From: Desulforhabdus amnigena
GTDB taxonomy: Bacteria; Desulfobacterota; Syntrophobacteria; Syntrophobacterales; Syntrophobacteraceae
NCBI RefSeq assembly: GCF_027925305.1
Contig: NZ_BSDR01000001.1
Location: forward strand, 3,614,501 to 3,678,500
Length of the DNA stretch: 64,000 bases
Reading direction: 5' to 3'
Shown in pieces: positions 1 through 64,000 of the stretch. The position numbers were made by a program, and so were the translations under genes. The first letter of the stretch is position 1. Every line of letters starts with the position of its first letter. The notes beneath the pieces were generated by a model, which worked only from the letters and a program-made list of their open reading frames with translations, was not told the origin of the DNA and made no database searches.

Positions 1-95
1 TTGTAGATGATATTGTAACCGATGGCCACCAGCGCATAGATGACCCCGATGGTGAGCCCGCTCACCGTGTATTGTAATAAATCCGTGCCCAACAT
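1..95 (-). CDS. livH: LivH-type branched-chain amino acid ABC permease, N-terminus only
   Basis: The minus strand encodes about 31 residues before the left edge cuts the gene. They read MLGTDLLQYTVSGLTIGVIY, then ALVAIGYNIIY. This matches the first hydrophobic segment of LivH permeases, which start with a short amphipathic stretch and a GLxxGxIYALxAxGYxxxY motif. The position downstream of livK on the same strand supports it. An in-frame GTG at 107 is an alternative start, with an AAGGAG about 12 bases upstream of it. The ATG at 95 has only a weak ribosome site. The family is fairly sure; substrate specificity cannot be judged. Confidence 0.75.
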   Translation of the reverse strand, partial: MLGTDLLQYTVSGLTIGVIYALVAIGYNIIY

Positions 96-317
96 GAACC
101 CATCCACTGTTACCGCAGTCTCCTTGGTTTTTCCAGGTCTCTATGGATCCGCCCCCCCCCCCGCAAAGGCGCAAATCTAAATTCCACAAGGATCGGCTGT
201 CTCCCGCCTTCACTGTATGCCGAACCTCTGTCTCTTACCAGTCATTGGGAAGTTCAGTCCAGAGGAATTTGAAGGAAATATGCTTTTTCATTCAAGGGAT
301 AAAAAGGGGGGCCTGTC

Positions 318-364
318 GATCCCTGCCCGATCCCCCTTTGGCAAAGGGGGATCGGGCAGGGATC
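318..364. repeat. Perfect long hairpin between livK and livH
   Basis: A 47-base perfect inverted repeat, with arms of about 22 bases beginning GATCCCTGCCCGATCC and a one- to three-base loop, lies in the 328-bp gap between livK and livH. On the minus strand it is followed after about 12 bases by a run of five T. It may work as a terminator or mRNA stabiliser that sets livK above livH expression, or be a dispersed repeat unit. The rest of 96-423 shows no gene. Confidence 0.7.
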
Positions 365-423
365 TGCCGGAAAAGTCTGCTGAACTTCAAGGCAATGTGC
401 AAGGGCAGTGAGACGCCCGATTC

Positions 424-1605
424 TTACCAGGGAGCCAGGGCCCAGTTTCCGTCTTTTACGATGACCATTTCCAGGTCTTCCTTGCTCAAGCCGTTGTGGT
501 CCTGAGGCGAGAAGTTGAAAATTCCGTGCATTCCGATAAAATTTTTAGTGTTTTCAATGTGATCTCGGATCTTGGCCGGGTCGGGGCCCACGGCCTGCAG
601 TGCGGCGAGAGCAAGCTGAGTGGCGTCCCAGGCGTGCCCGCCGAAAGAAGAAATGGGTTCTTTGTACTTTTCTTCATAGGCCTTGGTGTATTCCATGATG
701 ACCTTCTTCTGGGGTTGATCGTCCGCCAGCAGGGGGCCGACGTTGACGCGGGCGAGAGGCAACAGGACCCCCTCAGCGGCCTTGCCGGCCAGTTCCAGGT
801 TTTTCAGACTGCCGAAGCCGTGGCTCTGGTAGAGGGGGATGGCATCCATGCCGAGATCACGCCAGTTCTTGATGGCCAGGATCTGCGTGGGGCCGACGGA
901 CCAGTTGACGATGGCCTGGGGCTGTGTGCCGCGGATTTTCGTGAGCTGGGGAGTCAGGTCCGTATCCTGAGGGCCGAAGCGCTCGTCTGCCACGATGGTG
1001 ATGCCGTATTCGGGTGCGAGTCCCAGCAGTTCTTCCCGCCCGCTCGCTCCGTAGCCGGTGGAATCGGTCATGATGGCGACTTTTTGAATGCCTTTGGCCT
1101 TCATGTAATCATAGAGTTTTCCAACCACGTGTTTGTCGGAACCGGCAACTTTGAAGATCCATTTGCGGCTTTCGATGGGAGTGACAATTTTATAGCTCGT
1201 GGCGCAGGAAATGAGGGGAATCTGGGCCTCTTCCGCAACGCTCAGGACGGCGAGGCTCTCACCGCTTCGGGTAGGTCCAATGATAACAGGTACTTGATCC
1301 CGCTTGATGAGCTTTTTTACCGCGAGATTGCATTTGGTGGCGTCGCTCTCGTCGTCATACACGATGAGTTCGATGGGATGCCCGTTGATGCCGCCCTTCT
1401 TGTTCACTTCTTCCACGATCATTTCCGCGGTCTTCTTCTCGGGTTCTCCCAGGAAGGACGCCACACCCGTGATGGAAAAGACTGCCCCGATCTTGTAGGG
1501 CTCCGCACCTGCCCATACGCTGGAACTGCAAGCCACGTTCAAAACAGCTCCCAACAGGAATGAAAAGGAAAGCGTTACCCCAATCCATTGCTTCAAGCGT
1601 CTCAT
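424..1605 (-). CDS. livK: Branched-chain amino acid ABC transporter substrate-binding protein (LivK-like)
   Basis: Periplasmic type-1 solute-binding protein that delivers a branched-chain amino acid or related amide to a LivHMGF transporter. From the ATG at 1605 it is 393 residues: a signal peptide (charged MRRLK, hydrophobic core, likely cleavage after VWA near residue 33), then YKIGAVFSITGVASFLG, the usual first strand-loop of the family, and VIIGPTRSGE in the hinge region. The longer frame to 1635 is less likely, because CCGAGAGGAG sits just before 1605. The next gene on the strand is a LivH permease. The leader has an attenuator-like structure (1653-1881), so expression probably responds to amino-acid or tRNA charging. 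The true ligand could be an aromatic or amide compound. Confidence 0.88.
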   Translation of the reverse strand: MRRLKQWIGVTLSFSFLLGAVLNVACSSSVWAGAEPYKIGAVFSITGVASFLGEPEKKTAEMIVEEVNKKGGINGHPIELIVYDDESDATKCNLAVKKLIKRDQVPVIIGPTRSGESLAVLSVAEEAQIPLISCATSYKIVTPIESRKWIFKVAGSDKHVVGKLYDYMKAKGIQKVAIMTDSTGYGASGREELLGLAPEYGITIVADERFGPQDTDLTPQLTKIRGTQPQAIVNWSVGPTQILAIKNWRDLGMDAIPLYQSHGFGSLKNLELAGKAAEGVLLPLARVNVGPLLADDQPQKKVIMEYTKAYEEKYKEPISSFGGHAWDATQLALAALQAVGPDPAKIRDHIENTKNFIGMHGIFNFSPQDHNGLSKEDLEMVIVKDGNWALAPW

Positions 1606-1652
1606 GGTTACTCCTCTCGGTAAGTTAGAATCCACTCTTTTCCCTCAGCCAT

Positions 1653-1683
1653 AAAAAAAAGCCGTGGATGCAAAACCACGGCT
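1653..1683 (-). terminator. Rho-independent terminator 2 in livK leader
   Basis: Stem AGCCGTGG / CCACGGCT (8 perfect pairs, 8-base loop) followed on the minus strand by eight T. It lies upstream of the livK start, so it acts on the leader transcript, not at a gene end. Confidence 0.85.
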
Positions 1684-1692
1684 TCAGACAAT

Positions 1693-1736
1693 AAAAAAAG
1701 CCGCGGGCGAATCCCTTTTTGCGGTCCGCCCACGGC
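1693..1736 (-). terminator. Rho-independent terminator 1 in livK leader
   Basis: Stem GCCGTGGGCG (1736-1727) with CGCCCGCGGC (1709-1700), one G-U pair, followed by seven T on the minus strand. The left arm can instead pair with an upstream segment at 1774-1764, so the terminator can be replaced by an antiterminator. Confidence 0.8.
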
Positions 1737-1743
1737 CTCGATT

Positions 1744-1830
1744 TCAAAGGCATAAGGATGCAGGGGCAGACCGCCTGAGGTAAGCGTAATAGAAGCAATA
1801 AAAGACTCTTTCGAACGTTTTCCGGCCCAT
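1744..1830 (-). CDS. Putative 28-aa leader peptide of the livK attenuator
   Basis: ATG 1830 to TGA 1744 gives a 28-residue peptide with a Phe/Tyr-rich stretch (VFYCFYYAYL, residues 9-18). It ends just before the terminator's left arm. The AAGGA at 1847-1843 lies 12 bases upstream, a little far. The competing reading starts at ATG 1843 and has six Leu codons in a row (CTT TTA TTG CTT CTA TTA), but it has no spaced ribosome site and runs on through both terminators. Both readings come from the same pyrimidine-rich stretch, so one is fortuitous. A Leu leader fits the transporter's substrate better; the Phe/Tyr leader has the better stop position. Confidence 0.35.
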   Translation of the reverse strand: MGRKTFERVFYCFYYAYLRRSAPASLCL

Positions 1831-1887
1831 CGGTTCCGCCCATCCTTTTGTCTCGATTGTTTGTTGATTGAATTGTGAGTGAAATTT

Positions 1888-1917
1888 CTTATAAAAAGAT
1901 CGTTCTCCTTTTGTCAA
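1888..1917 (-). promoter_or_regulatory. Sigma70-type promoter for livK leader
   Basis: On the minus strand TTGACA (1917-1912) and TATAAG (1893-1888) are separated by 18 bases. It is the best -35/-10 pair seen in the window and points to a start near 1881, about 275 bases ahead of livK. Confidence 0.7.
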
Positions 1918-1988
1918 GGGAAAAGGATGCCTTGATTTTTGTTGTAAGGGATTTTCGGTTTGTGATAAAAAATGATCTTATCTCAGGC

Positions 1989-2075
1989 GCCTGGGTGGTG
2001 GAATCGGTAGACACAAGGGACTTAAAATCCCTCGGTCGCAAGGCTGTGCGGGTTCGAGTCCCGCCCCAGGCACCA
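1989..2075 (+). tRNA. tRNA-Leu (anticodon UAA), CCA encoded
   Basis: Acceptor arm GCCTGGG (1989-1995) pairs with CCCAGGC (2065-2071), followed by A and encoded CCA (2073-2075). The anticodon stem AGGGA/TCCCT encloses CTTAAAA, giving anticodon TAA. A long variable arm (CGGTCGCAAGGCTGTG) and the T arm GCGGGTTCGAGTCCCGC are present, as expected for a class II tRNA-Leu. The accessory, insertion-sequence-rich region starts directly downstream, so the gene may mark an integration boundary. Confidence 0.95.
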
Positions 2076-2247
2076 TTCTACGGGGATTGCTCTTTATCGG
2101 TATCGGCAAAAATGCCTTTTTGTACCACCCCTGTACCACCTTTTTGGATTTATACCCCCGGCAGAGCAGGGTAGGTGTTGCTCACTGTAACGCTGTCGCG
2201 CATCCCTTTCTAAGTACCGAAGATTGTAAATACGCGGCCATTTCTTT

Positions 2248-2318
2248 GTAGGAACGGCTTCCAGCCGTGACAGGAACCGGCAACCGCACACCTTGTCGCG
2301 GCAGGATGCCGCTCCTAC
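2248..2318. repeat. Dispersed inverted repeat (GTAGGAGCGGC type)
   Basis: Arms GTAGGAACGGCTTCCAGCCG.. (2248-2271) and the complement of GTAGGAGCGGCATCCTGCCG.. (2318-2295) match at about 20 of 24 positions; each arm is itself nearly palindromic. It resembles REP/BIME-like intergenic repeats common in Desulfobacterota and Geobacter genomes. No gene is seen between the tRNA and the insertion sequence at 2340. Confidence 0.7.
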
Positions 2319-2339
2319 GAAAACGTAGGGGTAAACGGC

Positions 2340-3595
2340 CAGGGCAATCGCATGACTTTCGTTGTGAAATCAAATTAATAGCTGCATTCTCCGCTTCGTT
2401 GTTGTATAGAGATAGTCCTTGACATTAATCAGAAAAGATTTGAGAGGAACGATGAGAGCAGGGACTATCATGGAACATTTCTCCGAGCTGGAAGACCCAA
2501 GGAAACACACTAAAAAGATTCGCCACAAGCTGATCGACATCCTCGTTATCGCCATCTGCGGTACTATCTGCGGGGCCGACGACTGGATGGGGATCTCTGA
2601 TTTTGGAAAAGCCAAGTTCAAATGGCTGCGCACTTTCCTTGATCTCCCCAATGGGATTCCCTCTCATGATACTTTTGGCCGGGTGTTTTCCCTGATCCGC
2701 CCCGAGAAATTCCAAGAATGTTTCGTAAGCTGGATCCAATCGGTTGTCCAGATCTGTGAGGGAGAGATTGTACCCATTGACGGAAAGACGCTGCGCCGCT
2801 CCCACGACTCCAAGTCCAACACTGCGGCCATCCACATGGTCAGTGCCTGGGCCAATAGGAACCGACTGGTGTTGGGGCAGGTAAAAACGGAGAAGAAATC
2901 CAATGAGATCACTGCCATCCCGGAGCTTCTCAAGGTCCTCGATGTCCATGGGTGCATCGTGACCATCGATGCCATGGGTTGCCAGAAGAAGATCGCCGGA
3001 CAGATCGTCGAGCAGGGAGGCGATTACGTGCTGGGGCTGAAAGGAAACCAGGGCACTCTGCTCGATGCGGTGGAAAAGACCTTCTCCGAGGCCAAGCAAG
3101 AGGACCTGGATGGCCCGGACTTTGATTTCCTCCAGACGGAGGAGAGCGGTCACGGTCGCCATGAGGTTCGCTCCTATTTCACAACTTCCCTTCTGAATCA
3201 GCTCCCCAATCCTGAGGAATGGAAAGGGCTTCAAACCATTGGAGCCGTCCTCTCCGAGGTGACCCGAAATGAGAAAACCACAATCGAGTGCAGATACTAC
3301 ATCGCGAGCATCGAAAACAACGCCAAGCTCTTTGCCAATGCCGTGCGCTCTCACTGGGGAATCGAGAACTCCTGCCACTGGGTTCTCGACGTAGCGTTTC
3401 GAGAAGACGAGTCGAGGGTCAGGAAAGATCATGCTCCAGAAAACCTTGCCCTCTTGCGCCATATTGCTTTGAATCTCCTCCGTGAAGAAAAGACAGCTAA
3501 AGTCGGGGTGAAAAACAAACGCCTCAAAGCGGGCTGGGATAACCGCTATCTGGCTAAGGTCTTGCTCGGAAAATAAAAGTCATGCGATTGCCCTG
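2340..3595 (+). mobile_element. ISAs1-family insertion sequence, copy 1 (complete, with target duplication)
   Basis: 1256 bp bounded by terminal inverted repeats CAGGGCAATCGCATGACTTT and flanked by a 10-bp direct repeat GGTAAACGGC (2330-2339 and 3596-3605). It carries one transposase. Copy 2 at 8076-9331 is the same length, in opposite orientation, with apparently a single synonymous change (C at 2724, T in copy 2), so the two copies separated recently. Confidence 0.95.
2452..3576 (+). CDS. ISAs1-family DDE transposase, copy 1
   Basis: 374-residue transposase related to the H-repeat (YhhI/YdcC) family. Visible are the N-terminal DDE_Tnp_1-associated domain ([20 protein letters not shown]), first catalytic Asp in [11 protein letters not shown], second Asp in [13 protein letters not shown], the LKGNQG motif and a C-terminal [14 protein letters not shown] helix with the catalytic Glu. 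The ATG at 2452 follows GAGAGGAACG; a longer TTG start at 2419 is possible. The gene appears intact, so the element may still be active. The protein is identical to that of copy 2. Confidence 0.92.
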
Positions 3596-3604
3596 GGTAA
3601 ACGG

Positions 3605-3654
3605 CTGCGTAATTACGAAGACCAGTACTAAGTACTCCAGCGCGATAATTACGC
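3605..3654. repeat. Hairpin next to ISAs1 insertion point
   Basis: TGCGTAATTA (3605-3614) and TAATTACGCA (3645-3654) form perfect arms around a smaller palindrome AGTACTAAGTACT. The ISAs1 target duplication ends exactly at the foot of this hairpin. Confidence 0.6.
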
Positions 3655-3735
3655 AACCAGATTTGTTCAACCCTAAGAGGCTCCAGGCATGTTAAAATTA
3701 AATAAAAAGGCAACAAACAGGAGAGGAGTACAACC

Positions 3736-4872
3736 ATGCCTGGACCTCAACACAAATACTGCATCTACATTCCTCCAGAGAAACGGAAAGTATTGAAACA
3801 TCTGAGCGTGAGCTACACAAAACCCTATGCGGAGGTTGTAAGGGCTCGTATCCTCCTCCTATCGCATGAGCATCCGGAATGGAGCATCCGGCAGATCGCT
3901 GATGAAGTCGGATGCAGGCCATCCACCGTTAAGAAGTTCCGCAACAGATGGGTCAATGAAGGTAGCCTCAAAAACCACCCCCGACCCGGAGCCCCAAGAA
4001 AGCATCCTTCTGCCGTGAGGGCTCAGATCACCTTGTTGGCCTGCTCGAAACCGTGTGATCATGGCAAGCCATGGCAACGCTGGTCTGGAGAGAAGCTTTG
4101 TCAAGTCGCCAAAGAAAAAGGAATCGTCAGCCACATTGCCCCGAGCACTATTCGTCTTTGGCTGAAACAGGACAAGATCAAACCCTGGCAATATCATCTA
4201 TGGCAAAAATCTCCTGATCCAAAATTCGTTGAGAAAGCGTCTCCAGTCCTGGATCTCTATGAGAACGCTCCCCAGTTGTTCCAGCAGGGTGAAGCTTCCG
4301 TTTGTATCGATGAGAAGACCTCCATTCAAGCAAGAAGACCTCTTCACGAGACCAAACCCGCCATAGCCGAACACCCCGTTCACGTGGCATCCCGATACAA
4401 ACGGATGGGAGCATTACAGCTGTTTTGTGCTCTTATCGTCGCCAATGGAATCACCTTCGCCCGTACCTTCGCTCGCAAGCGCTTCGCGGAGTTCAAAACC
4501 TTTCTTCTGAGTTTCTTTTCTTCAGCCATTGTCAAGGGATTCAAGGTTATTGATCTCATTCTGGACAATGGCTCTACGCATGCACCCAAACAACTGGGCA
4601 AATGGATTGCTTCTCTCAACCTTTCTTTTAATGTTCGTATCTACTGGCTTCCCACATATGCCAGTTGGCTCGATCAGGTTGAGATCATCTTCAGTAAGGT
4701 TACAAGGGATGTACTCACTCCCAACGACTTCAACGACAAAAAGGAGCTTTCACAAATACTTATGGGCTACTTTGATGAGCTCAACAGACATCCAAAACCC
4801 ATAAAGTGGACCTATACGAAAACAAAGCTCGTGGCCAAGTTTGCTCCAAAATCCGTGCAAATGGCCGCGTAG
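3736..4872 (+). CDS. IS630-family transposase
   Basis: 378 residues. The N-terminal half has a helix-turn-helix (WSIRQIADEVGCRPSTVKKF, about residues 54-73) typical of IS630/Tc1-mariner-like transposases. The C-terminal DDE domain shows Asp in VCIDEKTSIQ, Asp in LILDNGSTHAPKQ and Glu in ASWLDQVEIIFSKVTRD. GAGAGGAG precedes the ATG. The gene has no stop or frameshift. The element's ends are not certain; the left end should lie between 3655 and 3735 and the right end close to 4872, where an IS200 element begins. Confidence 0.9.
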   Translation: MPGPQHKYCIYIPPEKRKVLKHLSVSYTKPYAEVVRARILLLSHEHPEWSIRQIADEVGCRPSTVKKFRNRWVNEGSLKNHPRPGAPRKHPSAVRAQITLLACSKPCDHGKPWQRWSGEKLCQVAKEKGIVSHIAPSTIRLWLKQDKIKPWQYHLWQKSPDPKFVEKASPVLDLYENAPQLFQQGEASVCIDEKTSIQARRPLHETKPAIAEHPVHVASRYKRMGALQLFCALIVANGITFARTFARKRFAEFKTFLLSFFSSAIVKGFKVIDLILDNGSTHAPKQLGKWIASLNLSFNVRIYWLPTYASWLDQVEIIFSKVTRDVLTPNDFNDKKELSQILMGYFDELNRHPKPIKWTYTKTKLVAKFAPKSVQMAA

Positions 4873-5500
4873 TCAAATACCTCCGGCAAAGCCGGAGGCT
4901 TGAAAATATGGACCGCTCAAAGCGGTTGTAAACCATTGGCCACCTAAAGGTAGCGGCTACTTGAACATATGCAGTTGATCGAGTCTGCGATCCTCGGTTT
5001 CCTGCTTTTTGATATATTCGCGGATCATCTTCTCATCTTTACCCACCGTGGACACGAAGTATCCGCGCGCCCAGAAATTGTGGCCAGTGAAATTCTTCCT
5101 CTGACCAAGGAAGCTCCTTGCAATGTGGATGGCACTTTTGCCCTTGATGAAACCCACCACTTGGGCAACGCTGTACTTGGGTGGAATGCTGATGAGCATG
5201 TGGACATGGTCCACCAGCAGATGACCTTCCACTATCTTGCTCTCACGCTGCATCGCAAGCTCTCTGAATATCTGCCCCAAATGCTTTCGGAGCTCTTCAT
5301 AGAGGGTCTTCCTTCGGTATTTGGGAATCCATACCACATGGTACTTGCAGTCCCACGCCGTGTGGCTTAGGCTTTGGTATTCGTCCATACGAAAGCTTTC
5401 CTTTCTGTAAACTTTGAGCGGTTCACAGGAGGGAAGCTTTCGTATACTCCCGGAAATGTCAAACTCTGGGAGTCGCCCGGCAGAGCCGGGGGTTTACCCA
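4871..5500 (-). mobile_element. IS200/IS605-family element (tnpA only)
   Basis: A Y1 transposase gene flanked by small hairpins: CCTCCGGC-AAA-GCCGGAGG at 4880-4898 on the 3' side and CCCGGC-AGA-GCCGGG at 5476-5490 on the 5' side. Such subterminal hairpins are the strand-specific ends recognised by IS200 transposases. Element limits are approximate. There is no tnpB. Confidence 0.75.
4957..5388 (-). CDS. tnpA: IS200/IS605-family Y1 (HUH) transposase TnpA
   Basis: 143 residues, the normal size. The HUH metal site is seen in LLVDHVHMLISIPPKYS (around residue 60), and the catalytic Tyr in KMIREYIKKQE near residue 122. The N-terminal WDCKYHVVWIPKYRRK is typical of the family. The protein cuts and joins single-stranded DNA as a dimer at the flanking hairpins. 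The gene appears complete. Confidence 0.93.
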   Translation of the reverse strand: MDEYQSLSHTAWDCKYHVVWIPKYRRKTLYEELRKHLGQIFRELAMQRESKIVEGHLLVDHVHMLISIPPKYSVAQVVGFIKGKSAIHIARSFLGQRKNFTGHNFWARGYFVSTVGKDEKMIREYIKKQETEDRRLDQLHMFK

Positions 5501-6021
5501 AAATTAATTAGCGCGTTGGGGTACTTAGAGCTCTTTAGCATTGGAAACCTGGATTCGGATTTCTGAGGGCAAGGGATATTCTTGCCTGAATCTGAGGCAA
5601 ATCGGAATCAGATTCATGAAATTGGCCGCTGATGACCCATTTTTCAGCCGCATGCGCCGAACGACCATGGACATGGCCAGCGTTGCGAAATGGCGCTGGA
5701 TGGGAAAATCAGTGAATACTACTTAGTTTGGACTATTTTTTGTCTAGACTTTGGGGGGAACCATACCCCCCCATAAGTTCACGCCCATGCCGGGCGTACA
5801 CCAGGGAACTGCAGGCGACGGCGGACCACGCCCGTGATGCAAGTTTCACAGCCCCTGGCCGCCGCGCCTGAGCGCTCGCGATGGTTTTTGATGGAGTTTG
5901 AGGGGCTTCGCTCCGCTCGGTCGTCTAGCACGGAAAATTGCTTGCGCAATTTCCGCACCCAGCCGACGGTGGCTCATCTCGCTGCCCCGCTATGCGTACA
6001 AAATCGACAATCGAGGAACAA
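5501..6021. other. No recognisable gene; insertion-sequence debris
   Basis: About 520 bp between the IS200 element and a methyltransferase remnant. It holds only short unsupported ORFs. The GC-rich stretch 5780-5990 has several short inverted repeats, but nothing matched a known RNA or recombination site. Confidence 0.5.
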
Positions 6022-6195
6022 ATGGAACAGCAAAAATGTAAGATTTGCGGCAGCCAATCACTGGTGGTATTTGCACACACTGCAAAATGCAGTAACTGCG
6101 GTATCCTGTTGTATTACCCATACCCAGATGATGATAGTCAGTTGTTATCCTCTGGTGAAGGAAAAAGCTGGCCACGAGAGCGGGTATTATCTTAG
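6022..6195 (+). pseudogene. N-terminal zinc-ribbon remnant, methyltransferase-like
   Basis: 57 residues from ATG 6022. Two Cys pairs (KCKICGS and KCSNCGILLYYPYP) look like the N-terminal zinc ribbon of SAM-dependent methyltransferases of the C-methyltransferase/Methyltransf_12 type. The sequence then stops; there is no SAM-binding domain downstream. Near the end another frame gives ESGYYLRASKSAN, so a frameshift may precede the stop. Probably a truncated fragment. Family assignment is tentative. Confidence 0.4.
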
Positions 6196-6298
6196 GGCGT
6201 CCAAATCGGCGAACGCCCATTGACTGGTTTTTGACCCCCGGCACTGGGAAGCAATGCTCCTACCATTCTAAAATGGCCCATGTGTGGGCATTTTGCGC

Positions 6299-7901
6299 CT
6301 AGCCATGCCCTGTTTGACACTGTAGCTGCGGGCCATGGGTTTCCTTGTAAGATATTGGAATATATAGTATTTTTCCGTTATTTTCCCGGTTTTTGGCACT
6401 GGCAATGAGTTCGAGGTGAGTCCCAGCCTGCTCTGTGCTCAAGCTCTCGAGACGGTCAGGATGTGGGAGCACCTCTCGTCTCTGTTTGACCAAAGAGGTG
6501 AAGCGGCCAGTGATCTGCTGCTCTTCGGCAACGCTGATCTTGATCACCTGCTCCGCTTCGGCCCGGGTGGGAGTGCCGCACAGGGCGGGCAGGCGAAGGG
6601 CGATACGATTGGCATCCTTGATCTCTCCCGTGCCGTGAAACTTTCCCAGTCCGAAGAGCGACTCGATTGGATCGGAGGTCACTGGCAGACCGATATGATC
6701 CAGACCAAGCTTGGCAGCGATTTGGAGTTGGTTTTGCAGGTAGGCGACGAACTCACGACGAACAGGGCTTGAGCCGATGGCCTGGATAAATGGCTCGCAC
6801 TGGGCTATCGTGGAGTGACTTAGCCCTCGAGCCTTGAAAATCTTCTGGCACTCGAGCAGTGGTACGGCATCGTCTCGGAATCGCTTGATGAAAGCCCTGC
6901 ATGAGGGCAGCCGGTCCAGACAAGCTCGCAGCTTTGAGAGGGTGGAGCCCTTCCGGGCACCTCCGGCAGGAGAGAGTCTGAGCAGTTGTTCTGCCCATCT
7001 GATAAGGCGGTGCACATTCATAAAGCGCGCTTTGGTCTGCACCTTCGGGGGAGCCAGGCACGCGAGCACCGTCTGCTTGAGCTTGCCCGAGACCCGGCCA
7101 CAGGCAGAAAGGAAGGTTTCGAAGAGCGGATGATCCTGATACCACCACTTGAGCAGATTGGCAATGACATGGGAGATGTCGTCAATGCACGGGCTTGCCA
7201 GTCCTTGCGCACCGAGTAGGTGGATGGCTTTCTGCAAATCGGTGCCTCCGTCTTTGAGGTAAGCAGCCGGGCGTCCCGCTGAGGCGATGAGGCGATCGAG
7301 GAAGGCCGCAATAGACTCACCCGTCCAGGAATCGGCCACTGATACCGCCATGCAATGGAGATCTTGAAGCCCGGGGGCAACTGGACAGAGTTGATGGTGA
7401 TGAGCGTTGAGAGCCAGGACAGTCAGAATCTTACCCGTTCCCAGACCAATGCTCATGTCGATCATCCAGATAAGTCCGTTACAAAACGGTGCCTTCGCCA
7501 CTGGCAGCCCCTGTAGCATCGGGGCGGACCGGATGCGCACCAGAGAGAGCCTGGTCACCCAGTTGATGATGGTCTGTGGACAAGGGACTTTTTTTTAAAC
7601 CCATGGCTCCCATCATTATGCCCAACACCCGGCTCACGGCCCGGAACCCGATGCGAGCCACCACAAACAGCTGCAGGGCCAAGAAGACCAGATCCACCTT
7701 GCTCTGGAGGACAATCACCCGTTCCTGGCTCTCCAGTTGGTGTACACGAGCCCGGCTCTCCTTGAGCTCTTTTTTGAACTTGTCGCGCTCCGCCTTGACT
7801 CGGGCCAGCTCTTTGCTCTGGTAGCGGTTCTTCTCAGCTCTGCACGCGGCTTTCTGTTTCCAGTTATCCCGGCTCCTTTTGTATCTGGTCTCCGGACTCA
7901 T
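6299..7901 (-). CDS. DDE-type transposase of unassigned family, read through a frameshift at an A8 run
   Basis: Two overlapping minus-strand frames make one protein. The first (ATG 7901 to stop 7479) gives a coiled-coil N-terminus rich in Lys/Arg/Glu and ends its sensible part at GAMGLKK. The second frame (to 6299) then continues VPCPQTIINWVTRLSLVRI and holds the catalytic core: MIDMSIGLGTGK, YLKDGGTDLQKA and DPIESLFGLGKF, consistent with D, D and E. The join is a run of eight A (7596-7589), where a +1 (or -2) shift is needed, that is seven or ten A in the mRNA. This could be transcriptional slippage of a live transposase or a one-base insertion that killed it. Confidence 0.6.
7589..7596 (-). 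promoter_or_regulatory. A8 slippage site inside transposase
   Basis: The minus strand reads GGTTTAAAAAAAAGTCCC. With seven A the two transposase frames would be one. Runs of seven to nine A are known sites of transcriptional slippage in bacterial transposons. Confidence 0.45.
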
Positions 7902-8075
7902 AGCGCACCCGCCCACCGAGATGCGCCGCCGCTGCCACTGAGGATGTGTATTTTGATCATTGTACTTACCTCCCGGATTATGGCTGATAAAATCCAGGTT
8001 ATCGTACAACTGTGGACACAACCTGTCCAACACTTATGTGGCCCAAATCCCGAGCACTAAAATCAGCCCTCAGAG

Positions 8076-9331
8076 CAGGGCAATCGCATGACTTTTATTT
8101 TCCGAGCAAGACCTTAGCCAGATAGCGGTTATCCCAGCCCGCTTTGAGGCGTTTGTTTTTCACCCCGACTTTAGCTGTCTTTTCTTCACGGAGGAGATTC
8201 AAAGCAATATGGCGCAAGAGGGCAAGGTTTTCTGGAGCATGATCTTTCCTGACCCTCGACTCGTCTTCTCGAAACGCTACGTCGAGAACCCAGTGGCAGG
8301 AGTTCTCGATTCCCCAGTGAGAGCGCACGGCATTGGCAAAGAGCTTGGCGTTGTTTTCGATGCTCGCGATGTAGTATCTGCACTCGATTGTGGTTTTCTC
8401 ATTTCGGGTCACCTCGGAGAGGACGGCTCCAATGGTTTGAAGCCCTTTCCATTCCTCAGGATTGGGGAGCTGATTCAGAAGGGAAGTTGTGAAATAGGAG
8501 CGAACCTCATGGCGACCGTGACCGCTCTCCTCCGTCTGGAGGAAATCAAAGTCCGGGCCATCCAGGTCCTCTTGCTTGGCCTCGGAGAAGGTCTTTTCCA
8601 CCGCATCGAGCAGAGTGCCCTGGTTTCCTTTCAGCCCCAGCACGTAATCGCCTCCCTGCTCGACGATCTGTCCGGCGATCTTCTTCTGGCAACCCATGGC
8701 ATCGATGGTCACGATGCACCCATGGACATCGAGGACCTTGAGAAGCTCCGGGATGGCAGTGATCTCATTGGATTTCTTCTCCGTTTTTACCTGCCCCAAC
8801 ACCAGTCGGTTCCTATTGGCCCAGGCACTGACCATGTGGATGGCCGCAGTGTTGGACTTGGAGTCGTGGGAGCGGCGCAGCGTCTTTCCGTCAATGGGTA
8901 CAATCTCTCCCTCACAGATCTGGACAACCGATTGGATCCAGCTTACAAAACATTCTTGGAATTTCTCGGGGCGGATCAGGGAAAACACCCGGCCAAAAGT
9001 ATCATGAGAGGGAATCCCATTGGGGAGATCAAGGAAAGTGCGCAGCCATTTGAACTTGGCTTTTCCAAAATCAGAGATCCCCATCCAGTCGTCGGCCCCG
9101 CAGATAGTACCGCAGATGGCGATAACGAGGATGTCGATCAGCTTGTGGCGAATCTTTTTAGTGTGTTTCCTTGGGTCTTCCAGCTCGGAGAAATGTTCCA
9201 TGATAGTCCCTGCTCTCATCGTTCCTCTCAAATCTTTTCTGATTAATGTCAAGGACTATCTCTATACAACAACGAAGCGGAGAATGCAGCTATTAATTTG
9301 ATTTCACAACGAAAGTCATGCGATTGCCCTG
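8076..9331 (-). mobile_element. ISAs1-family insertion sequence, copy 2 (no target duplication)
   Basis: 1256 bp, inverted copy of the element at 2340-3595 with the same terminal repeats. Its flanks (CAGCCCTCAGAG on the left, CACACAGACCCC on the right) do not match each other, unlike copy 1. This points to a deletion or inversion at one end after insertion. The right end cuts a primase-like gene. Confidence 0.92.
8095..9219 (-). CDS. ISAs1-family DDE transposase, copy 2
   Basis: Same 374-residue protein as the copy at 2452-3576, with the same [10 protein letters not shown] and [10 protein letters not shown] motifs; the only difference seen is one synonymous base. Intact and presumably able to act on both copies in trans. 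The start chosen is the ATG at 9219 behind GAGAGGAACG. Confidence 0.92.
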
Positions 9332-9894
9332 CACACAGACCCCCTTCGGGAGGGATGGGAAAGGAGGGATGGTTTTGATTCCGGGACAAGCAGGGGGATG
9401 TCGGCCTGCGAGTCCCAGTCGATCCAGATGAGCCTTGCAAGGGGAAAGCGTCCCGTAGGGGAGCGGTGCTTTTCCTTGGTGTTGCGAAAGCCGGGACAGC
9501 GCCCCCAGCGGTTTTTGGGGTGTGCTGCCGGATCGCTTCGCATTCTTTCAAGCCACATGCGTTTTTCTTCCAGGGACAATGCTCTGCTGGAGTGAACCCA
9601 TACCTGGAAGTTTTCCGGTGAGGTCTCAACGATCATTCGAGCGGGTTTCCACTGTCCGGAGGGGAAGCAGTGGTGTCGCAGAAGGGTTTGTCGGTCAATG
9701 TCGTCGGCCAGGAGGTAATGGTCGATGCAGAGGGGCTTTATGAGTATGTGGCAGCCCCGGGCATTTTGGGATCTGAGGTAGGCGATCTTCTCGAGAGCCG
9801 GTTTTACGGTCCACAGTCCCTTTTGTGGATCGAGGACGCCGAGTTGCCAAAGGTTGAGGAAGTATCGGGCCATCTTTTGAAAGAGCTTTTCCAT
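9332..9894 (-). pseudogene. RepB-like DNA primase domain protein, 3' end cut by ISAs1
   Basis: From ATG 9894 (AAGGAACC upstream) the frame runs into the right end of ISAs1 copy 2, so the C-terminus is lost. The readable ~188 residues contain IVETSPENFQVWVHSS, DPAAHPKNRWGRCPGFRNTK and an ARLIWIDWD segment. These resemble the conserved blocks of the archaeo-eukaryotic-type primase domain found in MOBQ plasmid RepB' and many mobile elements. The gene follows an ExeA/TniB-like ATPase fragment, which suggests a transposon or plasmid origin. Function is inferred from motifs only; the missing part may be small. Confidence 0.55.
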
Positions 9895-9952
9895 GGGAGA
9901 GGTTCCTTTGGGGGGCAAGGCGCCCCGGGCAGACGCCTTGCCGGTTTTCACA

Positions 9953-10227
9953 TCAAATGAGCTCGGTTGAAGCGATGCGCACGTGCTCGGCCGAAACGAT
10001 CTGGTTTTTTTCATGTGCAGCAGCGATGAGGGCGCCCCGGGCGAGATGATTGGCTCGTCTGAGCAATCCCCCCGAGCCTTGCTGGATGGCGGTAACGGCC
10101 GCATCGGCAAAGAGCTGCTGGGAGACTCCGCTGATTTTGAGATGGTGGTTGAGGTAGCGGTCCATGTCCTCTCGTGTGATACCCTGGAGGTGGCAGCGGG
10201 AAACGATTCTCGATGCCAGGGGCGGAA
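9953..10227 (-). pseudogene. ExeA/TniB-like AAA+ ATPase, C-terminal fragment
   Basis: The frame reads IPPLASRIVSRCHLQGITRE, then MDRYLNHHLKISGVSQQLF, then QGSGGLLRRANHLARGAL. This is the winged-helix C-terminal part of ExeA/TniB-type transposition ATPases (GxxRxxNxLA pattern). The N-terminal Walker A/B part is missing because an IS3 element begins at about 10228. The first in-frame ATG is at 10165, but the similarity extends upstream to the IS border. Partner of the primase-like gene just downstream, about 58 bp away. Confidence 0.6.
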
Positions 10228-11590
10228 TGTGTCAATAACTTTGAGACACCCTTGAGCACAATTTATTGTAACTCTCCATCAGTCGTTACAAGCTTGGGGG
10301 GATTGATCCAAGCCGCTGTCGGTAAAGGCTTTGGAGTCGGCACCTTGTTGACGAATCTTTCTGGGTGATCCTGGTATGCGCGGATCAAGACCCGTTCTCT
10401 GGCTTGTAAGACTTCAGGGGCATTTCCAAAGTGAACCATCTCGGGGGTGAGCAGGCTGATCCCCGTATGACGGTGCTCCTGGTTGTACCAGGGAAAGAAA
10501 TCCTGGCAGAAACTGCGTGCATCCTGGATGGCTCCAAAGCGTTCGGGAAAATCAGGTCTGTACTTAAGCGTTTTGAACTGGGATTCGGAGTAAGGGTTAT
10601 CATCACTGGTATAGGGTCTGCTGTGAGTCTTGGTGATCTCAAGGTTTGCGAGCAGAAAGGCCACAGGTTTCGATTTCATTGAAGATCCTCTATCCGCATG
10701 AATCGTCAACTGTCCCGGAACTATCCCCTGTTTGGAACAGGTTTCCTGAATGAAGCGTTTTGCGAGCTGCGCCGATTCATGGGTTGCCACCATCCATCCG
10801 GCGACGTATCGGCTGGAGATGTCAATAATCACATAGAGATAGAAGTAGGTCCATTTGCTGGGACCAAGAAGCTTCGTGATGTCCCAGGACCAGACCTGGT
10901 TGGGTCCCGTTGCCAGAAGCTCGGGTTTTTCATAAACAGGATGGCGCAACTGGTTTCTGCGTTCTTTCACCTCCTTTTGATCTTCAAGGATCCGGTACAT
11001 GGTACGGATGGAGCAGTGGTATTTTCCCTCATTGAGCAAGGTCGCATAGACTTCATGAGGAGCCTTGTCGACAAAGCGCTCCGAGTGCAGGATATCGAGC
11101 ACCGTCTGCTTTTCTTCTGGTTGCAGAGCACGCGGCGAAGGAGATTTCCCGCCGCACTCCGCAGCCTTCATTTTGCTCCCGGCTCTCCGCCGATACAGGC
11201 TGGCCCTCGGAACCACGAGGGCTTCACAGGCACGGCGGGTGCCTATTTCAAGGGCGAGCGCTTCTGTGGCATCCATCAGTCTTTCCCGCTCTGCACCTGG
11301 GTTTCGAGTGTTATGCCCAATATCTGAGAGATTTTTTTTTGAGCATCGATGATGAGCTCCGCCTGCTTGAGGCGTTTTTGAAGCCGTTCGTTTTCCTGGC
11401 GCAGTCTGCCCATCTCGATCACCAGAGGATCGGGTTCTTTGGCTTTGGGTCCCCGTTTTCTTGGCTCCAAAGCCCCCAGGGTGTCCGCATTCCGCTGCCG
11501 TCGCCAGGTGGCGAGGTTTGAGTGATACAATCCTTCGCAGCGCAGCAAGGCGCCAAGACTAGCGGGAGTTTTACAAACGTCGAATAGGGA
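10228..11590 (-). mobile_element. IS3-family element, truncated at its orfA side
   Basis: The orfB-side end starts with TGTGTCAATAACTTTGAGAC at 10228, inside the ATPase gene. No matching inverted end is visible beyond orfA, and the conserved part of OrfA begins only around 11590, so the left end has been lost. The rest of orfA and orfB are open. Confidence 0.7.
10263..11276 (-). CDS. IS3-family transposase OrfB (integrase core)
   Basis: 337 residues with the rve integrase fold: Asp in VWSWDITKLLGP, Asp in TIHADRGSSM and Glu in NPYSESQFKTLKY. The HTH_21 region SERFVDKAPHEVYATLL and CSIRTMYRIL precede it. The start ATG overlaps the orfA stop (TGATG). A run of nine A in orfA (11340-11332) allows a -1 shift that leads directly into this frame, giving the usual OrfAB fusion. 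Confidence 0.92.
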   Translation of the reverse strand: MDATEALALEIGTRRACEALVVPRASLYRRRAGSKMKAAECGGKSPSPRALQPEEKQTVLDILHSERFVDKAPHEVYATLLNEGKYHCSIRTMYRILEDQKEVKERRNQLRHPVYEKPELLATGPNQVWSWDITKLLGPSKWTYFYLYVIIDISSRYVAGWMVATHESAQLAKRFIQETCSKQGIVPGQLTIHADRGSSMKSKPVAFLLANLEITKTHSRPYTSDDNPYSESQFKTLKYRPDFPERFGAIQDARSFCQDFFPWYNQEHRHTGISLLTPEMVHFGNAPEVLQARERVLIRAYQDHPERFVNKVPTPKPLPTAAWINPPKLVTTDGELQ

Positions 11591-11677
11591 CCCACTGATG
11601 GACACAAGCAACCCTTTGATGACTTTGATGAGCTTGAAGAACTCTTTTTCCGTGAGCGTCGAAATAGGAATAAACAT
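11276..11677 (-). pseudogene. IS3-family OrfA, N-terminus replaced
   Basis: The conserved OrfA part (SLGALLRCEGLYHSNLATWR and the leucine-zipper stretch RLRQENERLQKRLKQAE) starts near residue 30. The first residues (MFIPISTLTEKEFF...) do not resemble an OrfA helix-turn-helix and begin right at the stop codon of the upstream glycoside hydrolase. The helix-turn-helix and the element's left end appear deleted. The A9 run at 11332-11340 is the presumed -1 frameshift signal toward orfB. Confidence 0.65.
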
Positions 11678-13436
11678 TACGGCGTGGTAATGCTGTCGCA
11701 GGTTTTCACATTGGCAGACTGGTCATAGGTCCAGCCCGCTCGAACGACATCAGTTACGCAGAAAGTCCATGTTCCGCTCTGCCTTGTGCTTGACGAATTC
11801 AGGGTGATCTGCCCGCTGCCGTCGGTCACTCCGCTGACGCTGTCGCTGGTCGCACCGCTGAACATCCCATGCACGGTAGCTCCAGATACGGAGCCCCCCT
11901 TGGCATCACCAATGGTCACGGTGGCTGCGGCGCGGTAGTTCTTACCCTTTTGCTGATATGACATCGCGATGCCACTTACGTGGGTCTCGCTGGCCGGCGA
12001 TGTAGAACTGTCCAACGGTACAATGACCTGAATGATCGACAACGCGGGTAGCTCGAAATTGACTTGACCGCCGTTGAAGACCCCGGCGCCGATCGGTACG
12101 TCATTGACCCCGTTTGAGAAACGTCGAAACGTGGCTGTTCCAGAAAGCGGGAGGGCGCCGGCATCCAACGCCATCATATGCCCCATTCTCGTGGCGTTGA
12201 CCACTTCCACGTACAGAGTTTTGCTCTTTTCATCCACGGCCGCGATCGGCTGAATATCAACATTGCTTGGTATATCGTGGAAAATGGGATATCGGGTCTT
12301 GCCACCCTGCAATCCCCGTATCATCAACCGTAGAGCATAATATGTCGGCGTCTTCGTCCCATTTGCGTGAACTATGCCCCGATGGTCTGCCAGTCGTAAA
12401 AAGGAAAGATAGCGCTGCCGGTCACATAGCCAGCGTTATCCCGGCTGTGCTCGATCAATATCTTGGCGTAGGAAAGAGCGTTACTAAAACCATATGCGCT
12501 GCGATAGGACCCCCACTCCGAGATGTAGGTATCCTCATGTTTCCCGTCTCCATCTGAGTATAGGGCAATCCACTCGTTGACCTGCACTGCGCCCGCGTAA
12601 TGCGAACTGCTGTAGTTGTGCCAGTCCACCACATCGACGACATGGTCGTTCTGAATCAACGACTCCTCCACCCAGGAATTCACGCCCGTCGTTACCGGTG
12701 CATGCAAGCGGAAGGTTTTACCCTCCAGGTAGTTGTCGTAGACAAATTGGATCGCATCGCGGGTATAGCGAGTGAATAGAATGTAGTCCTGCAGAGTGCC
12801 TCCCCACCCTTGCTTGATACTATCGGGCTCGTTATGCACTTGCCAGTCGTGCACTTCAAGACCGTTTCTCACATTGACCCAATACACCGTGGCAAAAACG
12901 TGCTCCCACCACTCGTTCCAGTCTTCAGCCGTCCAAGGCGGATTCAATTGCTTGGCCCACGATGGTTGACTGTTGTCGTCCACGTTTCTCAGGGTCATCA
13001 CCGGAGCAATGCCGTTGTCTTTCAATGCTTTCAGCATTTCGTAAAGACTGACGTCCGTTGTACAAGAGCCGCCAGGCGAAAAATGGTATGAATCCGGCCT
13101 GTTGAATTGCGTGTCCCAAGCTTCCCAATTGATCACGTTTGGCTCGGCCTTTATCACGTCGATGGTTGGCCAGCCATACACGCCATCATCGTCTTGAGGC
13201 TCGAGACGACTCATCCCGCCCCAGATTCGGTAATTGCGCAGACCGACGTCCACTAGATCATCGATGTTAAAATCGGCACATCCCTTGGTGGCTCCAATGC
13301 TGCGCTCGGTTACACCGTTAGAGGCGCCGGTTATGGTAAGGGTATACATTTTTGCATGTGCAGCGGCTTCCCACGTTGTTGTGAAGAGCAATATCACTGC
13401 CAAGTACGCCACGTAGGTGAGTGAGAAACGGTTCAT
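11677..13436 (-). pseudogene. Secreted GH-A clan glycoside hydrolase with Ig-like C-terminal domain, one frameshift
   Basis: Starts at ATG 13436 behind AAGGAGGGCAGG. Signal peptide (about 1-28), TIM-barrel with acid/base Glu203 in VHNEPDS and likely nucleophile Glu307 in YISEWGSYR, resembling GH39/GH5-type clan A enzymes. Frame 1 stops after FYDWQTIGA (TAG near 12372). Frame 2 continues without gap as VHANGTKTPTYYALRLM, then a beta-sandwich domain and a C-terminal Ig-like extracellular domain (GIAMSYQQKGKNYRAAATVT.. to the end). Restoring one base in the GGGG run at about 12375-12378 joins the frames. The total of 1760 bases fits one missing base. Real decay or a sequencing error are both possible. 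Confidence 0.7.
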
Positions 13437-13663
13437 TTCACCTGCCCTCCTTGGTTCCAATGAATGCCTGTCCAAGCCCACTCTTCTCCGGGATGCTCTG
13501 GGTGGGAATCGGAGACGTCCCCGGCCACGTAAAGAGCATCATTGTCATGGGAAATAAAATAGGTATGATTGAGCGAGGCGCCATCTCGGAGGGATTGAAT
13601 CTCAGAAGGCTTCACGGCGGTCTCTTGCGGCCACTCAGAAATGTCCCCATCCAATTTTGCCAT
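13433..13663 (-). pseudogene. CBM9/DOMON-like carbohydrate-binding fragment
   Basis: 76 residues, KLDGDISEWPQE followed by YFISHDNDALYVAGDVSDSH. This is the opening pattern of CBM9-like/DUF1083 beta-sandwich domains of secreted glycan-binding proteins, which normally have about 170 residues. There is no ribosome site before the ATG; upstream the sequence is a broken HTH gene. The TGA overlaps the ATG of the glycoside hydrolase (ATGA). It looks like an internal piece of a former fusion or neighbour gene. Confidence 0.5.
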
Positions 13664-13842
13664 GTGGGGTTGATGTCTTTTAGTTCTTCCAGGAGATGGA
13701 TGATCTTGTCCGATCCAGGAACCTATTCCTGCTTTTCGTACTTCCGGTAAACCCGCTCGGTCACACCCATTTTTTCAGCCATTTCTCTGGGGTGAAGAGA
13801 CAATCGGGTTCGCAGTCTTGTGAGCCTCTCAGCAAGAGACAT
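13664..13842 (-). pseudogene. XRE-type helix-turn-helix regulator, amber-interrupted and truncated
   Basis: From ATG 13842 (AAGGGG upstream) reads MSLAERLTRLRTRLSLHPRE, then MAEKMGVTERVYRKYEKQE, a clear HTH_3 (Cro/CI) domain. A TAG follows at 13725-13723, and the same frame goes on with VPGSDKIIHLLEELKDINP, the expected continuation of such proteins. It then runs into the CBM9-like fragment. A palindrome TTTTTGATTTTTAAATCAAAAA at 13851-13872 lies just upstream and could have been its operator. Confidence 0.55.
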
Positions 13843-13850
13843 GTATCCCC

Positions 13851-13872
13851 TTTTTGATTTTTAAATCAAAAA
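13851..13872. promoter_or_regulatory. AT-rich palindrome upstream of HTH remnant
   Basis: TTTTTGATTT/TTAAATCAAAAA forms a near-perfect palindrome between the HTH start and the AT-rich upstream region. Candidate autoregulatory operator. The rest of 13873-14181 is AT-rich and holds no gene. Confidence 0.35.
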
Positions 13873-14181
13873 AACTTGACTTGCGTTCTATGTATCTATG
13901 CATTGTATTAGATTATTTTATAAATGTTATCATGCAACGGTTCGTGATTCAAAATCTAAAGGACAAAGCACACAATACTTTTCAATAGGTTTGATTGTTG
14001 GAAGCCCCATGTTCCTCAAGTGAAATAGGGTGACTCTCCTCTGCCGGTAAAAGATCACGCGAGATCAGTGGATTGTCCCATAGAACCTGTAGTAGCATGA
14101 ACTTCACCGTGCCCATGCGTATTGCTTACTATGATGAGTCGGTTTCTGGAACATCTAGAACAATTTCCCCATCCGGTCTTT

Positions 14182-14292
14182 AGAACCTATCCAGAAACCA
14201 CCTGTGGACTTTGCGACACCCCCCTTGGTCCCCCCTCAAGGGGGGAATTAAAGGGGGGTGTCCGCTGCCGAGGTAGGTTTTTGGATAGGCTC
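14182..14292. repeat. MITE-like repeat, copy A
   Basis: 111 bp with imperfect terminal inverted repeats (AGAACCTATCCAGAAACCACCT at the left; the right end read in reverse is GAGCCTATCCAAAAACCTACCT, each about 22 bases) and an internal CCCCCCTCAAGGGGGG hairpin. It is about 97% identical to copy B at 17626-17735. It encodes nothing. The IS5 element begins three bases after it. Confidence 0.8.
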
Positions 14293-14295
14293 TTA

Positions 14296-15104
14296 GGTTC
14301 TGTTGACATTTGGGTTCTAATTAACAGATGTCAACAGCACTACTACAAGATGAAACATGGTTGAAGATCCTCCAATTCCTTCGCTCCTGTGTGGATGTTT
14401 ACGTAGGAGAAGAAGGTGATTGCCGTCTTTTCATTGAGGCACTCCTTTGGATTACACGAAGTGGTGCTCAGTGGAGACTGCTCCCGGAGAAATTCGGTAA
14501 CTGGAACAGTGTCTATAAACGATTCGCCCGCTGGTGTAACAAGGGTATCTTCTCCAGAATGCACGAGCATTTCATAGATGATCCCGATATGGAGAACTTC
14601 ATGTTTGACAGCACCATTGTTCGTGCCCATCCCTGTGCTGCCGGAGCCCTCAAAAGATCCGGTGGACAAGAGACACAGGCTCTCGGGCGCAGCCGAGGAG
14701 GTTTTTCCACCAAGATCCACGTAGCGGTAGATGGCTTGGGAAATCCCCTGAGGTTCATTCTCACTCCCGGTCAGAAGAGTGACATCGAACAGGGACCGGC
14801 TCTTATCGAGGGTTTCACCTTCGCTCATGCACTGGGAGACAAGGGCTATGATTCGGATGCCTTCGTCCAGGCGATCACCCAATCTGGAGCTACTGCTGTG
14901 ATTCCACCCCGGTCCAATCGCAAAGAGCCCCGTGAATACGACCAATGCCGCTACCGCGAACGACATCTGATCGAGTGCTTTATGAGCAAGATCAAACATT
15001 TCAGACGCATCTTCTCCAGATTCGACAAGCTCGACAGAAGCTTCTTGGGCTTTCTTGGCTTTGTCGCAGCTCTCATCTGGTTGAGGTGAAATGTCAACAG
15101 AACC
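14296..15104 (+). mobile_element. IS5-family insertion sequence (IS427-like), complete
   Basis: 809 bp with perfect terminal repeats GGTTCTGTTGACATTT / AAATGTCAACAGAACC, flanked by TA on both sides. It contains one transposase gene. Confidence 0.85.
14328..15089 (+). CDS. IS5-family DDE transposase
   Basis: 253 residues in a single frame. N-terminal DUF4096-type domain ([20 protein letters not shown]), then catalytic Asp in [17 protein letters not shown], Asp in [12 protein letters not shown] and Glu in [22 protein letters not shown]. Many IS427-group relatives split this gene in two frames; here it is fused and complete. Confidence 0.93.
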
Positions 15105-15530
15105 TAGTGAAAAGGAACTCCATGCTCTCTTGAGTCCCCGGGCAACTGAAAACCTGATACAACAACGCATTCTCATGGCCTGTGCCCCCGAGGGGCATGG
15201 GTGCCCGTTTTCCGGGACTTGCAGCCATGCCTGTCCCATGTGCTCTATTCCTCACAAAGACTGTATCGAAAACAACCCGCTCTTTCATCAGAAAGAGCTC
15301 CCTTTGACTTCTCGGGAAAACAGTCCACGTCATTATGCCCTCTGTCTTCGGCAGTTCCTATCGGTTCTGCATGAGGTCAATGGTCTTCATGGCCGGGTGC
15401 ACCGCCTGGACCGGGATGGATTTTACCTGGGGCGCAGAGTGTATTCCTGCTCCCGAAATGAGCTTCACTTCCGCTAACCTGCCTATCCTGATTCGTGAAA
15501 TCGAGAAGCTCTGCGTAGCATCTTGACAGG
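15105..15530 (+). pseudogene. Unrecognised, probably broken coding region
   Basis: A frame that borrows its ATG from the IS5 end (15091) reads Cys-rich CAPEGHGCPFSGTCSHACPM and runs to 15477. A second frame then gives PAPEMSFTSANLPILIREIE and stops at 15526. The two could be pieces of one gene with a frameshift near 15430. No family is recognised. Confidence 0.3.
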
Positions 15531-15552
15531 CAACTGCTGTGCTTCGGCTATA

Positions 15553-15770
15553 TGCCCTCGATCTCGATCAGGAGGGCGGTGATATCGTCGGCGGACCCGC
15601 GCGCTCTAGACCGTTAAACGATTTCAGTGCCTGCCCGGCATCTGTCATCGTATCGCTCCACAACTGCGGCGGCCTCTTCGGGATAAAAAGCCTTTGTGAC
15701 CCCATCGGAAACGAGCAGGTTTCTGTCGCTTTCTTGGACTTGGGAAGCGATCTACATCGATCTTGAGAGA
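15553..15770 (-). pseudogene. PP2C-type Ser/Thr phosphatase, C-terminal remnant
   Basis: One minus-strand frame reads NLLVSDGVTKAFYPEEAAAV, then a TAA, then SADDITALLIEIEGI and a stop. LLVSDGV and the ADDIT motif are the last two metal-site motifs of PP2C phosphatases. The in-frame stop and the missing N-terminus mark it as decayed. Confidence 0.55.
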
Positions 15771-15900
15771 AAGATACCCGGCTGAAGGAACGATAAATGC
15801 CTCCATTTACCTCAGAGGACCCTCGAAACCGTGTATTATTCCGACATGAGGGAATAGAATAAATCTTCAATCGTTCGCAGGCATGGAGGCCATACAGAGT

Positions 15901-16245
15901 GAATAAGAAATATCTTTTTGATTTTCTGGAGAAACAAGATGCGTCCACTTTGCTGCAGTTGCTGAATGTGGCTTTCGATACGCTGACCACCAATCAGCGC
16001 ATGAGGTATTCTGGGAGATACTGCCAAAGTCAGTGAGAAAGGCAGCCACGAGCTTGCTGTCGAGTGCTTCAAAATCCTTTATGAACTGCTTGACAAATGG
16101 TAGATGGAGACGAGATCGTCTTTGCCGATGAGTATGGAACCTGGATGATCCCGGCGGACGAGAAAGTTTTCATCAGGGCCTTTCTGATCTCTCTTTCTGC
16201 CGTTTCCAGTCCGGAGGAGTTCGCAGAAGGCGCCACTGACCCCCT
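15901..16245 (+). pseudogene. Hypothetical protein broken in three frames
   Basis: Three successive plus-strand segments look like one former protein: VNKKYLFDFLEKQDASTLLQ.. from GTG 15901, ILGDTAKVSEKGSHELAVEC.. ending in LLDKW at a stop near 16102, and VDGDEIVFADEYGTWMIPAD.. to about 16245. Each joins the next with a single-base frame change. No family is recognised. It precedes the DUF4010 gene. Confidence 0.45.
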
Positions 16246-16260
16246 ATTTGGAGCAATACC

Positions 16261-17514
16261 ATGTTGCTATTGGAAAATCTGGAATGGTCTCATCCTCTGC
16301 GGTTTTGTGTGGCGCTGACCCTCGGCCTTTTGGTGGGCATGGAGCGTGAAAGAGCCGAACTCAACCGGAAACAGAGGTTCCGGGCCGGCGTTCGTACCTA
16401 TGCCATCCTCAGCCTGTTTGGTTTTTCCTGTGCCTGGCTGTTCAGTCTCAAGGTGCGGCTTGCCCTCCCGGCCGGACTTCTGGCCGTCACCGTCCTCGTG
16501 GGCATGGAATACTTCGCCAAGATCCAGGCGGGTCGGCTGGGTTGGACAAGTGAAATCGCGGCTCTTCTCACCTTTGCCGTCGGCGCCCTTTCTTTGCTTG
16601 CGGATATCTGGGTCCCTCTCGCTGTCGGAATTGTCAACCTCTTTCTGCTCTCGGAAAAATCGGAACTTGAAAGCTACGTCGAGAGGCTCGACAAGGCGGA
16701 ATTTCTCGCCATGATCAAGTTCCTGCTTGTCACTCTAATCATCCTTCCCGTACTGCCCGATGCGGAATATACCAGGTTCAGCCTCAATCCTGCGCGTACC
16801 TGGGAGATCCTGATCATGGTCTCTTCAGTGGGATTTGTGGGGTATTTTCTTTCAAAAAGATTTGGCAGCAGGCTCGGGCTCTGGTTTTCCGGCATATTGG
16901 GAGGAATTGTCTCCAGCACCGCTGTGAGTGTTGCTGTCGGCAGGATCGCTCAAAAGAATCCTGAGCAGAGCGGAAATGCCTTGCAGGCTTCCATCCTGGC
17001 CGGCAGTGTCATGTACCTGCGCCTCCTTGCCCTTATTTTGATCATCAATCCAGTTTTCCTTCCCTATCTTACCTGGAGATTCATTCTGCTGGCTGCCGTG
17101 GGAGGTTTGCTCTCCATTCGGCTGATCAAGGGAGATACACCGGCGTCGATCGATTCCATCACACCCTCGCAAAACCCCTTTGAAATCCGTCCCGCCTTGC
17201 TTTTTGCCCTCCTCTTCGCACTCTTGTCCATGATCACGAAATGGGTGACCTGGAATTTTGGAAGTTCCGGTTTGCTCATTCTTTCAGCGGTTGTCGGCGT
17301 GACCGACATCGATCCTTACGTCCTTTCTTTTGTCCGTGGCCCCTCGTCTGTACAACCCATCATGGTTTCGGTGATTCTCATCTCCACCATGAGCAACACC
17401 GTGTTCAAGGGGATTTACTTTGGAACGCTGGCGAAAACGGCGCGCAAAGAAACCCTGATTCGCTATATGATCTGGGCGTTGCTCCACATCCCATTGATTT
17501 TAAAGGCTTATTGA
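16261..17514 (+). CDS. MgtC/SapB family membrane protein with DUF4010 domain
   Basis: 417 residues, strongly hydrophobic, with about 10-12 membrane segments. The N-terminal part has LGLLVGMERERAELN and FRAGVRTYAILSLFG, the MgtC/SapB signature. The C-terminal two thirds match DUF4010 (VSSTAVSVAVGRIAQKN, GVTDIDPYVLSF). An inner-membrane protein of unknown transport role; the family is often linked to divalent cation homeostasis. It stands alone between decayed genes and the metF operon. The first ATG at 16261 has no clear ribosome site, and the upstream broken gene reads into it, so the start may have moved. Confidence 0.85.
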   Translation: MLLLENLEWSHPLRFCVALTLGLLVGMERERAELNRKQRFRAGVRTYAILSLFGFSCAWLFSLKVRLALPAGLLAVTVLVGMEYFAKIQAGRLGWTSEIAALLTFAVGALSLLADIWVPLAVGIVNLFLLSEKSELESYVERLDKAEFLAMIKFLLVTLIILPVLPDAEYTRFSLNPARTWEILIMVSSVGFVGYFLSKRFGSRLGLWFSGILGGIVSSTAVSVAVGRIAQKNPEQSGNALQASILAGSVMYLRLLALILIINPVFLPYLTWRFILLAAVGGLLSIRLIKGDTPASIDSITPSQNPFEIRPALLFALLFALLSMITKWVTWNFGSSGLLILSAVVGVTDIDPYVLSFVRGPSSVQPIMVSVILISTMSNTVFKGIYFGTLAKTARKETLIRYMIWALLHIPLILKAY

Positions 17515-17571
17515 AAAGGCCTTTCCTCGGTCTCTCTCATCTGACCGATCATGGTCGGCACGAAAAAGAAA

Positions 17572-17608
17572 AGCCGGAGGTGGGAGACAGGCTCCCGGAC
17601 CTCCGGCT
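17572..17608 (-). terminator. Terminator facing the metF operon
   Basis: Stem AGCCGGAGGT / ACCTCCGGCT with an inner GGGAG/CTCCC stem. On the minus strand it is followed by TTTTCTTTTT. It probably ended the metF transcript before the MITE-like repeat came between. Confidence 0.6.
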
Positions 17609-17625
17609 CAAATCCATTGGGCCTA

Positions 17626-17735
17626 AGAACCTATCCAGAAACCACCTGTGGACTTTGCGACACCCCCCTTGGTCCCCCCTCGAGGGGGGAATTAAAGGGG
17701 GTGTCCGCTGCCGAGGTAGGTTTTCGGATAGGCTC
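17626..17735. repeat. MITE-like repeat, copy B
   Basis: 110 bp, nearly identical to copy A at 14182-14292, with the same terminal inverted repeats and internal CCCCCCTCGAGGGGGG hairpin. It sits between metF and the downstream terminator. Confidence 0.8.
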
Positions 17736-17738
17736 TAA

Positions 17739-17767
17739 GCCGCGCGTGGCCAGGCCACGCGCGGCTT
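17739..17767 (-). repeat. Hairpin overlapping the metF stop codon
   Basis: AGCCGCGCGTGG-CCAGG-CCACGCGCGGCT, 12 perfect pairs directly at the metF stop, without a T run. Probably an mRNA 3' stabiliser or a remnant terminator. Confidence 0.6.
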
Positions 17768-18725
17768 AACTCTTGTACTTGGGCCGTTCTTTGTCCAGGC
17801 CGGCCTTCTTGAGCACCTCGGGGATAATTTCTTCCCAGGCGACGGCCATGATGTGAACGCCGTGGACGCCTGGAATCTCCATGCACTGGTGGATCTCTTC
17901 CACGGCCATGTTCACGGCTTCTTCACGGACCTTGATGATCCGCTCTTTCTTGTCGGAAACCGTATCGGCCGCCTTTTGCAGCCGCTCGACCTTCTCATTG
18001 GGTACGATCACGCCGGCGACCTTGTCCCGCATGTACTTGGCCATGCCGATGCTCTTGATGGGGATGATGCCGGCCATGATATGGCACTTCTCATGGAGAC
18101 CGCGGTTTCTCACGTCTTCCATGTACTTTTTGAAGATATCCATGGCGTAAACCGGCTGGCTCTGGACAAACTGCGCCCCGGCCTTGATCTTCTTGGCCAG
18201 CCTGGTGACGCGAAATTCCATGGGGTGTCCGAACGGGTTGATCGCCGCGCCGACGAAGAGGTGCGGTGGGTCGGTTTCCAGTTCCTCACCGTTCATGAAA
18301 CGACCTTCACGCAACCCCACCAGGCATTGGATGAGCTGCATCGAATCGAGATCGTAGACATTCTTTGCCCCGGGATGGTTGCCCATGGTCTGATGGTCGC
18401 CGGAGAGGGCCAGGACGTTCATGACGCCGAAAGCGGCCGCGCCCAGCACGTCGGCCTGGATGGCCAGGCGGTTCCGGTCCCGGGTGACGATCTGGATGAC
18501 CGGGTCCATTTCCATTTGTTTGAGCATGATTCCCGTGGCAATGGAGGACATGCGCACTACCGCCGTCTGGTTGTCCGTTATATTGAAGGCGTCGCAATAG
18601 GGCTTGATGAGCTGTGCCATCTCCCGCAGGTGCACGGTGTCCACGCCCCGCTTGGGGCCCAGTTCACCGGTGACGGCAAAAGTGCCTTCGTTCAGGACTC
18701 GTTCGAGATTACTCTGCACCGACAT
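17766..18725 (-). CDS. metF: Methylenetetrahydrofolate reductase MetF
   Basis: 319 residues. FAD-dependent TIM-barrel enzyme that reduces methylene-THF to methyl-THF in the methyl branch of the Wood-Ljungdahl pathway. Visible are VTGELGPKRG at the N-terminus, NITDNQTAVVRMSS, MNVLALSGDHQ and VQSQPVYAMDIFKKYM, all at family-typical positions. AAGGAGG stands six bases before the ATG. It overlaps metV by 17 bp and is the last gene of the hdrCBA-mvhD-metV-metF operon. With MetV it should receive electrons from the Hdr/MvhD module rather than directly from NAD(P)H, as proposed for acetogens. Physiological direction (fixation or oxidation) is not shown by sequence. Confidence 0.93.
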   Translation of the reverse strand: MSVQSNLERVLNEGTFAVTGELGPKRGVDTVHLREMAQLIKPYCDAFNITDNQTAVVRMSSIATGIMLKQMEMDPVIQIVTRDRNRLAIQADVLGAAAFGVMNVLALSGDHQTMGNHPGAKNVYDLDSMQLIQCLVGLREGRFMNGEELETDPPHLFVGAAINPFGHPMEFRVTRLAKKIKAGAQFVQSQPVYAMDIFKKYMEDVRNRGLHEKCHIMAGIIPIKSIGMAKYMRDKVAGVIVPNEKVERLQKAADTVSDKKERIIKVREEAVNMAVEEIHQCMEIPGVHGVHIMAVAWEEIIPEVLKKAGLDKERPKYKS

Positions 18726-19404
18726 CGGCCGCCTCCTTCTTCAACAGATGATCCTGGACCAGTTTGCGTGGTCCGCCGTCACGGGCACTGACCCAGTTCT
18801 TGGCCGGAATGACCTCATCGAGCAACTCGAGCCGCCCCTGGGCCTTGAGCCGGTCATAGATCAGCTGCCAACCGCAGGCGATATCCGGCCGCACTTCGCA
18901 CTTGCCGTTTTCACTGCCGCCGCACGGCCCGTTGAGGAGGGACTTGGAACAGCGGGCAATGGGGCAGATGCCCCCGGTGAGATGCAGGACACAGTCGCCG
19001 CACATGAGGCAGCGCTCCGTGAACATCCCCGGTTCATCCACCACGCCGATAAAGGTGGTGTTCAAACCCGGAAGGACGACCTTTTCCGGCCACTTTTCAT
19101 TGGTAAACTGAACTCCGGCGCCGCAGGCGATGGAGAGCACCGCGTCGGCCCAGTCGATTTGCTCGGCCGCGGAAACGAAATATTCGTGCTCGCACTGCCG
19201 CTCGATGCCGCCGTTCTTGATCTCTATGTCCACGCCTTCCTGAGTGGCCTTCATGCGCAACATCGAGGCCAGAATTTCCGCTTCCTTATTGCCGCCCTCG
19301 TGGCAAACCGCCACGCAGGTATTGCATCCGAAGACCAGGACCTTTTTGTAGCCCTTGATCATTTCCCATATTTCTTCCAACGGCTTCTGTTGACCGACAA
19401 TCAT
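18709..19404 (-). CDS. metV: MetV, zinc/iron-sulfur partner of MetF
   Basis: 231 residues of the methylene-THF reductase C-terminal (MetV) family. Cys-rich motifs: FGCNTCVAVCHEGG near residue 26, SIACGAGVQFTN, and RCLMCGDCVLHLTGGICPIA followed by NGPCGGSENGKCEV. In acetogens MetV binds MetF and carries Fe-S and zinc sites that pass electrons to it. The ribosome site AGGAG contains the stop codon of mvhD, so the genes are tightly coupled. Start ATG 19404. Confidence 0.9.
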   Translation of the reverse strand: MIVGQQKPLEEIWEMIKGYKKVLVFGCNTCVAVCHEGGNKEAEILASMLRMKATQEGVDIEIKNGGIERQCEHEYFVSAAEQIDWADAVLSIACGAGVQFTNEKWPEKVVLPGLNTTFIGVVDEPGMFTERCLMCGDCVLHLTGGICPIARCSKSLLNGPCGGSENGKCEVRPDIACGWQLIYDRLKAQGRLELLDEVIPAKNWVSARDGGPRKLVQDHLLKKEAADVGAE

Positions 19405-19410
19405 ATTGAC

Positions 19411-19926
19411 CTACTCCTTCCCGGGGCGTTTTTTTCGCGCTGCCAGCCAAATCGGAGAAGGACCCAGCCTCTGGATCTTCTCCGTGAACTCCGTACAGAT
19501 CTCCGCCCATCTCGGACCCATGGCCGCCGAGAGGTTGTACATTTCCACGCGCCGGGGGTCTATGCCGACCTGGGGCAACAAGGTCTTGAGGTTCTCGACT
19601 CTTCTCTTGGCATTTGCATTTCCTTCCAGGAAATGACATTGTCCGGGCAGTCACCCAGCAACGAAAACGCCGTCCACCCCCCTTTCGAACGCTCGTAAAA
19701 TGTAAATGGCATCCAGCTTGCCCGTGCAGGGAAGCCTGATGATTTTCACGTTCGTCGGGTAGGAAAGCCGCATCACTCCGGCCAGGTCCGCTGCCGCGAA
19801 GGCGCAGTAGTGGCAGGCGAAGGCCAGGATATTGGGTTCCCAGTCCGGCGGAATTTCTTGCGGCTTCTCGACGGAGGAAAGTTCTTCCTCCGGCGCCACC
19901 GCAACTGCTTGTTCAGCCATGGCCAT
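19411..19926 (-). CDS. mvhD: MvhD-type Fe-S electron transfer subunit, probable selenoprotein (Sec92)
   Basis: 171 residues if the TGA at 19653-19651 is read as selenocysteine. Before it: FACHYCAFAAADLAG, PCTGKLDA and GVDGVFVAG; after it: LPGQCHFLEGNANAKRRV and a full family-like C-terminus to TAG 19411. Other family members have Cys at this point (VAGCxxGxCHF), and Sec is known in methanogen VhuD. Right after the TGA the RNA can form a SECIS-like hairpin: CATTTCC/GGAAATG with a 5-base loop, starting 15 bases downstream. AAGGAGG precedes ATG 19926. The protein links a hydrogenase or other donor to HdrA in electron bifurcation. A plain stop would leave 91 residues. Confidence 0.85.
19617..19653 (-). 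promoter_or_regulatory. Candidate bacterial SECIS element in mvhD
   Basis: TGA (19653-19651), 15-base spacer, stem CATTTCC (19635-19629), loop TGGAA, stem GGAAATG (19623-19617). Position and size fit bacterial SECIS hairpins, which lie just 3' of the UGA inside the coding region. Confidence 0.6.
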
Positions 19927-20055
19927 TCTCAATCCTCCTTATGATATGGCAACAACTATTCATCTGTCGATTTAGATAACTTTTTTAAGGCTTGTTGGAA
20001 TCTGAATATCCTCACCGGGATACACCCGGAGTTTGCCTCGGACTCACAGACCTCT

Positions 20056-23000
20056 CTAGGCCCTGGCATCGGCCAGAGCGTCAATCATGGCCAGAATCTG
20101 CTCATCACGGAAGTTGTTGACCTGAAATGCTTTGGCCGGACAGACGCCGGCGCAGATGCCGCACCCCATGCATTTGACCTCGTTGTGCCTGACCTTGCCG
20201 TCCTCGTCGATGTAGGGTGAACCGTACGGGCAGACCCGGAAGCACGTCAGGCAGGACATGCAGATGTCCGGATTGTGCTTGGCGATGATGCCGGAAACGG
20301 CCAGTTTGTCGTGGGACAGAACCACCCCCGCACGGCCGGCAGCGGCCAGGGCCTGGGTGATGGTTTCGTCCAGGTTTTTGGGAGCATGGGCCAGTCCGCA
20401 GACGAAGAGACCTTCACTGGGGAAATCCACCGGGCGAAGTTTGACATGGGCTTCGAGAAAGTACTCGTCAATGTTGCGGGTGACTTTGAACATCTCCCCG
20501 ACCTTGTGGGTGTCGGGATGGGGCCGCAGACCGGTGGAGAGGACCAGCCAGTCGGCGTCCAGCACGAGGTCCCGGTTGAGCATGTAGTCGTAGACCCGGA
20601 CCTTCAGCTTGTTGCCCGCCATCTCCACTTCCGGTTTGCGCTCGGGCATGAACCGGACGAAGACCACCCCCAGCTCACGGGCCTTGAAATAGTAGTCTTC
20701 CCGCAGACCGTACGTCCGGATATCGCGGTACAGAATGACGACCTGGGCCCGTGGGTTCTTTTCCTTGATGGCGATGGCGTTTTTAATGGCGTCCTGGCAG
20801 CAGATCCGCGAACAGTAGTTGACCGGTTCTTCGCGCGACCCTACACACTGGATCATGACGTACCGTTCGCCGGCTTTGGGGCCGTCGCCTGTAGCCAGCC
20901 TCTTTTCCAGGGTCCGCTGAGTGATGATGTGGTCGCTCTGCCCCCAGCGGTAGTCGGATTCCGTGGGCTGATACTCGGTGCCCCCAGTGGCCAGGATGAT
21001 GGCTCCATGCTCGAAAGCTGTGCCGTCAGCGAGCTTTGTGCTGAAGTTTCCGACAAAGCCGTCGGTGGATTTCACCTCCGTTCCGGTATGGACATGGATC
21101 CTGGGATGCTTGCCGACCTTCTCGACGGTCATCTTGACGAAGGCCTGTACGTCGCTGCCGTCCAGGGTGCGGTAAACGTTCCGGGCCAGCCCGCCCAGCT
21201 CTGCCTGCTGCTCCACGATATGGACATCAAACCCCTGGTCGGCCAGGGAGAGGGCCGCCGTCATTCCGGCCACGCCGCCGCCGATGACCATGGCCGCCGG
21301 AGTCACGCTCACGGAGTCCGTTTTCACGGGCTGGAGCAGCCTGGCCTTGGCGATGTTCATCTTGACGATTTCGATGGCCTTCCTGGTTGCCTCTTCCTTC
21401 CGGCCCATGTGGCACCAGGAACACTGTTCGCGGATGTCGGCCAGTTCGAAGAGGTACTTGTTCAGGCCGGCATCGCGAATGGTATCCATGAAGAGGGGGT
21501 TGTGTGTACGGGGGGTGCAGGAGGCCACGACCACCCGGTTCAGGTTGTGTTCCCGGACCAACTCCTTGATCTTTTCCTGCTGGTCCTGGGCACAGGCGTA
21601 GAGAGTGTTGCTCGCGTACACCACGCCCGGCTGATCCTTGACCGCCTCTACCACCTTTTGTACGTCTATGGTCTGAGCGATATTGATGCCGCAGTGACAG
21701 ACAAAGACCCCGATGCGAGGCTCTTCGCCGGTAACGTCCCTTTCCGGGGGGAGTTCCTTGTGGACGATCTCCGTGCCCCGTGCCTCACCCAGGAGGGACA
21801 TGGCCGCGCCGGCCACGGCGCTGCCCTGCATGACCGTCTCAGGGATGTCTTTTGGCCCCTGAAAGATACCGGTCACATACATGCCCGGACGGCTGGTGTT
21901 CACCGGTTCGAACTGGGTGGTCCTGGCGAAGCGGTGCTCATTGAGTTCAATGCCGAAAGTACGGGCGAAGTCGCCCACGTCCGCATGGGGCTGGAAACCG
22001 ATGGAGAGGACTACCAGGTCGAAGACTTCGTCCACCAGCGTCCCGTCTTCATTGGCGTAGCGCAGAATCAGGCTGCCCGTGGCCGGATCTTCCCGGACCG
22101 CGGAAATCATGGCCCGCTGGTACCGCACGTTGTACTGGTTCTTGGCCCGGTCCACGTAGCGATCGAAATCCTTCCCGAAGGCCCGCATTTCCATGTAAAA
22201 AATGGTGGGCTCGATGTTGCCGTCGTGTTCCTTGGCGATGATGGCCTGTTTGGTCGCATACATACAGCAGACCGAGGAACACCACGGGTTGGCGTTGTGC
22301 TGATCCCGGGAACCCACGCACTGAATCCAGGCCACCTTCCCGGGATGGTGCCCATCGCTGGGTCGTTTGATCTCTCCCTTGTACGGACCGGAAGCGGAGA
22401 GAATGCGCTCGAACTGGACTGAGGTCACCACGTTGGGCCAGCGGCCGAAACCGAGTTCGCCCCGGACCCTGGGGTTGTACCGATCCAGACCCGGAGCCAG
22501 GATGACGGCCCCGACATTGAGTTCCAGTATCTTCTCCGTATCCTCGTAATTGATGGCGTGGGACGGGCAGAACTTTTCACAGGCCCGGCACTTACCCTTT
22601 TGAAAATAGAGGCAGTTTTCGCGGTCGATGACACGGGTGTTGGGTACCGCCTGGGGGAACAGGGAAAAGATAGCCTTGCGAGTGGTCAGGCCCTGTTCGT
22701 ATTCACTGGTGACCTTCTTGGGGCATTTCTGTTCACAGATGCCGCAGCCCGTGCACTTGTCCGGATCTACATAGCGCGGCGGCACCTTGACCGTCACCTT
22801 GAAATCCCCCGGCTCGCCTTCCACGGACACCACTTCCGCCAGAGTGTGGATGTCTATGTTCATGTGGCGGCCCACTTCGACCATCTTGGGTGAGATCATG
22901 CACATGGCGCAGTCGCCCGTGGGGAAGGTCTTGTCGAGCATGACCATGGTCCCGCCGATGGACGAGTTCCTCTCGACCATGTGCACCTTGAATCCGCTGT

Positions 23001-23097
23001 CGGCCAGGTCCAGGGCGGACTGCATCGCACCGATGCCGCCGCCGACGATGACGACGGAACCGCGCTTATGGGTCTGGGGAGACGTGTTTTCACTCAT
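20056..23097 (-). CDS. hdrA: HdrA-like FAD/iron-sulfur protein, double length
   Basis: 1013 residues, whereas HdrA usually has about 650. Part 1 (about 1-450): FAD site VIVGGGIGAMQSALDLADSG, Cys motif TGDCAMCMISP, ferredoxin motifs CTGCGICEQKCPKK and CRACEKFCPSHA. Part 2 (about 460-1013): VFVCHCGINIAQ, second FAD site MVIGGGVAGMTAALSLADQG, CVGSREEPVNYCSRICCQ and two C-terminal clusters CMSCLTCFRVCPYGSP and CMGCGICAGVCPAKA. HdrA is the bifurcating flavin subunit of heterodisulfide reductase-type complexes. The order hdrC-hdrB-hdrA-mvhD-metV-metF says the complex drives methylene-THF reduction or oxidation. It overlaps hdrB by 4 bp. Confidence 0.93.
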   Translation of the reverse strand: MSENTSPQTHKRGSVVIVGGGIGAMQSALDLADSGFKVHMVERNSSIGGTMVMLDKTFPTGDCAMCMISPKMVEVGRHMNIDIHTLAEVVSVEGEPGDFKVTVKVPPRYVDPDKCTGCGICEQKCPKKVTSEYEQGLTTRKAIFSLFPQAVPNTRVIDRENCLYFQKGKCRACEKFCPSHAINYEDTEKILELNVGAVILAPGLDRYNPRVRGELGFGRWPNVVTSVQFERILSASGPYKGEIKRPSDGHHPGKVAWIQCVGSRDQHNANPWCSSVCCMYATKQAIIAKEHDGNIEPTIFYMEMRAFGKDFDRYVDRAKNQYNVRYQRAMISAVREDPATGSLILRYANEDGTLVDEVFDLVVLSIGFQPHADVGDFARTFGIELNEHRFARTTQFEPVNTSRPGMYVTGIFQGPKDIPETVMQGSAVAGAAMSLLGEARGTEIVHKELPPERDVTGEEPRIGVFVCHCGINIAQTIDVQKVVEAVKDQPGVVYASNTLYACAQDQQEKIKELVREHNLNRVVVASCTPRTHNPLFMDTIRDAGLNKYLFELADIREQCSWCHMGRKEEATRKAIEIVKMNIAKARLLQPVKTDSVSVTPAAMVIGGGVAGMTAALSLADQGFDVHIVEQQAELGGLARNVYRTLDGSDVQAFVKMTVEKVGKHPRIHVHTGTEVKSTDGFVGNFSTKLADGTAFEHGAIILATGGTEYQPTESDYRWGQSDHIITQRTLEKRLATGDGPKAGERYVMIQCVGSREEPVNYCSRICCQDAIKNAIAIKEKNPRAQVVILYRDIRTYGLREDYYFKARELGVVFVRFMPERKPEVEMAGNKLKVRVYDYMLNRDLVLDADWLVLSTGLRPHPDTHKVGEMFKVTRNIDEYFLEAHVKLRPVDFPSEGLFVCGLAHAPKNLDETITQALAAAGRAGVVLSHDKLAVSGIIAKHNPDICMSCLTCFRVCPYGSPYIDEDGKVRHNEVKCMGCGICAGVCPAKAFQVNNFRDEQILAMIDALADARA

Positions 23098-23969
23098 ATC
23101 AGTTCCAACTCCTTCAAGAGTCCCATGGAGTCAACAAAATGCCGGTCAATCTGGAGGTCCCTGGGGGAAAGGCCCATGGCTACCCCCACCAGTTCGGTGA
23201 TGAAATAGACCGGCAGTTTCCGGTCGATCCCGTATTTCTCGACCACCTGGTTCTGGTAAGCGTCCAAATTGAGCTGGCACATGGGACATGTGCAGACAAA
23301 ACAGTTGGCCCCCCTGGCCAAGGCGTCCTTCATGATCTTGGACATGAGCTTGAGAGCCGCATCGGGGTCGTTGACCGAAGCGGACGCGCCGCAGCAGTCG
23401 GTCTTGTAACTCCAGTCCAGCGTTTCAGCGCCGAGGGCCTTGCAGATGATCTCCATGCCCTGAGGATTTTCCACGTCATCGGGCACCGGGACGTCCAGTG
23501 GGAACCGTGTCTGAAGACAGCCGTAGTAGCAGGCCGCTTTGAGGCCGGTCAGCTTCCTGGATGCCTTCTGAACCAAATCCCCGGATTCGGCCAAAGGGCG
23601 AAGCACCTCGAGGATGCTCATGATCTGGACACTGTTCCGGACTTTCTTTTGCAGCTCCGCATTGATCTCCGCCAGCAGCTTGTCGTTTCCTTCCAGTCTT
23701 TTCTGAGCCACCAGCATGCGGCTGTAGCAGGCCGAACAGGGAATAACCATGGACGAGAGTCCGGAGGCGTCGGCCAGGCCCAGGTTCCTGGCCGGCAGGG
23801 CAATGGCCAGCCATTCATCGGTCTTGGCCGCCGAAGTGGCGCCGCAACAGTTCCAGTCCTCGAGTTCCTGAAGGTTTACTCCCAATTTTCCCAGCACAAT
23901 CTTCGTCTGGGCGTCGTAAAGCTCGCTGGAGGAGCGCAACGAGCAACCAGGATAGTAGAGGATGTCCAT
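23094..23969 (-). CDS. hdrB: HdrB-like subunit with two CCG domains
   Basis: 291 residues. Begins MDILYYPGCSLRSSS and has two CCG cysteine blocks: NCCGAT with IPCSACYSR, and ACYYGCLQTRF / DCCGASASV / CTCPMCQLN. In HdrB these bind the two unusual [4Fe-4S] clusters that reduce a disulfide. Here no CoM-S-S-CoB is expected, and the partner is likely MetFV. Ribosome site GGGAG before ATG 23969; stop overlaps the hdrA start. Confidence 0.93.
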   Translation of the reverse strand: MDILYYPGCSLRSSSELYDAQTKIVLGKLGVNLQELEDWNCCGATSAAKTDEWLAIALPARNLGLADASGLSSMVIPCSACYSRMLVAQKRLEGNDKLLAEINAELQKKVRNSVQIMSILEVLRPLAESGDLVQKASRKLTGLKAACYYGCLQTRFPLDVPVPDDVENPQGMEIICKALGAETLDWSYKTDCCGASASVNDPDAALKLMSKIMKDALARGANCFVCTCPMCQLNLDAYQNQVVEKYGIDRKLPVYFITELVGVAMGLSPRDLQIDRHFVDSMGLLKELELI

Positions 23970-23972
23970 GAT

Positions 23973-24620
23973 CTATCTCCCACCACGTTCTTCAGCGACC
24001 TTGACGCGGTCGGCTTTTTTCAATTTTGCCTTCTTGTAGAGGCGCCTGATTTCATCCAGACCTTTGACTTTCTGCAGGCCGAAGTGCAGGCGCCGGTTCT
24101 TTTTCATGGTCAGGCCCAGCTCGGCCTGCTCCTTCATCTCCTGGTACAGGCCTTTGAAATTGCGGTTTTTCAAATCCTTCAGATTGATCTGGAGTTCGTA
24201 CATGCCCATGAACTCGAGTTCGTTGAGCCGGCCGAAATGACCGGTGGCCGTGGTAAAGGCCGAGTGGAAGGCGGCAACCTTGGTGCTGAGGGGATCGAGA
24301 TGCCGCTCCTTGGACATCTGTTTGAGCGTCTCGTTGATCCGGGCCGTCTGGATATTGTTGGGGCATCGGGTTCCGCAGGTGTAACAGGATACACACCGCC
24401 AGACGAGCAGGTTTTCCAGGGCCTGATCCCGGTCTCCCAACAGGATCATCCTGATGAGTCGGTCCGGGGTGACCCCTTGGGTTTCGTCACCCACCGGACA
24501 ACCGGCCGCGCACCGGCGGCACTGATAACAGGCCAGGAGGTTCTGCCCGGAACGTTCCATGACCTCCTCGAGGAAGGACTGGTTCGTGTCGGGCTTGTAT
24601 TCCAGGACCTCAGATATCAT
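23973..24620 (-). CDS. hdrC: HdrC-like iron-sulfur subunit
   Basis: About 215 residues from ATG 24620, which has AAGGAG seven bases upstream; the ATG at 24638 has none. Two ferredoxin-type motifs, CYQCRRCAAGCPVG and CVSCYTCGTRCPNNI, bind [4Fe-4S] clusters that connect HdrA to HdrB. First gene of the operon; only three bases separate it from hdrB. The C-terminal tail is Lys/Arg-rich. Confidence 0.92.
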   Translation of the reverse strand: MISEVLEYKPDTNQSFLEEVMERSGQNLLACYQCRRCAAGCPVGDETQGVTPDRLIRMILLGDRDQALENLLVWRCVSCYTCGTRCPNNIQTARINETLKQMSKERHLDPLSTKVAAFHSAFTTATGHFGRLNELEFMGMYELQINLKDLKNRNFKGLYQEMKEQAELGLTMKKNRRLHFGLQKVKGLDEIRRLYKKAKLKKADRVKVAEERGGR

Positions 24621-24743
24621 ATCTTTCTCCTTGAGCACATTCTCTTGCGCCCTTTCGGCCGGCCCGAGCCTGAAGACTGACAGGGCGATGCAGGTATGGG
24701 TAAATTCTCGTGATCTGATGCGACACCGTCACATTAACTTCCA

Positions 24744-24758
24744 TGACACCGGGTGTCA
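24744..24758. promoter_or_regulatory. Perfect palindrome upstream of hdrC
   Basis: TGACACC-G-GGTGTCA, 7-base perfect arms, 124 bases before hdrC. A related half site GCGACACCGTCACA is 15-20 bases away. Candidate operator for a dimeric regulator of the Hdr-MetFV operon; the regulator is unknown. Confidence 0.4.
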
Positions 24759-24823
24759 CAACGACGTATGAAAAATGGGCGAACGGGTCAGCCTATTCAC
24801 CGATTCACCGTTTTTTCCATATA

Positions 24824-24915
24824 AACCACAGAGGGCATACAGAAAGACTTCCAAATGAAATCTCTGTGTTCTCCGTGTCTCCGTGGTTCAGATGAAATCT
24901 GACAATGTCAAGCTA
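24824..24915. repeat. Dispersed repeat, ACCACGGAG family, copy 1
   Basis: Starts AACCACAGAGGGCATACAGA and ends CTCCGTGGTTCAG, then ATGAAATCTGACAATGTCAA. The ends form an imperfect inverted repeat. Closely matched by 63338-63436. It lies in the 748-bp divergent gap between hdrC and the E1 alpha gene, where no coding sequence is seen. Confidence 0.75.
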
Positions 24916-25368
24916 ATTGACCTTCCGATGGTGTCAGTTCCCGCGCGGTCGGCCCAGGACAAGGGCCTGAGAAGGAATCGGAGAACCAGGTCTTTAGCGC
25001 GGATGGCCCGGTATGGATGCGTCTTTTTTTCTCGTGTCTACAGGAACTTTTCCGAAACAACTTAGCGGGAACCAGAATGACCTGCAAAGCTGGGAGGTTC
25101 AGGCAAGGACTTCTTTCACCACCCAGCTTGGCTTGGATGTTCTGTCCTGTTTTGAACTGGAGAAGCGCTCGAAGAGGAGAGGATAGGGGAGATGAGAAGG
25201 AGATAAGAGCTTGCTTTTCGGGTGAAAATCTTAACAAGGTGACAGTGTGGTGTCAAGGGAAAAAGAAGTTTCTGCAATTCCGGTTTTTTCCCCCTTACAG
25301 GCAAAAGAGTATTATAGTGGGCCCGGTATTCCGAACGAGAACAGTCTATAGCGACAAAGGGAGAACGT

Positions 25369-26334
25369 ATGCAGGTATCCAAAGAGAAAAAACTTGAGAT
25401 GCTCCGTTCCATGCTCCTCTCTCGCCGGTTTGAAGAGTCCCTTGTGGAGCTTTGCAAAATCCAGGGAAAAATTCCCGGGATGATGATCCTTTGCACGGGG
25501 CAGGAGGCGGTGGGGTCGGGTGTCTGCTCTGCTTTGAATCCGGAAGACGTGATCATCTCCAACCATCGCAGCCATAACCATCTTCTTGCAAAGGGGGCGG
25601 ATCCCAAGGCGCTCATGGCCGAGATCTACGGCAAGAAGACGGGCTGCAACAAAGGCAAGAGCGGAACCTTGCACCTGGCCGTGCCCGAGATCAACGCTCC
25701 CTGTACGAGCACCGTCGTGGGGGGAGGGCTTCCCATTTCCGTTGGTGTGGCCTTCGCTCAGAAATACAAAAATGAAAAGAGTGTGACCGTCTGTCTCTTC
25801 GGAGACGGTGCCGCCGATGAGGGGTCCTTTCATGAGGCTCTGAACCTGGCGAGCCTTTGGGACCTTCCGGTCATCTTTGTTTGTGAGAACAATCTCTATG
25901 CCGGAGCTCAACGTTACGAAGAGCACACAAAGGTGAAGAACATTGCGGATCGGGCGGTGGGCTACGCCATTGCCGGAGAGATCGTCGACGGCAATGATGC
26001 GGTAGCGGTCTTTGAAGCGACTCGAAGAGCCAGGGAACGTGCCGTGTCAGGACAGGGGCCTACCCTCATTGAATGCAAGACCTACCGCTGCAGGGGGCAT
26101 GGGGAGGCCGATCCTCAGCATTACCAGCCCAAGGATGAAATTGCGGAATGGACGGAAAAATGCCCCATCCCAAGGCTTCGTGGCGAGCTGCTCTCGGAGG
26201 GGTGGATCACCGACAAAGAGCTGCAAGAGCTGGAAAAAGAGATCGAAAAGATGGTGGCGGACGCGGTGCGGTTCGCAGAAGAGAGCCCCTGGCCCGACCT
26301 GGAGGAAGCCTTGGAAGATGTGTATGTCTCGTGA
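25369..26334 (+). CDS. Thiamine-diphosphate dehydrogenase E1 alpha subunit (pyruvate/acetoin type)
   Basis: 321 residues. Thiamine-diphosphate motif GDGAADEGSFHEALNLASLW ending in CENN (about 146-173), plus RSHNHLLAKG and GKSGTLHL, which are typical for PdhA/AcoA alpha subunits. It catalyses oxidative decarboxylation of a 2-oxo acid, or acetoin cleavage, with the beta subunit next to it. GGGAGA precedes the ATG. No lipoyl E2 or E3 gene follows, so these must be elsewhere or the pair acts with another acceptor. Substrate cannot be fixed from sequence; the AcoA branch looks as likely as PdhA. Confidence 0.88.
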   Translation: MQVSKEKKLEMLRSMLLSRRFEESLVELCKIQGKIPGMMILCTGQEAVGSGVCSALNPEDVIISNHRSHNHLLAKGADPKALMAEIYGKKTGCNKGKSGTLHLAVPEINAPCTSTVVGGGLPISVGVAFAQKYKNEKSVTVCLFGDGAADEGSFHEALNLASLWDLPVIFVCENNLYAGAQRYEEHTKVKNIADRAVGYAIAGEIVDGNDAVAVFEATRRARERAVSGQGPTLIECKTYRCRGHGEADPQHYQPKDEIAEWTEKCPIPRLRGELLSEGWITDKELQELEKEIEKMVADAVRFAEESPWPDLEEALEDVYVS

Positions 26335-26377
26335 GAAGAGTGCGCACACTTTTGATCTTTGCAAGAAGGATAAAGCC

Positions 26378-27355
26378 ATGCAGCAACTAGGAATGGGACA
26401 GGCCGTGAATCAGGCTTTGAGAGAAGAAATGGCTCGTAATCCCGATGTCTTCATCGCCGGCGAAGGCGTCGGGGTGAGCATACACGATAACCCGATGCTT
26501 CCTACGGCCGGTTTGCTCAGGGAATTTGGACCCGGCCGGGTGAAGGACACTCCCGTTTCAGAAGCCGCCATTGCAGGCCTCGCTGTGGGTGCAGCAGTCG
26601 CAGGGCTCAGGCCCGTGGTGGAAATCATGTTCAACCCCTTCTTTACCCTTGCCTCGGACATGATCGTCAATCATGCCGCCAAGCTCCGGTACCTGTCCGG
26701 AGGAAAATCCACCTTTCCCCTGGTGGTCCGCATCAAGAGCGGAGCCGGTTTCGGTGCGGGATGTCAGCACTCGCACAACCTGGAAGCCTGGGTGGCCCAC
26801 TGCCCGGGGCTCAAGGTGGTGATGCCTTCCACGCCGGCCGATGCCAAAGGGCTCTTGAAATCGGCCATTCGGGACGATGATCCCGTGATTTTCATCGAAG
26901 ACATGATGCTCTATTTCGCACCGGGGCCCGTTCCCGATGAGGAATATCTCATCCCCATGGGAAAGGCTGACATAAAGCGCAAGGGCCAAGACGCGACCAT
27001 CGTCACCTGGTCCAAGATGCTCGGAGTTGCCATGAAAGCGGCGGATCGTCTGGCAGAAGAGGGCGTGCAGGTGGAAGTGGTGGATCTACGCACGCTGGTG
27101 CCCCTGGACAAGGAGACCGTACTTTCGTCAGTGCGCAAGACGGGGCGGTTGGTCGTACTTCATGAAGCGACCAGGACCGGGGGATTTGCAGGAGAAATCT
27201 GCGCCGTCGTCACGGAAGAAGCCTTCAGCAGTCTCAAGGCCCCTTTCAGACGGGTCACTGGTCCGGATATCCCCGTACCCGTCAGTCCTCCTCTGGAAAG
27301 GTTCTACATTCCCGATGAGGAGAAATTGATTGAGGCCGTCAGGGAAATTCTTTAG
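26378..27355 (+). CDS. Thiamine-diphosphate dehydrogenase E1 beta subunit
   Basis: 325 residues from ATG 26378 (AGAAGGA upstream), beginning MQQLGMGQAVNQALREEMAR as E1 beta subunits do. The frame is open further up and overlaps the alpha gene; an ATG at 26326 would add about 17 residues. Visible are EGVGVSIHDNP, VKDTPVSEAAIAGLAVGAA, GGKSTFPLVVRIKSG and the C-terminal transketolase domain (VVDLRTLVPLDKETVLSSV). It forms an alpha2-beta2 E1 with the upstream gene. No E2 follows. Confidence 0.9.
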   Translation: MQQLGMGQAVNQALREEMARNPDVFIAGEGVGVSIHDNPMLPTAGLLREFGPGRVKDTPVSEAAIAGLAVGAAVAGLRPVVEIMFNPFFTLASDMIVNHAAKLRYLSGGKSTFPLVVRIKSGAGFGAGCQHSHNLEAWVAHCPGLKVVMPSTPADAKGLLKSAIRDDDPVIFIEDMMLYFAPGPVPDEEYLIPMGKADIKRKGQDATIVTWSKMLGVAMKAADRLAEEGVQVEVVDLRTLVPLDKETVLSSVRKTGRLVVLHEATRTGGFAGEICAVVTEEAFSSLKAPFRRVTGPDIPVPVSPPLERFYIPDEEKLIEAVREIL

Positions 27356-27505
27356 GATCTGGCCTGTAGTGCCTGAGGTGCTGGAATGTGTCGGATGGTA
27401 TGAATGTGAATATTGGAGGATTTTTTTTTTGACTATATTTTTTATTTGATGCATCTTGCGGCACAGGTTTTTGTTCATTTATAGAAAAATGATTCGATTG
27501 TTTTC

Positions 27506-27533
27506 TTGCCTTTTGATTTTTTAAGTTTACAAT
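27506..27533 (+). promoter_or_regulatory. Probable promoter of the cold-shock gene
   Basis: TTGCCT (27506-27511), 16-base spacer, TACAAT (27528-27533), start near 27540. This leaves a 5' untranslated leader of about 130 bases, as is usual for cspA-type mRNAs. The rest of 27356-27505 has no gene. Confidence 0.45.
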
Positions 27534-27672
27534 CATCGGAGTCCAAGAAGTACGGTATTTTGGGGTATGCAGGAAATCGGTCTTTCGCCTATGAAGAGAG
27601 CGCTTCCCGATGAGCTTCAAAGTAACGCACAAAAACAAAACAAGAATGAAAAGATTTGAAAGGAATTGAAAG

Positions 27673-27873
27673 ATGGCTCAAGGCCAGGTGAAATGGTTCA
27701 ACGACCAAAAAGGCTATGGATTTATTTCGGATGACAGCGGGAAAGATCTTTTTGTGCATTTCAGCGCTATTGAGGGCGAAGGCTTCAAGAGCTTGCAAGA
27801 AGGCCAACGGGTGAGCTTTGATGAGGAAAAGGGCGCCAAAGGGCCTCAGGCGGTCAGAGTGAGAAAGCTCTAA
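27673..27873 (+). CDS. cspA: Cold-shock protein, CspA family
   Basis: 66 residues, a single cold-shock OB-fold domain. [20 protein letters not shown] contains RNP-1 (KGYGFI) and [11 protein letters not shown] contains RNP-2. It binds single-stranded RNA/DNA as an RNA chaperone. GAAAGGAATTG before the ATG is the ribosome site, and a terminator follows at 27916. Single-gene unit with a long leader. Confidence 0.96.
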
Positions 27874-27915
27874 TGATTTTCTGAGAGATAATACAATATC
27901 TTGAATAATGAAAAA

Positions 27916-27938
27916 GTCGGAGTCACCTCCGGCTTTTT
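27916..27938 (+). terminator. Rho-independent terminator of cspA
   Basis: GTCGGAG-TCAC-CTCCGGC (one G-U pair) followed by TTTTTCT, 43 bases after the stop codon. Confidence 0.8.
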
Positions 27939-28029
27939 CTGTTTTAAAGCATATTCTTCTATCCTATCAATGCCGGGCTCCCATTCTCTTTTGTGGCAGC
28001 CGGTTTTGCAAATAGAGGGAAGGAGAGAA

Positions 28030-28689
28030 ATGAAGATTTTTGAAGGACTGTATGGATTCCTCTGGAATTCGATGGCGGCAAACAATTGCAATACGTACCT
28101 CATTGACGGTCCTGCCCGTGTGCTCATCGATCCCGGGCATCTGCGTTTGTTTGAGCACGTAGCGATAGGGCTCGAAGAAGCAGGGCTGGGGCTTGGTGAT
28201 ATTGATCTGGTGATCACGACCCATGCTCACCCCGATCATCTCGAATCCATAAAGCTGTTCAAAAATTACCCCACACTTTTCGCCATTCACCAAAAGGACT
28301 GGGCCCTGGTGAAAGAGATGGGGGCCTATCTGGGTGCGGTTTCGGACGTGGATTCTTATGCGCCTGACTTTTTTCTGACGGAAGGCGATCTGAAGGTCAA
28401 GGGGATGGAATTTCATGTGGTTCATACGCCCGGGCATTCTCCCGGCTCCATTTCTCTTTACTGGCCGGAACACAAGGCGCTTTTTACGGGAGACGTGATT
28501 TTTAAGGATGGTCTTGGACGTACGGACCTTCCGGGTGGTAACGGAGAGACTCTCAAGCAAAGCATCAAAAGGCTCTCTTTATTGGATGCTGAATGGATGT
28601 TTCCTGGCCACGGCGGATTCATTTCGGGCGCCGACCGGGTCCAGTCGAATTTTGAGCGGGTGGAGAAGTACTGGTTCGGCTTTATCTGA
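28030..28689 (+). CDS. Metallo-beta-lactamase-fold hydrolase
   Basis: 219 residues. The zinc-binding motif is VITTHAHPDHLESI (HxHxDH, about residues 60-73), with further ligands in VVHTPGHSPGSISLY and ALFTGDVIF and the last His in MFPGHGGFISG. This is the glyoxalase II-like branch of the fold. GGAAGGAGAG precedes ATG 28030, so the longer frame from 27901, which crosses the cspA terminator, is rejected. Substrate unknown; thioesters are usual for the branch. Confidence 0.9.
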   Translation: MKIFEGLYGFLWNSMAANNCNTYLIDGPARVLIDPGHLRLFEHVAIGLEEAGLGLGDIDLVITTHAHPDHLESIKLFKNYPTLFAIHQKDWALVKEMGAYLGAVSDVDSYAPDFFLTEGDLKVKGMEFHVVHTPGHSPGSISLYWPEHKALFTGDVIFKDGLGRTDLPGGNGETLKQSIKRLSLLDAEWMFPGHGGFISGADRVQSNFERVEKYWFGFI

Positions 28690-28904
28690 GGCAAGAACGG
28701 GAGCGAACCCTGTTCCTGGAATGACATGTCGCGTTTCAAGGCTCAACGCGACCTGCGTGCTTTCCAAGATCCCGTCTTCTCTACATCGAGTCCGTAGGTT
28801 GCGTTGAATGGAATGAAACCCAACAGACAATGAAGCATGGGCGATGTTGTCGGATTTACGCATGTTTCATGTCGGCCGGGTTTATCCGCGAGCAGCGAAA
28901 CGGA

Positions 28905-29438
28905 TTATGTGATGCTGCTCAACCGGCGGATCTCCCTGTCGAGCATTGCCTCAAACCTCTTCCGGCCTTCAATTTGTGCTTTGGGCCACTCCGGAGAGGC
29001 ATCCAGATTGGGGACGACGGCTGTCCCGGAAATCCCTTTTGTGGAGAGGGCTTTCACCATACCGGCCATGATGTCATGAGCTGCAGACTCAAGATGCTTC
29101 CGGTAATCCTCCAAGATGGATATTATTCCATGAACATCGAGGCTGCAAACATCGGAGAGGAGCGTCAGCAGCATGTGATTGTCCCGGTCCGGGTCCAGAC
29201 GACCCGCTATCAGCCGGATGACTGTGGTGTTGTCGGAAGCCGTTGACGATTCCTTGAGAGAATGCAGTTCTCTTTTGAATTGCTCCACTGTCAGGATTTT
29301 ATCCTGGTACTTCTGGAGCAGTCCCTTCAGATTGTCCCTGAATTCAGAAAGGGCTTGCTCCCGCTTTTCCTCTTCGGTCAGGGTCAAGTTTCTTGTCCGT
29401 TCCATGACAAGGTCAAGGGTGCTTTTGATTTCTGCCAT
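28905..29438 (-). CDS. Hypothetical coiled-coil protein
   Basis: 177 residues, charged, mostly helical, no signal peptide or membrane segment. The first 70 residues (LTLTEEEKREQALSEFRDNL and LLQKYQDKILTVEQFKREL) look like coiled coil. No family is recognised with certainty. GAGGTAAG lies upstream of ATG 29438. It is in the same direction as the cNMP-HDOD gene at 29648, about 200 bp downstream of it. Confidence 0.65.
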   Translation of the reverse strand: MAEIKSTLDLVMERTRNLTLTEEEKREQALSEFRDNLKGLLQKYQDKILTVEQFKRELHSLKESSTASDNTTVIRLIAGRLDPDRDNHMLLTLLSDVCSLDVHGIISILEDYRKHLESAAHDIMAGMVKALSTKGISGTAVVPNLDASPEWPKAQIEGRKRFEAMLDREIRRLSSIT

Positions 29439-29647
29439 GAGTCTATCTTACCTCGCATAGATTAGAGGGGGCGCTTGCTCTCGCACCGTATTTGGGTATG
29501 AACGGTGGTGCCTTTTGGGTTCTTTTACTTGTATTTATGCTATCCAAGGTGAAATGCTTGGAAGACCTAGCATTTTCAGAACGAATTTTCAAGGCTTTCA
29601 ACCATTGCTTCACCCGGTTATGCCGGGGAGAGGGGGGGCCGCCGGTG

Positions 29648-31006
29648 CTAGGCGATATTTTGCAAGGGATTTTTTTGCCTGGCCATGATAAAGGAACGAA
29701 CATGCTTCGGTAGGGTATTCACCTTTGCATCGGTATTCGACAGGATACATCTTTGCACCAATTCTTCAATAGAGACGCCTGAAAATCTTACCAACCTCAT
29801 GTATTCGGCCAGGAAGGGGTTTTTCAAGGAGTTCTCCGTGTTTCCATCCAGGTACTCGTAGGCTGCATGAGCTATATAGAGCAGGGCAATGTTTTCCTTG
29901 TATTCCGTGGGGAGTGACGATGGAGGGGCAAATTCCGGAAATCGTTGATACTCGATGCTCTGGCAGATGTTTTCAGGAAGGTTCCATGCTCTCAACAGAA
30001 TGGCTCCAATTTTACAAGTATCCAGCATATCTACGAAAAAAGCCATTTTGGGGTTTTGCTTTTTCAACAAAAGGGTGACGCTTTTTCCAATGTCATGGAG
30101 CAGTGCGATCGTACTGGCTGTGGATGCTTTTCTGCGGTCATAATGCTGGCCGATCAGGAAGACCAGGTGGGAGATGATGACCGAGTGATCATGCAGTTGC
30201 CGGAATTCCGGGGTGTTGGGCATCGTTTTGCGCAGGCCGTTGGAGACGACGATTTGGTACACCTGGTTGAACCCGAGATAAGTGATGGCGTATTGAATGT
30301 CTGAAATCTTCTGACTCAGGCTGTAATATGCGGAATTGATGGTCTTCAGGATCTGGCTTACAAGAGAAGGATCTTCCTTGGCCGATTCGGTCACTTCCCG
30401 TGCAGAGCTCTCATCGTCGGTAATGAGTTGAATGATTCTGTTGGTGTAAAGGGGCAGGCTGGGCAAGTTCTTGAACATGTTCAGAATCATTTCAGACTTG
30501 TCATACGGTCGGCTCTGCTGATCCATATATGTGACGATGTACTTTGCCAGGTATTCGTTTCTTGTGGAAAGAGTTTCCTGATCGCGGCTCAACTTGTGAT
30601 TTTCGGAGTGCGCCAGGTCGCTGACTTTCTTCCGGATATACGTCTCAAGCGGCCGGTCCAGCATCCTCAATGCGGTATCATCCAGGGCCAGTACCGTGGA
30701 AGTCTCTTTTGCAATGACGGAAGCGACCTTCTTGGGAGTTTTCAGGAAGACTCCCTCGCCGATCCAATCTCCCTTTGTGAAAGTCACAAACTGCCGCGGA
30801 GCGTCCTTGCTCTCGCCGGTGACTCTGAAAGCACCTTTAAGCACCAGATAGATGGTGGAATCTTTATCCCCTTCTCTGAATAGAAACTCACCGGTTTCAT
30901 AATTTTTGATTTTTCCGGTATCGTGGAGGATATGGACTTCCTGGGGGCCCAGTTCATAGATCGAGGGGGGTAAAACGGGTGTGGACTTCTTGAAAAACCA
31001 TCTCAT
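29648..31006 (-). CDS. cNMP-binding domain fused to HDOD regulator
   Basis: 452 residues. Residues ~25-125 form a cyclic-nucleotide-binding domain (GEFLFREGDKDSTIYLVLKG, GDWIGEGVFL). Residues ~180-400 form an HDOD domain (LPSLPLYTNRIIQLITDD, YYSLSQKISDIQYAITYLGF, ALLHDIGKSVTLLL). HDOD proteins are non-catalytic HD-type signalling proteins. The fusion suggests a sensor of intracellular cNMP or another effector. GGAG is eight bases before ATG 31006. Isolated gene; output partner unknown. Confidence 0.88.
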   Translation of the reverse strand: MRWFFKKSTPVLPPSIYELGPQEVHILHDTGKIKNYETGEFLFREGDKDSTIYLVLKGAFRVTGESKDAPRQFVTFTKGDWIGEGVFLKTPKKVASVIAKETSTVLALDDTALRMLDRPLETYIRKKVSDLAHSENHKLSRDQETLSTRNEYLAKYIVTYMDQQSRPYDKSEMILNMFKNLPSLPLYTNRIIQLITDDESSAREVTESAKEDPSLVSQILKTINSAYYSLSQKISDIQYAITYLGFNQVYQIVVSNGLRKTMPNTPEFRQLHDHSVIISHLVFLIGQHYDRRKASTASTIALLHDIGKSVTLLLKKQNPKMAFFVDMLDTCKIGAILLRAWNLPENICQSIEYQRFPEFAPPSSLPTEYKENIALLYIAHAAYEYLDGNTENSLKNPFLAEYMRLVRFSGVSIEELVQRCILSNTDAKVNTLPKHVRSFIMARQKNPLQNIA

Positions 31007-31494
31007 GCCGATAACTCCATTGATCTCGATGCGAAAAATATGCTTCCCGGAAATCTTTCACTATTCGGTGGAAACCGCCAAACAGGAGCAAGAAATGAAT
31101 TCGACCCGCAAGCTGATAAGGAGATTCCCAGCCGGTCATGCCAGGGATCCCGTTTTTTCATAATCGGTCACACGCACTGATCGCATTATTTTTATTTGAG
31201 ATATTTTCGAAAAAACATTGTGATACGATGCCTTGATCCAGGTTTGAAGCTTTGAACGCAATGGGCACTTTTCATCATCCTGTCCTCCACCGATTTGGAA
31301 GATCACAATCAGATGAAAAAGGAACACGGAGTGTTGAGCATTGACACATTTGGTGGGCACTCATAAATAGAATGACTGGACATTCTGTCACTGTCAATAA
31401 TACCTCCCTCGGGGAAGGGGCTTTGGAATTTTAAGAGCACCTGCGACCGGGCTGAGGGAATGACGAAATAGACGAATTCTTGGGAGGTGACATC
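31007..31494. other. Divergent intergenic region
   Basis: About 490 bp between the cNMP-HDOD gene and the thioredoxin reductase gene. No coding sequence, tRNA or clear repeat was seen; it should hold both promoters. Confidence 0.5.
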
Positions 31495-33144
31495 ATGCCA
31501 AGGCGAGAAAATGTGTCTTCGAGAAATGAAGGCTTTCTAGGGGCTGAACTCGAAAAACAGCTCAAGGAAATGTTCAAAGGATTGCCTCATAGCATCCCCA
31601 TATATCTCTTTACCCGAAAAGGGGAGAACGACATTCTCAACCAGGCGGCAAGAGAGGTCATCAAAGCCTTCACGCAACTCTCTTCCAAGGTGGAATTGAA
31701 AGAACTGGAACTGAGTGACAAACGGGCCAAAGAGTGGAAAGTGCATGGTTCTCCGACCATTGTTTTCGCTCCCGACCGTTATTCCATCCGCTATTTAGGT
31801 GCGCCCTACGGGGAGGAGGGACGAACGTTCCTAGAGATGCTCATCCTGTTGGGGCTCCAGATGAGCAATCTTTCGGAACAGTCCATCAATGTCGTGAATA
31901 AAATTGATGCTCCCAGAGAGATCAAGGTCTTCGTCAGCCCTACCTGTCCCTATTGTCCCGACCAGGCCTTGCATGCCGTAAAGGCGGCCATCGAAAAGCC
32001 GGAGTTGATTTCCCTGCAAATCATCGATATCCAAGCCAATCCCGATCTGGCCACAAAGTATTCGGCCTTCAGTGTGCCCCAGGTTTTTGCCAACGATATC
32101 CTCATTGCCCAGGGGGCTCAACCGGAAGAGCTTTTTGTTTCCTCCCTGCAGAAACTGGAACCCCAGACCATTTTCATACCTGACATCGAGGGGGAAACCA
32201 TCGAAACCGATCTGGTCATCGTGGGCGGAGGGCCCGCAGGCCTTGCTGCGGGAATTTATGCCGTTCGCAGCGGGCTCAAGACCGCTGTGGTGGAGCGCGG
32301 GCCTTTGGGAGGGCAGGTGGCCACGACGCCCATCGTGGAAAACTATCCTGGATTCACACGCGTTCCGGGGAAGACTCTTGTGGATATCATGGTGAGTCAT
32401 GCCCTGGAGTACGTGCAAATCTTTCAGGGAGAAGAAGTCCTGGAAATCAACCCGGGGGAAACCATAGAAGTGAAAACGAGCCGGCGAAAATTCCTGACCC
32501 GTGCGGTGATGCTCGCTACGGGAGCCACTTACAGGCATCTCGGAATTCCCGGAGAATCCAGACTTTCAGGACGTGGCGTCAGCTATTGCGCGACATGCGA
32601 CGGCACCCTTTTCAAGGGGAAAAGAGTCGTTGTGGTAGGGGGAGGAAACAGCGCCGTCACGGAAGCCCTGTATCTGCGTAACATCGGTGTGGAAGTCACG
32701 CTGGTGCACAGAAGGGATACGCTTCGAGCTCAGGAGCATCTCGCCCGCAACATTCCACTCAACGATATTCCTGTTCTCTGGAATACAGAGGTTAAGGAGA
32801 TCAAAGGGAGGGAGCGGGTCAGCGAAGTCATTTTGTACAACAACAAAACGGGGGAAACCAAAAGCCTTGAAACCGACGGAGTGTTCATCGCCATCGGCTA
32901 CAACCCCACCGTGGATCTGGCTCAAAAAACGGGGATCGAACTCACTCCCGACGGATTTATCAAACATGATTCCCATCATCGGACCAACATAAGAGGAATC
33001 TATTCGGCGGGCGACGTGGAGGGCGGTTACAAGCAGATCGTCACCGCCATAGGGCAGGGCACAGAAGCGGCCCTCTCTATCTACGAAGATCTGAGCCATC
33101 CCTACTGGGAGGCGGAAAAAGACAAGGAACAGAAAAGCGCCTGA
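31495..33144 (+). CDS. Thioredoxin reductase-like protein with N-terminal double glutaredoxin/thioredoxin part
   Basis: 549 residues, AhpF-like layout. Residues ~30-220 hold two thioredoxin folds: the first lacks a CxxC, the second has SPTCPYCPDQ (Cys151, Cys154). From ~230 follows a flavoprotein of the TrxR class: FAD site VIVGGGPAGLAAGIYAVRSG, redox-active SYCATCDGTLFKGK, NAD(P)-site VVVVGGGNSAVTEALYL, and GIYSAGDVEGG near the end. It probably moves electrons from NAD(P)H to a disulfide partner, maybe a peroxiredoxin. GGGAGGTGA precedes ATG 31495. No ahpC is adjacent. Confidence 0.88.
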   Translation: MPRRENVSSRNEGFLGAELEKQLKEMFKGLPHSIPIYLFTRKGENDILNQAAREVIKAFTQLSSKVELKELELSDKRAKEWKVHGSPTIVFAPDRYSIRYLGAPYGEEGRTFLEMLILLGLQMSNLSEQSINVVNKIDAPREIKVFVSPTCPYCPDQALHAVKAAIEKPELISLQIIDIQANPDLATKYSAFSVPQVFANDILIAQGAQPEELFVSSLQKLEPQTIFIPDIEGETIETDLVIVGGGPAGLAAGIYAVRSGLKTAVVERGPLGGQVATTPIVENYPGFTRVPGKTLVDIMVSHALEYVQIFQGEEVLEINPGETIEVKTSRRKFLTRAVMLATGATYRHLGIPGESRLSGRGVSYCATCDGTLFKGKRVVVVGGGNSAVTEALYLRNIGVEVTLVHRRDTLRAQEHLARNIPLNDIPVLWNTEVKEIKGRERVSEVILYNNKTGETKSLETDGVFIAIGYNPTVDLAQKTGIELTPDGFIKHDSHHRTNIRGIYSAGDVEGGYKQIVTAIGQGTEAALSIYEDLSHPYWEAEKDKEQKSA

Positions 33145-33182
33145 GAGAGTAAAAGGGGGGGGCAGAGAGGCACTCGATATTT

Positions 33183-34031
33183 TCACACGAGGGCGGCGGC
33201 TGATTCAGGAATCCAGCAGCGCCGTCCGTCGTTGAGTTCAATGTGATACCAACCGATGCGCTTTTCGATGAGTTTGAATTCCGTTCCTGCGTGCAGCGGT
33301 TCCTTGAATGTGGGTTCAAAGGTCGTACTGTCTCCTTTGCGGGCGATGACTTCCTCAGCAAGGACGACGCCCGAATGAATGCGGGATTGCTCGAAAGCTT
33401 CCACTCCGATGGAACCGGCGAGGAGGATGCTCAAAACGGCAAAAGCCGAAACGCTGCGTTTTAGCCAGGTGGATTTTCTGAAAAGATAGATGGTAGAGCA
33501 AAGCCAGATCAGATTGAAAAAAACAAGGAAAATCAAGCCCCTGGTGAATAAACTCATGTCGTAATGCCAAAAAAAGAGAGCATGGAACAGCCGGGTCTGG
33601 GGCTTTGCATCGATCTTGTCCAAACAGCGGCTCCTGGCGAACGCCAGGTTTTGCTGAAGATTGACGTCGTTTGGGATGAATTTTTCCGCTCTCCGATAGT
33701 TCAAAACAGCCTTTCCCAGGTCTCCCAGGCGAAAGTAAATATTTCCCAGGTTGTAATAGAGCTTTCCGTTTTCGATATCGCCTTCCCTCACGATGCTTTC
33801 AAAAGAAAGAGCCGCTTTCTGAAAGAGGCCTTTTGCCTGTTCCGGCCGGCTTTTGAGAAGTTCGTTTCCCCGCCGGAAGGCAGCTTCTCCGTTTCGGTAT
33901 AGATTCCAGAGACCTGTCTGGTCCAACCCTGCGCTCCTCACCGGATTTGGCAGAGAAAAAAATATCACCATGATTAGAAAAAGATACTTTCCCATGATGT
34001 TACGCTGTATTCTTTTTTGTGAAACAACCAT
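33183..34031 (-). CDS. batE: BatE-like TPR protein with C-terminal SH3 domain
   Basis: 282 residues. Signal peptide or anchor (KYLFLIMVIFFSLPNP), TPR segment (GKLYYNLGNIYFRLGDLGKA), two membrane helices (about 165-225) and a C-terminal bacterial SH3-like part (RIGWYHIELNDGRRCWIPES). This is the BatE architecture. ATG 34031 has AAGGT upstream; ATG 33995 is an alternative that gives a shorter signal peptide. Last gene of the MoxR/Bat cluster, 81 bp after batD. Confidence 0.8.
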   Translation of the reverse strand: MVVSQKRIQRNIMGKYLFLIMVIFFSLPNPVRSAGLDQTGLWNLYRNGEAAFRRGNELLKSRPEQAKGLFQKAALSFESIVREGDIENGKLYYNLGNIYFRLGDLGKAVLNYRRAEKFIPNDVNLQQNLAFARSRCLDKIDAKPQTRLFHALFFWHYDMSLFTRGLIFLVFFNLIWLCSTIYLFRKSTWLKRSVSAFAVLSILLAGSIGVEAFEQSRIHSGVVLAEEVIARKGDSTTFEPTFKEPLHAGTEFKLIEKRIGWYHIELNDGRRCWIPESAAALV

Positions 34032-34112
34032 ATGGTTTCTATTACCTTATTTTTTCCCGAAGCCTCAGGGCAGGAACATGAAATGCCTGGTTCCCGCCCA
34101 ATCCCTTCTATT

Positions 34113-36017
34113 TCAGATTTTTCGTTCCAGGGCCTGAATCGTCTCAAAAGCCCTGCTCTCCAAAGCATCGAAAAATTCCGGAGCGGCACTGCCTCCGCCA
34201 TATCGCCCCTGTTCGCACCGGCTGAAGAGTTCTTCCAAACTTTGAATGAGTTCGGTATCAACTCCCTTGTCCTTCAGGAATTCCTGGGCATCTTTGAATG
34301 TCAAAGCCGCCCCTTCGATCTTCAGTTTGTCTCCAAGGTAGCTGCGTATGGCTCTGAGGAGATGCTCGTAAGTTTCAGCCTCATTTTCCTGCTCCTTCCC
34401 CAGGGTTTTCATATTCTGCTTGAATGTCGTGAACGCCTTTTTGGATCTAAATTTATCCGGGTCGGCGATTCTCTCCTGACGCATGCGCACAAAAAGCAGC
34501 AGGACCAGGTAAATCGAAAAAGGAAGAAGGAGAGCACCCATCCAGAGGGGGGAGCGAATGAGAGATGAAAATCTAATGCGCTGGTTCTCCAAAACGTCGG
34601 GCCCTTCGTAATTGTACGCGATGCCCTGAGACCAGGCTTCCAGTTCGTTCCTCACTGCAGGGGATGTAGGTCCTTCCGCGTCGGAGGCCGTAACGATACG
34701 CGTCGCCTTGACTTCGATGGGGATCATCCGGCTTTGAGCGACCTGGTATTTACCGAGGTCCGGATCAAAGTAGGCAAATCGGAGGGGGGGAATGGCCGTT
34801 ACGGTATCGGTTTTTGCCCTGACTGTCTGAGTGAATACTTTGGCTCCGTCCTTTACGATTCCCGCAGCCATTTCGTTGGGGATCTTGAAATCTTTTGCCA
34901 GTTCCGCATTTTTGGAAAGGGGCGGCAGCTGAACGTTTTCAAGATAATCCGATCCCCTGATGGATGTAGTCAAAGTGATGGGATCACCCACGCTCACCTG
35001 GGTCGGAGTGGCAGTCACCTCAATATGAAAGTGGCCTATACATCCCGAAAAATCGTCCGGTTTCCCTTCTTCCGGCAGAGGGAGTACCGTGAGGGAAACG
35101 GGTTCCGAGCGGGCGACAAACGTCTTGTAGACTTCCCTGATACCGGAACCGAAGAAATCGTTGTTGAAAAAGTCGTCAAAGGGACTGCTGTTCCGCCTTC
35201 GCTGTGTTCTGGAAAATCCCGCCAATGCCTTGCATGAGATGGTCGATTCAGGGATTTCGAGCACGCCGGGTTTTGAGGCTGAGAGGACTTTGGTGAAAGA
35301 GAGTGTCGTATAATCCCTGCCGTTGAAGCTGTCCGTCCCTTTTTGTGCGATAGCGGAGCCCTGGCCGAGAGGGATCTGATAGTATTGTTGGCCGGAATTC
35401 TGGTCCACCTCGGGATCGGAAAGCGTTACGGACGGGTTTTCGAGAATCGGCAGATGAAAAGTAAAATCTTTAATGTCTTTGGCGAGATACCAGGTTACCG
35501 TCATGAGGATGGGTTCCCCCGTATAGAATCTCGTCTTGGAAAAAGAGACCTTGAGATGAAAATCTTGCGTGGTCTCGGGTTGAACGACCTGGAGGGCGAT
35601 GGGCTCTGTCTTGAAGACCTGGGAGCCCACCGGAACCGAAAGAGAAGGGATGACTGTTTGTCCCAGCTTTTTCGGAGTCAGTCGGTAGCTCATGACATAT
35701 CCATGAGTTTCGATTTTGTTCATCTGTCCGTTGATGATGGTGATGGAAGAGCTGCTGTTGCTCCGGTTCCCCATGGATTCCACCGTAAAGTCTTTCAGAG
35801 GACTCATATCCAGGGGCGTCGTGCTTGACGACAAGTCATTCCCCTCCACTTCGATCTGGAACATGAACGACTCGCCGAGGGCGACGGTTTCCTTTTCCAC
35901 CATGGCCCTCACTGAAATGTTCTCAGCGCAGTCAGCCCAATGAAAAGCTCCCGCCACAAAGATCAGGCAGCATCCCAGCGCTATACCGAATGCGCGGCTC
36001 TTTTGAATTGTCATCAC
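34113..36017 (-). CDS. batD: BatD-like oxygen-tolerance protein
   Basis: 634 residues. Signal peptide, then a long beta-rich periplasmic part with the BatD family start VRAMVEKETVALGESFMFQI, a membrane helix near residue 500 (SPLWMGALLLPFSIYLVLLL) and a cytoplasmic helical tail. Belongs to the BatABCDE cluster often linked to aerotolerance or envelope stress; the molecular role is unproven. Its ATG overlaps the batC stop by 4 bp. Confidence 0.85.
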   Translation of the reverse strand: MMTIQKSRAFGIALGCCLIFVAGAFHWADCAENISVRAMVEKETVALGESFMFQIEVEGNDLSSSTTPLDMSPLKDFTVESMGNRSNSSSSITIINGQMNKIETHGYVMSYRLTPKKLGQTVIPSLSVPVGSQVFKTEPIALQVVQPETTQDFHLKVSFSKTRFYTGEPILMTVTWYLAKDIKDFTFHLPILENPSVTLSDPEVDQNSGQQYYQIPLGQGSAIAQKGTDSFNGRDYTTLSFTKVLSASKPGVLEIPESTISCKALAGFSRTQRRRNSSPFDDFFNNDFFGSGIREVYKTFVARSEPVSLTVLPLPEEGKPDDFSGCIGHFHIEVTATPTQVSVGDPITLTTSIRGSDYLENVQLPPLSKNAELAKDFKIPNEMAAGIVKDGAKVFTQTVRAKTDTVTAIPPLRFAYFDPDLGKYQVAQSRMIPIEVKATRIVTASDAEGPTSPAVRNELEAWSQGIAYNYEGPDVLENQRIRFSSLIRSPLWMGALLLPFSIYLVLLLFVRMRQERIADPDKFRSKKAFTTFKQNMKTLGKEQENEAETYEHLLRAIRSYLGDKLKIEGAALTFKDAQEFLKDKGVDTELIQSLEELFSRCEQGRYGGGSAAPEFFDALESRAFETIQALERKI

Positions 36018-37363
36018 CAGTCCTTCTCCACAGCTCGATACTCTCCTTTGTGAGACTCTTGAAACAGCAGCCGGTTCTCCTTTTCTTCCTGGAGGATATC
36101 TTGTGCCTGTTCCTGAATTACGGCCCGGCCGTTCCGGAGATCTTCCGGCTGTTCTTTGCCTTCCCGCAGAGAAGCGGGACTCTTCTGTTGTTCTCCCGCC
36201 CGAGTCTGCTGCTGTTCAGGCTGCTGTGGCGACTCGGGTTGCGAGGATCCCTGCCCCTGATTCTTTTCCTGGTCGGATTGGGTTTGAGATCCCTTGTCCC
36301 CCTTATTCTCCTCATTCTGCCCGGGTTTTGATTTGGATTCACTCTCTTGTCGAGAATCCTGCAGCTTCGACTGAGCTTCTTTCATCTGTTCCAGGGCTTT
36401 TTCCTGTTCGCTTTGCGCACTGTCCAGTTTTTGGTTTCCGATTTCTTCTGCAGCCGTCTTTTGTGCTTCCATGGCTTTTTTGAGATGCTCCTGAACGGAC
36501 TGCTCCTGAGCCTTCCGTCCCGAGGAAGTGTCCTGGGGCTGCAGTTCACTCAGTTTTTGTGCCACTTCGCCGGTTTTTTCCATGGTCTTCCGCTGACGCT
36601 CCGATAGCCTCTCATGTTCCTTCCCGAAATTCTGGGTTGGATTTTGGGCCTTTTTCCCCCTCAGGGACTGATTGTCTTTTATTTCCGATTCCTGTTCTTG
36701 GACCGCTTCCTGAAGCTGTTGCATCATTTCTTTCTGAAGTTTTTCGCGTTCTTTGGCCGCCTCTTTCTGCTTCTCGATCTGGTCCATCAGATCCTTGAGT
36801 TTCAACCGGGCGATTTCGATATTTTCCGCTGCGTCTTCAAACTTCGGATCGATTTTCAGAGCGTTCTGGTAGTGACGGATGCTCAATTCATAGAGACCGA
36901 GAGCCTCTTTGGGATCGCTCTGCAGCTTCCGGCTGCCCTGGAGAAAGGCCGTGTTCCCGAGGTTGAACTGGGACCTGGCTTCCAGGGATGGGTCTCGGGT
37001 ATGAATCGCTGCAGCCTCATAGGCTTCTTTCGCCTTTTCGTACTCCCCCTTTTGAAAATAGGCGTTTCCCTTGTTGAAGAAAATTTCTCCCGCTTCGGGT
37101 CGCTCCCGGGCTGCCTGTTCGTAAGCCTTCAAGGCTTCGTCATATTTTCCCGCCGAATAAAGGGCGTTTCCATCGGCCGTCAGGCTGCGGGCCGACTCGG
37201 GGTACCCCTCATGCGCGGGAAAGAGGGCAGCCAGAAGCAAAAGCCCGAAACAAATCGTCAGGTGCGGGAACAACTTTCCAGAATAATTCCTTCTTTTCCC
37301 TACCGTTTTTGCACGCATCCCAGCGAGCATCTGCCGAATGTCTGCCATATCTTTGATCCACAT
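36014..37363 (-). CDS. batC: BatC-like TPR protein with acidic/Gln-rich tail
   Basis: 449 residues. One membrane helix (about 32-48), three to four TPR units (GNALYSAGKYDEALKAYEQA, GNAYFQKGEYEKAKEAYEAA, YQNALKIDPKFEDAAENIEI), then about 250 residues rich in Gln, Glu, Lys and Ser that should be coiled coil or disordered. Typical of BatC/BatB-TPR proteins that scaffold the vWA partners. ATG 37363 may not be the true start; ATGs at 37348, 37330 and 37318 are in frame. Confidence 0.82.
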   Translation of the reverse strand: MWIKDMADIRQMLAGMRAKTVGKRRNYSGKLFPHLTICFGLLLLAALFPAHEGYPESARSLTADGNALYSAGKYDEALKAYEQAARERPEAGEIFFNKGNAYFQKGEYEKAKEAYEAAAIHTRDPSLEARSQFNLGNTAFLQGSRKLQSDPKEALGLYELSIRHYQNALKIDPKFEDAAENIEIARLKLKDLMDQIEKQKEAAKEREKLQKEMMQQLQEAVQEQESEIKDNQSLRGKKAQNPTQNFGKEHERLSERQRKTMEKTGEVAQKLSELQPQDTSSGRKAQEQSVQEHLKKAMEAQKTAAEEIGNQKLDSAQSEQEKALEQMKEAQSKLQDSRQESESKSKPGQNEENKGDKGSQTQSDQEKNQGQGSSQPESPQQPEQQQTRAGEQQKSPASLREGKEQPEDLRNGRAVIQEQAQDILQEEKENRLLFQESHKGEYRAVEKDW

Positions 37364-37414
37364 TTATCTTTGCAAAGGAATTCTTTCATCGGAAATGAAC
37401 CCTCCAGCCATGAG

Positions 37415-38440
37415 CTATTTATGATCCTCTCTTCTGCGTTCGCTGATCCAGGGTTCCAGGAAGAGCAGCACGAGAGCCACGGCTAGAAAGATCTGAAATT
37501 TTTCTTCGTAGCGTTTGATGGTGACAGATTCCAGCTGTGTTTTTTCTGCGCCGGCCACAAGTTTTTCATAGATGCTTCCCAGGTCGAAAGTCCCGGTCGC
37601 CACATTGAGATAGCGTCCACCGGGAGTTGCATCTACCATCTTTCTCAGGGTTTCGGCGTCGAGTTTGGTCCACACTTCCTGCCCATGATAACGCAGAAAG
37701 GTACGCTCTCCCTTTTCGTTGAGGATGGGAATGCGTTGGCCTTCCTTCTCGTCTCCGAGGCCGATGGCAATGATGCGAATCCCTCGCTCTCCTGCTTCCT
37801 TGGCGGCTTCCACTGGAAAACTGTCGTGATCCTCTCCGTCGGTGATGAGGATCACGTCTTTGAATCGCTTCAGGCGATCGCTGAAGACTTCATCCAGGGT
37901 CTTCCGCAGGGCATCACCGATATGCGTTCCCCCCCGTTCGATGCTTTCGACACCGATGTCGTTGAGCATGAGGCGGAAGAAACCATAATCCTGTGTGAGG
38001 GGACATTTCACCGCCGCGTTGCCAGCGAAGGCGATGAGAGCTACGCGATCTCCTTGCAGGCGATCCAAGAGATCCTGGATGGCGAGTTTTGAGCGTTCCA
38101 GACGGTTGGGTTTGAGGTCTTCAGCCAGCATGCTCTTGGAAACATCCAGAAGAATGGCCACATCCCGGCCTTTGCGTTCGATTTTTTCCGGCCGTGGGTT
38201 CCATTGCGGGCGGGTGAGAGACGCGACAATGAAGAGCACAGCGAACAGGACGAGAACCCCTTTTCCCCACTGCCGGCCCCGGCTGACTGCGGCATTGATG
38301 TGCTTCAGAAGAGGAATTTCGGCAAACTTTTTGAGAGCCTCGTCCTTCTTGTGGAATCTGTAGAGGTATATTCCAGCAAGGAAGGGAAGGAGCCAGAGCA
38401 GGTAAAGCATTTCAGGGCTTCCCAGATGCATTTCGTTCAT
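37415..38440 (-). CDS. batB: BatB-like von Willebrand factor A membrane protein
   Basis: 341 residues from ATG 38440, which has CAGGAGGATT upstream. N-terminal two membrane helices, vWA domain with metal site LLDVSKSML (DxSxS), LITDGEDHDSFP and a C-terminal helix before the end. Binds protein partners in a metal-dependent way. The start overlaps the batA stop (ATGA). The vWA-vWA-TPR-BatD-BatE order is standard. Confidence 0.88.
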   Translation of the reverse strand: MNEMHLGSPEMLYLLWLLPFLAGIYLYRFHKKDEALKKFAEIPLLKHINAAVSRGRQWGKGVLVLFAVLFIVASLTRPQWNPRPEKIERKGRDVAILLDVSKSMLAEDLKPNRLERSKLAIQDLLDRLQGDRVALIAFAGNAAVKCPLTQDYGFFRLMLNDIGVESIERGGTHIGDALRKTLDEVFSDRLKRFKDVILITDGEDHDSFPVEAAKEAGERGIRIIAIGLGDEKEGQRIPILNEKGERTFLRYHGQEVWTKLDAETLRKMVDATPGGRYLNVATGTFDLGSIYEKLVAGAEKTQLESVTIKRYEEKFQIFLAVALVLLFLEPWISERRREDHK

Positions 38441-39549
38441 GGAATCCTCCTGAAAAGGGTGCTCAGCAGCCACTGCTCTGAGCAAAGCAGCAAAAGTGCC
38501 GAAAGAGCGAAAGGGGAAAACTTTTCAGCATAATCCATGTAGCGAACGGATTCGATTTCGGTCTTTTCCATCTTGTCGATTTCTTTGTAAATAGAGTGGA
38601 GCTTATCGGCAGATTCAGCCAGCCAGTAGCTGCCGCCGGTTTCCTCCGCGATGGCCTTGAGAGTGGCTTCGTCGACGCCGGGGCCGCCGGGAACCCTGTA
38701 GGCGCCCAGGGGGGTCTGTAGGGTCACGAAAGACTCCCGGCCGCCTATGCCGATGGCATACACCTTGATTCCCCATTCCCTGGCCAAACGGGCGGCTTCC
38801 TCCGGGGAGCGCTTGCCCGCATTGTTTTGCCCGTCCGTCAGCAGAATGATGACCTTACTTTTGATCCGATAGTCCTTGTCCGCTGCGGAGTCTGCGGGTT
38901 GTGACAAAAGCGAATGGTCCGATGTCTCGGAGGAAGGGGCTGCATTTCCCTTTTTCAGACGGTCTTCGGCGGTTTTGAGCCTCGCAGCAGCCAGAGCCAG
39001 TCCATCTCCGATGGCCGTTCCATCTTCGTTTTTTCGAGTCACGATCCGGATGTTTTCGATAAACCGGTCTAAGGCGCCATGGCTCAGGGTCAGGGGACAT
39101 ACGGTGTCCGCATAGCGGGCGAAGGTCACCATGCCGATAAGGTCGTTGGGGCGTCCCTTGAGGTCTTTTTCGTTCCCCAGGACAAACTCTTTGAAGATTT
39201 TCTTTACAACTTCGAGGCGGTTGAACTGATGTCCCTCATAATAAAGTTCCTGGCCCATACTGCCCGAACGATCTACGACCATTTCGATGGCGATGCCCTG
39301 GCGCACGTCCCGCACTTCCTCTCTCCCCTCTTGAGGCCTTGCAAGGCCGATCGTTAAAAGGAGAATGGCCAGGATGCGCAACAGGAGCGGCAGATGTCTG
39401 AAACGCATTTTCCAGGACGGCGCACAAGATCGTGCATTTTTCACGGAAGAGAATCTTAATGCGGCGCTTCCCTTGCCATGGCGGGCCTGCCGGATCAAGA
39501 AGGGCAGGGCTGCCAAAAGAAGAAAAGCCCATGGAAATTCAAATCTCAT
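38437..39549 (-). CDS. batA: BatA-like von Willebrand factor A membrane protein
   Basis: 370 residues. N-terminal helices (FPWAFLLLAALPFLI; LPLLLRILAILLLTIGLARP), vWA domain with intact MIDAS motif MVVDRSGSMGQ, a Thr-containing loop in RKNEDGTAIGDGLALAAARL and VIILLTDGQNNAG, and a C-terminal helix. It carries an insertion of about 40 residues (KGNAAPSSETSDHSLLSQPA region) relative to usual BatA. Stop overlaps the batB start. Confidence 0.88.
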   Translation of the reverse strand: MRFEFPWAFLLLAALPFLIRQARHGKGSAALRFSSVKNARSCAPSWKMRFRHLPLLLRILAILLLTIGLARPQEGREEVRDVRQGIAIEMVVDRSGSMGQELYYEGHQFNRLEVVKKIFKEFVLGNEKDLKGRPNDLIGMVTFARYADTVCPLTLSHGALDRFIENIRIVTRKNEDGTAIGDGLALAAARLKTAEDRLKKGNAAPSSETSDHSLLSQPADSAADKDYRIKSKVIILLTDGQNNAGKRSPEEAARLAREWGIKVYAIGIGGRESFVTLQTPLGAYRVPGGPGVDEATLKAIAEETGGSYWLAESADKLHSIYKEIDKMEKTEIESVRYMDYAEKFSPFALSALLLLCSEQWLLSTLFRRIP

Positions 39550-39626
39550 AAGCCTTATCGCATTTCATCCGATGCGTTTGTGCCTGCAGCCATAAAATAC
39601 TTTGTCTGAGCGGAAGTGAGCAGTCC

Positions 39627-40745
39627 TCATCGATTTGCTATGAACTCCGAGTCATCTCTCACTTTCTCCTGTCTGGTCGCATCGATGAAAGCCTTGCAGG
39701 CCTCGATGCTCTTTTGAGCCTCTTCTCCAGTGGGATGATGTTCTGCAAACTTGACCAGATCGCAATGATTCAGGAAATCATCCAGCAGTCTTTGATGTTC
39801 CGGAGAAAAAGGGTTCTTTCTGTGGACGGTTGCCAGAAACTCCTCGGTGGTGAGTTTTGGGGCATGCAATCCGAAACGGTTTTCAATGTAATATCGAACG
39901 ACATCTGAAATGCGCGAGAAGAACAGTTTGAATTCGCCGCGATCCAGAAAATTCTCCTCCAGGATTTCCTGTAGCTGCCGGTAGGCAAACTCATGAGGTG
40001 AAATGGGAGGTGATGCCTCGCCTCCGTTCTTTTTCTTGCGCATCTTCAACCACCAGAACCCGCATCCGCCGATGCAGAGGATAGCTGCCGGCATTGCCAG
40101 GATGTAACTCAAGGGTATCGGGGAGCGGGGAAGCTCCACCGGGCCGTAGATGGGGTGGATCTCCAGCTTGTTTCGATCTTCACCGAGCAGGGAATGGACC
40201 TTGACGGTCAATTCCTCTGTGCGAATGGTATGGGTTTCCAGATCTGAGGAATCAGCTTTGGCATTGGACTTGGTGAGGAAAACGATTTCCATGGGAGCAA
40301 TGTGGTATTCCCCTGCAAGAAAGGGTTCCAGGGTGTAAAATCTTCTTGTTCGTACAAGATTTTCCGCGCTGAGTTGGGGCGGGTCGATTTTATAGTCTGT
40401 GATTCTGAATTCACCCAGCTTTTGACCGAGATCCGGAAACCGGGCTTCATATCCCTCCGGTGCGTCGGCTTCGAGAGTGAGATGTAGCTGTTCGGCAACG
40501 CTTATGGTATCCTTATCGACAGAAAGCCTCACGTAGAGGGGCTTTTCCTCGTATACCCTCTTGATTGTCTTCACCGGCTGGGGCGGCTTTTGGGATTCTT
40601 CGGACCCGGCGCTTTTACAGGCATGAAGAGACAACAGTACGGACATGATGATCAGGACTGATTTCAAGGGAAATATCTCAAATCCCCAAATCGACCCAGG
40701 ACGCCGTAATGGAATTTGCGTAGATACATGTCTTGGTTGCGTCAT
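39627..40745 (-). CDS. Membrane-anchored Bat-cluster protein (DUF4381-like), lipoprotein start
   Basis: 372 residues. A basic N-terminus is followed by VLIIMSVLLSLHAC, a lipobox-like motif (LHAC) at about residue 43. Beta-rich extracytoplasmic part to about 210, one membrane helix (PLSYILAMPAAILCIGGCGF) and a helical cytoplasmic tail similar to DUF4381. It sits between the DUF58 and batA genes, in the slot where Bat clusters keep a DUF4381-type protein. Annotated by position and topology; exact function unknown. Confidence 0.7.
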   Translation of the reverse strand: MTQPRHVSTQIPLRRPGSIWGFEIFPLKSVLIIMSVLLSLHACKSAGSEESQKPPQPVKTIKRVYEEKPLYVRLSVDKDTISVAEQLHLTLEADAPEGYEARFPDLGQKLGEFRITDYKIDPPQLSAENLVRTRRFYTLEPFLAGEYHIAPMEIVFLTKSNAKADSSDLETHTIRTEELTVKVHSLLGEDRNKLEIHPIYGPVELPRSPIPLSYILAMPAAILCIGGCGFWWLKMRKKKNGGEASPPISPHEFAYRQLQEILEENFLDRGEFKLFFSRISDVVRYYIENRFGLHAPKLTTEEFLATVHRKNPFSPEHQRLLDDFLNHCDLVKFAEHHPTGEEAQKSIEACKAFIDATRQEKVRDDSEFIANR

Positions 40746-40759
40746 TTTATGAGAAAAAC

Positions 40760-41635
40760 CTATTTTCTTCTCTCTCGATTCTTGAAAAACCGCACCAGAT
40801 CGAGTGTATACTTTTTACCTGTCTGGATGCGAATTTCATCGATTCGAGTAGAACGAAAAAGCTCGTGCAGCCTGGAGAGCCCTTCCTCGTTGAGGCGCTC
40901 GTACTCTTTTCTGACATGAGAACTTCCGGTGTCCAGGAGCACCGTTTCACCCGTTTCGGCGTCTTCCAGTTCGATCAGCCCCACATCGGGGAGCTGCACT
41001 TCCCTGGGATCGCTGACGGTGACTGCGATCACGTCATGGCGGCGTCCGATCACCCGCAGGGAACGCTCGAACCCCTTCGCCTGAAAATCGCTGATGAGAA
41101 ACACCACGGCCCGCTTGGTGAGCACACGTCCCAGGTAGTCCAAGACTTGAGCGATATCCGTCCTGCCGCGTTTGGGTTTGAAAGAAAGGATTTCCCGGAT
41201 GACTCGCAACACATGGCGCGTCCCCTTGTTGGGAGGGATGAACATTTCCACCTGGTCGGTGAAAACGATCAGCCCGACCTTGTCGTTGTTCTTGATGGCG
41301 GCAAAAGCGAGCAGGGCGCAAATTTCTGCGGCCACTTCGTTCTTGAGCTGCCGGGTGCTTCCGAAGTTCCCCGATGCGCTCAGATCTACGAGGAAAATCA
41401 CCGTCAGTTCCCGCTCTTCGCGAAAGTGTTTGATGAAGGGCTTTCCTGTGCGTGCGGTCACATTCCAGTCGATGGCGCGGATGTCGTCCCCGGGCGTATA
41501 TTCGCGCACCTCTTCAAATTCCATCCCCCGGCCTTTGAAGACGCTTTCGTACTGACCGGCCAGGACATCATTGACGGCCTTGCTGGTGTAAATTTGCAGA
41601 TAGCGGATTTTCTGTGCGAGTTCTCTGGGAATCAT
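40760..41635 (-). CDS. DUF58 domain protein of MoxR cluster
   Basis: 291 residues. YESVFKGRGMEFEEVREYTP and GDDIRAIDWNVTARTGKPFI are the DUF58 signature, followed by a vWA-like fold with FLVDLSASGNFG. DUF58 proteins form the usual partner of MoxR ATPases. The ATG overlaps the moxR stop by 4 bp. Confidence 0.9.
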   Translation of the reverse strand: MIPRELAQKIRYLQIYTSKAVNDVLAGQYESVFKGRGMEFEEVREYTPGDDIRAIDWNVTARTGKPFIKHFREERELTVIFLVDLSASGNFGSTRQLKNEVAAEICALLAFAAIKNNDKVGLIVFTDQVEMFIPPNKGTRHVLRVIREILSFKPKRGRTDIAQVLDYLGRVLTKRAVVFLISDFQAKGFERSLRVIGRRHDVIAVTVSDPREVQLPDVGLIELEDAETGETVLLDTGSSHVRKEYERLNEEGLSRLHELFRSTRIDEIRIQTGKKYTLDLVRFFKNRERRK

Positions 41636-42621
41636 GGAACCTTAACTGTGCCGAAGATCTGCTGAATCAAATCTTCCGATGTCTTCTCTTCGGCTTCGGC
41701 TTCGTAACTGATGATGACCCGGTGTCGAAGTACATCCATGCCGATGGACTTTACGTCCTGAGGGGTCACATACCCGCGGCCCTGAAGCAGAGCATAGGCC
41801 TTGGAGGCCATGCAAAGGGCTATGCTCGCCCGTGGTGAAGCCCCGTAACGAATCAAGTCCCCCATTTGCATTCCATAGTCGCCGGGGGTCCGGGTCGCCT
41901 GAACGATATTGATGATGTATTCTTCAATTTTTTCATCCATGTAGACTTCGTCGCTCAATTCCCGCAGTCGCAGGATGTCCGGCGGGGAAAGGACCGGAGT
42001 GACCTGCGTGTCCGGAGACGATTTGGCCATGCGTTTGAGGATCTGGTGCTCTTCGGCCATGGTGGGATAGGCCACCCTGATCTTCAGCATGAACCGGTCC
42101 ACCTGGGCTTCGGGAAGAGGATATGTCCCTTCCTGTTCTATGGGGTTTTGCGTGGCCAGGACCATGAAGGGTTCTTCCAGGGGGAAGGTCGTGTCTCCGA
42201 TGGTGACCTGACGTTCCTGCATGGCTTCCAGCAGAGCACTTTGTACCTTGGCTGGAGCGCGGTTGATTTCATCGGCCAGAATGATCTGGTGGAAAATGGG
42301 ACCCTTCTTGACGTTGAAATCCCCGGTCTTGGGATTGTAGATGAGCGTACCAACAAGGTCGGCCGGCAGGAGGTCCGGGGTGAACTGGATGCGCTGGAAG
42401 GAAGTCTGCATGGCCTTTGCCACAGTGGTGACCGTGAGGGTCTTTGCCAGCCCGGGAACTCCTTCGATGAGAATGTGTCCGTTGCAGAGCAAGCCCACCA
42501 GCAGGCGGTCGATGAGTTCCGCCTGGCCCACGATGACGCTCTGAATTTCGGACCGAAGCCTCTGAATCGTCCTGCTTTCTTCTTGAACCCTTTCGCCGAT
42601 TTTCTTCACATCGACTGCCAT
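41632..42621 (-). CDS. moxR: MoxR-family AAA+ ATPase
   Basis: 329 residues from ATG 42621, preceded by GGAGGAAG. Walker A-like GVPGLAKTLTVTTVAKAM, Walker B LADEINRAPAKVQSALLEAM, and VLATQNPIEQEGTYPLPEAQ plus the sensor 2 region as in MoxR/RavA proteins. Chaperone-like ATPase that acts on vWA partners. First gene of the eight-gene Bat cluster (42621-33183). The longer frame to 42705 has no ribosome site. Confidence 0.92.
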   Translation of the reverse strand: MAVDVKKIGERVQEESRTIQRLRSEIQSVIVGQAELIDRLLVGLLCNGHILIEGVPGLAKTLTVTTVAKAMQTSFQRIQFTPDLLPADLVGTLIYNPKTGDFNVKKGPIFHQIILADEINRAPAKVQSALLEAMQERQVTIGDTTFPLEEPFMVLATQNPIEQEGTYPLPEAQVDRFMLKIRVAYPTMAEEHQILKRMAKSSPDTQVTPVLSPPDILRLRELSDEVYMDEKIEEYIINIVQATRTPGDYGMQMGDLIRYGASPRASIALCMASKAYALLQGRGYVTPQDVKSIGMDVLRHRVIISYEAEAEEKTSEDLIQQIFGTVKVP

Positions 42622-43132
42622 TTTCAGTTTCTTCCTCCGCAAAAGATTCTCAGTGAGTCTCCCATGTATGCCTGGTGCAAAGTCGATTGACCGTGCCGAA
42701 AGCAATACGGGCGAAATTCTATAAATTTTTTGTCAAAAATCAAGGTATGCGGGAAATATCGCAGTGATTTCAATATTGGATGCTTTTGATAATATTTATA
42801 TTTGCGACCTTCACAAAGGGGGGGCTTTCTCCCGGGAATTTTCCCCTGTGCGGAGTATAAAGAACTTACACCTGGGTATTTAAAGTTTTTCGAAAAGAGA
42901 ATGGCTGAAAAAGGGGTGTGGGCCTTGGCTGTTGAGGAAAGGGTAAGAAAAAAGTTTGGCAGCGGGCGAAAGGGTTCAGAAAAGGGGAAGTACACGGTGC
43001 GGGAAATTATGTTAAAGTCGATTCATTGCTGTGCCGGGATTTCATGCTTCATCGTGATGCTCGGGTTGATGGGGGAAAGAGGATAAGGGAGCATCTCCTT
43101 GGAATATCAATAGAAACAAAAAAGGAGGTTTT
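42622..43132. other. Divergent intergenic region moxR / ferritin-like
   Basis: About 510 bp with no convincing gene; it should carry the moxR and ferritin promoters. A 94-residue plus-strand frame (42802-43086) lacks a ribosome site and family features. Confidence 0.5.
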
Positions 43133-43600
43133 ATGTTTACTGGCGCTGAAATTCTCGATCTTGCCATTCGCATCGAGGAAAACGGTGAGCGCTTTTATCG
43201 GGAAGCCATCGAGAATGTTGCCGATAGGTCTTTGAAAGAACTTTTACGCTGGAATGCCGATGAAGAAGTTGCGCATAGAGATTATTTCATTCGAATGAAA
43301 AAAATGATCGCACTCAGGGAGAAAGATGATTTGGCGGATCAAATGAGTGGCTTTATTTTGCAGGATGCTGTTTCGGATCATGCCTTTTCACTGGAGGAAG
43401 TGGATTTCAGTTCCATTTCCGATGAAGACGAGTTGCTGAAGATCGCGATAGGGTTTGAGCAGGACAGCATTGCGTTCTACGAGATTATGGAATCCTTTGT
43501 CAGCGATGCGGAAACGCTCAAACATGTCCAAAGGATCCAGGATGAGGAGCGCAGGCACATTGCACTTCTGGAAGACCGGCGCAGGAGGATAGCCGGATAA
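43133..43600 (+). CDS. Ferritin-like/rubrerythrin diiron protein
   Basis: 155 residues, a four-helix bundle with paired carboxylate motifs: IEENGERFYREAI, ADEEVAHRDYFIRM, GFEQDSIAFYEIM and IQDEERRHIALL. This is the ferritin-like (YhjR/rubrerythrin-N) diiron family and lacks the rubredoxin tail. Likely role in peroxide or iron handling. AAAGGAGG lies before ATG 43133. A LUD gene follows in the same direction. Confidence 0.9.
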   Translation: MFTGAEILDLAIRIEENGERFYREAIENVADRSLKELLRWNADEEVAHRDYFIRMKKMIALREKDDLADQMSGFILQDAVSDHAFSLEEVDFSSISDEDELLKIAIGFEQDSIAFYEIMESFVSDAETLKHVQRIQDEERRHIALLEDRRRRIAG

Positions 43601-43662
43601 AAAAGATGTCTGGGGGAGGCACCGGAATTTTTCTTTTCGTTTCCAAAGGAGGAAAATGACCC

Positions 43663-44316
43663 ATGGAAAAACCGATAGAAAATTACTGGCAGATTCGATT
43701 GAGAAATCTTAAGGAAGCATTGGAAGAAAACAACTTCCAGGTTTTTATGGCACAGGATCTCGGTGAAGCCAGGAAGATCGTTTTGGATGAAATTCTGCCC
43801 CAATCCGGCGCCAAAAGTGTTTCCTGGGGAGGGTCCATGACCCTTGTGTCTTCGGGACTCATCGAGGCCGTCAAGGCGAAACCCGGTCTGGAAGTTATCG
43901 ATACTTTTGATAAAACCATTTCCAGGGAAGAGGTGATGGAACGCCGCCGGCAGTCCCTCCTGGTGGACCTTTTCATTACCGGCACCAATGCCGTGACGGA
44001 AACGGGAAAGCTTGTCAACCTGGATATGATCGGCAACCGCGTCGGGGCCATCACCTTTGGACCGAGAAACGTGGTGATCCTTTTGGGACGCAATAAAATC
44101 GTGCCCGACCTGGAAGACGCCATGCTGCGCATCAAGGATTATGTGGCTCCGACGAACGCCATGCGGTTGGAGATGAAGACCCCTTGTGTGAAGACTTCCT
44201 ATTGCGAAGAATGCAAGAGCCCCGAGCGCATATGCAATTCCTGGGCGATCACCGAAAAGAGCTTCCCCAAGGGCCGCATCAAAGTGGTCCTGATCAATGA
44301 AAACGTCGGAATTTGA
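43663..44316 (+). CDS. LUD domain protein (LutC/DUF162-like)
   Basis: 217 residues. VSWGGSMTLVSSGL and LFITGTNAVTETGKLVNLDM match the LUD fold of LutB/LutC. The C-terminal CVKTSYCEECKSPERICNSW adds four cysteines, unusual for plain LutC. LUD proteins take part in lactate oxidation complexes, but no lutA/lutB gene lies nearby, so the role here is open. AAAGGAGG precedes the ATG region. Confidence 0.88.
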   Translation: MEKPIENYWQIRLRNLKEALEENNFQVFMAQDLGEARKIVLDEILPQSGAKSVSWGGSMTLVSSGLIEAVKAKPGLEVIDTFDKTISREEVMERRRQSLLVDLFITGTNAVTETGKLVNLDMIGNRVGAITFGPRNVVILLGRNKIVPDLEDAMLRIKDYVAPTNAMRLEMKTPCVKTSYCEECKSPERICNSWAITEKSFPKGRIKVVLINENVGI

Positions 44317-44446
44317 GCACCGGTGACCTTTTTATATGAAAAAGGGCTCATGGTTCATAGTTCATGGCTCGTGATAACATCGTTTTTCAAGAGCGTTTCC
44401 CGCTTCTCTTGTTGGCTTTTAGGGAGTGAGCCGCTCTTGAAATCCC

Positions 44447-44545
44447 CATTTACCACGGAGGCACAGAGCTCACAGAGGAATTCCAAAATCTTCTCCGTGT
44501 CCTCCATGTCTCCGTGGTGAATAACGGGATATTGGAATCCTCCAT
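44447..44545. repeat. Dispersed repeat, ACCACGGAG family, copy 2
   Basis: TTTACCACGGAGGCACAGAG to CTCCGTGGTGAATAACGGGA followed by TATTGGAATCC. It is the inverted counterpart of the copy at 51728-51812, including the GGATTCCAATAT flank. It sits in the 344-bp gap before the metallopeptidase gene; no gene is seen there. Confidence 0.75.
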
Positions 44546-44660
44546 CCCCCTTGTCTCTTTGCTTTTTTTATTTTGTGTTGTGGTCGTTCCGGTCATGGGA
44601 GTTAATTTCTGAGACGGATCAGGTTCCGTTTTGTGTGCAGCGAAGGGGAATATTGTATCC

Positions 44661-45380
44661 ATGAAAGATTCAGAGCATTTGCCGCCGTTTTCTGTCAGGG
44701 AGAGCCAGAGGGCCCGGAGAGTGATCCTTAAAATATTCCCGGGAAAGGGCCTGGAAGTGGTGATTCCCAAGGGGTTTGACCGCAAACACATCCCTTCCAT
44801 CATTCATGAAAAAAAGGAATGGATTGAAGAGGTATTCAACAAGTTTCGGATGCGGGGGCAATACCTGGCGGAAAGCGCTCCGAGCCTGCCGCAAGTGGTG
44901 AACCTCAAGGCGGTCGACCGACTCATCACCGTCCAATACAGACCGGGGCCAGCCTCGAGGATGGAACTCATCGAATCACCCGATTCACATTTGGAATTCA
45001 TAGGCAATGTGAATGACTCCGCAATGTGCAGGCAACTTTTGCGCCTCTGGCTCAAACACCAGGGGCATCGGCACCTCGTTCCATGGCTCCACAGGATCGG
45101 TGAGGAAACAGGCCTCGTTTTTCAAAAAACCCAGGTCCGGGAACAGAAAAGCAGATGGGGAAGCTGTTCCAGCAAGGGAACCATAAGCCTCAACTGCAAG
45201 CTGCTTTTTCTTCCTTCGGAATTGGTGCGATATGTCATGATTCATGAGCTCTGCCACACCATCCATCTCAATCACTCGCCAAGCTTTTGGGCCTCCGTTG
45301 CCAAACTGGAACCTCGCTATAGAGTCCTGGACGCCGGTGTGAACGCTGCACAAAGCCACGTCCCTCCATGGGCCCGGTGA
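44661..45380 (+). CDS. YgjP/SprT-like M48-type metallopeptidase (DUF45)
   Basis: 239 residues from ATG 44661. The zinc motif is MIHELCHTIHLNHSPSFW (HExxH plus a downstream His), with the preceding family block KSRWGSCSSKGTISLNCKLL. DUF45 proteins are predicted zinc peptidases. AAGGGG is 14 bases upstream, rather far; a TTG at 44631 is an alternative. Single gene. Confidence 0.9.
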   Translation: MKDSEHLPPFSVRESQRARRVILKIFPGKGLEVVIPKGFDRKHIPSIIHEKKEWIEEVFNKFRMRGQYLAESAPSLPQVVNLKAVDRLITVQYRPGPASRMELIESPDSHLEFIGNVNDSAMCRQLLRLWLKHQGHRHLVPWLHRIGEETGLVFQKTQVREQKSRWGSCSSKGTISLNCKLLFLPSELVRYVMIHELCHTIHLNHSPSFWASVAKLEPRYRVLDAGVNAAQSHVPPWAR

Positions 45381-45561
45381 TCCGGCTTACGATTCCATGC
45401 CGTACCCCGGGAAACAGTTCAAGAAACAGTTCGATCGTTCTACACTCTCAGGACGATTCAAGGCTTTCCTGTGGGGGTGGTGCAGTCGATCGTTTGCTGG
45501 AAGCCATCACGATCTTTGAACCCTTAAGCACCTGAGCACATATTTTTTGGCATTTTCATAC

Positions 45562-45638
45562 CGTCATACCGGCGAAAGCCGGTATCCAGAGAATTTGCCG
45601 TGGGGCTGGATTCCGGCTAAAAGCATGCCGGAATGACG
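45562..45638. repeat. Dispersed inverted repeat (CGTCATACCGGC type)
   Basis: CGTCATACCGGC-GAAA-GCCGGTATCCAG ... CTGGATTCCGGC ... GCCGGAATGACG. Nested hairpins with outer arms that pair with each other. This unit is widespread as an intergenic repeat in proteobacterial genomes. It lies in the gap 45381-45718. Confidence 0.85.
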
Positions 45639-45718
45639 TAATCAATAAGGCTCAAGAATGTTAAATAACTTCTGCTCAGGTACTTAAACATCGGGTATGA
45701 GAATATCCGGCCGGCAGG

Positions 45719-46456
45719 ATGTTAAAAGAGATGCGCATCGCGGTGATATCCGATATTCATGGGAACTTGGAAGCGTTCCGGGAGGTCCTGAAAAACCTGG
45801 ATCAGACCCGGGTGGATTGTGTGGCCTCCCTGGGGGACAACATCGGGTATGGCCCCGAACCGGAAGAGGTTCTGGAACTTCTGAAAGCCCGGAACATCCC
45901 TTCCGTCATGGGGAACCACGAACTGGGGATTGTCGATCCATCTTTTCTTCCCCGTTTCAACCCTTCCGCGCGCCTCTCCCTGGAGATTACACGGAGGCTC
46001 CTTTCACCCGCGAGCATCGAATACCTGAAGACCTTCAAGGCTTCTCGCGTCGTCTGTGATTGCTTGTGCGTTCATGGTTTTCCTCCCGATTCCATCAATA
46101 CCTATCTCTTCCAGGTTTCTGAAAGCCTCATGCACCGCGCCTTTCTGGAACTTCAGCAGGAGATCTGCTTCGTGGGGCACACTCATGAACTGGCGCTGGT
46201 CGTTTCGAAGGGGTTGAAACATCATGCAATCCCCCTGGAAGAAGGGATTATTTTCCTGCCCAAAGGTGAAAAGTACATCATCAACGTGGGAAGTGTCGGA
46301 CAGCCAAGGGACGGCGACAATCGGGCCAAGTACGTCATCTGGGACGGCGAAGCGCGGACACTGGATGTTCGGTTTATCCCTTACGATATCGCAGCAACGG
46401 TGAAGAAAATCCTGGACCTAGGGTTTCCCGAGATCAATGCCCGGCGTCTCTGGTAG
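45719..46456 (+). CDS. Calcineurin-like phosphoesterase (YfcE/MJ0936 family)
   Basis: 245 residues. Metal-site motifs: ISDIHGNLEA (D-x-H), GDNIGYGPEP, MGNHE, CVHG, and GHTHELALV near residue 160; NVGSVGQPRDGD is typical of YfcE-type phosphodiesterases. An internal start at ATG 45731 is possible. The kinase gene follows 24 bp downstream, so both may be co-transcribed. Confidence 0.9.
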   Translation: MLKEMRIAVISDIHGNLEAFREVLKNLDQTRVDCVASLGDNIGYGPEPEEVLELLKARNIPSVMGNHELGIVDPSFLPRFNPSARLSLEITRRLLSPASIEYLKTFKASRVVCDCLCVHGFPPDSINTYLFQVSESLMHRAFLELQQEICFVGHTHELALVVSKGLKHHAIPLEEGIIFLPKGEKYIINVGSVGQPRDGDNRAKYVIWDGEARTLDVRFIPYDIAATVKKILDLGFPEINARRLW

Positions 46457-46480
46457 CACGCGAGAAAAAGAGAAACATGA

Positions 46481-47842
46481 ATGAAGACCGTTGGCAAATA
46501 TGAAGTATGCGGCTTGCTGGGAAGAGGTGGAATGGGAGTGGTCTACAAAGCCCGCCTTCCCGTCGTCAACAAAATGGTGGCGCTGAAACTGCTGGCGCCT
46601 CATCCGCATCTCCTGCATTCCCTGGGAAGGGAGGAAGTCGAGCGGCGCTTCATCGCTGAAGCGGTCGCGATGGCGGCATTGCGCCATCCGCATCTATTGA
46701 AAGTATTGGACTTCGACTATGACGAAGGCTCACCTTTCTTCACGATGGAATACTATTATCAGAATCTGGGGATGCTCATCGGGGAGAGTGCCCGGGTGGA
46801 AGAGCCCACCCGTATGCTCAGCCTCGACAAGGCCATCCGCTATACGCGCCAGATCCTTCTGGGGCTGGGGAGAATGCATCGTGCAGGGATGGTGCACCGT
46901 GACGTCAAACCCTATAATTTGTTCATTACCGATGAAGATCAGGTGAAGATCGGAGATTTTGGCCTTTCCAAGTTACGGGGGGAAGACTTCCGCAATCCGC
47001 CCAATGTCATGGTGGGTTCTCCCTATTATGCCGCTCCCGAACAGGAAAGGGACCCCGAGACAGTGGACGGGAGGGCGGACCTTTATGGTGTGGGGGTAGT
47101 TTTCTATCGCATGCTGACGGGGAGGTTGCCTGAAGCGGAAATGCTCCCGCCGAGCGAATGCCATCCGGACGTGGATCCTTCCTGGGATGATTTTGTGTGG
47201 AAAGCCATTGCGCCCCTGAGGGAAAATCGTTTCAACCGTGCTGAAGAGATGCTGGGAAGGCTCGATGTGCTGAGCAAAGCCTGGGAGGAAAAAAAACGGG
47301 ATATCTGCCGCTCGTTTCCCGAGAGGTCAACGCAAGTGATTGAGCCGAAACAGGAAATGATTGCCTCGCTGCGCGCCGCCCCCGCCAAGGTGGGCCCTCG
47401 GGAGGCTCCCGAAATTTTTCGGTGCGACAGTCTTTACCGTCCGCTTCATTCCCTTGCCAATGATTTTGAGATCCTTGAAAATAAAGGAATCGTTCTCGAC
47501 AGGGCAACGAATCTCTTCTGGCAGAAAGGAGGGTCCCCTGATCCCCTGGAGTGGGAGAATGCGCATGACTACGTGCGAAACCTCAACGAGGAACACTTCG
47601 GGGGATGTTCCACATGGCGGCTTCCCACCGTAAATGAATTGCTTTCTCTCATAAAGCCCGTTGCCCATGGAGAGGACGATTGCATGGAGCCGGTATTTGA
47701 CCGGAGCAAAAAGTGGCTCTGGAGCTGTGATCGGCGTTCTTTCACTGCTGCATGGTATGTGGATGGGGAACTGGGGTTTGCAGGCTGGGGGGATTTCACC
47801 TGCCAATATTATGTGCGGGCAGTGTGTCTCAGGCAGGGCTGA
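46481..47842 (+). CDS. Ser/Thr protein kinase fused to a C-terminal DUF1566 domain
   Basis: 453 residues. Kinase domain 1-270: GRGGMGVVYKARL (P-loop), VALKLL (Lys), HRDVKPYNLFITDEDQVKIG and DFGLSKLRG (catalytic and metal-binding Asp), YYAAPEQERDP. From ~340 to the end a DUF1566/Lcl-type lectin-like fold: VLDRATNLFWQKGG, WRLPTVNELLSLI, YYVRAVCLRQG. No membrane segment lies between, so both parts should be cytoplasmic. All catalytic residues are present. GTG/ATG choices near 46481 lack a strong ribosome site. A terminator follows at 48002. Confidence 0.9.
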   Translation: MKTVGKYEVCGLLGRGGMGVVYKARLPVVNKMVALKLLAPHPHLLHSLGREEVERRFIAEAVAMAALRHPHLLKVLDFDYDEGSPFFTMEYYYQNLGMLIGESARVEEPTRMLSLDKAIRYTRQILLGLGRMHRAGMVHRDVKPYNLFITDEDQVKIGDFGLSKLRGEDFRNPPNVMVGSPYYAAPEQERDPETVDGRADLYGVGVVFYRMLTGRLPEAEMLPPSECHPDVDPSWDDFVWKAIAPLRENRFNRAEEMLGRLDVLSKAWEEKKRDICRSFPERSTQVIEPKQEMIASLRAAPAKVGPREAPEIFRCDSLYRPLHSLANDFEILENKGIVLDRATNLFWQKGGSPDPLEWENAHDYVRNLNEEHFGGCSTWRLPTVNELLSLIKPVAHGEDDCMEPVFDRSKKWLWSCDRRSFTAAWYVDGELGFAGWGDFTCQYYVRAVCLRQG

Positions 47843-48001
47843 AAACAGTCGGAATGATGGTGCTTCATTCCAGGCGGTCCGGTTGGATGGAGTCGCCGGA
47901 ATACCGCCCCTTACTCTTGCGGCGGCCCCCTGTTTTGTTCCGGGAAGTGGTTGCAATGGAGAGGGCTGTCTCGAATATGCAGGTTTCGGAGTTCAAGGAT
48001 A

Positions 48002-48036
48002 CAAAAAAAGCAGGGTAAATTCCCTGCTTTTTTTGT
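48002..48036 (+). terminator. Bidirectional-looking terminator after the kinase gene
   Basis: AAAAAAAGCAGGG-TAAATT-CCCTGCTTTTTTT. T runs on both strands mean it can end the kinase transcript and that of the small gene at 48091-48264 on the other strand. Confidence 0.85.
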
Positions 48037-48090
48037 ACTGTATATATTTAAAAATCCAAATAAATTAAACTTTGGATTTTTCCGGCTCTT

Positions 48091-48264
48091 TTATTTTTCT
48101 TCTTCTTCCTCTTTGCCGAAATCCCTCATCCATTCCGGATGGAGACGATCGGTGTAAATGTCACCTCCCCCACCCAGCAAATCGGCATAGGACTCATGGG
48201 GGAAGTTGCTCATCCAAAGAGGACGACCCTGCTTTCTCAGTTCGGAAATATCTACTTCGAACAT
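48091..48264 (-). CDS. Small acidic hypothetical protein (57 aa)
   Basis: Minus-strand ORF from ATG 48264 to TAA 48091, preceded by GAGAGGAG at good spacing and followed by the shared terminator at 48002-48036. It begins MFEVDISELRKQGRPLWMSN, has a glycine stretch (LLGGGGDIY) and an acidic end (KEEEEEK). No membrane segment. Too short for usual length cut-offs, but it has start, ribosome site and terminator in order. Family unknown. Confidence 0.7.
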   Translation of the reverse strand: MFEVDISELRKQGRPLWMSNFPHESYADLLGGGGDIYTDRLHPEWMRDFGKEEEEEK

Positions 48265-48492
48265 ATTGAACTCCTCTCTTTTTGGTGAGAGTCATTATTT
48301 TTTATTTCCCAATCCTTTCATTTTACGAAGATACTTTAATCACAAGACATCCATTGTCAATGCTCCATGCTGCAGGAAAAGGAGGGTGACAAAGATTTTG
48401 CCCGGCTTTCTCCCATTTGAGTGACTCTCCGGGCCGGCGGTTTCTTTCATTTTCAACCGGCCTTTCAATGAGCATCCTCCCCGTATTTTTTC

Positions 48493-48522
48493 TTGACAAT
48501 GGAAAGCCTCAACGTCTATACA
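48493..48522 (+). promoter_or_regulatory. Sigma70-type promoter of glyQS
   Basis: TTGACA (48493-48498) and TATACA (48517-48522) with an 18-base spacer, directed at glyQ. Start near 48529, leaving a leader of about 215 bases. Confidence 0.65.
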
Positions 48523-48593
48523 CCGAAATTTACAGCTATTTTTGATGAGATCAGCCGGTTTTTCGGCTGAAGTTTCATATGTTCTTTCAGAAG

Positions 48594-48678
48594 TTGTCCG
48601 AAAACACCCCCCTGCCCCCCCTCAAGGGGGGAATCGAAGCAGGTTCGGCTCCCAAGCAGAGGAATTTTCAGACAGCCT
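48594..48678. repeat. Inverted-repeat unit related to the MITE-like family
   Basis: TTGTCCGAAAACACCCCCCT ... CCCCCCTCAAGGGGGGAAT ... GGAATTTTCAGACAGCC. Outer ends (TGTCCGAAAA / TTTTCAGACA) are inverted, and the CCCCCCTCAAGGGGGGAAT core is shared with the 111-bp repeats at 14182 and 17626. Confidence 0.55.
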
Positions 48679-48743
48679 TTCGGTGATTCAGATTTTGGAA
48701 TCTGACTTTTTTCTTTTTCAAATCCTTATTGAAGGAGCTATCC

Positions 48744-49625
48744 ATGACGTTCCAGGAACTGATCCTTGCACTCAATAAGTTTTGGTCCGAGCGCGGGTGC
48801 GTTATCCAACAGCCGTACGATTTGGAGGTCGGAGCGGGTACGTTCAATCCTGCCACCTTCTTGAGAGTGTTGGGACCCGAGCCGTACAAGGTGGCCTACG
48901 TAGAGCCTTCCCGCCGGCCGACGGACGGCCGTTACGGGGAGAATCCCAACCGGCTTCAGCACTACTACCAGTATCAGGTCGTCATCAAACCTTCTCCGCC
49001 CGATTCTCAGGGGCTTTACCTGGAAAGTCTCAAGAGCTTCGGGATCGATCCCTTGGAACACGATATCCGTTTCGTGGAAGATGACTGGGAATCCCCCACT
49101 CTTGGAGCGTCCGGGCTGGGCTGGGAGGTATGGCTCGACGGTATGGAGATCACTCAGTTTACTTACTTCCAGCAGGTGGGGGGAATTTCCCTGAGCCCCG
49201 TGAGCGTCGAACTCACCTACGGACTGGAACGGATCGCCATGTACCTTCAGGGGGTCGATAACGTTTATGACCTGGCCTGGACGGGGGACATCACTTATGG
49301 AGATGTTCACCATCAGGGTGAAGTGGAATGGTCCCATTACAACTTTGAAGAAGCTGATGTGGACATGCTGCTGCAGCTTTTCAACATGTACGAAGCCGAG
49401 TCCCTGCGCCTCAACGAAAAGGGGTTGGTTCTTCCCAGCTATGATTACACTCTCAAGTGTTCCCACGTGTTCAATTTGTTGGATGCCCGGGGGGCCATCA
49501 GTGTAACGGAGCGAACCAACTACATCGCCCGCGTACGCAACATGGCGCGGTTGGTGGCGCATGCCTATGCGGCGCAGCGTGAAGGGATGGGGTATCCAAT
49601 GCTCCACAAATGGGACCGGAAATAA
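48744..49625 (+). CDS. glyQ: Glycyl-tRNA synthetase alpha subunit
   Basis: 293 residues. Family motifs [40 protein letters not shown] and [20 protein letters not shown]. Forms the alpha2-beta2 bacterial GlyRS with GlyS and charges tRNA-Gly. GAAGGAG sits seven bases before ATG 48744. glyS follows after 16 bases. Confidence 0.97.
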
Positions 49626-49641
49626 CCGAATAGAGGAAACC

Positions 49642-51714
49642 ATGGCAGAAGCACTTTATCTTGAAATAGGAAGTGAAGAGATTCCCGCGGGATACATCCT
49701 GCCGGCCTTGGAAGCCATGTCCACGCAGATGGTGCGCTTCCTGGACGAAAACCGTATCCCCCATGGAGAACCGTTCACCACCGGCACTCCAAGGCGTTTG
49801 GTTCTGAAGGTAGCCGGAGTGGGCCTGCATCAGGAAGCCTGCACCACCGAAATCATGGGGCCTCCCAGACAGGTGGCCTACGATGCGGAAGGCCGCCCCA
49901 CGAAGGCTGCGGAAGGGTTTGCCCGGGGGCAGGGTGTAGCGGTGGAGGATATTCGGATCAAGAAGACCCCCAAAGGGGAATATCTCTGCGTTGTGCGCGA
50001 GGAAACAGGCGTTCCCACCAGGGAACTTCTGGAGAAGATGCTTCCGGACTTCGTGGCGCACATTCCCTTTCCCAAGTCCATGCGCTGGGGGAGCCTGCAT
50101 GTGACCTTTGCCCGCCCCATCCGATGGATTGTGGCGCTTTTGGGTGGAGAAGTCCTCCACTTCCAGTATGGCGACATTCAGAGTGGAAACCAATCTTTCG
50201 GTCATCGGTTCCTGAGTCCCCAATGGGTGACCGTGTCGGATTACGAGAGCCACCGGGAAAATCTCAGAAAGCACTTTGTCATCCTCGACCGGGAAGAGCG
50301 CAGGAACCTCATTGCGAAGGGAATCCAAGAGGCGGCCCGCAGTGTGGGGGGGCGGATTCTGGAAGATGAAGAGCTTCTGGATGAAGTCGCTCAGATCGTG
50401 GAGCATCCGCAGCCTGTAGTGGGAGAGTTCGAAGAAAAATTCTTGAAGCTTCCCCCGGAACTCCTCATTACGGTGATCAAGAAGCACCAGCGTTATTTTG
50501 CCGTAACCGATGAAAAAGGGAACCTGCTCCGCTATTTTGTCACAGTGGCCAACACGGTTCCACGGGACGTGAAAGTGGTGGCGGCGGGAAACGCGCGCGT
50601 GGTGCGGGCTCGCCTGGAAGATGCCCGTTTCTACTACGAGGAAGACCAGAAGGTCCGCCTGGAGGACCGCACGGAGCAATTGAAGGGCGTGGTTTTTCAT
50701 TCCAAGCTGGGCACGAGTTGGGAAAAAGTGGAGCGATTCACCGCCTTGGCCCGGTGGCTCGGCGAAAAGCTGGCACCCGAGTGCCTGGACAGCCTCCTGC
50801 GGGCGGCGTATTTGAGCAAGGCGGACCTGGTGACGGGAATGGTGGGGGAATTTCCGGAACTTCAGGGCGTCATGGGCCGGGCCTACGCGCGGCTGCAGGG
50901 TGAACCGGAAGCGGTGGCGCAGGCGATTTTCGAACATTACCTTCCCAATCGCGCGGGAGGACCCGTTCCTGAAAGCATGGAAGGTTCTCTTCTCAGCATT
51001 GCGGACAAAATGGATACCATCGTCTCCTGTTTCGGGGTGGGACTCATCCCCAGTGGAACGGCCGATCCCTTTGCCCTGCGCCGCCAGACCCTGGGAATCA
51101 TCCGCATCATTCTGGAGAAACCTTTCATCGTCTCCCTTTCGGGCATGATCGATCAGGCGTTGCCCCTTCTCAGCAGCAAACTGACCTCGCCCGCCGAAGA
51201 GGTCAAGAAGGCGGTGTTGGAATTCTTTCAGGGGCGTTTGCACCATTACCTGGTCAGCCAGGAAGGGTTCAGCTCCGATGTGGTGGAGGCTTCCCTCGCG
51301 GTGGGCATCGACGATCTGGTGGATGCCGTGGCGCGCACCAGGGCGCTGGCCGCATTCAAGTTGCGTCCGGATTTTGAAAGCCTGGCCGTCGCCTTCAAGC
51401 GGGTGGTGAATATCATCAAAGAGCCCGAAACGATCCCTGTGGCTCCGGAGCTCCTCCAGAACGCCGAAGAACAGGCGCTCTTTGCAAACCTCTGGGATAC
51501 GGAAGGGGTGGTTTCCGGTTGCCTGGCCAATGCGGACTACGACGCTGCACTCGAGAGCATGTCCCGCCTCAAGGGATTCATCGATGCCTTCTTCGATTCC
51601 GTCCTGGTAATGGACAAGGATGAGGCCGTTCGGCGGAACCGGTTGGCTCTCCTCACCCGCATCCGGAATCTCTTTTCCGGTGTGGCTGATTTCAGAAAAA
51701 TTCAAACCGCTTAG
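49642..51714 (+). CDS. glyS: Glycyl-tRNA synthetase beta subunit
   Basis: 690 residues. Start ALYLEIGSEEIPAGYILPAL and later blocks FRSSHRFLSP-like (QSFGHRFLSPQWVTVSDYES), HQRYFAVTDEKGNLLRYFVT and ADKMDTIVSCFGVGLIPSGT are typical of GlyS; the C-terminus is the tRNA-binding DALR-like part. TAGAGGAAACC precedes ATG 49642. Confidence 0.97.
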   Translation: MAEALYLEIGSEEIPAGYILPALEAMSTQMVRFLDENRIPHGEPFTTGTPRRLVLKVAGVGLHQEACTTEIMGPPRQVAYDAEGRPTKAAEGFARGQGVAVEDIRIKKTPKGEYLCVVREETGVPTRELLEKMLPDFVAHIPFPKSMRWGSLHVTFARPIRWIVALLGGEVLHFQYGDIQSGNQSFGHRFLSPQWVTVSDYESHRENLRKHFVILDREERRNLIAKGIQEAARSVGGRILEDEELLDEVAQIVEHPQPVVGEFEEKFLKLPPELLITVIKKHQRYFAVTDEKGNLLRYFVTVANTVPRDVKVVAAGNARVVRARLEDARFYYEEDQKVRLEDRTEQLKGVVFHSKLGTSWEKVERFTALARWLGEKLAPECLDSLLRAAYLSKADLVTGMVGEFPELQGVMGRAYARLQGEPEAVAQAIFEHYLPNRAGGPVPESMEGSLLSIADKMDTIVSCFGVGLIPSGTADPFALRRQTLGIIRIILEKPFIVSLSGMIDQALPLLSSKLTSPAEEVKKAVLEFFQGRLHHYLVSQEGFSSDVVEASLAVGIDDLVDAVARTRALAAFKLRPDFESLAVAFKRVVNIIKEPETIPVAPELLQNAEEQALFANLWDTEGVVSGCLANADYDAALESMSRLKGFIDAFFDSVLVMDKDEAVRRNRLALLTRIRNLFSGVADFRKIQTA

Positions 51715-51727
51715 GGATTTGGCGGAT

Positions 51728-51812
51728 TCCAATATCCTGTTATTTACCACGGAGGACACGGAGAAGATTTTGGAATTCTTAAGGATTCCTCTGTGCCTCC
51801 GTGGTAGATAGG
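51728..51812. repeat. Dispersed repeat, ACCACGGAG family, copy 3
   Basis: GGATTCCAATATCCTGTTAT followed by TTACCACGGAGGACACGGAG to CTGTGCCTCCGTGGTAG. Inverted ends ACCACGGAGG / CCTCCGTGGT are perfect. It lies between the convergent glyS and nagZ genes and may double as a terminator-like structure. Confidence 0.75.
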
Positions 51813-51833
51813 AATTTTAACCTTCGTGATGAA

Positions 51834-52847
51834 TCAGCATTCCCGTACATGGCGCTGAAGCAGCCGTTCTATGCGCTGGAGGGACCTGTAATGCAGATCC
51901 TGGAGGTTTGTGTCGCCTTCCAAGGCGCTGCTCAGAGCCTGATGGAAGGGAGCGATGTTTTCCGTCTGCTGGCAGAGGAGGAAAAAGTCGATACTGGATG
52001 CCATTCCCTGGAAGACCGTTTCGGCCCAGCTATACCTTTGCGAAACCGCCGCCATGTCCATGTCGTCGCTCAAAAGCACTCCCTCAAATCCCAGCTTGCC
52101 GCGGAGCCATTCATTGTTGATTTTCGGGGAGAGAGTTGCCGGCCAATCTGGATCGAGGTAGGGGTAGAGTGCGTGGGATGTCATGACGCAGTGGACTCCA
52201 TCCCGGATGGCTTCCCTGAAGGGTAACAGGTCCCGTTGCATGGATGCATCGTCAGTCCAATGGATGACGGGTGCGAAATGATGAGGGTCCGATTCCGCCA
52301 GCCCCAATCCTGGAAAATGCTTGGCCGTTGCGGAAACGCCGTTTTTCTGGAGAGTTTGAATCCATATTTTTCCGAGGGCGGCCACTTTTTGAGGGTTTGA
52401 ATCCAGGCAGCGGGCTTCCATGAAGTGTGAGGGGGTGCCGGAGAAGACATCCAGGACTGGAGCCAGATTGATTTGGATGCCTGTTTGCCGCAGTTCATCC
52501 GCTGCTCTGGTCGTCCAATGGACGATGGCTTCGGGGCCTTCCAAAGCCAGATCTCGCGCGGAGGGAAGCTGAGTGAACGGCGCCTCCAGGCGTTGCACCG
52601 GCCCCCCTTCCTGATCGATGGAAACCAGCAGGGATCGTCCCAAAGTTTCACCGGCGAATGACTGGGCTTCCGTCAGCAGGGTTCGGAGCTGCTCAGGGCT
52701 TTCGATATTTCTCCTGAAAAGGACGATTCCCCCGATTTTGAAATCGCGAATGATGAATTTCAACTCTTCGTCCATGTTGGTGCCGTGGAAGCCCACCATA
52801 AGATGTATTCCCGCAGTTTCCTGCCACGGGCGTTTTTTTGCAGTCAT
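51834..52847 (-). CDS. nagZ: Beta-N-acetylhexosaminidase, GH3 (NagZ-like)
   Basis: 337 residues. GH3 features: FGGTNMDEELK-like start (GFHGTNMDEEL), SIDQEGGPVQRLEAPFTQLP, KHFPGLGLAESDPH (catalytic loop with His), VMTSHALYPYLDP and nucleophile Asp in LLSDDMDMAAVS. It removes N-acetylglucosamine from muropeptides in wall recycling. No signal peptide, as for cytoplasmic NagZ. Downstream of pbpC on the same strand, 270 bp apart. Confidence 0.93.
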   Translation of the reverse strand: MTAKKRPWQETAGIHLMVGFHGTNMDEELKFIIRDFKIGGIVLFRRNIESPEQLRTLLTEAQSFAGETLGRSLLVSIDQEGGPVQRLEAPFTQLPSARDLALEGPEAIVHWTTRAADELRQTGIQINLAPVLDVFSGTPSHFMEARCLDSNPQKVAALGKIWIQTLQKNGVSATAKHFPGLGLAESDPHHFAPVIHWTDDASMQRDLLPFREAIRDGVHCVMTSHALYPYLDPDWPATLSPKINNEWLRGKLGFEGVLLSDDMDMAAVSQRYSWAETVFQGMASSIDFFLLCQQTENIAPFHQALSSALEGDTNLQDLHYRSLQRIERLLQRHVREC

Positions 52848-53118
52848 TCTATTTTAGTTCCTTCTTTGACTGATCCGTTCTCGGTTCCAGACAATGAAAC
52901 GGAGTACGGGTCCGGATGCTCCGGCATTTGCGTCTCGAGTCCCGACCCGGCGTGGCAAAAGAGCAAGAATTTTTCCCCGGACAAGCGAATCTGCCTCATT
53001 GCCTTTCCCGCTGGGCTCCTGTATTTGCGCATGGCAGCTAATTTACGGGAGATCGAGTGTGGATGTAAAGGATTAGTGAACAGAGTGTTACAGGCACAAC
53101 CACTAAAGTAGAATTCCT

Positions 53119-55455
53119 TCACTTCACAAAGAATCTCACTTTCGGTGTCATTGAAGGTTCCACCGCTTCGGAGCGCCACACCCGGGCCTGTGCGAAATGA
53201 ACCCCTCTGGAAACGGGCCAGACAAAACGATGCTCATTTATTCCCGTCACTCCCCATACCTTGCCGTCAATGATCCATTCTACCTTCACGATTTGTACAT
53301 GGTTGGGAATCGTCAAGGAGAAAGCCTCTATTTCGTCGGGGATGTATGGGTCCATGGCCAGTTGCAGGTCCGGTGTCGGCTGCAAAAGGTGCAGGTTAGT
53401 GAAATGCTCCTCCTGGGGTGTGATGTCGACTTTCTTGATGCTTTGAAAGCCTGAGTGCAAAGGGCAAAAACTTTGAGGGATGTCATCCCTTTTGAACCAT
53501 TCCCGGATGGTAGGACAGAGAGGTGTTGCTCGAAGGCCGCTTTCCCTGCAGATGTTCACCACCGTGAGATGGGGGCTCAGATAAAGCGGCCGGGATTCTT
53601 CAAGTCGGTTGAGTTCGGCGAAAACAGCGCGCAGGACCAGGCCGGGCCCTGTCGTTCCGGTGATGCCATTGGTGGGACGCCGATCCAGGTTGCCCATCCA
53701 GACTCCCACTGTATGGCGATAGGAAAAACCCACAGCCCACGCGTCACGGTGGTCGTTGGATGTTCCTGTCTTTACAGCCGTTTGAACGGGAAGTCGAAGA
53801 ATATTTCCTGAACCGAATTCAAGACGACGAGCCTGAGGATCCGATAAGATGTTTGCAATCAGAGATGACGCTTCGTCGCTGAAAATCCTCCGTGACGCCC
53901 CTTTGCCGGGAGCTTCTCCCAAAGTGAAGCGCAAAGGGCGGAATTCCCCATTGAGAGCCAGGACGGAATAGGCCTGTACCAGTTCGAGAAGGCTGACTTC
54001 GCCGTTACCCAGTGCCAACCCTTCACCGTAGTATGCGGAAGGCTGGGTCAGGCTTCGAAATCCCAATTCATGCAGCCGTTCCAGAAATCGATCCACTCCG
54101 GTGAACTGAATCGTGCGTATTGCGGGGATGTTCAGTGAATTGCCCAGTGCTTCCCGTAAACGCAGAGGACCATAAAATTTACGGCTGTAGTTTCGAAAGG
54201 GGTGCAGGCCTGAACCCACTGCCTCGATCACGGGGGAGTCTTCAATGAGAGTGGCTGCGGTCCAGCCCAGGTCAAGGGCCATTGCATAAAGAAAAGGTTT
54301 CAGCGTCGATCCCGGCTGCCTTGGAGTGGTTACTGCATCGATCCACCCGCCCGGAGTATCTCTGGAGAAACCTCCTCCGTTGACCCATGCCAGGACCTCA
54401 CCTGTTTCATGATTGACGACGAGCACCGCTCCATCTCTTACATCTTTTCCCCGAAGATCCTGGAGTCGTTGGTCTAGAATGTTCTGAACTTTTATTTGCA
54501 AAGAGCTGTCCAGAGTGGTCATGATTCTGGCGGAATATGATGAATATGGTTCTTGTAGATGAAGCCCGCCGACCGGGTTTGCAGATGCGGAGCCCACTGA
54601 ATGGTGTCTCTGAATGAATCCGAGGCGAAACACGTGCTGAATGAAATGGCCGGCATCCACCGGCAATCGAGATTCTGAGAGGACCCAGGGGGATTTCAGT
54701 GCGCAAACGTATTGGTCGTCGGATAGCTTTCCTTCTCGGCGCATATGGCGAGCCAATTTTTGGATGGATTTTTCCAGTCGTTTGCTGTCATTCGGGAGAT
54801 CCAGGCGGCTGGGAGCCCTGACTAAAACAGCCAGCGCCAATGCTTCACGTGCATTCAGCGTGTCCAGATCTCGGTCGAAATACAGCCGGGACGCCTGTAA
54901 AATTCCTCGCCGCTGCCGTGCATAAGGAACCTGGTTGAGATAAAATTCCAGTATATCCGATTTGGAAAAATGTTTTTCCAGTTGACCGGCTTCATATCCT
55001 TCGATCCAGCGGGACCATAGAGTGCGTGGACGTGGATGGAGGATACGCACTACCTGTTCGGTGATGGTACTTGCTCCACGCACTGGCCTCAAGGCGAGGA
55101 AGTTCTGTGCCATTGCATGTGCTCGTGCAATCCAGTCCACACCATGATGGTCGAAGAATCTGCGGTCTTCGGATTCGATGAAGGCGTTTTGCAATAGGGG
55201 GGGAATTTCGTGCAAAGGAAGCCAGTCGTTGATATTCCAGGGATGAGTGTAGGTCACGGAAAGAGGAATACCGTTTCGGTCCAGGAATTGTGCTTTATGA
55301 GAAGAGAGTCCATTGGGCCGAAGCCCTTCGGGAAACGGCCGCAGCTCCCGGTGTGTTTCCCATGCGAAAAAACCTGTCAGCGCCAATGACAAGATCAGGA
55401 AGCATAAAAGTTGGATATTATAAGGACTCTCCGATGGGTAATGGATTTTCTTCAT
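53119..55455 (-). CDS. pbpC: Penicillin-binding protein 1C
   Basis: 778 residues. N-terminal membrane anchor (17-35), glycosyltransferase domain GT51 (ESEDRRFFDHHGVDW with catalytic Glu, GASTITEQVVRI, YLNQVPYARQRRGI), transpeptidase domain with SxxK in PGSTLKPFLYAMAL, SxN in GNSLNIPAIRT, KTGTS near 575, and a C-terminal BiPBP_C-type domain. It polymerises and possibly crosslinks peptidoglycan. The macroglobulin upstream makes this the yfhM-pbpC pairing seen in E. coli, here interrupted by a small divergent gene. Confidence 0.95.
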   Translation of the reverse strand: MKKIHYPSESPYNIQLLCFLILSLALTGFFAWETHRELRPFPEGLRPNGLSSHKAQFLDRNGIPLSVTYTHPWNINDWLPLHEIPPLLQNAFIESEDRRFFDHHGVDWIARAHAMAQNFLALRPVRGASTITEQVVRILHPRPRTLWSRWIEGYEAGQLEKHFSKSDILEFYLNQVPYARQRRGILQASRLYFDRDLDTLNAREALALAVLVRAPSRLDLPNDSKRLEKSIQKLARHMRREGKLSDDQYVCALKSPWVLSESRLPVDAGHFIQHVFRLGFIQRHHSVGSASANPVGGLHLQEPYSSYSARIMTTLDSSLQIKVQNILDQRLQDLRGKDVRDGAVLVVNHETGEVLAWVNGGGFSRDTPGGWIDAVTTPRQPGSTLKPFLYAMALDLGWTAATLIEDSPVIEAVGSGLHPFRNYSRKFYGPLRLREALGNSLNIPAIRTIQFTGVDRFLERLHELGFRSLTQPSAYYGEGLALGNGEVSLLELVQAYSVLALNGEFRPLRFTLGEAPGKGASRRIFSDEASSLIANILSDPQARRLEFGSGNILRLPVQTAVKTGTSNDHRDAWAVGFSYRHTVGVWMGNLDRRPTNGITGTTGPGLVLRAVFAELNRLEESRPLYLSPHLTVVNICRESGLRATPLCPTIREWFKRDDIPQSFCPLHSGFQSIKKVDITPQEEHFTNLHLLQPTPDLQLAMDPYIPDEIEAFSLTIPNHVQIVKVEWIIDGKVWGVTGINEHRFVWPVSRGVHFAQARVWRSEAVEPSMTPKVRFFVK

Positions 55456-55749
55456 AGCACGCCATTAGATAACAGGATTCTTGCAAACACGGCATGGGCG
55501 GTCGCCCTTACACCCCGATGCGACATACGGATCTCCAGTTTTATTTTACTGAGATCATTGCACATTTTTTAACGATGATCTTGATTCGAACACAATGGAG
55601 TTTTATTAAGATAAAAGATTCTGATGCATCGTGGTGGTTGTTCGGGTTATCTCCAAAATAGGGGGTGTTTGTCAATATTGTGGTCGGATTTATCGGTGTG
55701 ATGGCGGGGATGTCTGGTATCGAAAAAAACATCGAGTGAGGTTTAAGAG

Positions 55750-56247
55750 ATGAATGTGTCGAAAATAATTGTTGTAGGTATCGGGACGTTGGCCTTTCTG
55801 CTGAGCCCCCTTCAACTCATCGCTCAGGCGCAGAGGGAAGGGGCGGTTCAAAGCAGAGGCAGGCACCAGAGTTCTGAAAGAACGTATCGGGGTGCCCATC
55901 AGAAAAGTTTCCACAGGGATGGTCACGGAAGAATTGAACATTATGGCAGAAACCATGGCAAGGTCGATTACCGTCGCGGCAGACACGGATATCGTTATTA
56001 TAGTGGAAGCCATGGATACTATAAAGGGCACCGCTATTATACTCCGTCAAGACATTGGAAGTATTACCGTCATGCCGGAGGAAAGTATGCGTTTGATGGC
56101 AGGCGGTGGTATTTTCGGCACGACGGCCGATGGTATTACCACATCCAGCCGAGATGGTATAGAGGATGTAGCGAAACGCTTATTCTCGAGCCGTTGTTCC
56201 CATGGACATTCTCGTTTGCCTTCCCTGGGTTCTACGATTGTCCGTAG
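55750..56247 (+). CDS. Small secreted Tyr/Arg/His/Gly-rich protein
   Basis: 165 residues. Signal peptide (VSKIIVVGIGTLAFLLSPLQ, cleavage after AQA near 27), then a very basic low-complexity stretch (YRGAHQKSFHRDGHGRIEHY; HGYRYYSGSHGYYKGHRYY) and a hydrophobic C-terminal end. No family is assigned; similar YXH-rich exported proteins are common in Desulfobacterota. Its 3' end overlaps the macroglobulin 3' end by 16 bp on the opposite strand. Confidence 0.7.
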   Translation: MNVSKIIVVGIGTLAFLLSPLQLIAQAQREGAVQSRGRHQSSERTYRGAHQKSFHRDGHGRIEHYGRNHGKVDYRRGRHGYRYYSGSHGYYKGHRYYTPSRHWKYYRHAGGKYAFDGRRWYFRHDGRWYYHIQPRWYRGCSETLILEPLFPWTFSFAFPGFYDCP

Positions 56248-59200
56248 GTAGCATCCGTTGCCTGAATGCGCAGCATCGCCGGAGTCCCCTTCCCGAAGAC
56301 ATCCGGTTCGTACATTTCTTCGGCATGGAGGGGCAGCACGCTGAATACGCCGGGTGAAACGGCCTGGGCTGAATAGGAAAGGTGATAGCGGCCCGCAGGC
56401 AAACGTTCGGAATAGAACCTTGCCGCATCATGCCTCAATTCCCGGTGGTAGAAGCTCCAGCGGGAGATTGCATCTTCTATCCATTCAGCAAAAGTGTTCC
56501 GGTACGACCCTTCTGGATATTCCATTTCGCCTTTGTCGGCATCCATCATGGATGCTGTCGCCAGATCCCGGCTGACGGGTTCCAAGCCTCCCGGTACGGG
56601 GTCCTCCACAACCACGAAGTACCGTTCCGCAGGGAGTGAAACATAGAGGTCCACTCTCACGACCTCCCCCGTTTTGATTTCCATGGGATCTTCGAGCAGG
56701 GTCCACTTGCCTTTCCTCTCGACGCTGTATTCCCTGTGCACCTCGATCCCGGAATTGATGGAATCCGTTTTGATCTTCGAAGGCGAATAAGTGAGGCGGG
56801 TCGAGTAATAAAGCCTCTCTTGGCCGGTTTTTTCGATGCGGACCTTCACTTTTCGTCCGGCATCTCCCGCCTGAAGCGCTCTTTCCAGGAGGACGGGTGG
56901 ATTGTCGAAGGCCGTAAACCGGGCTTCTCCAAGAGATTCTTTATCCAGAAAGGTTTGAACGGTTATGTCCGGCGAATCCTTTTCATAAACGCGTGCAAAA
57001 TCGACCATGGCTTTGACGGCGAAGAGATTTTCCTGGGTGGAGGCCCAGTGAGCCTTCCCTTTGCGGCTCAAAGCGATGGTCCGCATGAGGCGAAGGGGAA
57101 TGTCTCCGAGCGTTCTATCGGATGGATTCGCGGCCTCGTAAGCGAGCAAAGAACCGAGGACGACGCAGTTGTCTCGAATGGGAGATGTGAGAAGCATTCG
57201 GTAGCCGGCGTCCAGGGACTTACTGAAGAGAATCCCTCCGGAGCTTTGGTCGGCATGAGCCAGAATGCCCGAGAGAACATCCTGCTGGATTTTGGGGCTG
57301 CCGCCGGCGTCAATCAATGCACGCAGATAAAAAGCCTTTCCCAAAAGACTCATGGCAGGGACATGGTCGGAGTAGCGAAGGACATCCGGTGCGTTGACCT
57401 TGCCTTGCTCCGCGAGAGCCGCCAGAGCGACGGCCCGCACCGTATCGGTCATGCTTTTGCTGGATGGGGCGGTTGTGGCATCGTGGCGCAGGAAATTCAG
57501 AAGATAATTCTGGAGTCCTTCTTCCACCTGGCGCGGAGGCCGATGACCCTCTTCCTTCAGCCAGTTGAAGGCGAGGGCTGTGAAGGCACTGAGATAGGGA
57601 TCTGCGTATTCGTCTCTGGGAACGTAGTAGGCCATTCCTCCGTTGGGCGCCTGATGTTCGGCCGCAAGGGCGAGGGTCGCTTCCACCGCCTTCCCGCTCT
57701 CATCCCAGGAAAAGTCCTTATTCAGATAGGGCTTCAATTTTTTATAATATGCCGCCATGACCCCCCGGGAAAGCCTCTGCTCCCAGCAGGCATAAGGATA
57801 ATCTCGCAGGAACTCGAAAGCCCCTTCGAGTCCCCCGATGACCGTGGGCGAGAGTTCCACGCCGAGGCTTCCCGTGTCTTCGCGCATGTTTTCCGGAAAC
57901 GTGATGGACCGGGTCGTTTCCGGGTCCGTAGTCATGCCATAGCTTGCAGCCGTTTCGGGCGTTTGGCTCCGCAGCACCTTGAGGGTCTTTATGATGCCGT
58001 CCCGGTCCTTGTCGTCTCCCGCAAGGGCCGTGAAGGTGATCTCGCCGTGCCCCTTGGTCTGCACGGGAAGGTAAACCGTGATGCGCTTGTAGGGCTCAGC
58101 GGTAACCTGACGGGTCAGGCTGATGGAATACTCACCCTTGCGGATTTCGCCCGCAGGAAGCGGTTGGGATGTCCCGGGAGCCTCGACGGGCCCTTCGGCG
58201 CTCAGGGTGACCTCCAGGGTGCGGGTTTCATCCGTCCGGTTCAAGAGGGAAAAACCGGCTTCGAAACGATCCCCTTCCGTCACCTGATTGGGAAGCGCGG
58301 GCCGGATTTCGGTGGACTGGTTCACTCGGAAAACCCCTTCTCCCAGTCCCATGCGGTCTTCCGGGGTCACGGCCATGGCGAGCACTCGCCACCCCGTGAG
58401 ATTGTCCGGGACTTCAAACTGAATGGTGGCTTTTCCTTCCGCGTCCGTTCGAAGCGAAGGGTTCCAATAGGAGACGAATTTGAAGACCGAACGCATGCTG
58501 AGGTCCGGGCCGCCGCCTCCCCCGGCACCGGCACCCTTGAGCTCGAGCTTTTCCCTGCCCACCAGGTGCATGAGGAGATTAAAGTTGGCGAGGTCCAGTT
58601 CATCCAGGCGGTAAAACCCTTCATAGGGATCGAAAGCTTTACTGCCCTGATGCAGAAGGTCGAAAACCGATTCGTCGAGCACCGCCACAGCCAGTTCCAC
58701 GGGGGGCGGGGTGGTTCCGGGCGCAGGGTTTCGCACATGAGCCTCCAGGTTCACTGTGACGGTGTCCCTGGGTTTGTAGACTTCTTTCTCCGGTCGAACG
58801 TTCACGCTGATTTCCTTATAAGGGTCCTTCACTGGAACCTTGACGTACCCCATCCTGAAAGTGGGTTTCCCCAGATCTTCTCCCCCCGGCCCCATGGGTT
58901 TTTCCACTCGTGGGCTCGTCACCATCACCGATGCGTAAAATCCGGGAAGGTAGTCGGGCAGAACGGGAATTTCCACGATTTCGGTGCTGCTCTCAAGGGT
59001 TTTCACCCAACTTTGCAACACGCCGAAACGCTCCACCGTGATGAGCGCTCTTGCTCCCGGGAAGGGGTTTTGAACGAGGAAACGGGCGGTCTCGCCCACG
59101 TGATAGTCCGATTTTTCAGGGAAGATATTGAGCAGATTGCCGGGAATGGATTCCCACAAAATGTGGCCTCTCCCCGTTACCCAGCGTCGGAGCACCGTCT

Positions 59201-62200
59201 TGTGGGTGCGTCCTTGCGTGTCTTGAATGGCCGCTGTTATCCTCAAGGTCCCCGCATGTTTGGGAGTGAACTTCACATCCAGCGGGTCGGCGGTCGATAC
59301 CAGCTCAAACTGCTCCTCTTCCAGCCATTCGTGCACGTATTGAGTCAGATACGCATTTCCGGCCCCCTTGACCCGTGCCCCCTTCGTTTCTTCGTATTCC
59401 GTCTTGACCCCGATCTTCACTCCTTCGACGGGATTGCCCCGGGGGTCTATCACCAGGATCCGCAGCCCGGCAGGTTTTCCCTCCTGCAGGACCCAGTCTT
59501 CCTGCAAGAGTCCCACATAGCGGTCCCGCCCGAAGCAGGTCGCCGTGGCCCGGTTGGCGATGGATTTTCCACGGTCGTCCTGCACGGCGCTTTCCACGGT
59601 GAGCTGCCCGTACCAGACGGGAGTTTCGACGATTTTGAATTCAGTTTCGAAGGACCCCGTGTCACTCAAAGTGCCCTGAGTCTCATAAAGTGTCTGGGGC
59701 CCGGTTGTTTCATTTTCCCCGGCTTCCAATACGTCCACCTGAAACCCGCGGGCCCTGGGGTTTTCGGGAACAAAAGGGCGCGCATCGAGGGTGGCGTTGA
59801 CTTTCACGTTGGCCCGGCTGTATGGCCCACCCGCGTGTAGTTTTGCTTCGGTGGAGACTTTGACCGTATCTCCCGTCTGAAACGTCTTTCCATTCAGATC
59901 TGTGGTGACTCGGAAGGGAGCGGGAGTGAAATCGCTCACCAGAACCCGCATGGGTTCCCACTCTTCCTGAGAAAAATTGGCGGAGAGCACAAAACGATAC
60001 CAGCCCACGGCTCCGTTCCTGGGGATGGGGACTTCTCCATTGAAGGCTCCAAAGGGGGAGATCTGAATGTCTTCGAGTTCGTAAATCACCTTTCCCATTG
60101 GGTCTTGAACTTTCAGCCGGTATTTGGGGGATGCGGGGATGGAGGGCTTTTGTCCGGCATCTTCAACCGATGATTGCGGTTCCGTGGGGAGGGAGGAGGA
60201 CGCCAAAACCCCGTCTGCACCGGGTGGAGGTGTGAACCGCAGGTTGTCCTGATTGCGTACATAAATCTTGAACTGAATGGTGTCTCCCACCTTGTAAATC
60301 CCCTGGGCGGTAGAACCCCAGGAGCGCATGTGGCCGTGAAGGGGGCGGAGCCAATCGGGAATGAATTCCCGGTTGGCTCCTTCAGCGGCCACCTGAAATT
60401 CGTATCTCAGGGGCAGCACCGCCAGGTCCTCTCCCTTTTGGCACCGCACGAAAAGGCGGGGCTCTTCCGGCTTGTAAGCCCACAAGAGCTTCAATTCCGG
60501 ATCCAAAACGACCGTTCCCGCAAGTTTTGCAACACCGTCTTCCCCGGTTTTTATGTCGGAGAGGATCTCCGGTTTTTCCCCGAAGTCTTGAAAAGTCTCC
60601 TTGAGTATCTGCACCTCAACGCCGGGCACGGGACTTCCTGTCTGAAGGTCGGTGACCCAGACGACCGTATTGTAATGCCCCAGTTTCACGTGCACCTGGA
60701 AGGGGGTGATCTGGGCGAAAAACCATGCATCTTCAGGAGACTTGCCGGGGACAGTTGGGTTGGTGGCGAAGGTCCCCTGAGCAATCCCGGAATGTTCGGA
60801 AAGCATTTCACGTATTCCGAGGGGAACGGGAATGGAAGCGTCTCGGGGCCCAGGAACCTTGATGATTTTTGTTTGGAGAGGCTTTTTCCCTTCAGTGGTG
60901 AGGGTTTCGTAGTGGACTTTTATTTCATCCAGATTCACCGCCCAAAGATGAGCGTCGGTATCGAGCCCCTTTTCCAGGATGGGTAGGTGGTTTGTGAGGG
61001 CAAAATCGGGCGCCCTGTGGTCTGTGGCGAAAGGAAGGTCGATGGGGGAAACGAGCGGGCGGCCGAATTCGTCTTTGACGGCTTCGGAAGGAGACTGCAG
61101 GCGATAGGAAGTGAAAGGCTTGAGGATCTCTTCGGGGAGAAATACCGGGTACGTTTTTCCCTTCTCATACGGTTCCGAAAGTCGTGAATCCGTATAGACC
61201 CATTCCCAGGGATCCGGTTCTGTGCCCTTGCCGGTCAGGGGGGGAGTGATCTGCAAACCCTTCTGAATTTCCGTCTTGAGAACCGGGGATGAAAAGAGCA
61301 GGGAGACCCCACCCGAAGGAAGGCACCGGCGCTCGGAAGGGGTGGCTTTACCTGGACGGATGACAAAAGCATTGTTTGCCTTGTCCTTGCACTCAACGCC
61401 GAGAAAACGAAATTCCGGGAAAGTGTCGAAAGAATCGATGCGCCGATTCTCGATTCCCGGTTCCGGCCCCTGTGTCGAAACAATCCCCGGTTCCACCCGC
61501 AAAGAGACGGAAGCGTCCTTGGGAAGCTCTCTTTGTGGAGCCGCAATCCACACGCGGCAGGACTCCGAATCGGGAGAACGTTGGTATTCGGAATCTGGTT
61601 CAACCCTGGCAGGAATGCGTTTCCCACCCGTGACCTGGAAAAAGAGATGTGCGGCCAGGGAGGCTTGCGTGACCGGCTGATTGAAACGTACGGAGATTTT
61701 CGGGGTGCCCGGTGATGCCCACGTTCTGAACCATGTATCCGTTACCCTGGGGCGTTCCGTGATGAAGGAGTGAGAAACCGGCTGGGCGAGGGTGGAGTTG
61801 TCTTCCGCCGTGATTCCCGGAGCGATGGAAATGCGGTAGCGCGTGGCCGGAAGAAGAGCGTCCTTTTCATTCAACTGACATGCGAGGGTCGAAGGATTCA
61901 GCCACCTCCACAGGCAGTTGAGCTGCGGTTCGATGGTAATGGGGATTTCGGACGCACTGCGCTCCATGCGCCCCAGGGGCACGACGGATCGGTCGAATAG
62001 AAACACGATCTGACGTCCAGGCGGTACATCCTCGCCGGATGGAGTGATACGAAGAATCTTCAGTGGGGGTCCGGAAGTGCCTGAGGAAAGGGGGGTATCC
62101 TTTGCATGGCCGGGGAGGGCCTCAAGGAGGAAGCCAAGAGACAAAAGCATCGACAAGAGCATCGAGAGCAGGAATATTTTCCCCTTGTACCGATCATCAT

Positions 62201-62234
62201 GAGACAAATGCGAAATATCCGGGTGTCTTGGCAT
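56232..62234 (-). CDS. yfhM: Bacterial alpha-2-macroglobulin (YfhM type)
   Basis: 2000 residues from ATG 62234, placed eight bases after GGAGG; longer starts at 62240 and 62279 are less well placed. Signal peptide/anchor (FLLSMLLSMLLSLGFLLEAL), N-terminal MG domains, bait-region and A2M domain (SVFKFVSYWNPSLRTDAEGK), thioester motif YACWEQRLSR (CxEQ), terpenoid-cyclase-like alpha-6 barrel and C-terminal receptor-like domain. It traps foreign proteases in the periplasm, next to PbpC which repairs the wall. The thioester Cys and Gln are kept, so it should be active. Confidence 0.94.
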   Translation of the reverse strand: MPRHPDISHLSHDDRYKGKIFLLSMLLSMLLSLGFLLEALPGHAKDTPLSSGTSGPPLKILRITPSGEDVPPGRQIVFLFDRSVVPLGRMERSASEIPITIEPQLNCLWRWLNPSTLACQLNEKDALLPATRYRISIAPGITAEDNSTLAQPVSHSFITERPRVTDTWFRTWASPGTPKISVRFNQPVTQASLAAHLFFQVTGGKRIPARVEPDSEYQRSPDSESCRVWIAAPQRELPKDASVSLRVEPGIVSTQGPEPGIENRRIDSFDTFPEFRFLGVECKDKANNAFVIRPGKATPSERRCLPSGGVSLLFSSPVLKTEIQKGLQITPPLTGKGTEPDPWEWVYTDSRLSEPYEKGKTYPVFLPEEILKPFTSYRLQSPSEAVKDEFGRPLVSPIDLPFATDHRAPDFALTNHLPILEKGLDTDAHLWAVNLDEIKVHYETLTTEGKKPLQTKIIKVPGPRDASIPVPLGIREMLSEHSGIAQGTFATNPTVPGKSPEDAWFFAQITPFQVHVKLGHYNTVVWVTDLQTGSPVPGVEVQILKETFQDFGEKPEILSDIKTGEDGVAKLAGTVVLDPELKLLWAYKPEEPRLFVRCQKGEDLAVLPLRYEFQVAAEGANREFIPDWLRPLHGHMRSWGSTAQGIYKVGDTIQFKIYVRNQDNLRFTPPPGADGVLASSSLPTEPQSSVEDAGQKPSIPASPKYRLKVQDPMGKVIYELEDIQISPFGAFNGEVPIPRNGAVGWYRFVLSANFSQEEWEPMRVLVSDFTPAPFRVTTDLNGKTFQTGDTVKVSTEAKLHAGGPYSRANVKVNATLDARPFVPENPRARGFQVDVLEAGENETTGPQTLYETQGTLSDTGSFETEFKIVETPVWYGQLTVESAVQDDRGKSIANRATATCFGRDRYVGLLQEDWVLQEGKPAGLRILVIDPRGNPVEGVKIGVKTEYEETKGARVKGAGNAYLTQYVHEWLEEEQFELVSTADPLDVKFTPKHAGTLRITAAIQDTQGRTHKTVLRRWVTGRGHILWESIPGNLLNIFPEKSDYHVGETARFLVQNPFPGARALITVERFGVLQSWVKTLESSTEIVEIPVLPDYLPGFYASVMVTSPRVEKPMGPGGEDLGKPTFRMGYVKVPVKDPYKEISVNVRPEKEVYKPRDTVTVNLEAHVRNPAPGTTPPPVELAVAVLDESVFDLLHQGSKAFDPYEGFYRLDELDLANFNLLMHLVGREKLELKGAGAGGGGGPDLSMRSVFKFVSYWNPSLRTDAEGKATIQFEVPDNLTGWRVLAMAVTPEDRMGLGEGVFRVNQSTEIRPALPNQVTEGDRFEAGFSLLNRTDETRTLEVTLSAEGPVEAPGTSQPLPAGEIRKGEYSISLTRQVTAEPYKRITVYLPVQTKGHGEITFTALAGDDKDRDGIIKTLKVLRSQTPETAASYGMTTDPETTRSITFPENMREDTGSLGVELSPTVIGGLEGAFEFLRDYPYACWEQRLSRGVMAAYYKKLKPYLNKDFSWDESGKAVEATLALAAEHQAPNGGMAYYVPRDEYADPYLSAFTALAFNWLKEEGHRPPRQVEEGLQNYLLNFLRHDATTAPSSKSMTDTVRAVALAALAEQGKVNAPDVLRYSDHVPAMSLLGKAFYLRALIDAGGSPKIQQDVLSGILAHADQSSGGILFSKSLDAGYRMLLTSPIRDNCVVLGSLLAYEAANPSDRTLGDIPLRLMRTIALSRKGKAHWASTQENLFAVKAMVDFARVYEKDSPDITVQTFLDKESLGEARFTAFDNPPVLLERALQAGDAGRKVKVRIEKTGQERLYYSTRLTYSPSKIKTDSINSGIEVHREYSVERKGKWTLLEDPMEIKTGEVVRVDLYVSLPAERYFVVVEDPVPGGLEPVSRDLATASMMDADKGEMEYPEGSYRNTFAEWIEDAISRWSFYHRELRHDAARFYSERLPAGRYHLSYSAQAVSPGVFSVLPLHAEEMYEPDVFGKGTPAMLRIQATDATYGQS

Positions 62235-62855
62235 TGACATCACCTCCAGGTCATCACTGTGGAGAGGGTTGCCGATCATCTCTTGCCGCAGGCTTCATCG
62301 AATGATTCCAAATTGCATGTCCTGACTGAGATAGCACTTTACACTGAATTCACAAGGTGTTCCAAGGATTTTTCCACGGTTTCACCGCAGGCTTTGGTCG
62401 AAAAAAAGAGTTTTTGACGATATTTAATTAAAATGCCATGTTCGAATGGCTTGTTTTCAAGACAAAAATCCTGTCTCTTTTTATCCGCAGATTGCATAGA
62501 TTCAATAAATCCTACCAACCCAAAGATAGAAAGTTCCTCAATCTGCGAAAATCTGTGTAATCCGCGGATCCATTTAGGCTGATTTTCACCACACACGGTT
62601 TGTGTGGCCTGTCCGGTCATGGTGGCTTGTTGACAGATTCTATGCCCGGATGTATAGACTCTTCGAAATATCGCCTGAAAATATTCTCATGGCGCCGGAA
62701 AGGCGGGTTGAGAGAACCGTGCGTTCAAGGAGGAACGATTGCCTTTTGGAGCATGGCCGCATTTCGGTATGTGAATTGCTTTACGGCTTTCCCATCGATG
62801 AAAGTTTTTTCGTCTGTTCAATTTGCGGTCTTGGCATTTAAAGAGGAGGAGACAT
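62235..62855. other. Intergenic region upstream of macroglobulin
   Basis: About 620 bp between divergent genes. It contains a repeat-like stretch AATCTGCGAAAATCTGTGTAATCCGCGGATCC near 62540 and no convincing gene. Confidence 0.5.
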
Positions 62856-63191
62856 ATGAAGCAAGGCAAGGGAATGATGCGGGCTTTTATGTTCAAGATC
62901 ATGTTGTTAATGATACCGGCTCTGCTGCTGGGTGTATCAAAAGCCGGGGCGGGTGGTGTGGATGTCCATGTGGGAATCGATGTGCCGCTTCCCGGCTTTT
63001 ATGTCGCACCGGCGCCCGTATATGTGGCGCCTCCGCCCGTCGTGGTCAGACGCGCTCCCGTAGTGGTAGCGCCTGCGCCGGTAGTGGTCAGGCCTCGCCG
63101 CGTGGTGGTTGTGGAACGTCCCACGGTCGTCGAATACAGGCATGTTCATCCCAGATGGGTAGAGAAGCACTATCATAAAAGGCATCCTTGA
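62856..63191 (+). CDS. Small secreted Val/Pro-rich protein
   Basis: 111 residues from ATG 62856 behind GAGGAGG. Signal peptide (FMFKIMLLMIPALLLGVSKA, cleavage near AGA), then repeated APxPVxV units (GFYVAPAPVYVAPPPVVVRR) and a basic His/Arg end. Low-complexity exported protein; proteins of this kind often occur with envelope stress genes. Function unknown. Confidence 0.75.
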   Translation: MKQGKGMMRAFMFKIMLLMIPALLLGVSKAGAGGVDVHVGIDVPLPGFYVAPAPVYVAPPPVVVRRAPVVVAPAPVVVRPRRVVVVERPTVVEYRHVHPRWVEKHYHKRHP

Positions 63192-63322
63192 GATTGATTG
63201 TCTGGTTTGAGTGCTCTATCGAAAGAACCATACCCGCTTTCAAAAGACAGGGCCTGAAAGAGAACCATTCGCCCAGGCCCCTGTCCTTCCTTCCTGTATC
63301 TATTCCCCCGTTTAACGCAACA

Positions 63323-63436
63323 ACATTGTCACATTAACCACGGAGACACAGAGGGCACGGAGAAAGACCTCCAAATGAAATCTCCGTGTTCTCAGGGTCT
63401 CCGTGGTTCAGATAAAATCCGACAATGTCGAGTTAA
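63323..63436. repeat. Dispersed repeat, ACCACGGAG family, copy 4
   Basis: ACATTGTCACATTAACCACG to CTCCGTGGTTCAGATAAAAT and CCGACAATGT. The outer ACATTGTC/GACAATGT ends are perfect inverted repeats. About 85% like copy 1 at 24824. A half copy (CTCCGTGGTTATGAAATCTG, then ACAATGTCAAG) is at 63690-63725. The remainder of 63192-63789 has no gene. Confidence 0.75.
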
Positions 63437-63789
63437 ACATCCCTCCGAACGGCGACACGCCCTTTCTTCAGTATGGCTTAAAGAGCCTGTTCGATTCCTG
63501 GCGGTTGTTCCTTTCGGGCAAAGTGGAACTGCCCGGAATATGAACGTTCCATTTCCGGGCTTCCAGAGGAGGATTGCTGATATCTGGCGAAAAATAAAAT
63601 TTAGTGATACTTATGCTCGCAATGGTTGATCATTGTATTTTTGCAGGAGTGGCTTCCATTCGCGATTTTCTTGGGAGCCGGCTAATCTCCGAGTCTCCGT
63701 GGTTATGAAATCTGACAATGTCAAGTTCGGTTCTGCAAGGTGTTGCAGTCAGTAAACGACGTTTTTCAAAGTGGGGAGGGTGATGCTCG

Positions 63790-64000
63790 ATGCCAAGACG
63801 AGAAGATATCAAGAAAGTGATGATCATAGGTTCTGGACCCATCGTTATCGGCCAGGCCTGTGAATTCGATTATTCCGGGACTCAGGCCTGCAAGGCGCTT
63901 CGCAGGCTCGGTTATGAGATCGTGCTGGTCAATTCCAATCCCGCAACCATCATGACCGACCCCGAAATGGCGGATGTGACTTATGTGGAACCACTTACGG
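63790..64000 (+). CDS. carB: Carbamoyl-phosphate synthase large subunit, N-terminus
   Basis: 70 residues before the right edge: [60 protein letters not shown]. These are the first ATP-grasp-associated blocks of CarB, the large subunit that makes carbamoyl phosphate for pyrimidines and arginine. GGGAGGGTG precedes ATG 63790. The gene is cut by the window, not by decay. Confidence 0.95.

Follow-up and report, generated by a model that had tools for sequence, protein, structure and literature searches.

The mvhD gene of the hdr-met operon of Desulforhabdus amnigena is almost certainly a working selenoprotein gene, in which selenocysteine (Sec) would be inserted at an in-frame UGA, codon 92, by means of a hairpin in the coding region downstream, and whose product would act within an HdrABC-MvhD-MetVF complex. 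The gene lies in the stretch of 64,000 nucleotides under study (the window), part of a genome of one contig of 4.54 Mb. The features concerned are as follows.

19411..19926, minus strand: mvhD (PF02662 FlpD), 171 aa with UGA codon 92 taken as selenocysteine; from read-through and profile match
19651..19653, minus strand: in-frame UGA (putative Sec) codon 92, equal to the first Cys of GCxxGxC
19617..19635, minus strand: SECIS-type hairpin in the coding region; from comparison of relatives
19934..19940, minus strand: Shine-Dalgarno-like AAGGAGG of mvhD; read from the sequence
18709..19404, minus strand: metV-like gene; PF12225, 128 bits, cut-off 23
17766..18725, minus strand: metF-like gene; PF02219 MTHFR, 116 bits, cut-off 24
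20056..23097, minus strand: hdrA-like gene, 1013 aa; two flavin-binding regions and Fe-S motifs
23094..23969, minus strand: hdrB-like gene, CCG domain; NCBIfam match under cut-off
23973..24638, minus strand: hdrC-like gene, 4Fe-4S; NCBIfam match under cut-off

The frame opens with an ATG at 19926, 7 nt after the AAGGAGG, ends with a TAG at 19411 and, when read through, contains a single TGA at residue 92 (19653-19651, context VAG-U-LPGQCHF), with no further stop or frameshift. An earlier note on this DNA had placed a TGA in frame at the cysteine of VAGCxxGxCHF and claimed an intact MvhD C-terminus behind it, and both claims hold. Residues 33-155 of the product match the whole PF02662 profile (1-123 of 123; 168 bits, cut-off 22.3) and, when the two pieces were searched apart, the part before the TGA matched positions 1-59 (83.1 bits) and the back half alone positions 62-123 (66.5 bits). 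Structure prediction from nine sequences (mean pLDDT 82.5) gave a fold with TM-scores by target of 0.95-0.97 against four solved MvhD-type chains. Weak support for constraint after the UGA comes from substitution rates (NG86): dN is lower than dS there in every pair with estimable dS, dS being saturated in many pairs, and each listed pair has a higher dN after the UGA than before. Reading of the UGA as tryptophan was ruled out, because homologues have Cys in this place and hdrB terminates with TGA. The whole window was also scanned for in-frame UGAs, which gave 168 candidates, 65 of them with a hairpin; the mvhD site itself ranks in the lower half by stability, and the candidates are indistinguishable from chance.

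Genes for selenocysteine insertion, on whose presence the earlier note had made its reading depend, are all found in the genome: selA, selB, selD and tRNA-Sec (anticodon TCA), the last confirmed by ARAGORN. Searches for selB, selD and tRNA-Sec gave matches in all 14 control genomes too, above the curated cut-off in 2, 2 and 5 of them, respectively. The selD of the genome has an in-frame TGA of its own. It is situated downstream of an mvhD with a TGA at site 41, at a distance of ~0.9 kb (C1:1263371-1266918; L013, L045, L093), next to an mvhD of the Cys type. The genome holds 16 PF02662 matches, six with an in-frame UGA and one of these six with two. Another MvhD gene of the genome, L043 (G000 C1:2737789-2738157), which is not MetV-linked, has TGA at both 41 and 92 and a hairpin after each. 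Splitting or truncation of the gene by annotation had been foreseen, and table-11 ORF calling indeed yields a 93-aa ORF that stops at the UGA; together with the UGA-bearing six of 16 family matches this means that such genes are easily truncated.

The hairpin begins where the earlier note had it, 15 bases past the TGA. Its outermost possible pair (19635-19617) follows these 15 spacer bases, and a six-pair core joins 19634-19629 with 19623-19618 around the loop UGGAA (19628-19624). Its stability by itself is unremarkable and its energy does not clearly exceed chance: against dinucleotide shuffles z was -1.44, with 17 of 200 shuffles at least as stable, and against synonymous-codon shuffles z was -0.27, with 37% as stable. 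In the first set of relatives described below, minimum free energy at site 92 set the 11 UGA rows weakly apart from the 116 Cys rows (p 0.0095), and no difference was seen at site 41 (43 versus 77 rows, p 0.58); because the rows are related, their counts are not independent and no p-value given here is to be taken as a probability. No SECIS match was obtained with Rfam families at 18600-20200. RF00031 (SECIS_1) gave no match in the genome, nor in any of the 14 control genomes, E. coli included, and since these controls were silent too the search is uninformative.

It is the comparison with relatives that distinguishes the hairpin. The first set comprised the MvhD genes of 175 loci and the window, and the second was drawn from named genomes and took in 80 more loci, the best 80 of 543 (places with MetV: at least 30 loci and 80 stretches, six in common). 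Rows were dropped when the bit score was not over 60, when there was a gap at 41 or 92 or when coding stretches were identical; L046, a second copy of the window's mvhD, was also left out of the counts. In both sets together all 38 distinct UGA-92 sequences form the six pairs, versus eight of 170 distinct Cys-92 sequences, which supports the earlier assignment of the hairpin as a bacterial SECIS. The 170 come from 119 and 56 distinct Cys-92 rows, a few Cys genes being common to both sets; they include a few doubtful alignments, e.g. L230_2733, and 160 of them have the [FY]..G[NS] peptide. The second set is the fairer test because it was retrieved separately and the stem was defined after viewing the first, and there the counts are 27 of 27 UGA-92 versus three of 56 Cys-92 sequences. 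The Cys-92 sequences of the first set gave seven of 119, or eight of 116 rows when the [FY]..G peptide was required.

The six pairs join the His-Phe/Tyr-Leu codons to the Gly-Asn codons, and with the identical peptide H[FY]LEGN the stem is present in 32 of 32 UGA rows versus none of four Cys rows. None of the 38 UGA-92 rows breaks pair 23-33, where 21 have U-A and 17 A-U; a change from U-A to A-U goes with Tyr for Phe in one strand of the stem and with the silent third base of a Gly codon in the opposite strand. The covariation score was reached by none of 500 shuffles and, the remaining five pairs being invariant, it rests on this one pair. Leu-Glu, tied to the loop letters, is found in 33 of 38 UGA rows versus four of 170 Cys rows. 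Judged by this comparison, the mvhD hairpin is a real signal.

Selenocysteine is not confined to residue 92 in this family. Among the 95 rows of MetV-linked MvhD in the first set, 39 have Cys at both sites, 40 appear to have Sec at 41 only and six at 92 only, and ten have Ser, Thr or Ala at 41; the 70 such rows of the second set divide into 30 with Cys at both, 14 with Sec-41 and 26 with Sec-92. Mutual exclusion of the two sites was considered and is not shown by the absence of double rows in the first set (0 of 95), because only about 2.5 are expected; in the second set double-Sec genes were unfindable, since the search patterns need a Cys codon at 41 or at 92. The Sec-41 genes have a signal of their own. 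Where the peptide Asp-Leu-Ala-Gly is present, the codons for it after Sec-41 read GACCTGGCAGGT in 38 of 42 (first set) and 14 of 16 (second set) genes, e.g. L073, L107 and L129, and in Cys-41 genes with the same peptide in one of 46 and none of 50; both sets together give 52 of 58 versus one of 96. MetV-linked MvhDs with Sec-41 thus carry a near-invariant downstream signal different from that of the Sec-92 genes.

In a tree built with the trait columns left out, the mvhD of the window belongs to a supported group of 22 rows (SH-aLRT 98), all Sec-92 and MetV-linked, whose records are Thermodesulfobacteriota, Nitrospirota and, in one case, Proteobacteria (taxa are by record title, most records being metagenome bins). 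These are at least two phyla, and the stem is kept throughout. Further Sec-92 rows stand elsewhere on the tree, Chloroflexota records among them. Many forks are open because the alignment has 104 columns. Among named records, those of Desulfobacterales and Nitrospirota hold the closest MvhD relatives, and the Moorella relative L211 has Cys at both 41 and 92. Two cultured relatives, by record title Desulfosediminicola flagellatus (L183) and Desulforhopalus singaporensis (L189), have the same gene.

Over 160 rows of this tree Sec-92 requires eight changes, two of them forced by well-supported branches, and it could be argued that selenocysteine is inserted at residue 92 and yet is functionally near-neutral, Sec and Cys drifting back and forth. 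Exchange within the family is in accordance with this: three Sec-to-Cys and three Cys-to-Sec events in FrhD were tabulated in 2006 (PMC1794560), and a single genus has both L150 (UGA) and L167 (TGC), which are nearly identical. L167 has kept the six stem pairs and lost the loop UGG, so that its stem looks like a remnant. Such drift sits badly with a supported set of 22 rows from at least two phyla that is uniformly Sec-92 with the stem, and with a stem that also fixes Leu-Glu; we consider it unlikely, although it is the most serious of the alternatives.

Much less probable is a true stop at the UGA, which would yield a 91-residue protein or, if read-through took place rarely, a regulated mixture. 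UGA does also serve as a stop in this operon, as the end of hdrB demonstrates, but here the protein would end directly after a core strand with half of the FlpD profile gone, and positions 92 and 97, invariant as Cys, would be lost, while the Sec machinery and a conserved stem exist. Partial termination at UGA 92 under selenium limitation is possible. A damaged Cys codon or a sequencing error, leaving mvhD broken, would need only one base (TGA is one base from TGC or TGT) in a genome rich in other copies of the family, but the same UGA with the same stem recurs in 37 other distinct sequences, both halves of mvhD are conserved and the frame has no other stop or frameshift, which makes this explanation extremely improbable.

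With the UGA read as selenocysteine, the product has five Cys/Sec positions, 38, 41, 67, 92 and 97. The alignment of homologues at residue 92, which had been proposed as a check, shows Cys or Sec there in 226 of 226 rows, as it does at 38, 67 and 97 (all rows in which none of the five sites is empty, duplicates counted), while 14 of the same 226 have Ser, Thr, Ala, Asp or Gly at residue 41. From this difference 92 may be a cluster ligand and 41 a neighbor. Solved Hdr complexes show a [2Fe-2S] cluster in the MvhD homologue, close to the flavin of HdrA at which bifurcation takes place (PMC12350162). MvhD forms the electron link to this flavin. That Sec-92 is a ligand of such a cluster in the D. 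amnigena protein is a tentative proposal, to which we give clearly less than even weight. About as tentative is the wider one in which the Sec-92 selenolate is a cluster ligand and MetVF-linked MvhDs carry a single Sec at either of two sites beside the cluster, 41 and 92, with a separate coding-region signal for each that dictates the local codons. If this is true, nature has tried ligand and non-ligand selenium in one protein. If selenium does sit on the cluster, the MetV-linked MvhDs with Sec-92, with Sec-41 and with no Sec are natural comparison sets for measuring what selenium does to a low-energy step of C1 metabolism.

The neighbors of mvhD are those of an Hdr-type MetVF methylene-THF reductase. 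All of its gene set, in the order hdrC-hdrB-hdrA-mvhD-metV-metF, is present as a six-gene unit on the minus strand (24638-17766; ORFs, Pfam, NCBIfam), which together with PF02662 and the alignment confirms the protein family, residue 92 and operon given in the earlier note. Pfam cut-offs were passed by metF, metV and mvhD, while the hdr names are NCBIfam matches under curated cut-offs; for hdrA the best model is HdrA2, at 960 bits under the model's cut-off of 1100. In relatives, too, hdrA, metV and metF adjoin mvhD. A gene for a dehydrogenase E1 component (PF00676, 293 bits) lies at 25369-26334, divergent to the unit, and an IS4/5-type transposase gene (PF13340, PF01609) at 14328-15089, ~2.7 kb off its metF end. 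The window also contains a perfect inverted repeat of 1256 nt (2340-3595 and 8076-9331, with 4480 nt between the arms), by appearance a mobile element or a recent duplication, with two 345-aa ORFs without Pfam match and also opposite-strand ORFs of 385 aa.

In the mechanism that we propose, SelB with Sec-tRNA would bind the hairpin 16-34 bases past the UGA, selenocysteine would be placed at residue 92 and full-length MvhD produced; MvhD, with its predicted [2Fe-2S] cluster, would hand electrons to or from HdrA, and the predicted HdrABC-MvhD-MetVF complex would act at the methylene-/methyl-THF step. Selenium may have a part in the methylene-THF redox step, which the earlier note described as tuning. 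Two further genes of the genome, dsrA and the CODH/ACS gene cdhC, the latter ~9 kb beyond the window end, point to an anaerobe that combines dissimilatory sulfur metabolism with a Wood-Ljungdahl pathway, and because of these genes the complex may run toward methyl-THF oxidation in this host.

Selenocysteine-containing MvhD is already established, sulfate reducers included, and the mvhD of this locus is a further member of that selenoprotein family. Sec-containing MvhD/FrhD/VhuD were tabulated in 2006 from Syntrophobacter, Syntrophus, Moorella and others, with eight Sec-containing FrhD in Syntrophobacter fumaroxidans (PMC1794560). Desulfobacterium autotrophicum has Sec in mvhD1, 2, 3 and 5 (PMC2702500), and Desulfococcus multivorans has one Sec mvhD, with a SECIS (PMC5109826). 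These Desulfobacterota proteins resemble the present one in belonging to PF02662, in bacterial UGA decoding and in standing beside hdrA-type genes; they differ in being described with hdrA/hdrL, frh/mvh or fdh genes, MetV being unmentioned in the excerpts. A 2026 review lists the family with the motif CxxU, the figure 2 being taken as the number of Sec, and multiple Sec in archaeal FrhD/VhuD (PMC13188914); this motif corresponds to site 41, unlike Sec-92 of mvhD. In PDB chain 9sfi_K, 'F420-non-reducing hydrogenase subunit delta', X (a non-standard or unknown residue) stands at the equivalents of both 41 and 92, which we infer to be Sec. VhuD of methanogens is a related protein. Archaeal SECIS elements lie in the untranslated region (PMC11227280), in contrast to the mvhD hairpin, which lies in the coding region just after the UGA.

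The closest parallel in gene content is the Hdr-type MetVF of Moorella and Sporomusa, with the same set hdrCBA-mvhD-metVF (PMC9430772). Sporomusa pulldowns linked MvhD, HdrA, HdrB, MetV and MetF; according to the same excerpts no tight complex was purified and assays showed no bifurcation (PMC9430772). No word beginning with 'selen' occurs in that paper, and the Moorella relative has Cys at both sites versus Sec-92 in mvhD. Our searches of open-licence PMC papers turned up no MetV-linked MvhD described with Sec, nor any account of Sec at 92 in one lineage and at 41 in another. To the known family the present locus and its relatives add an exact site for the predicted Sec, comparative support for its SECIS, a cross-phylum set of Sec-92 genes in the MetVF operon and the alternative site 41.
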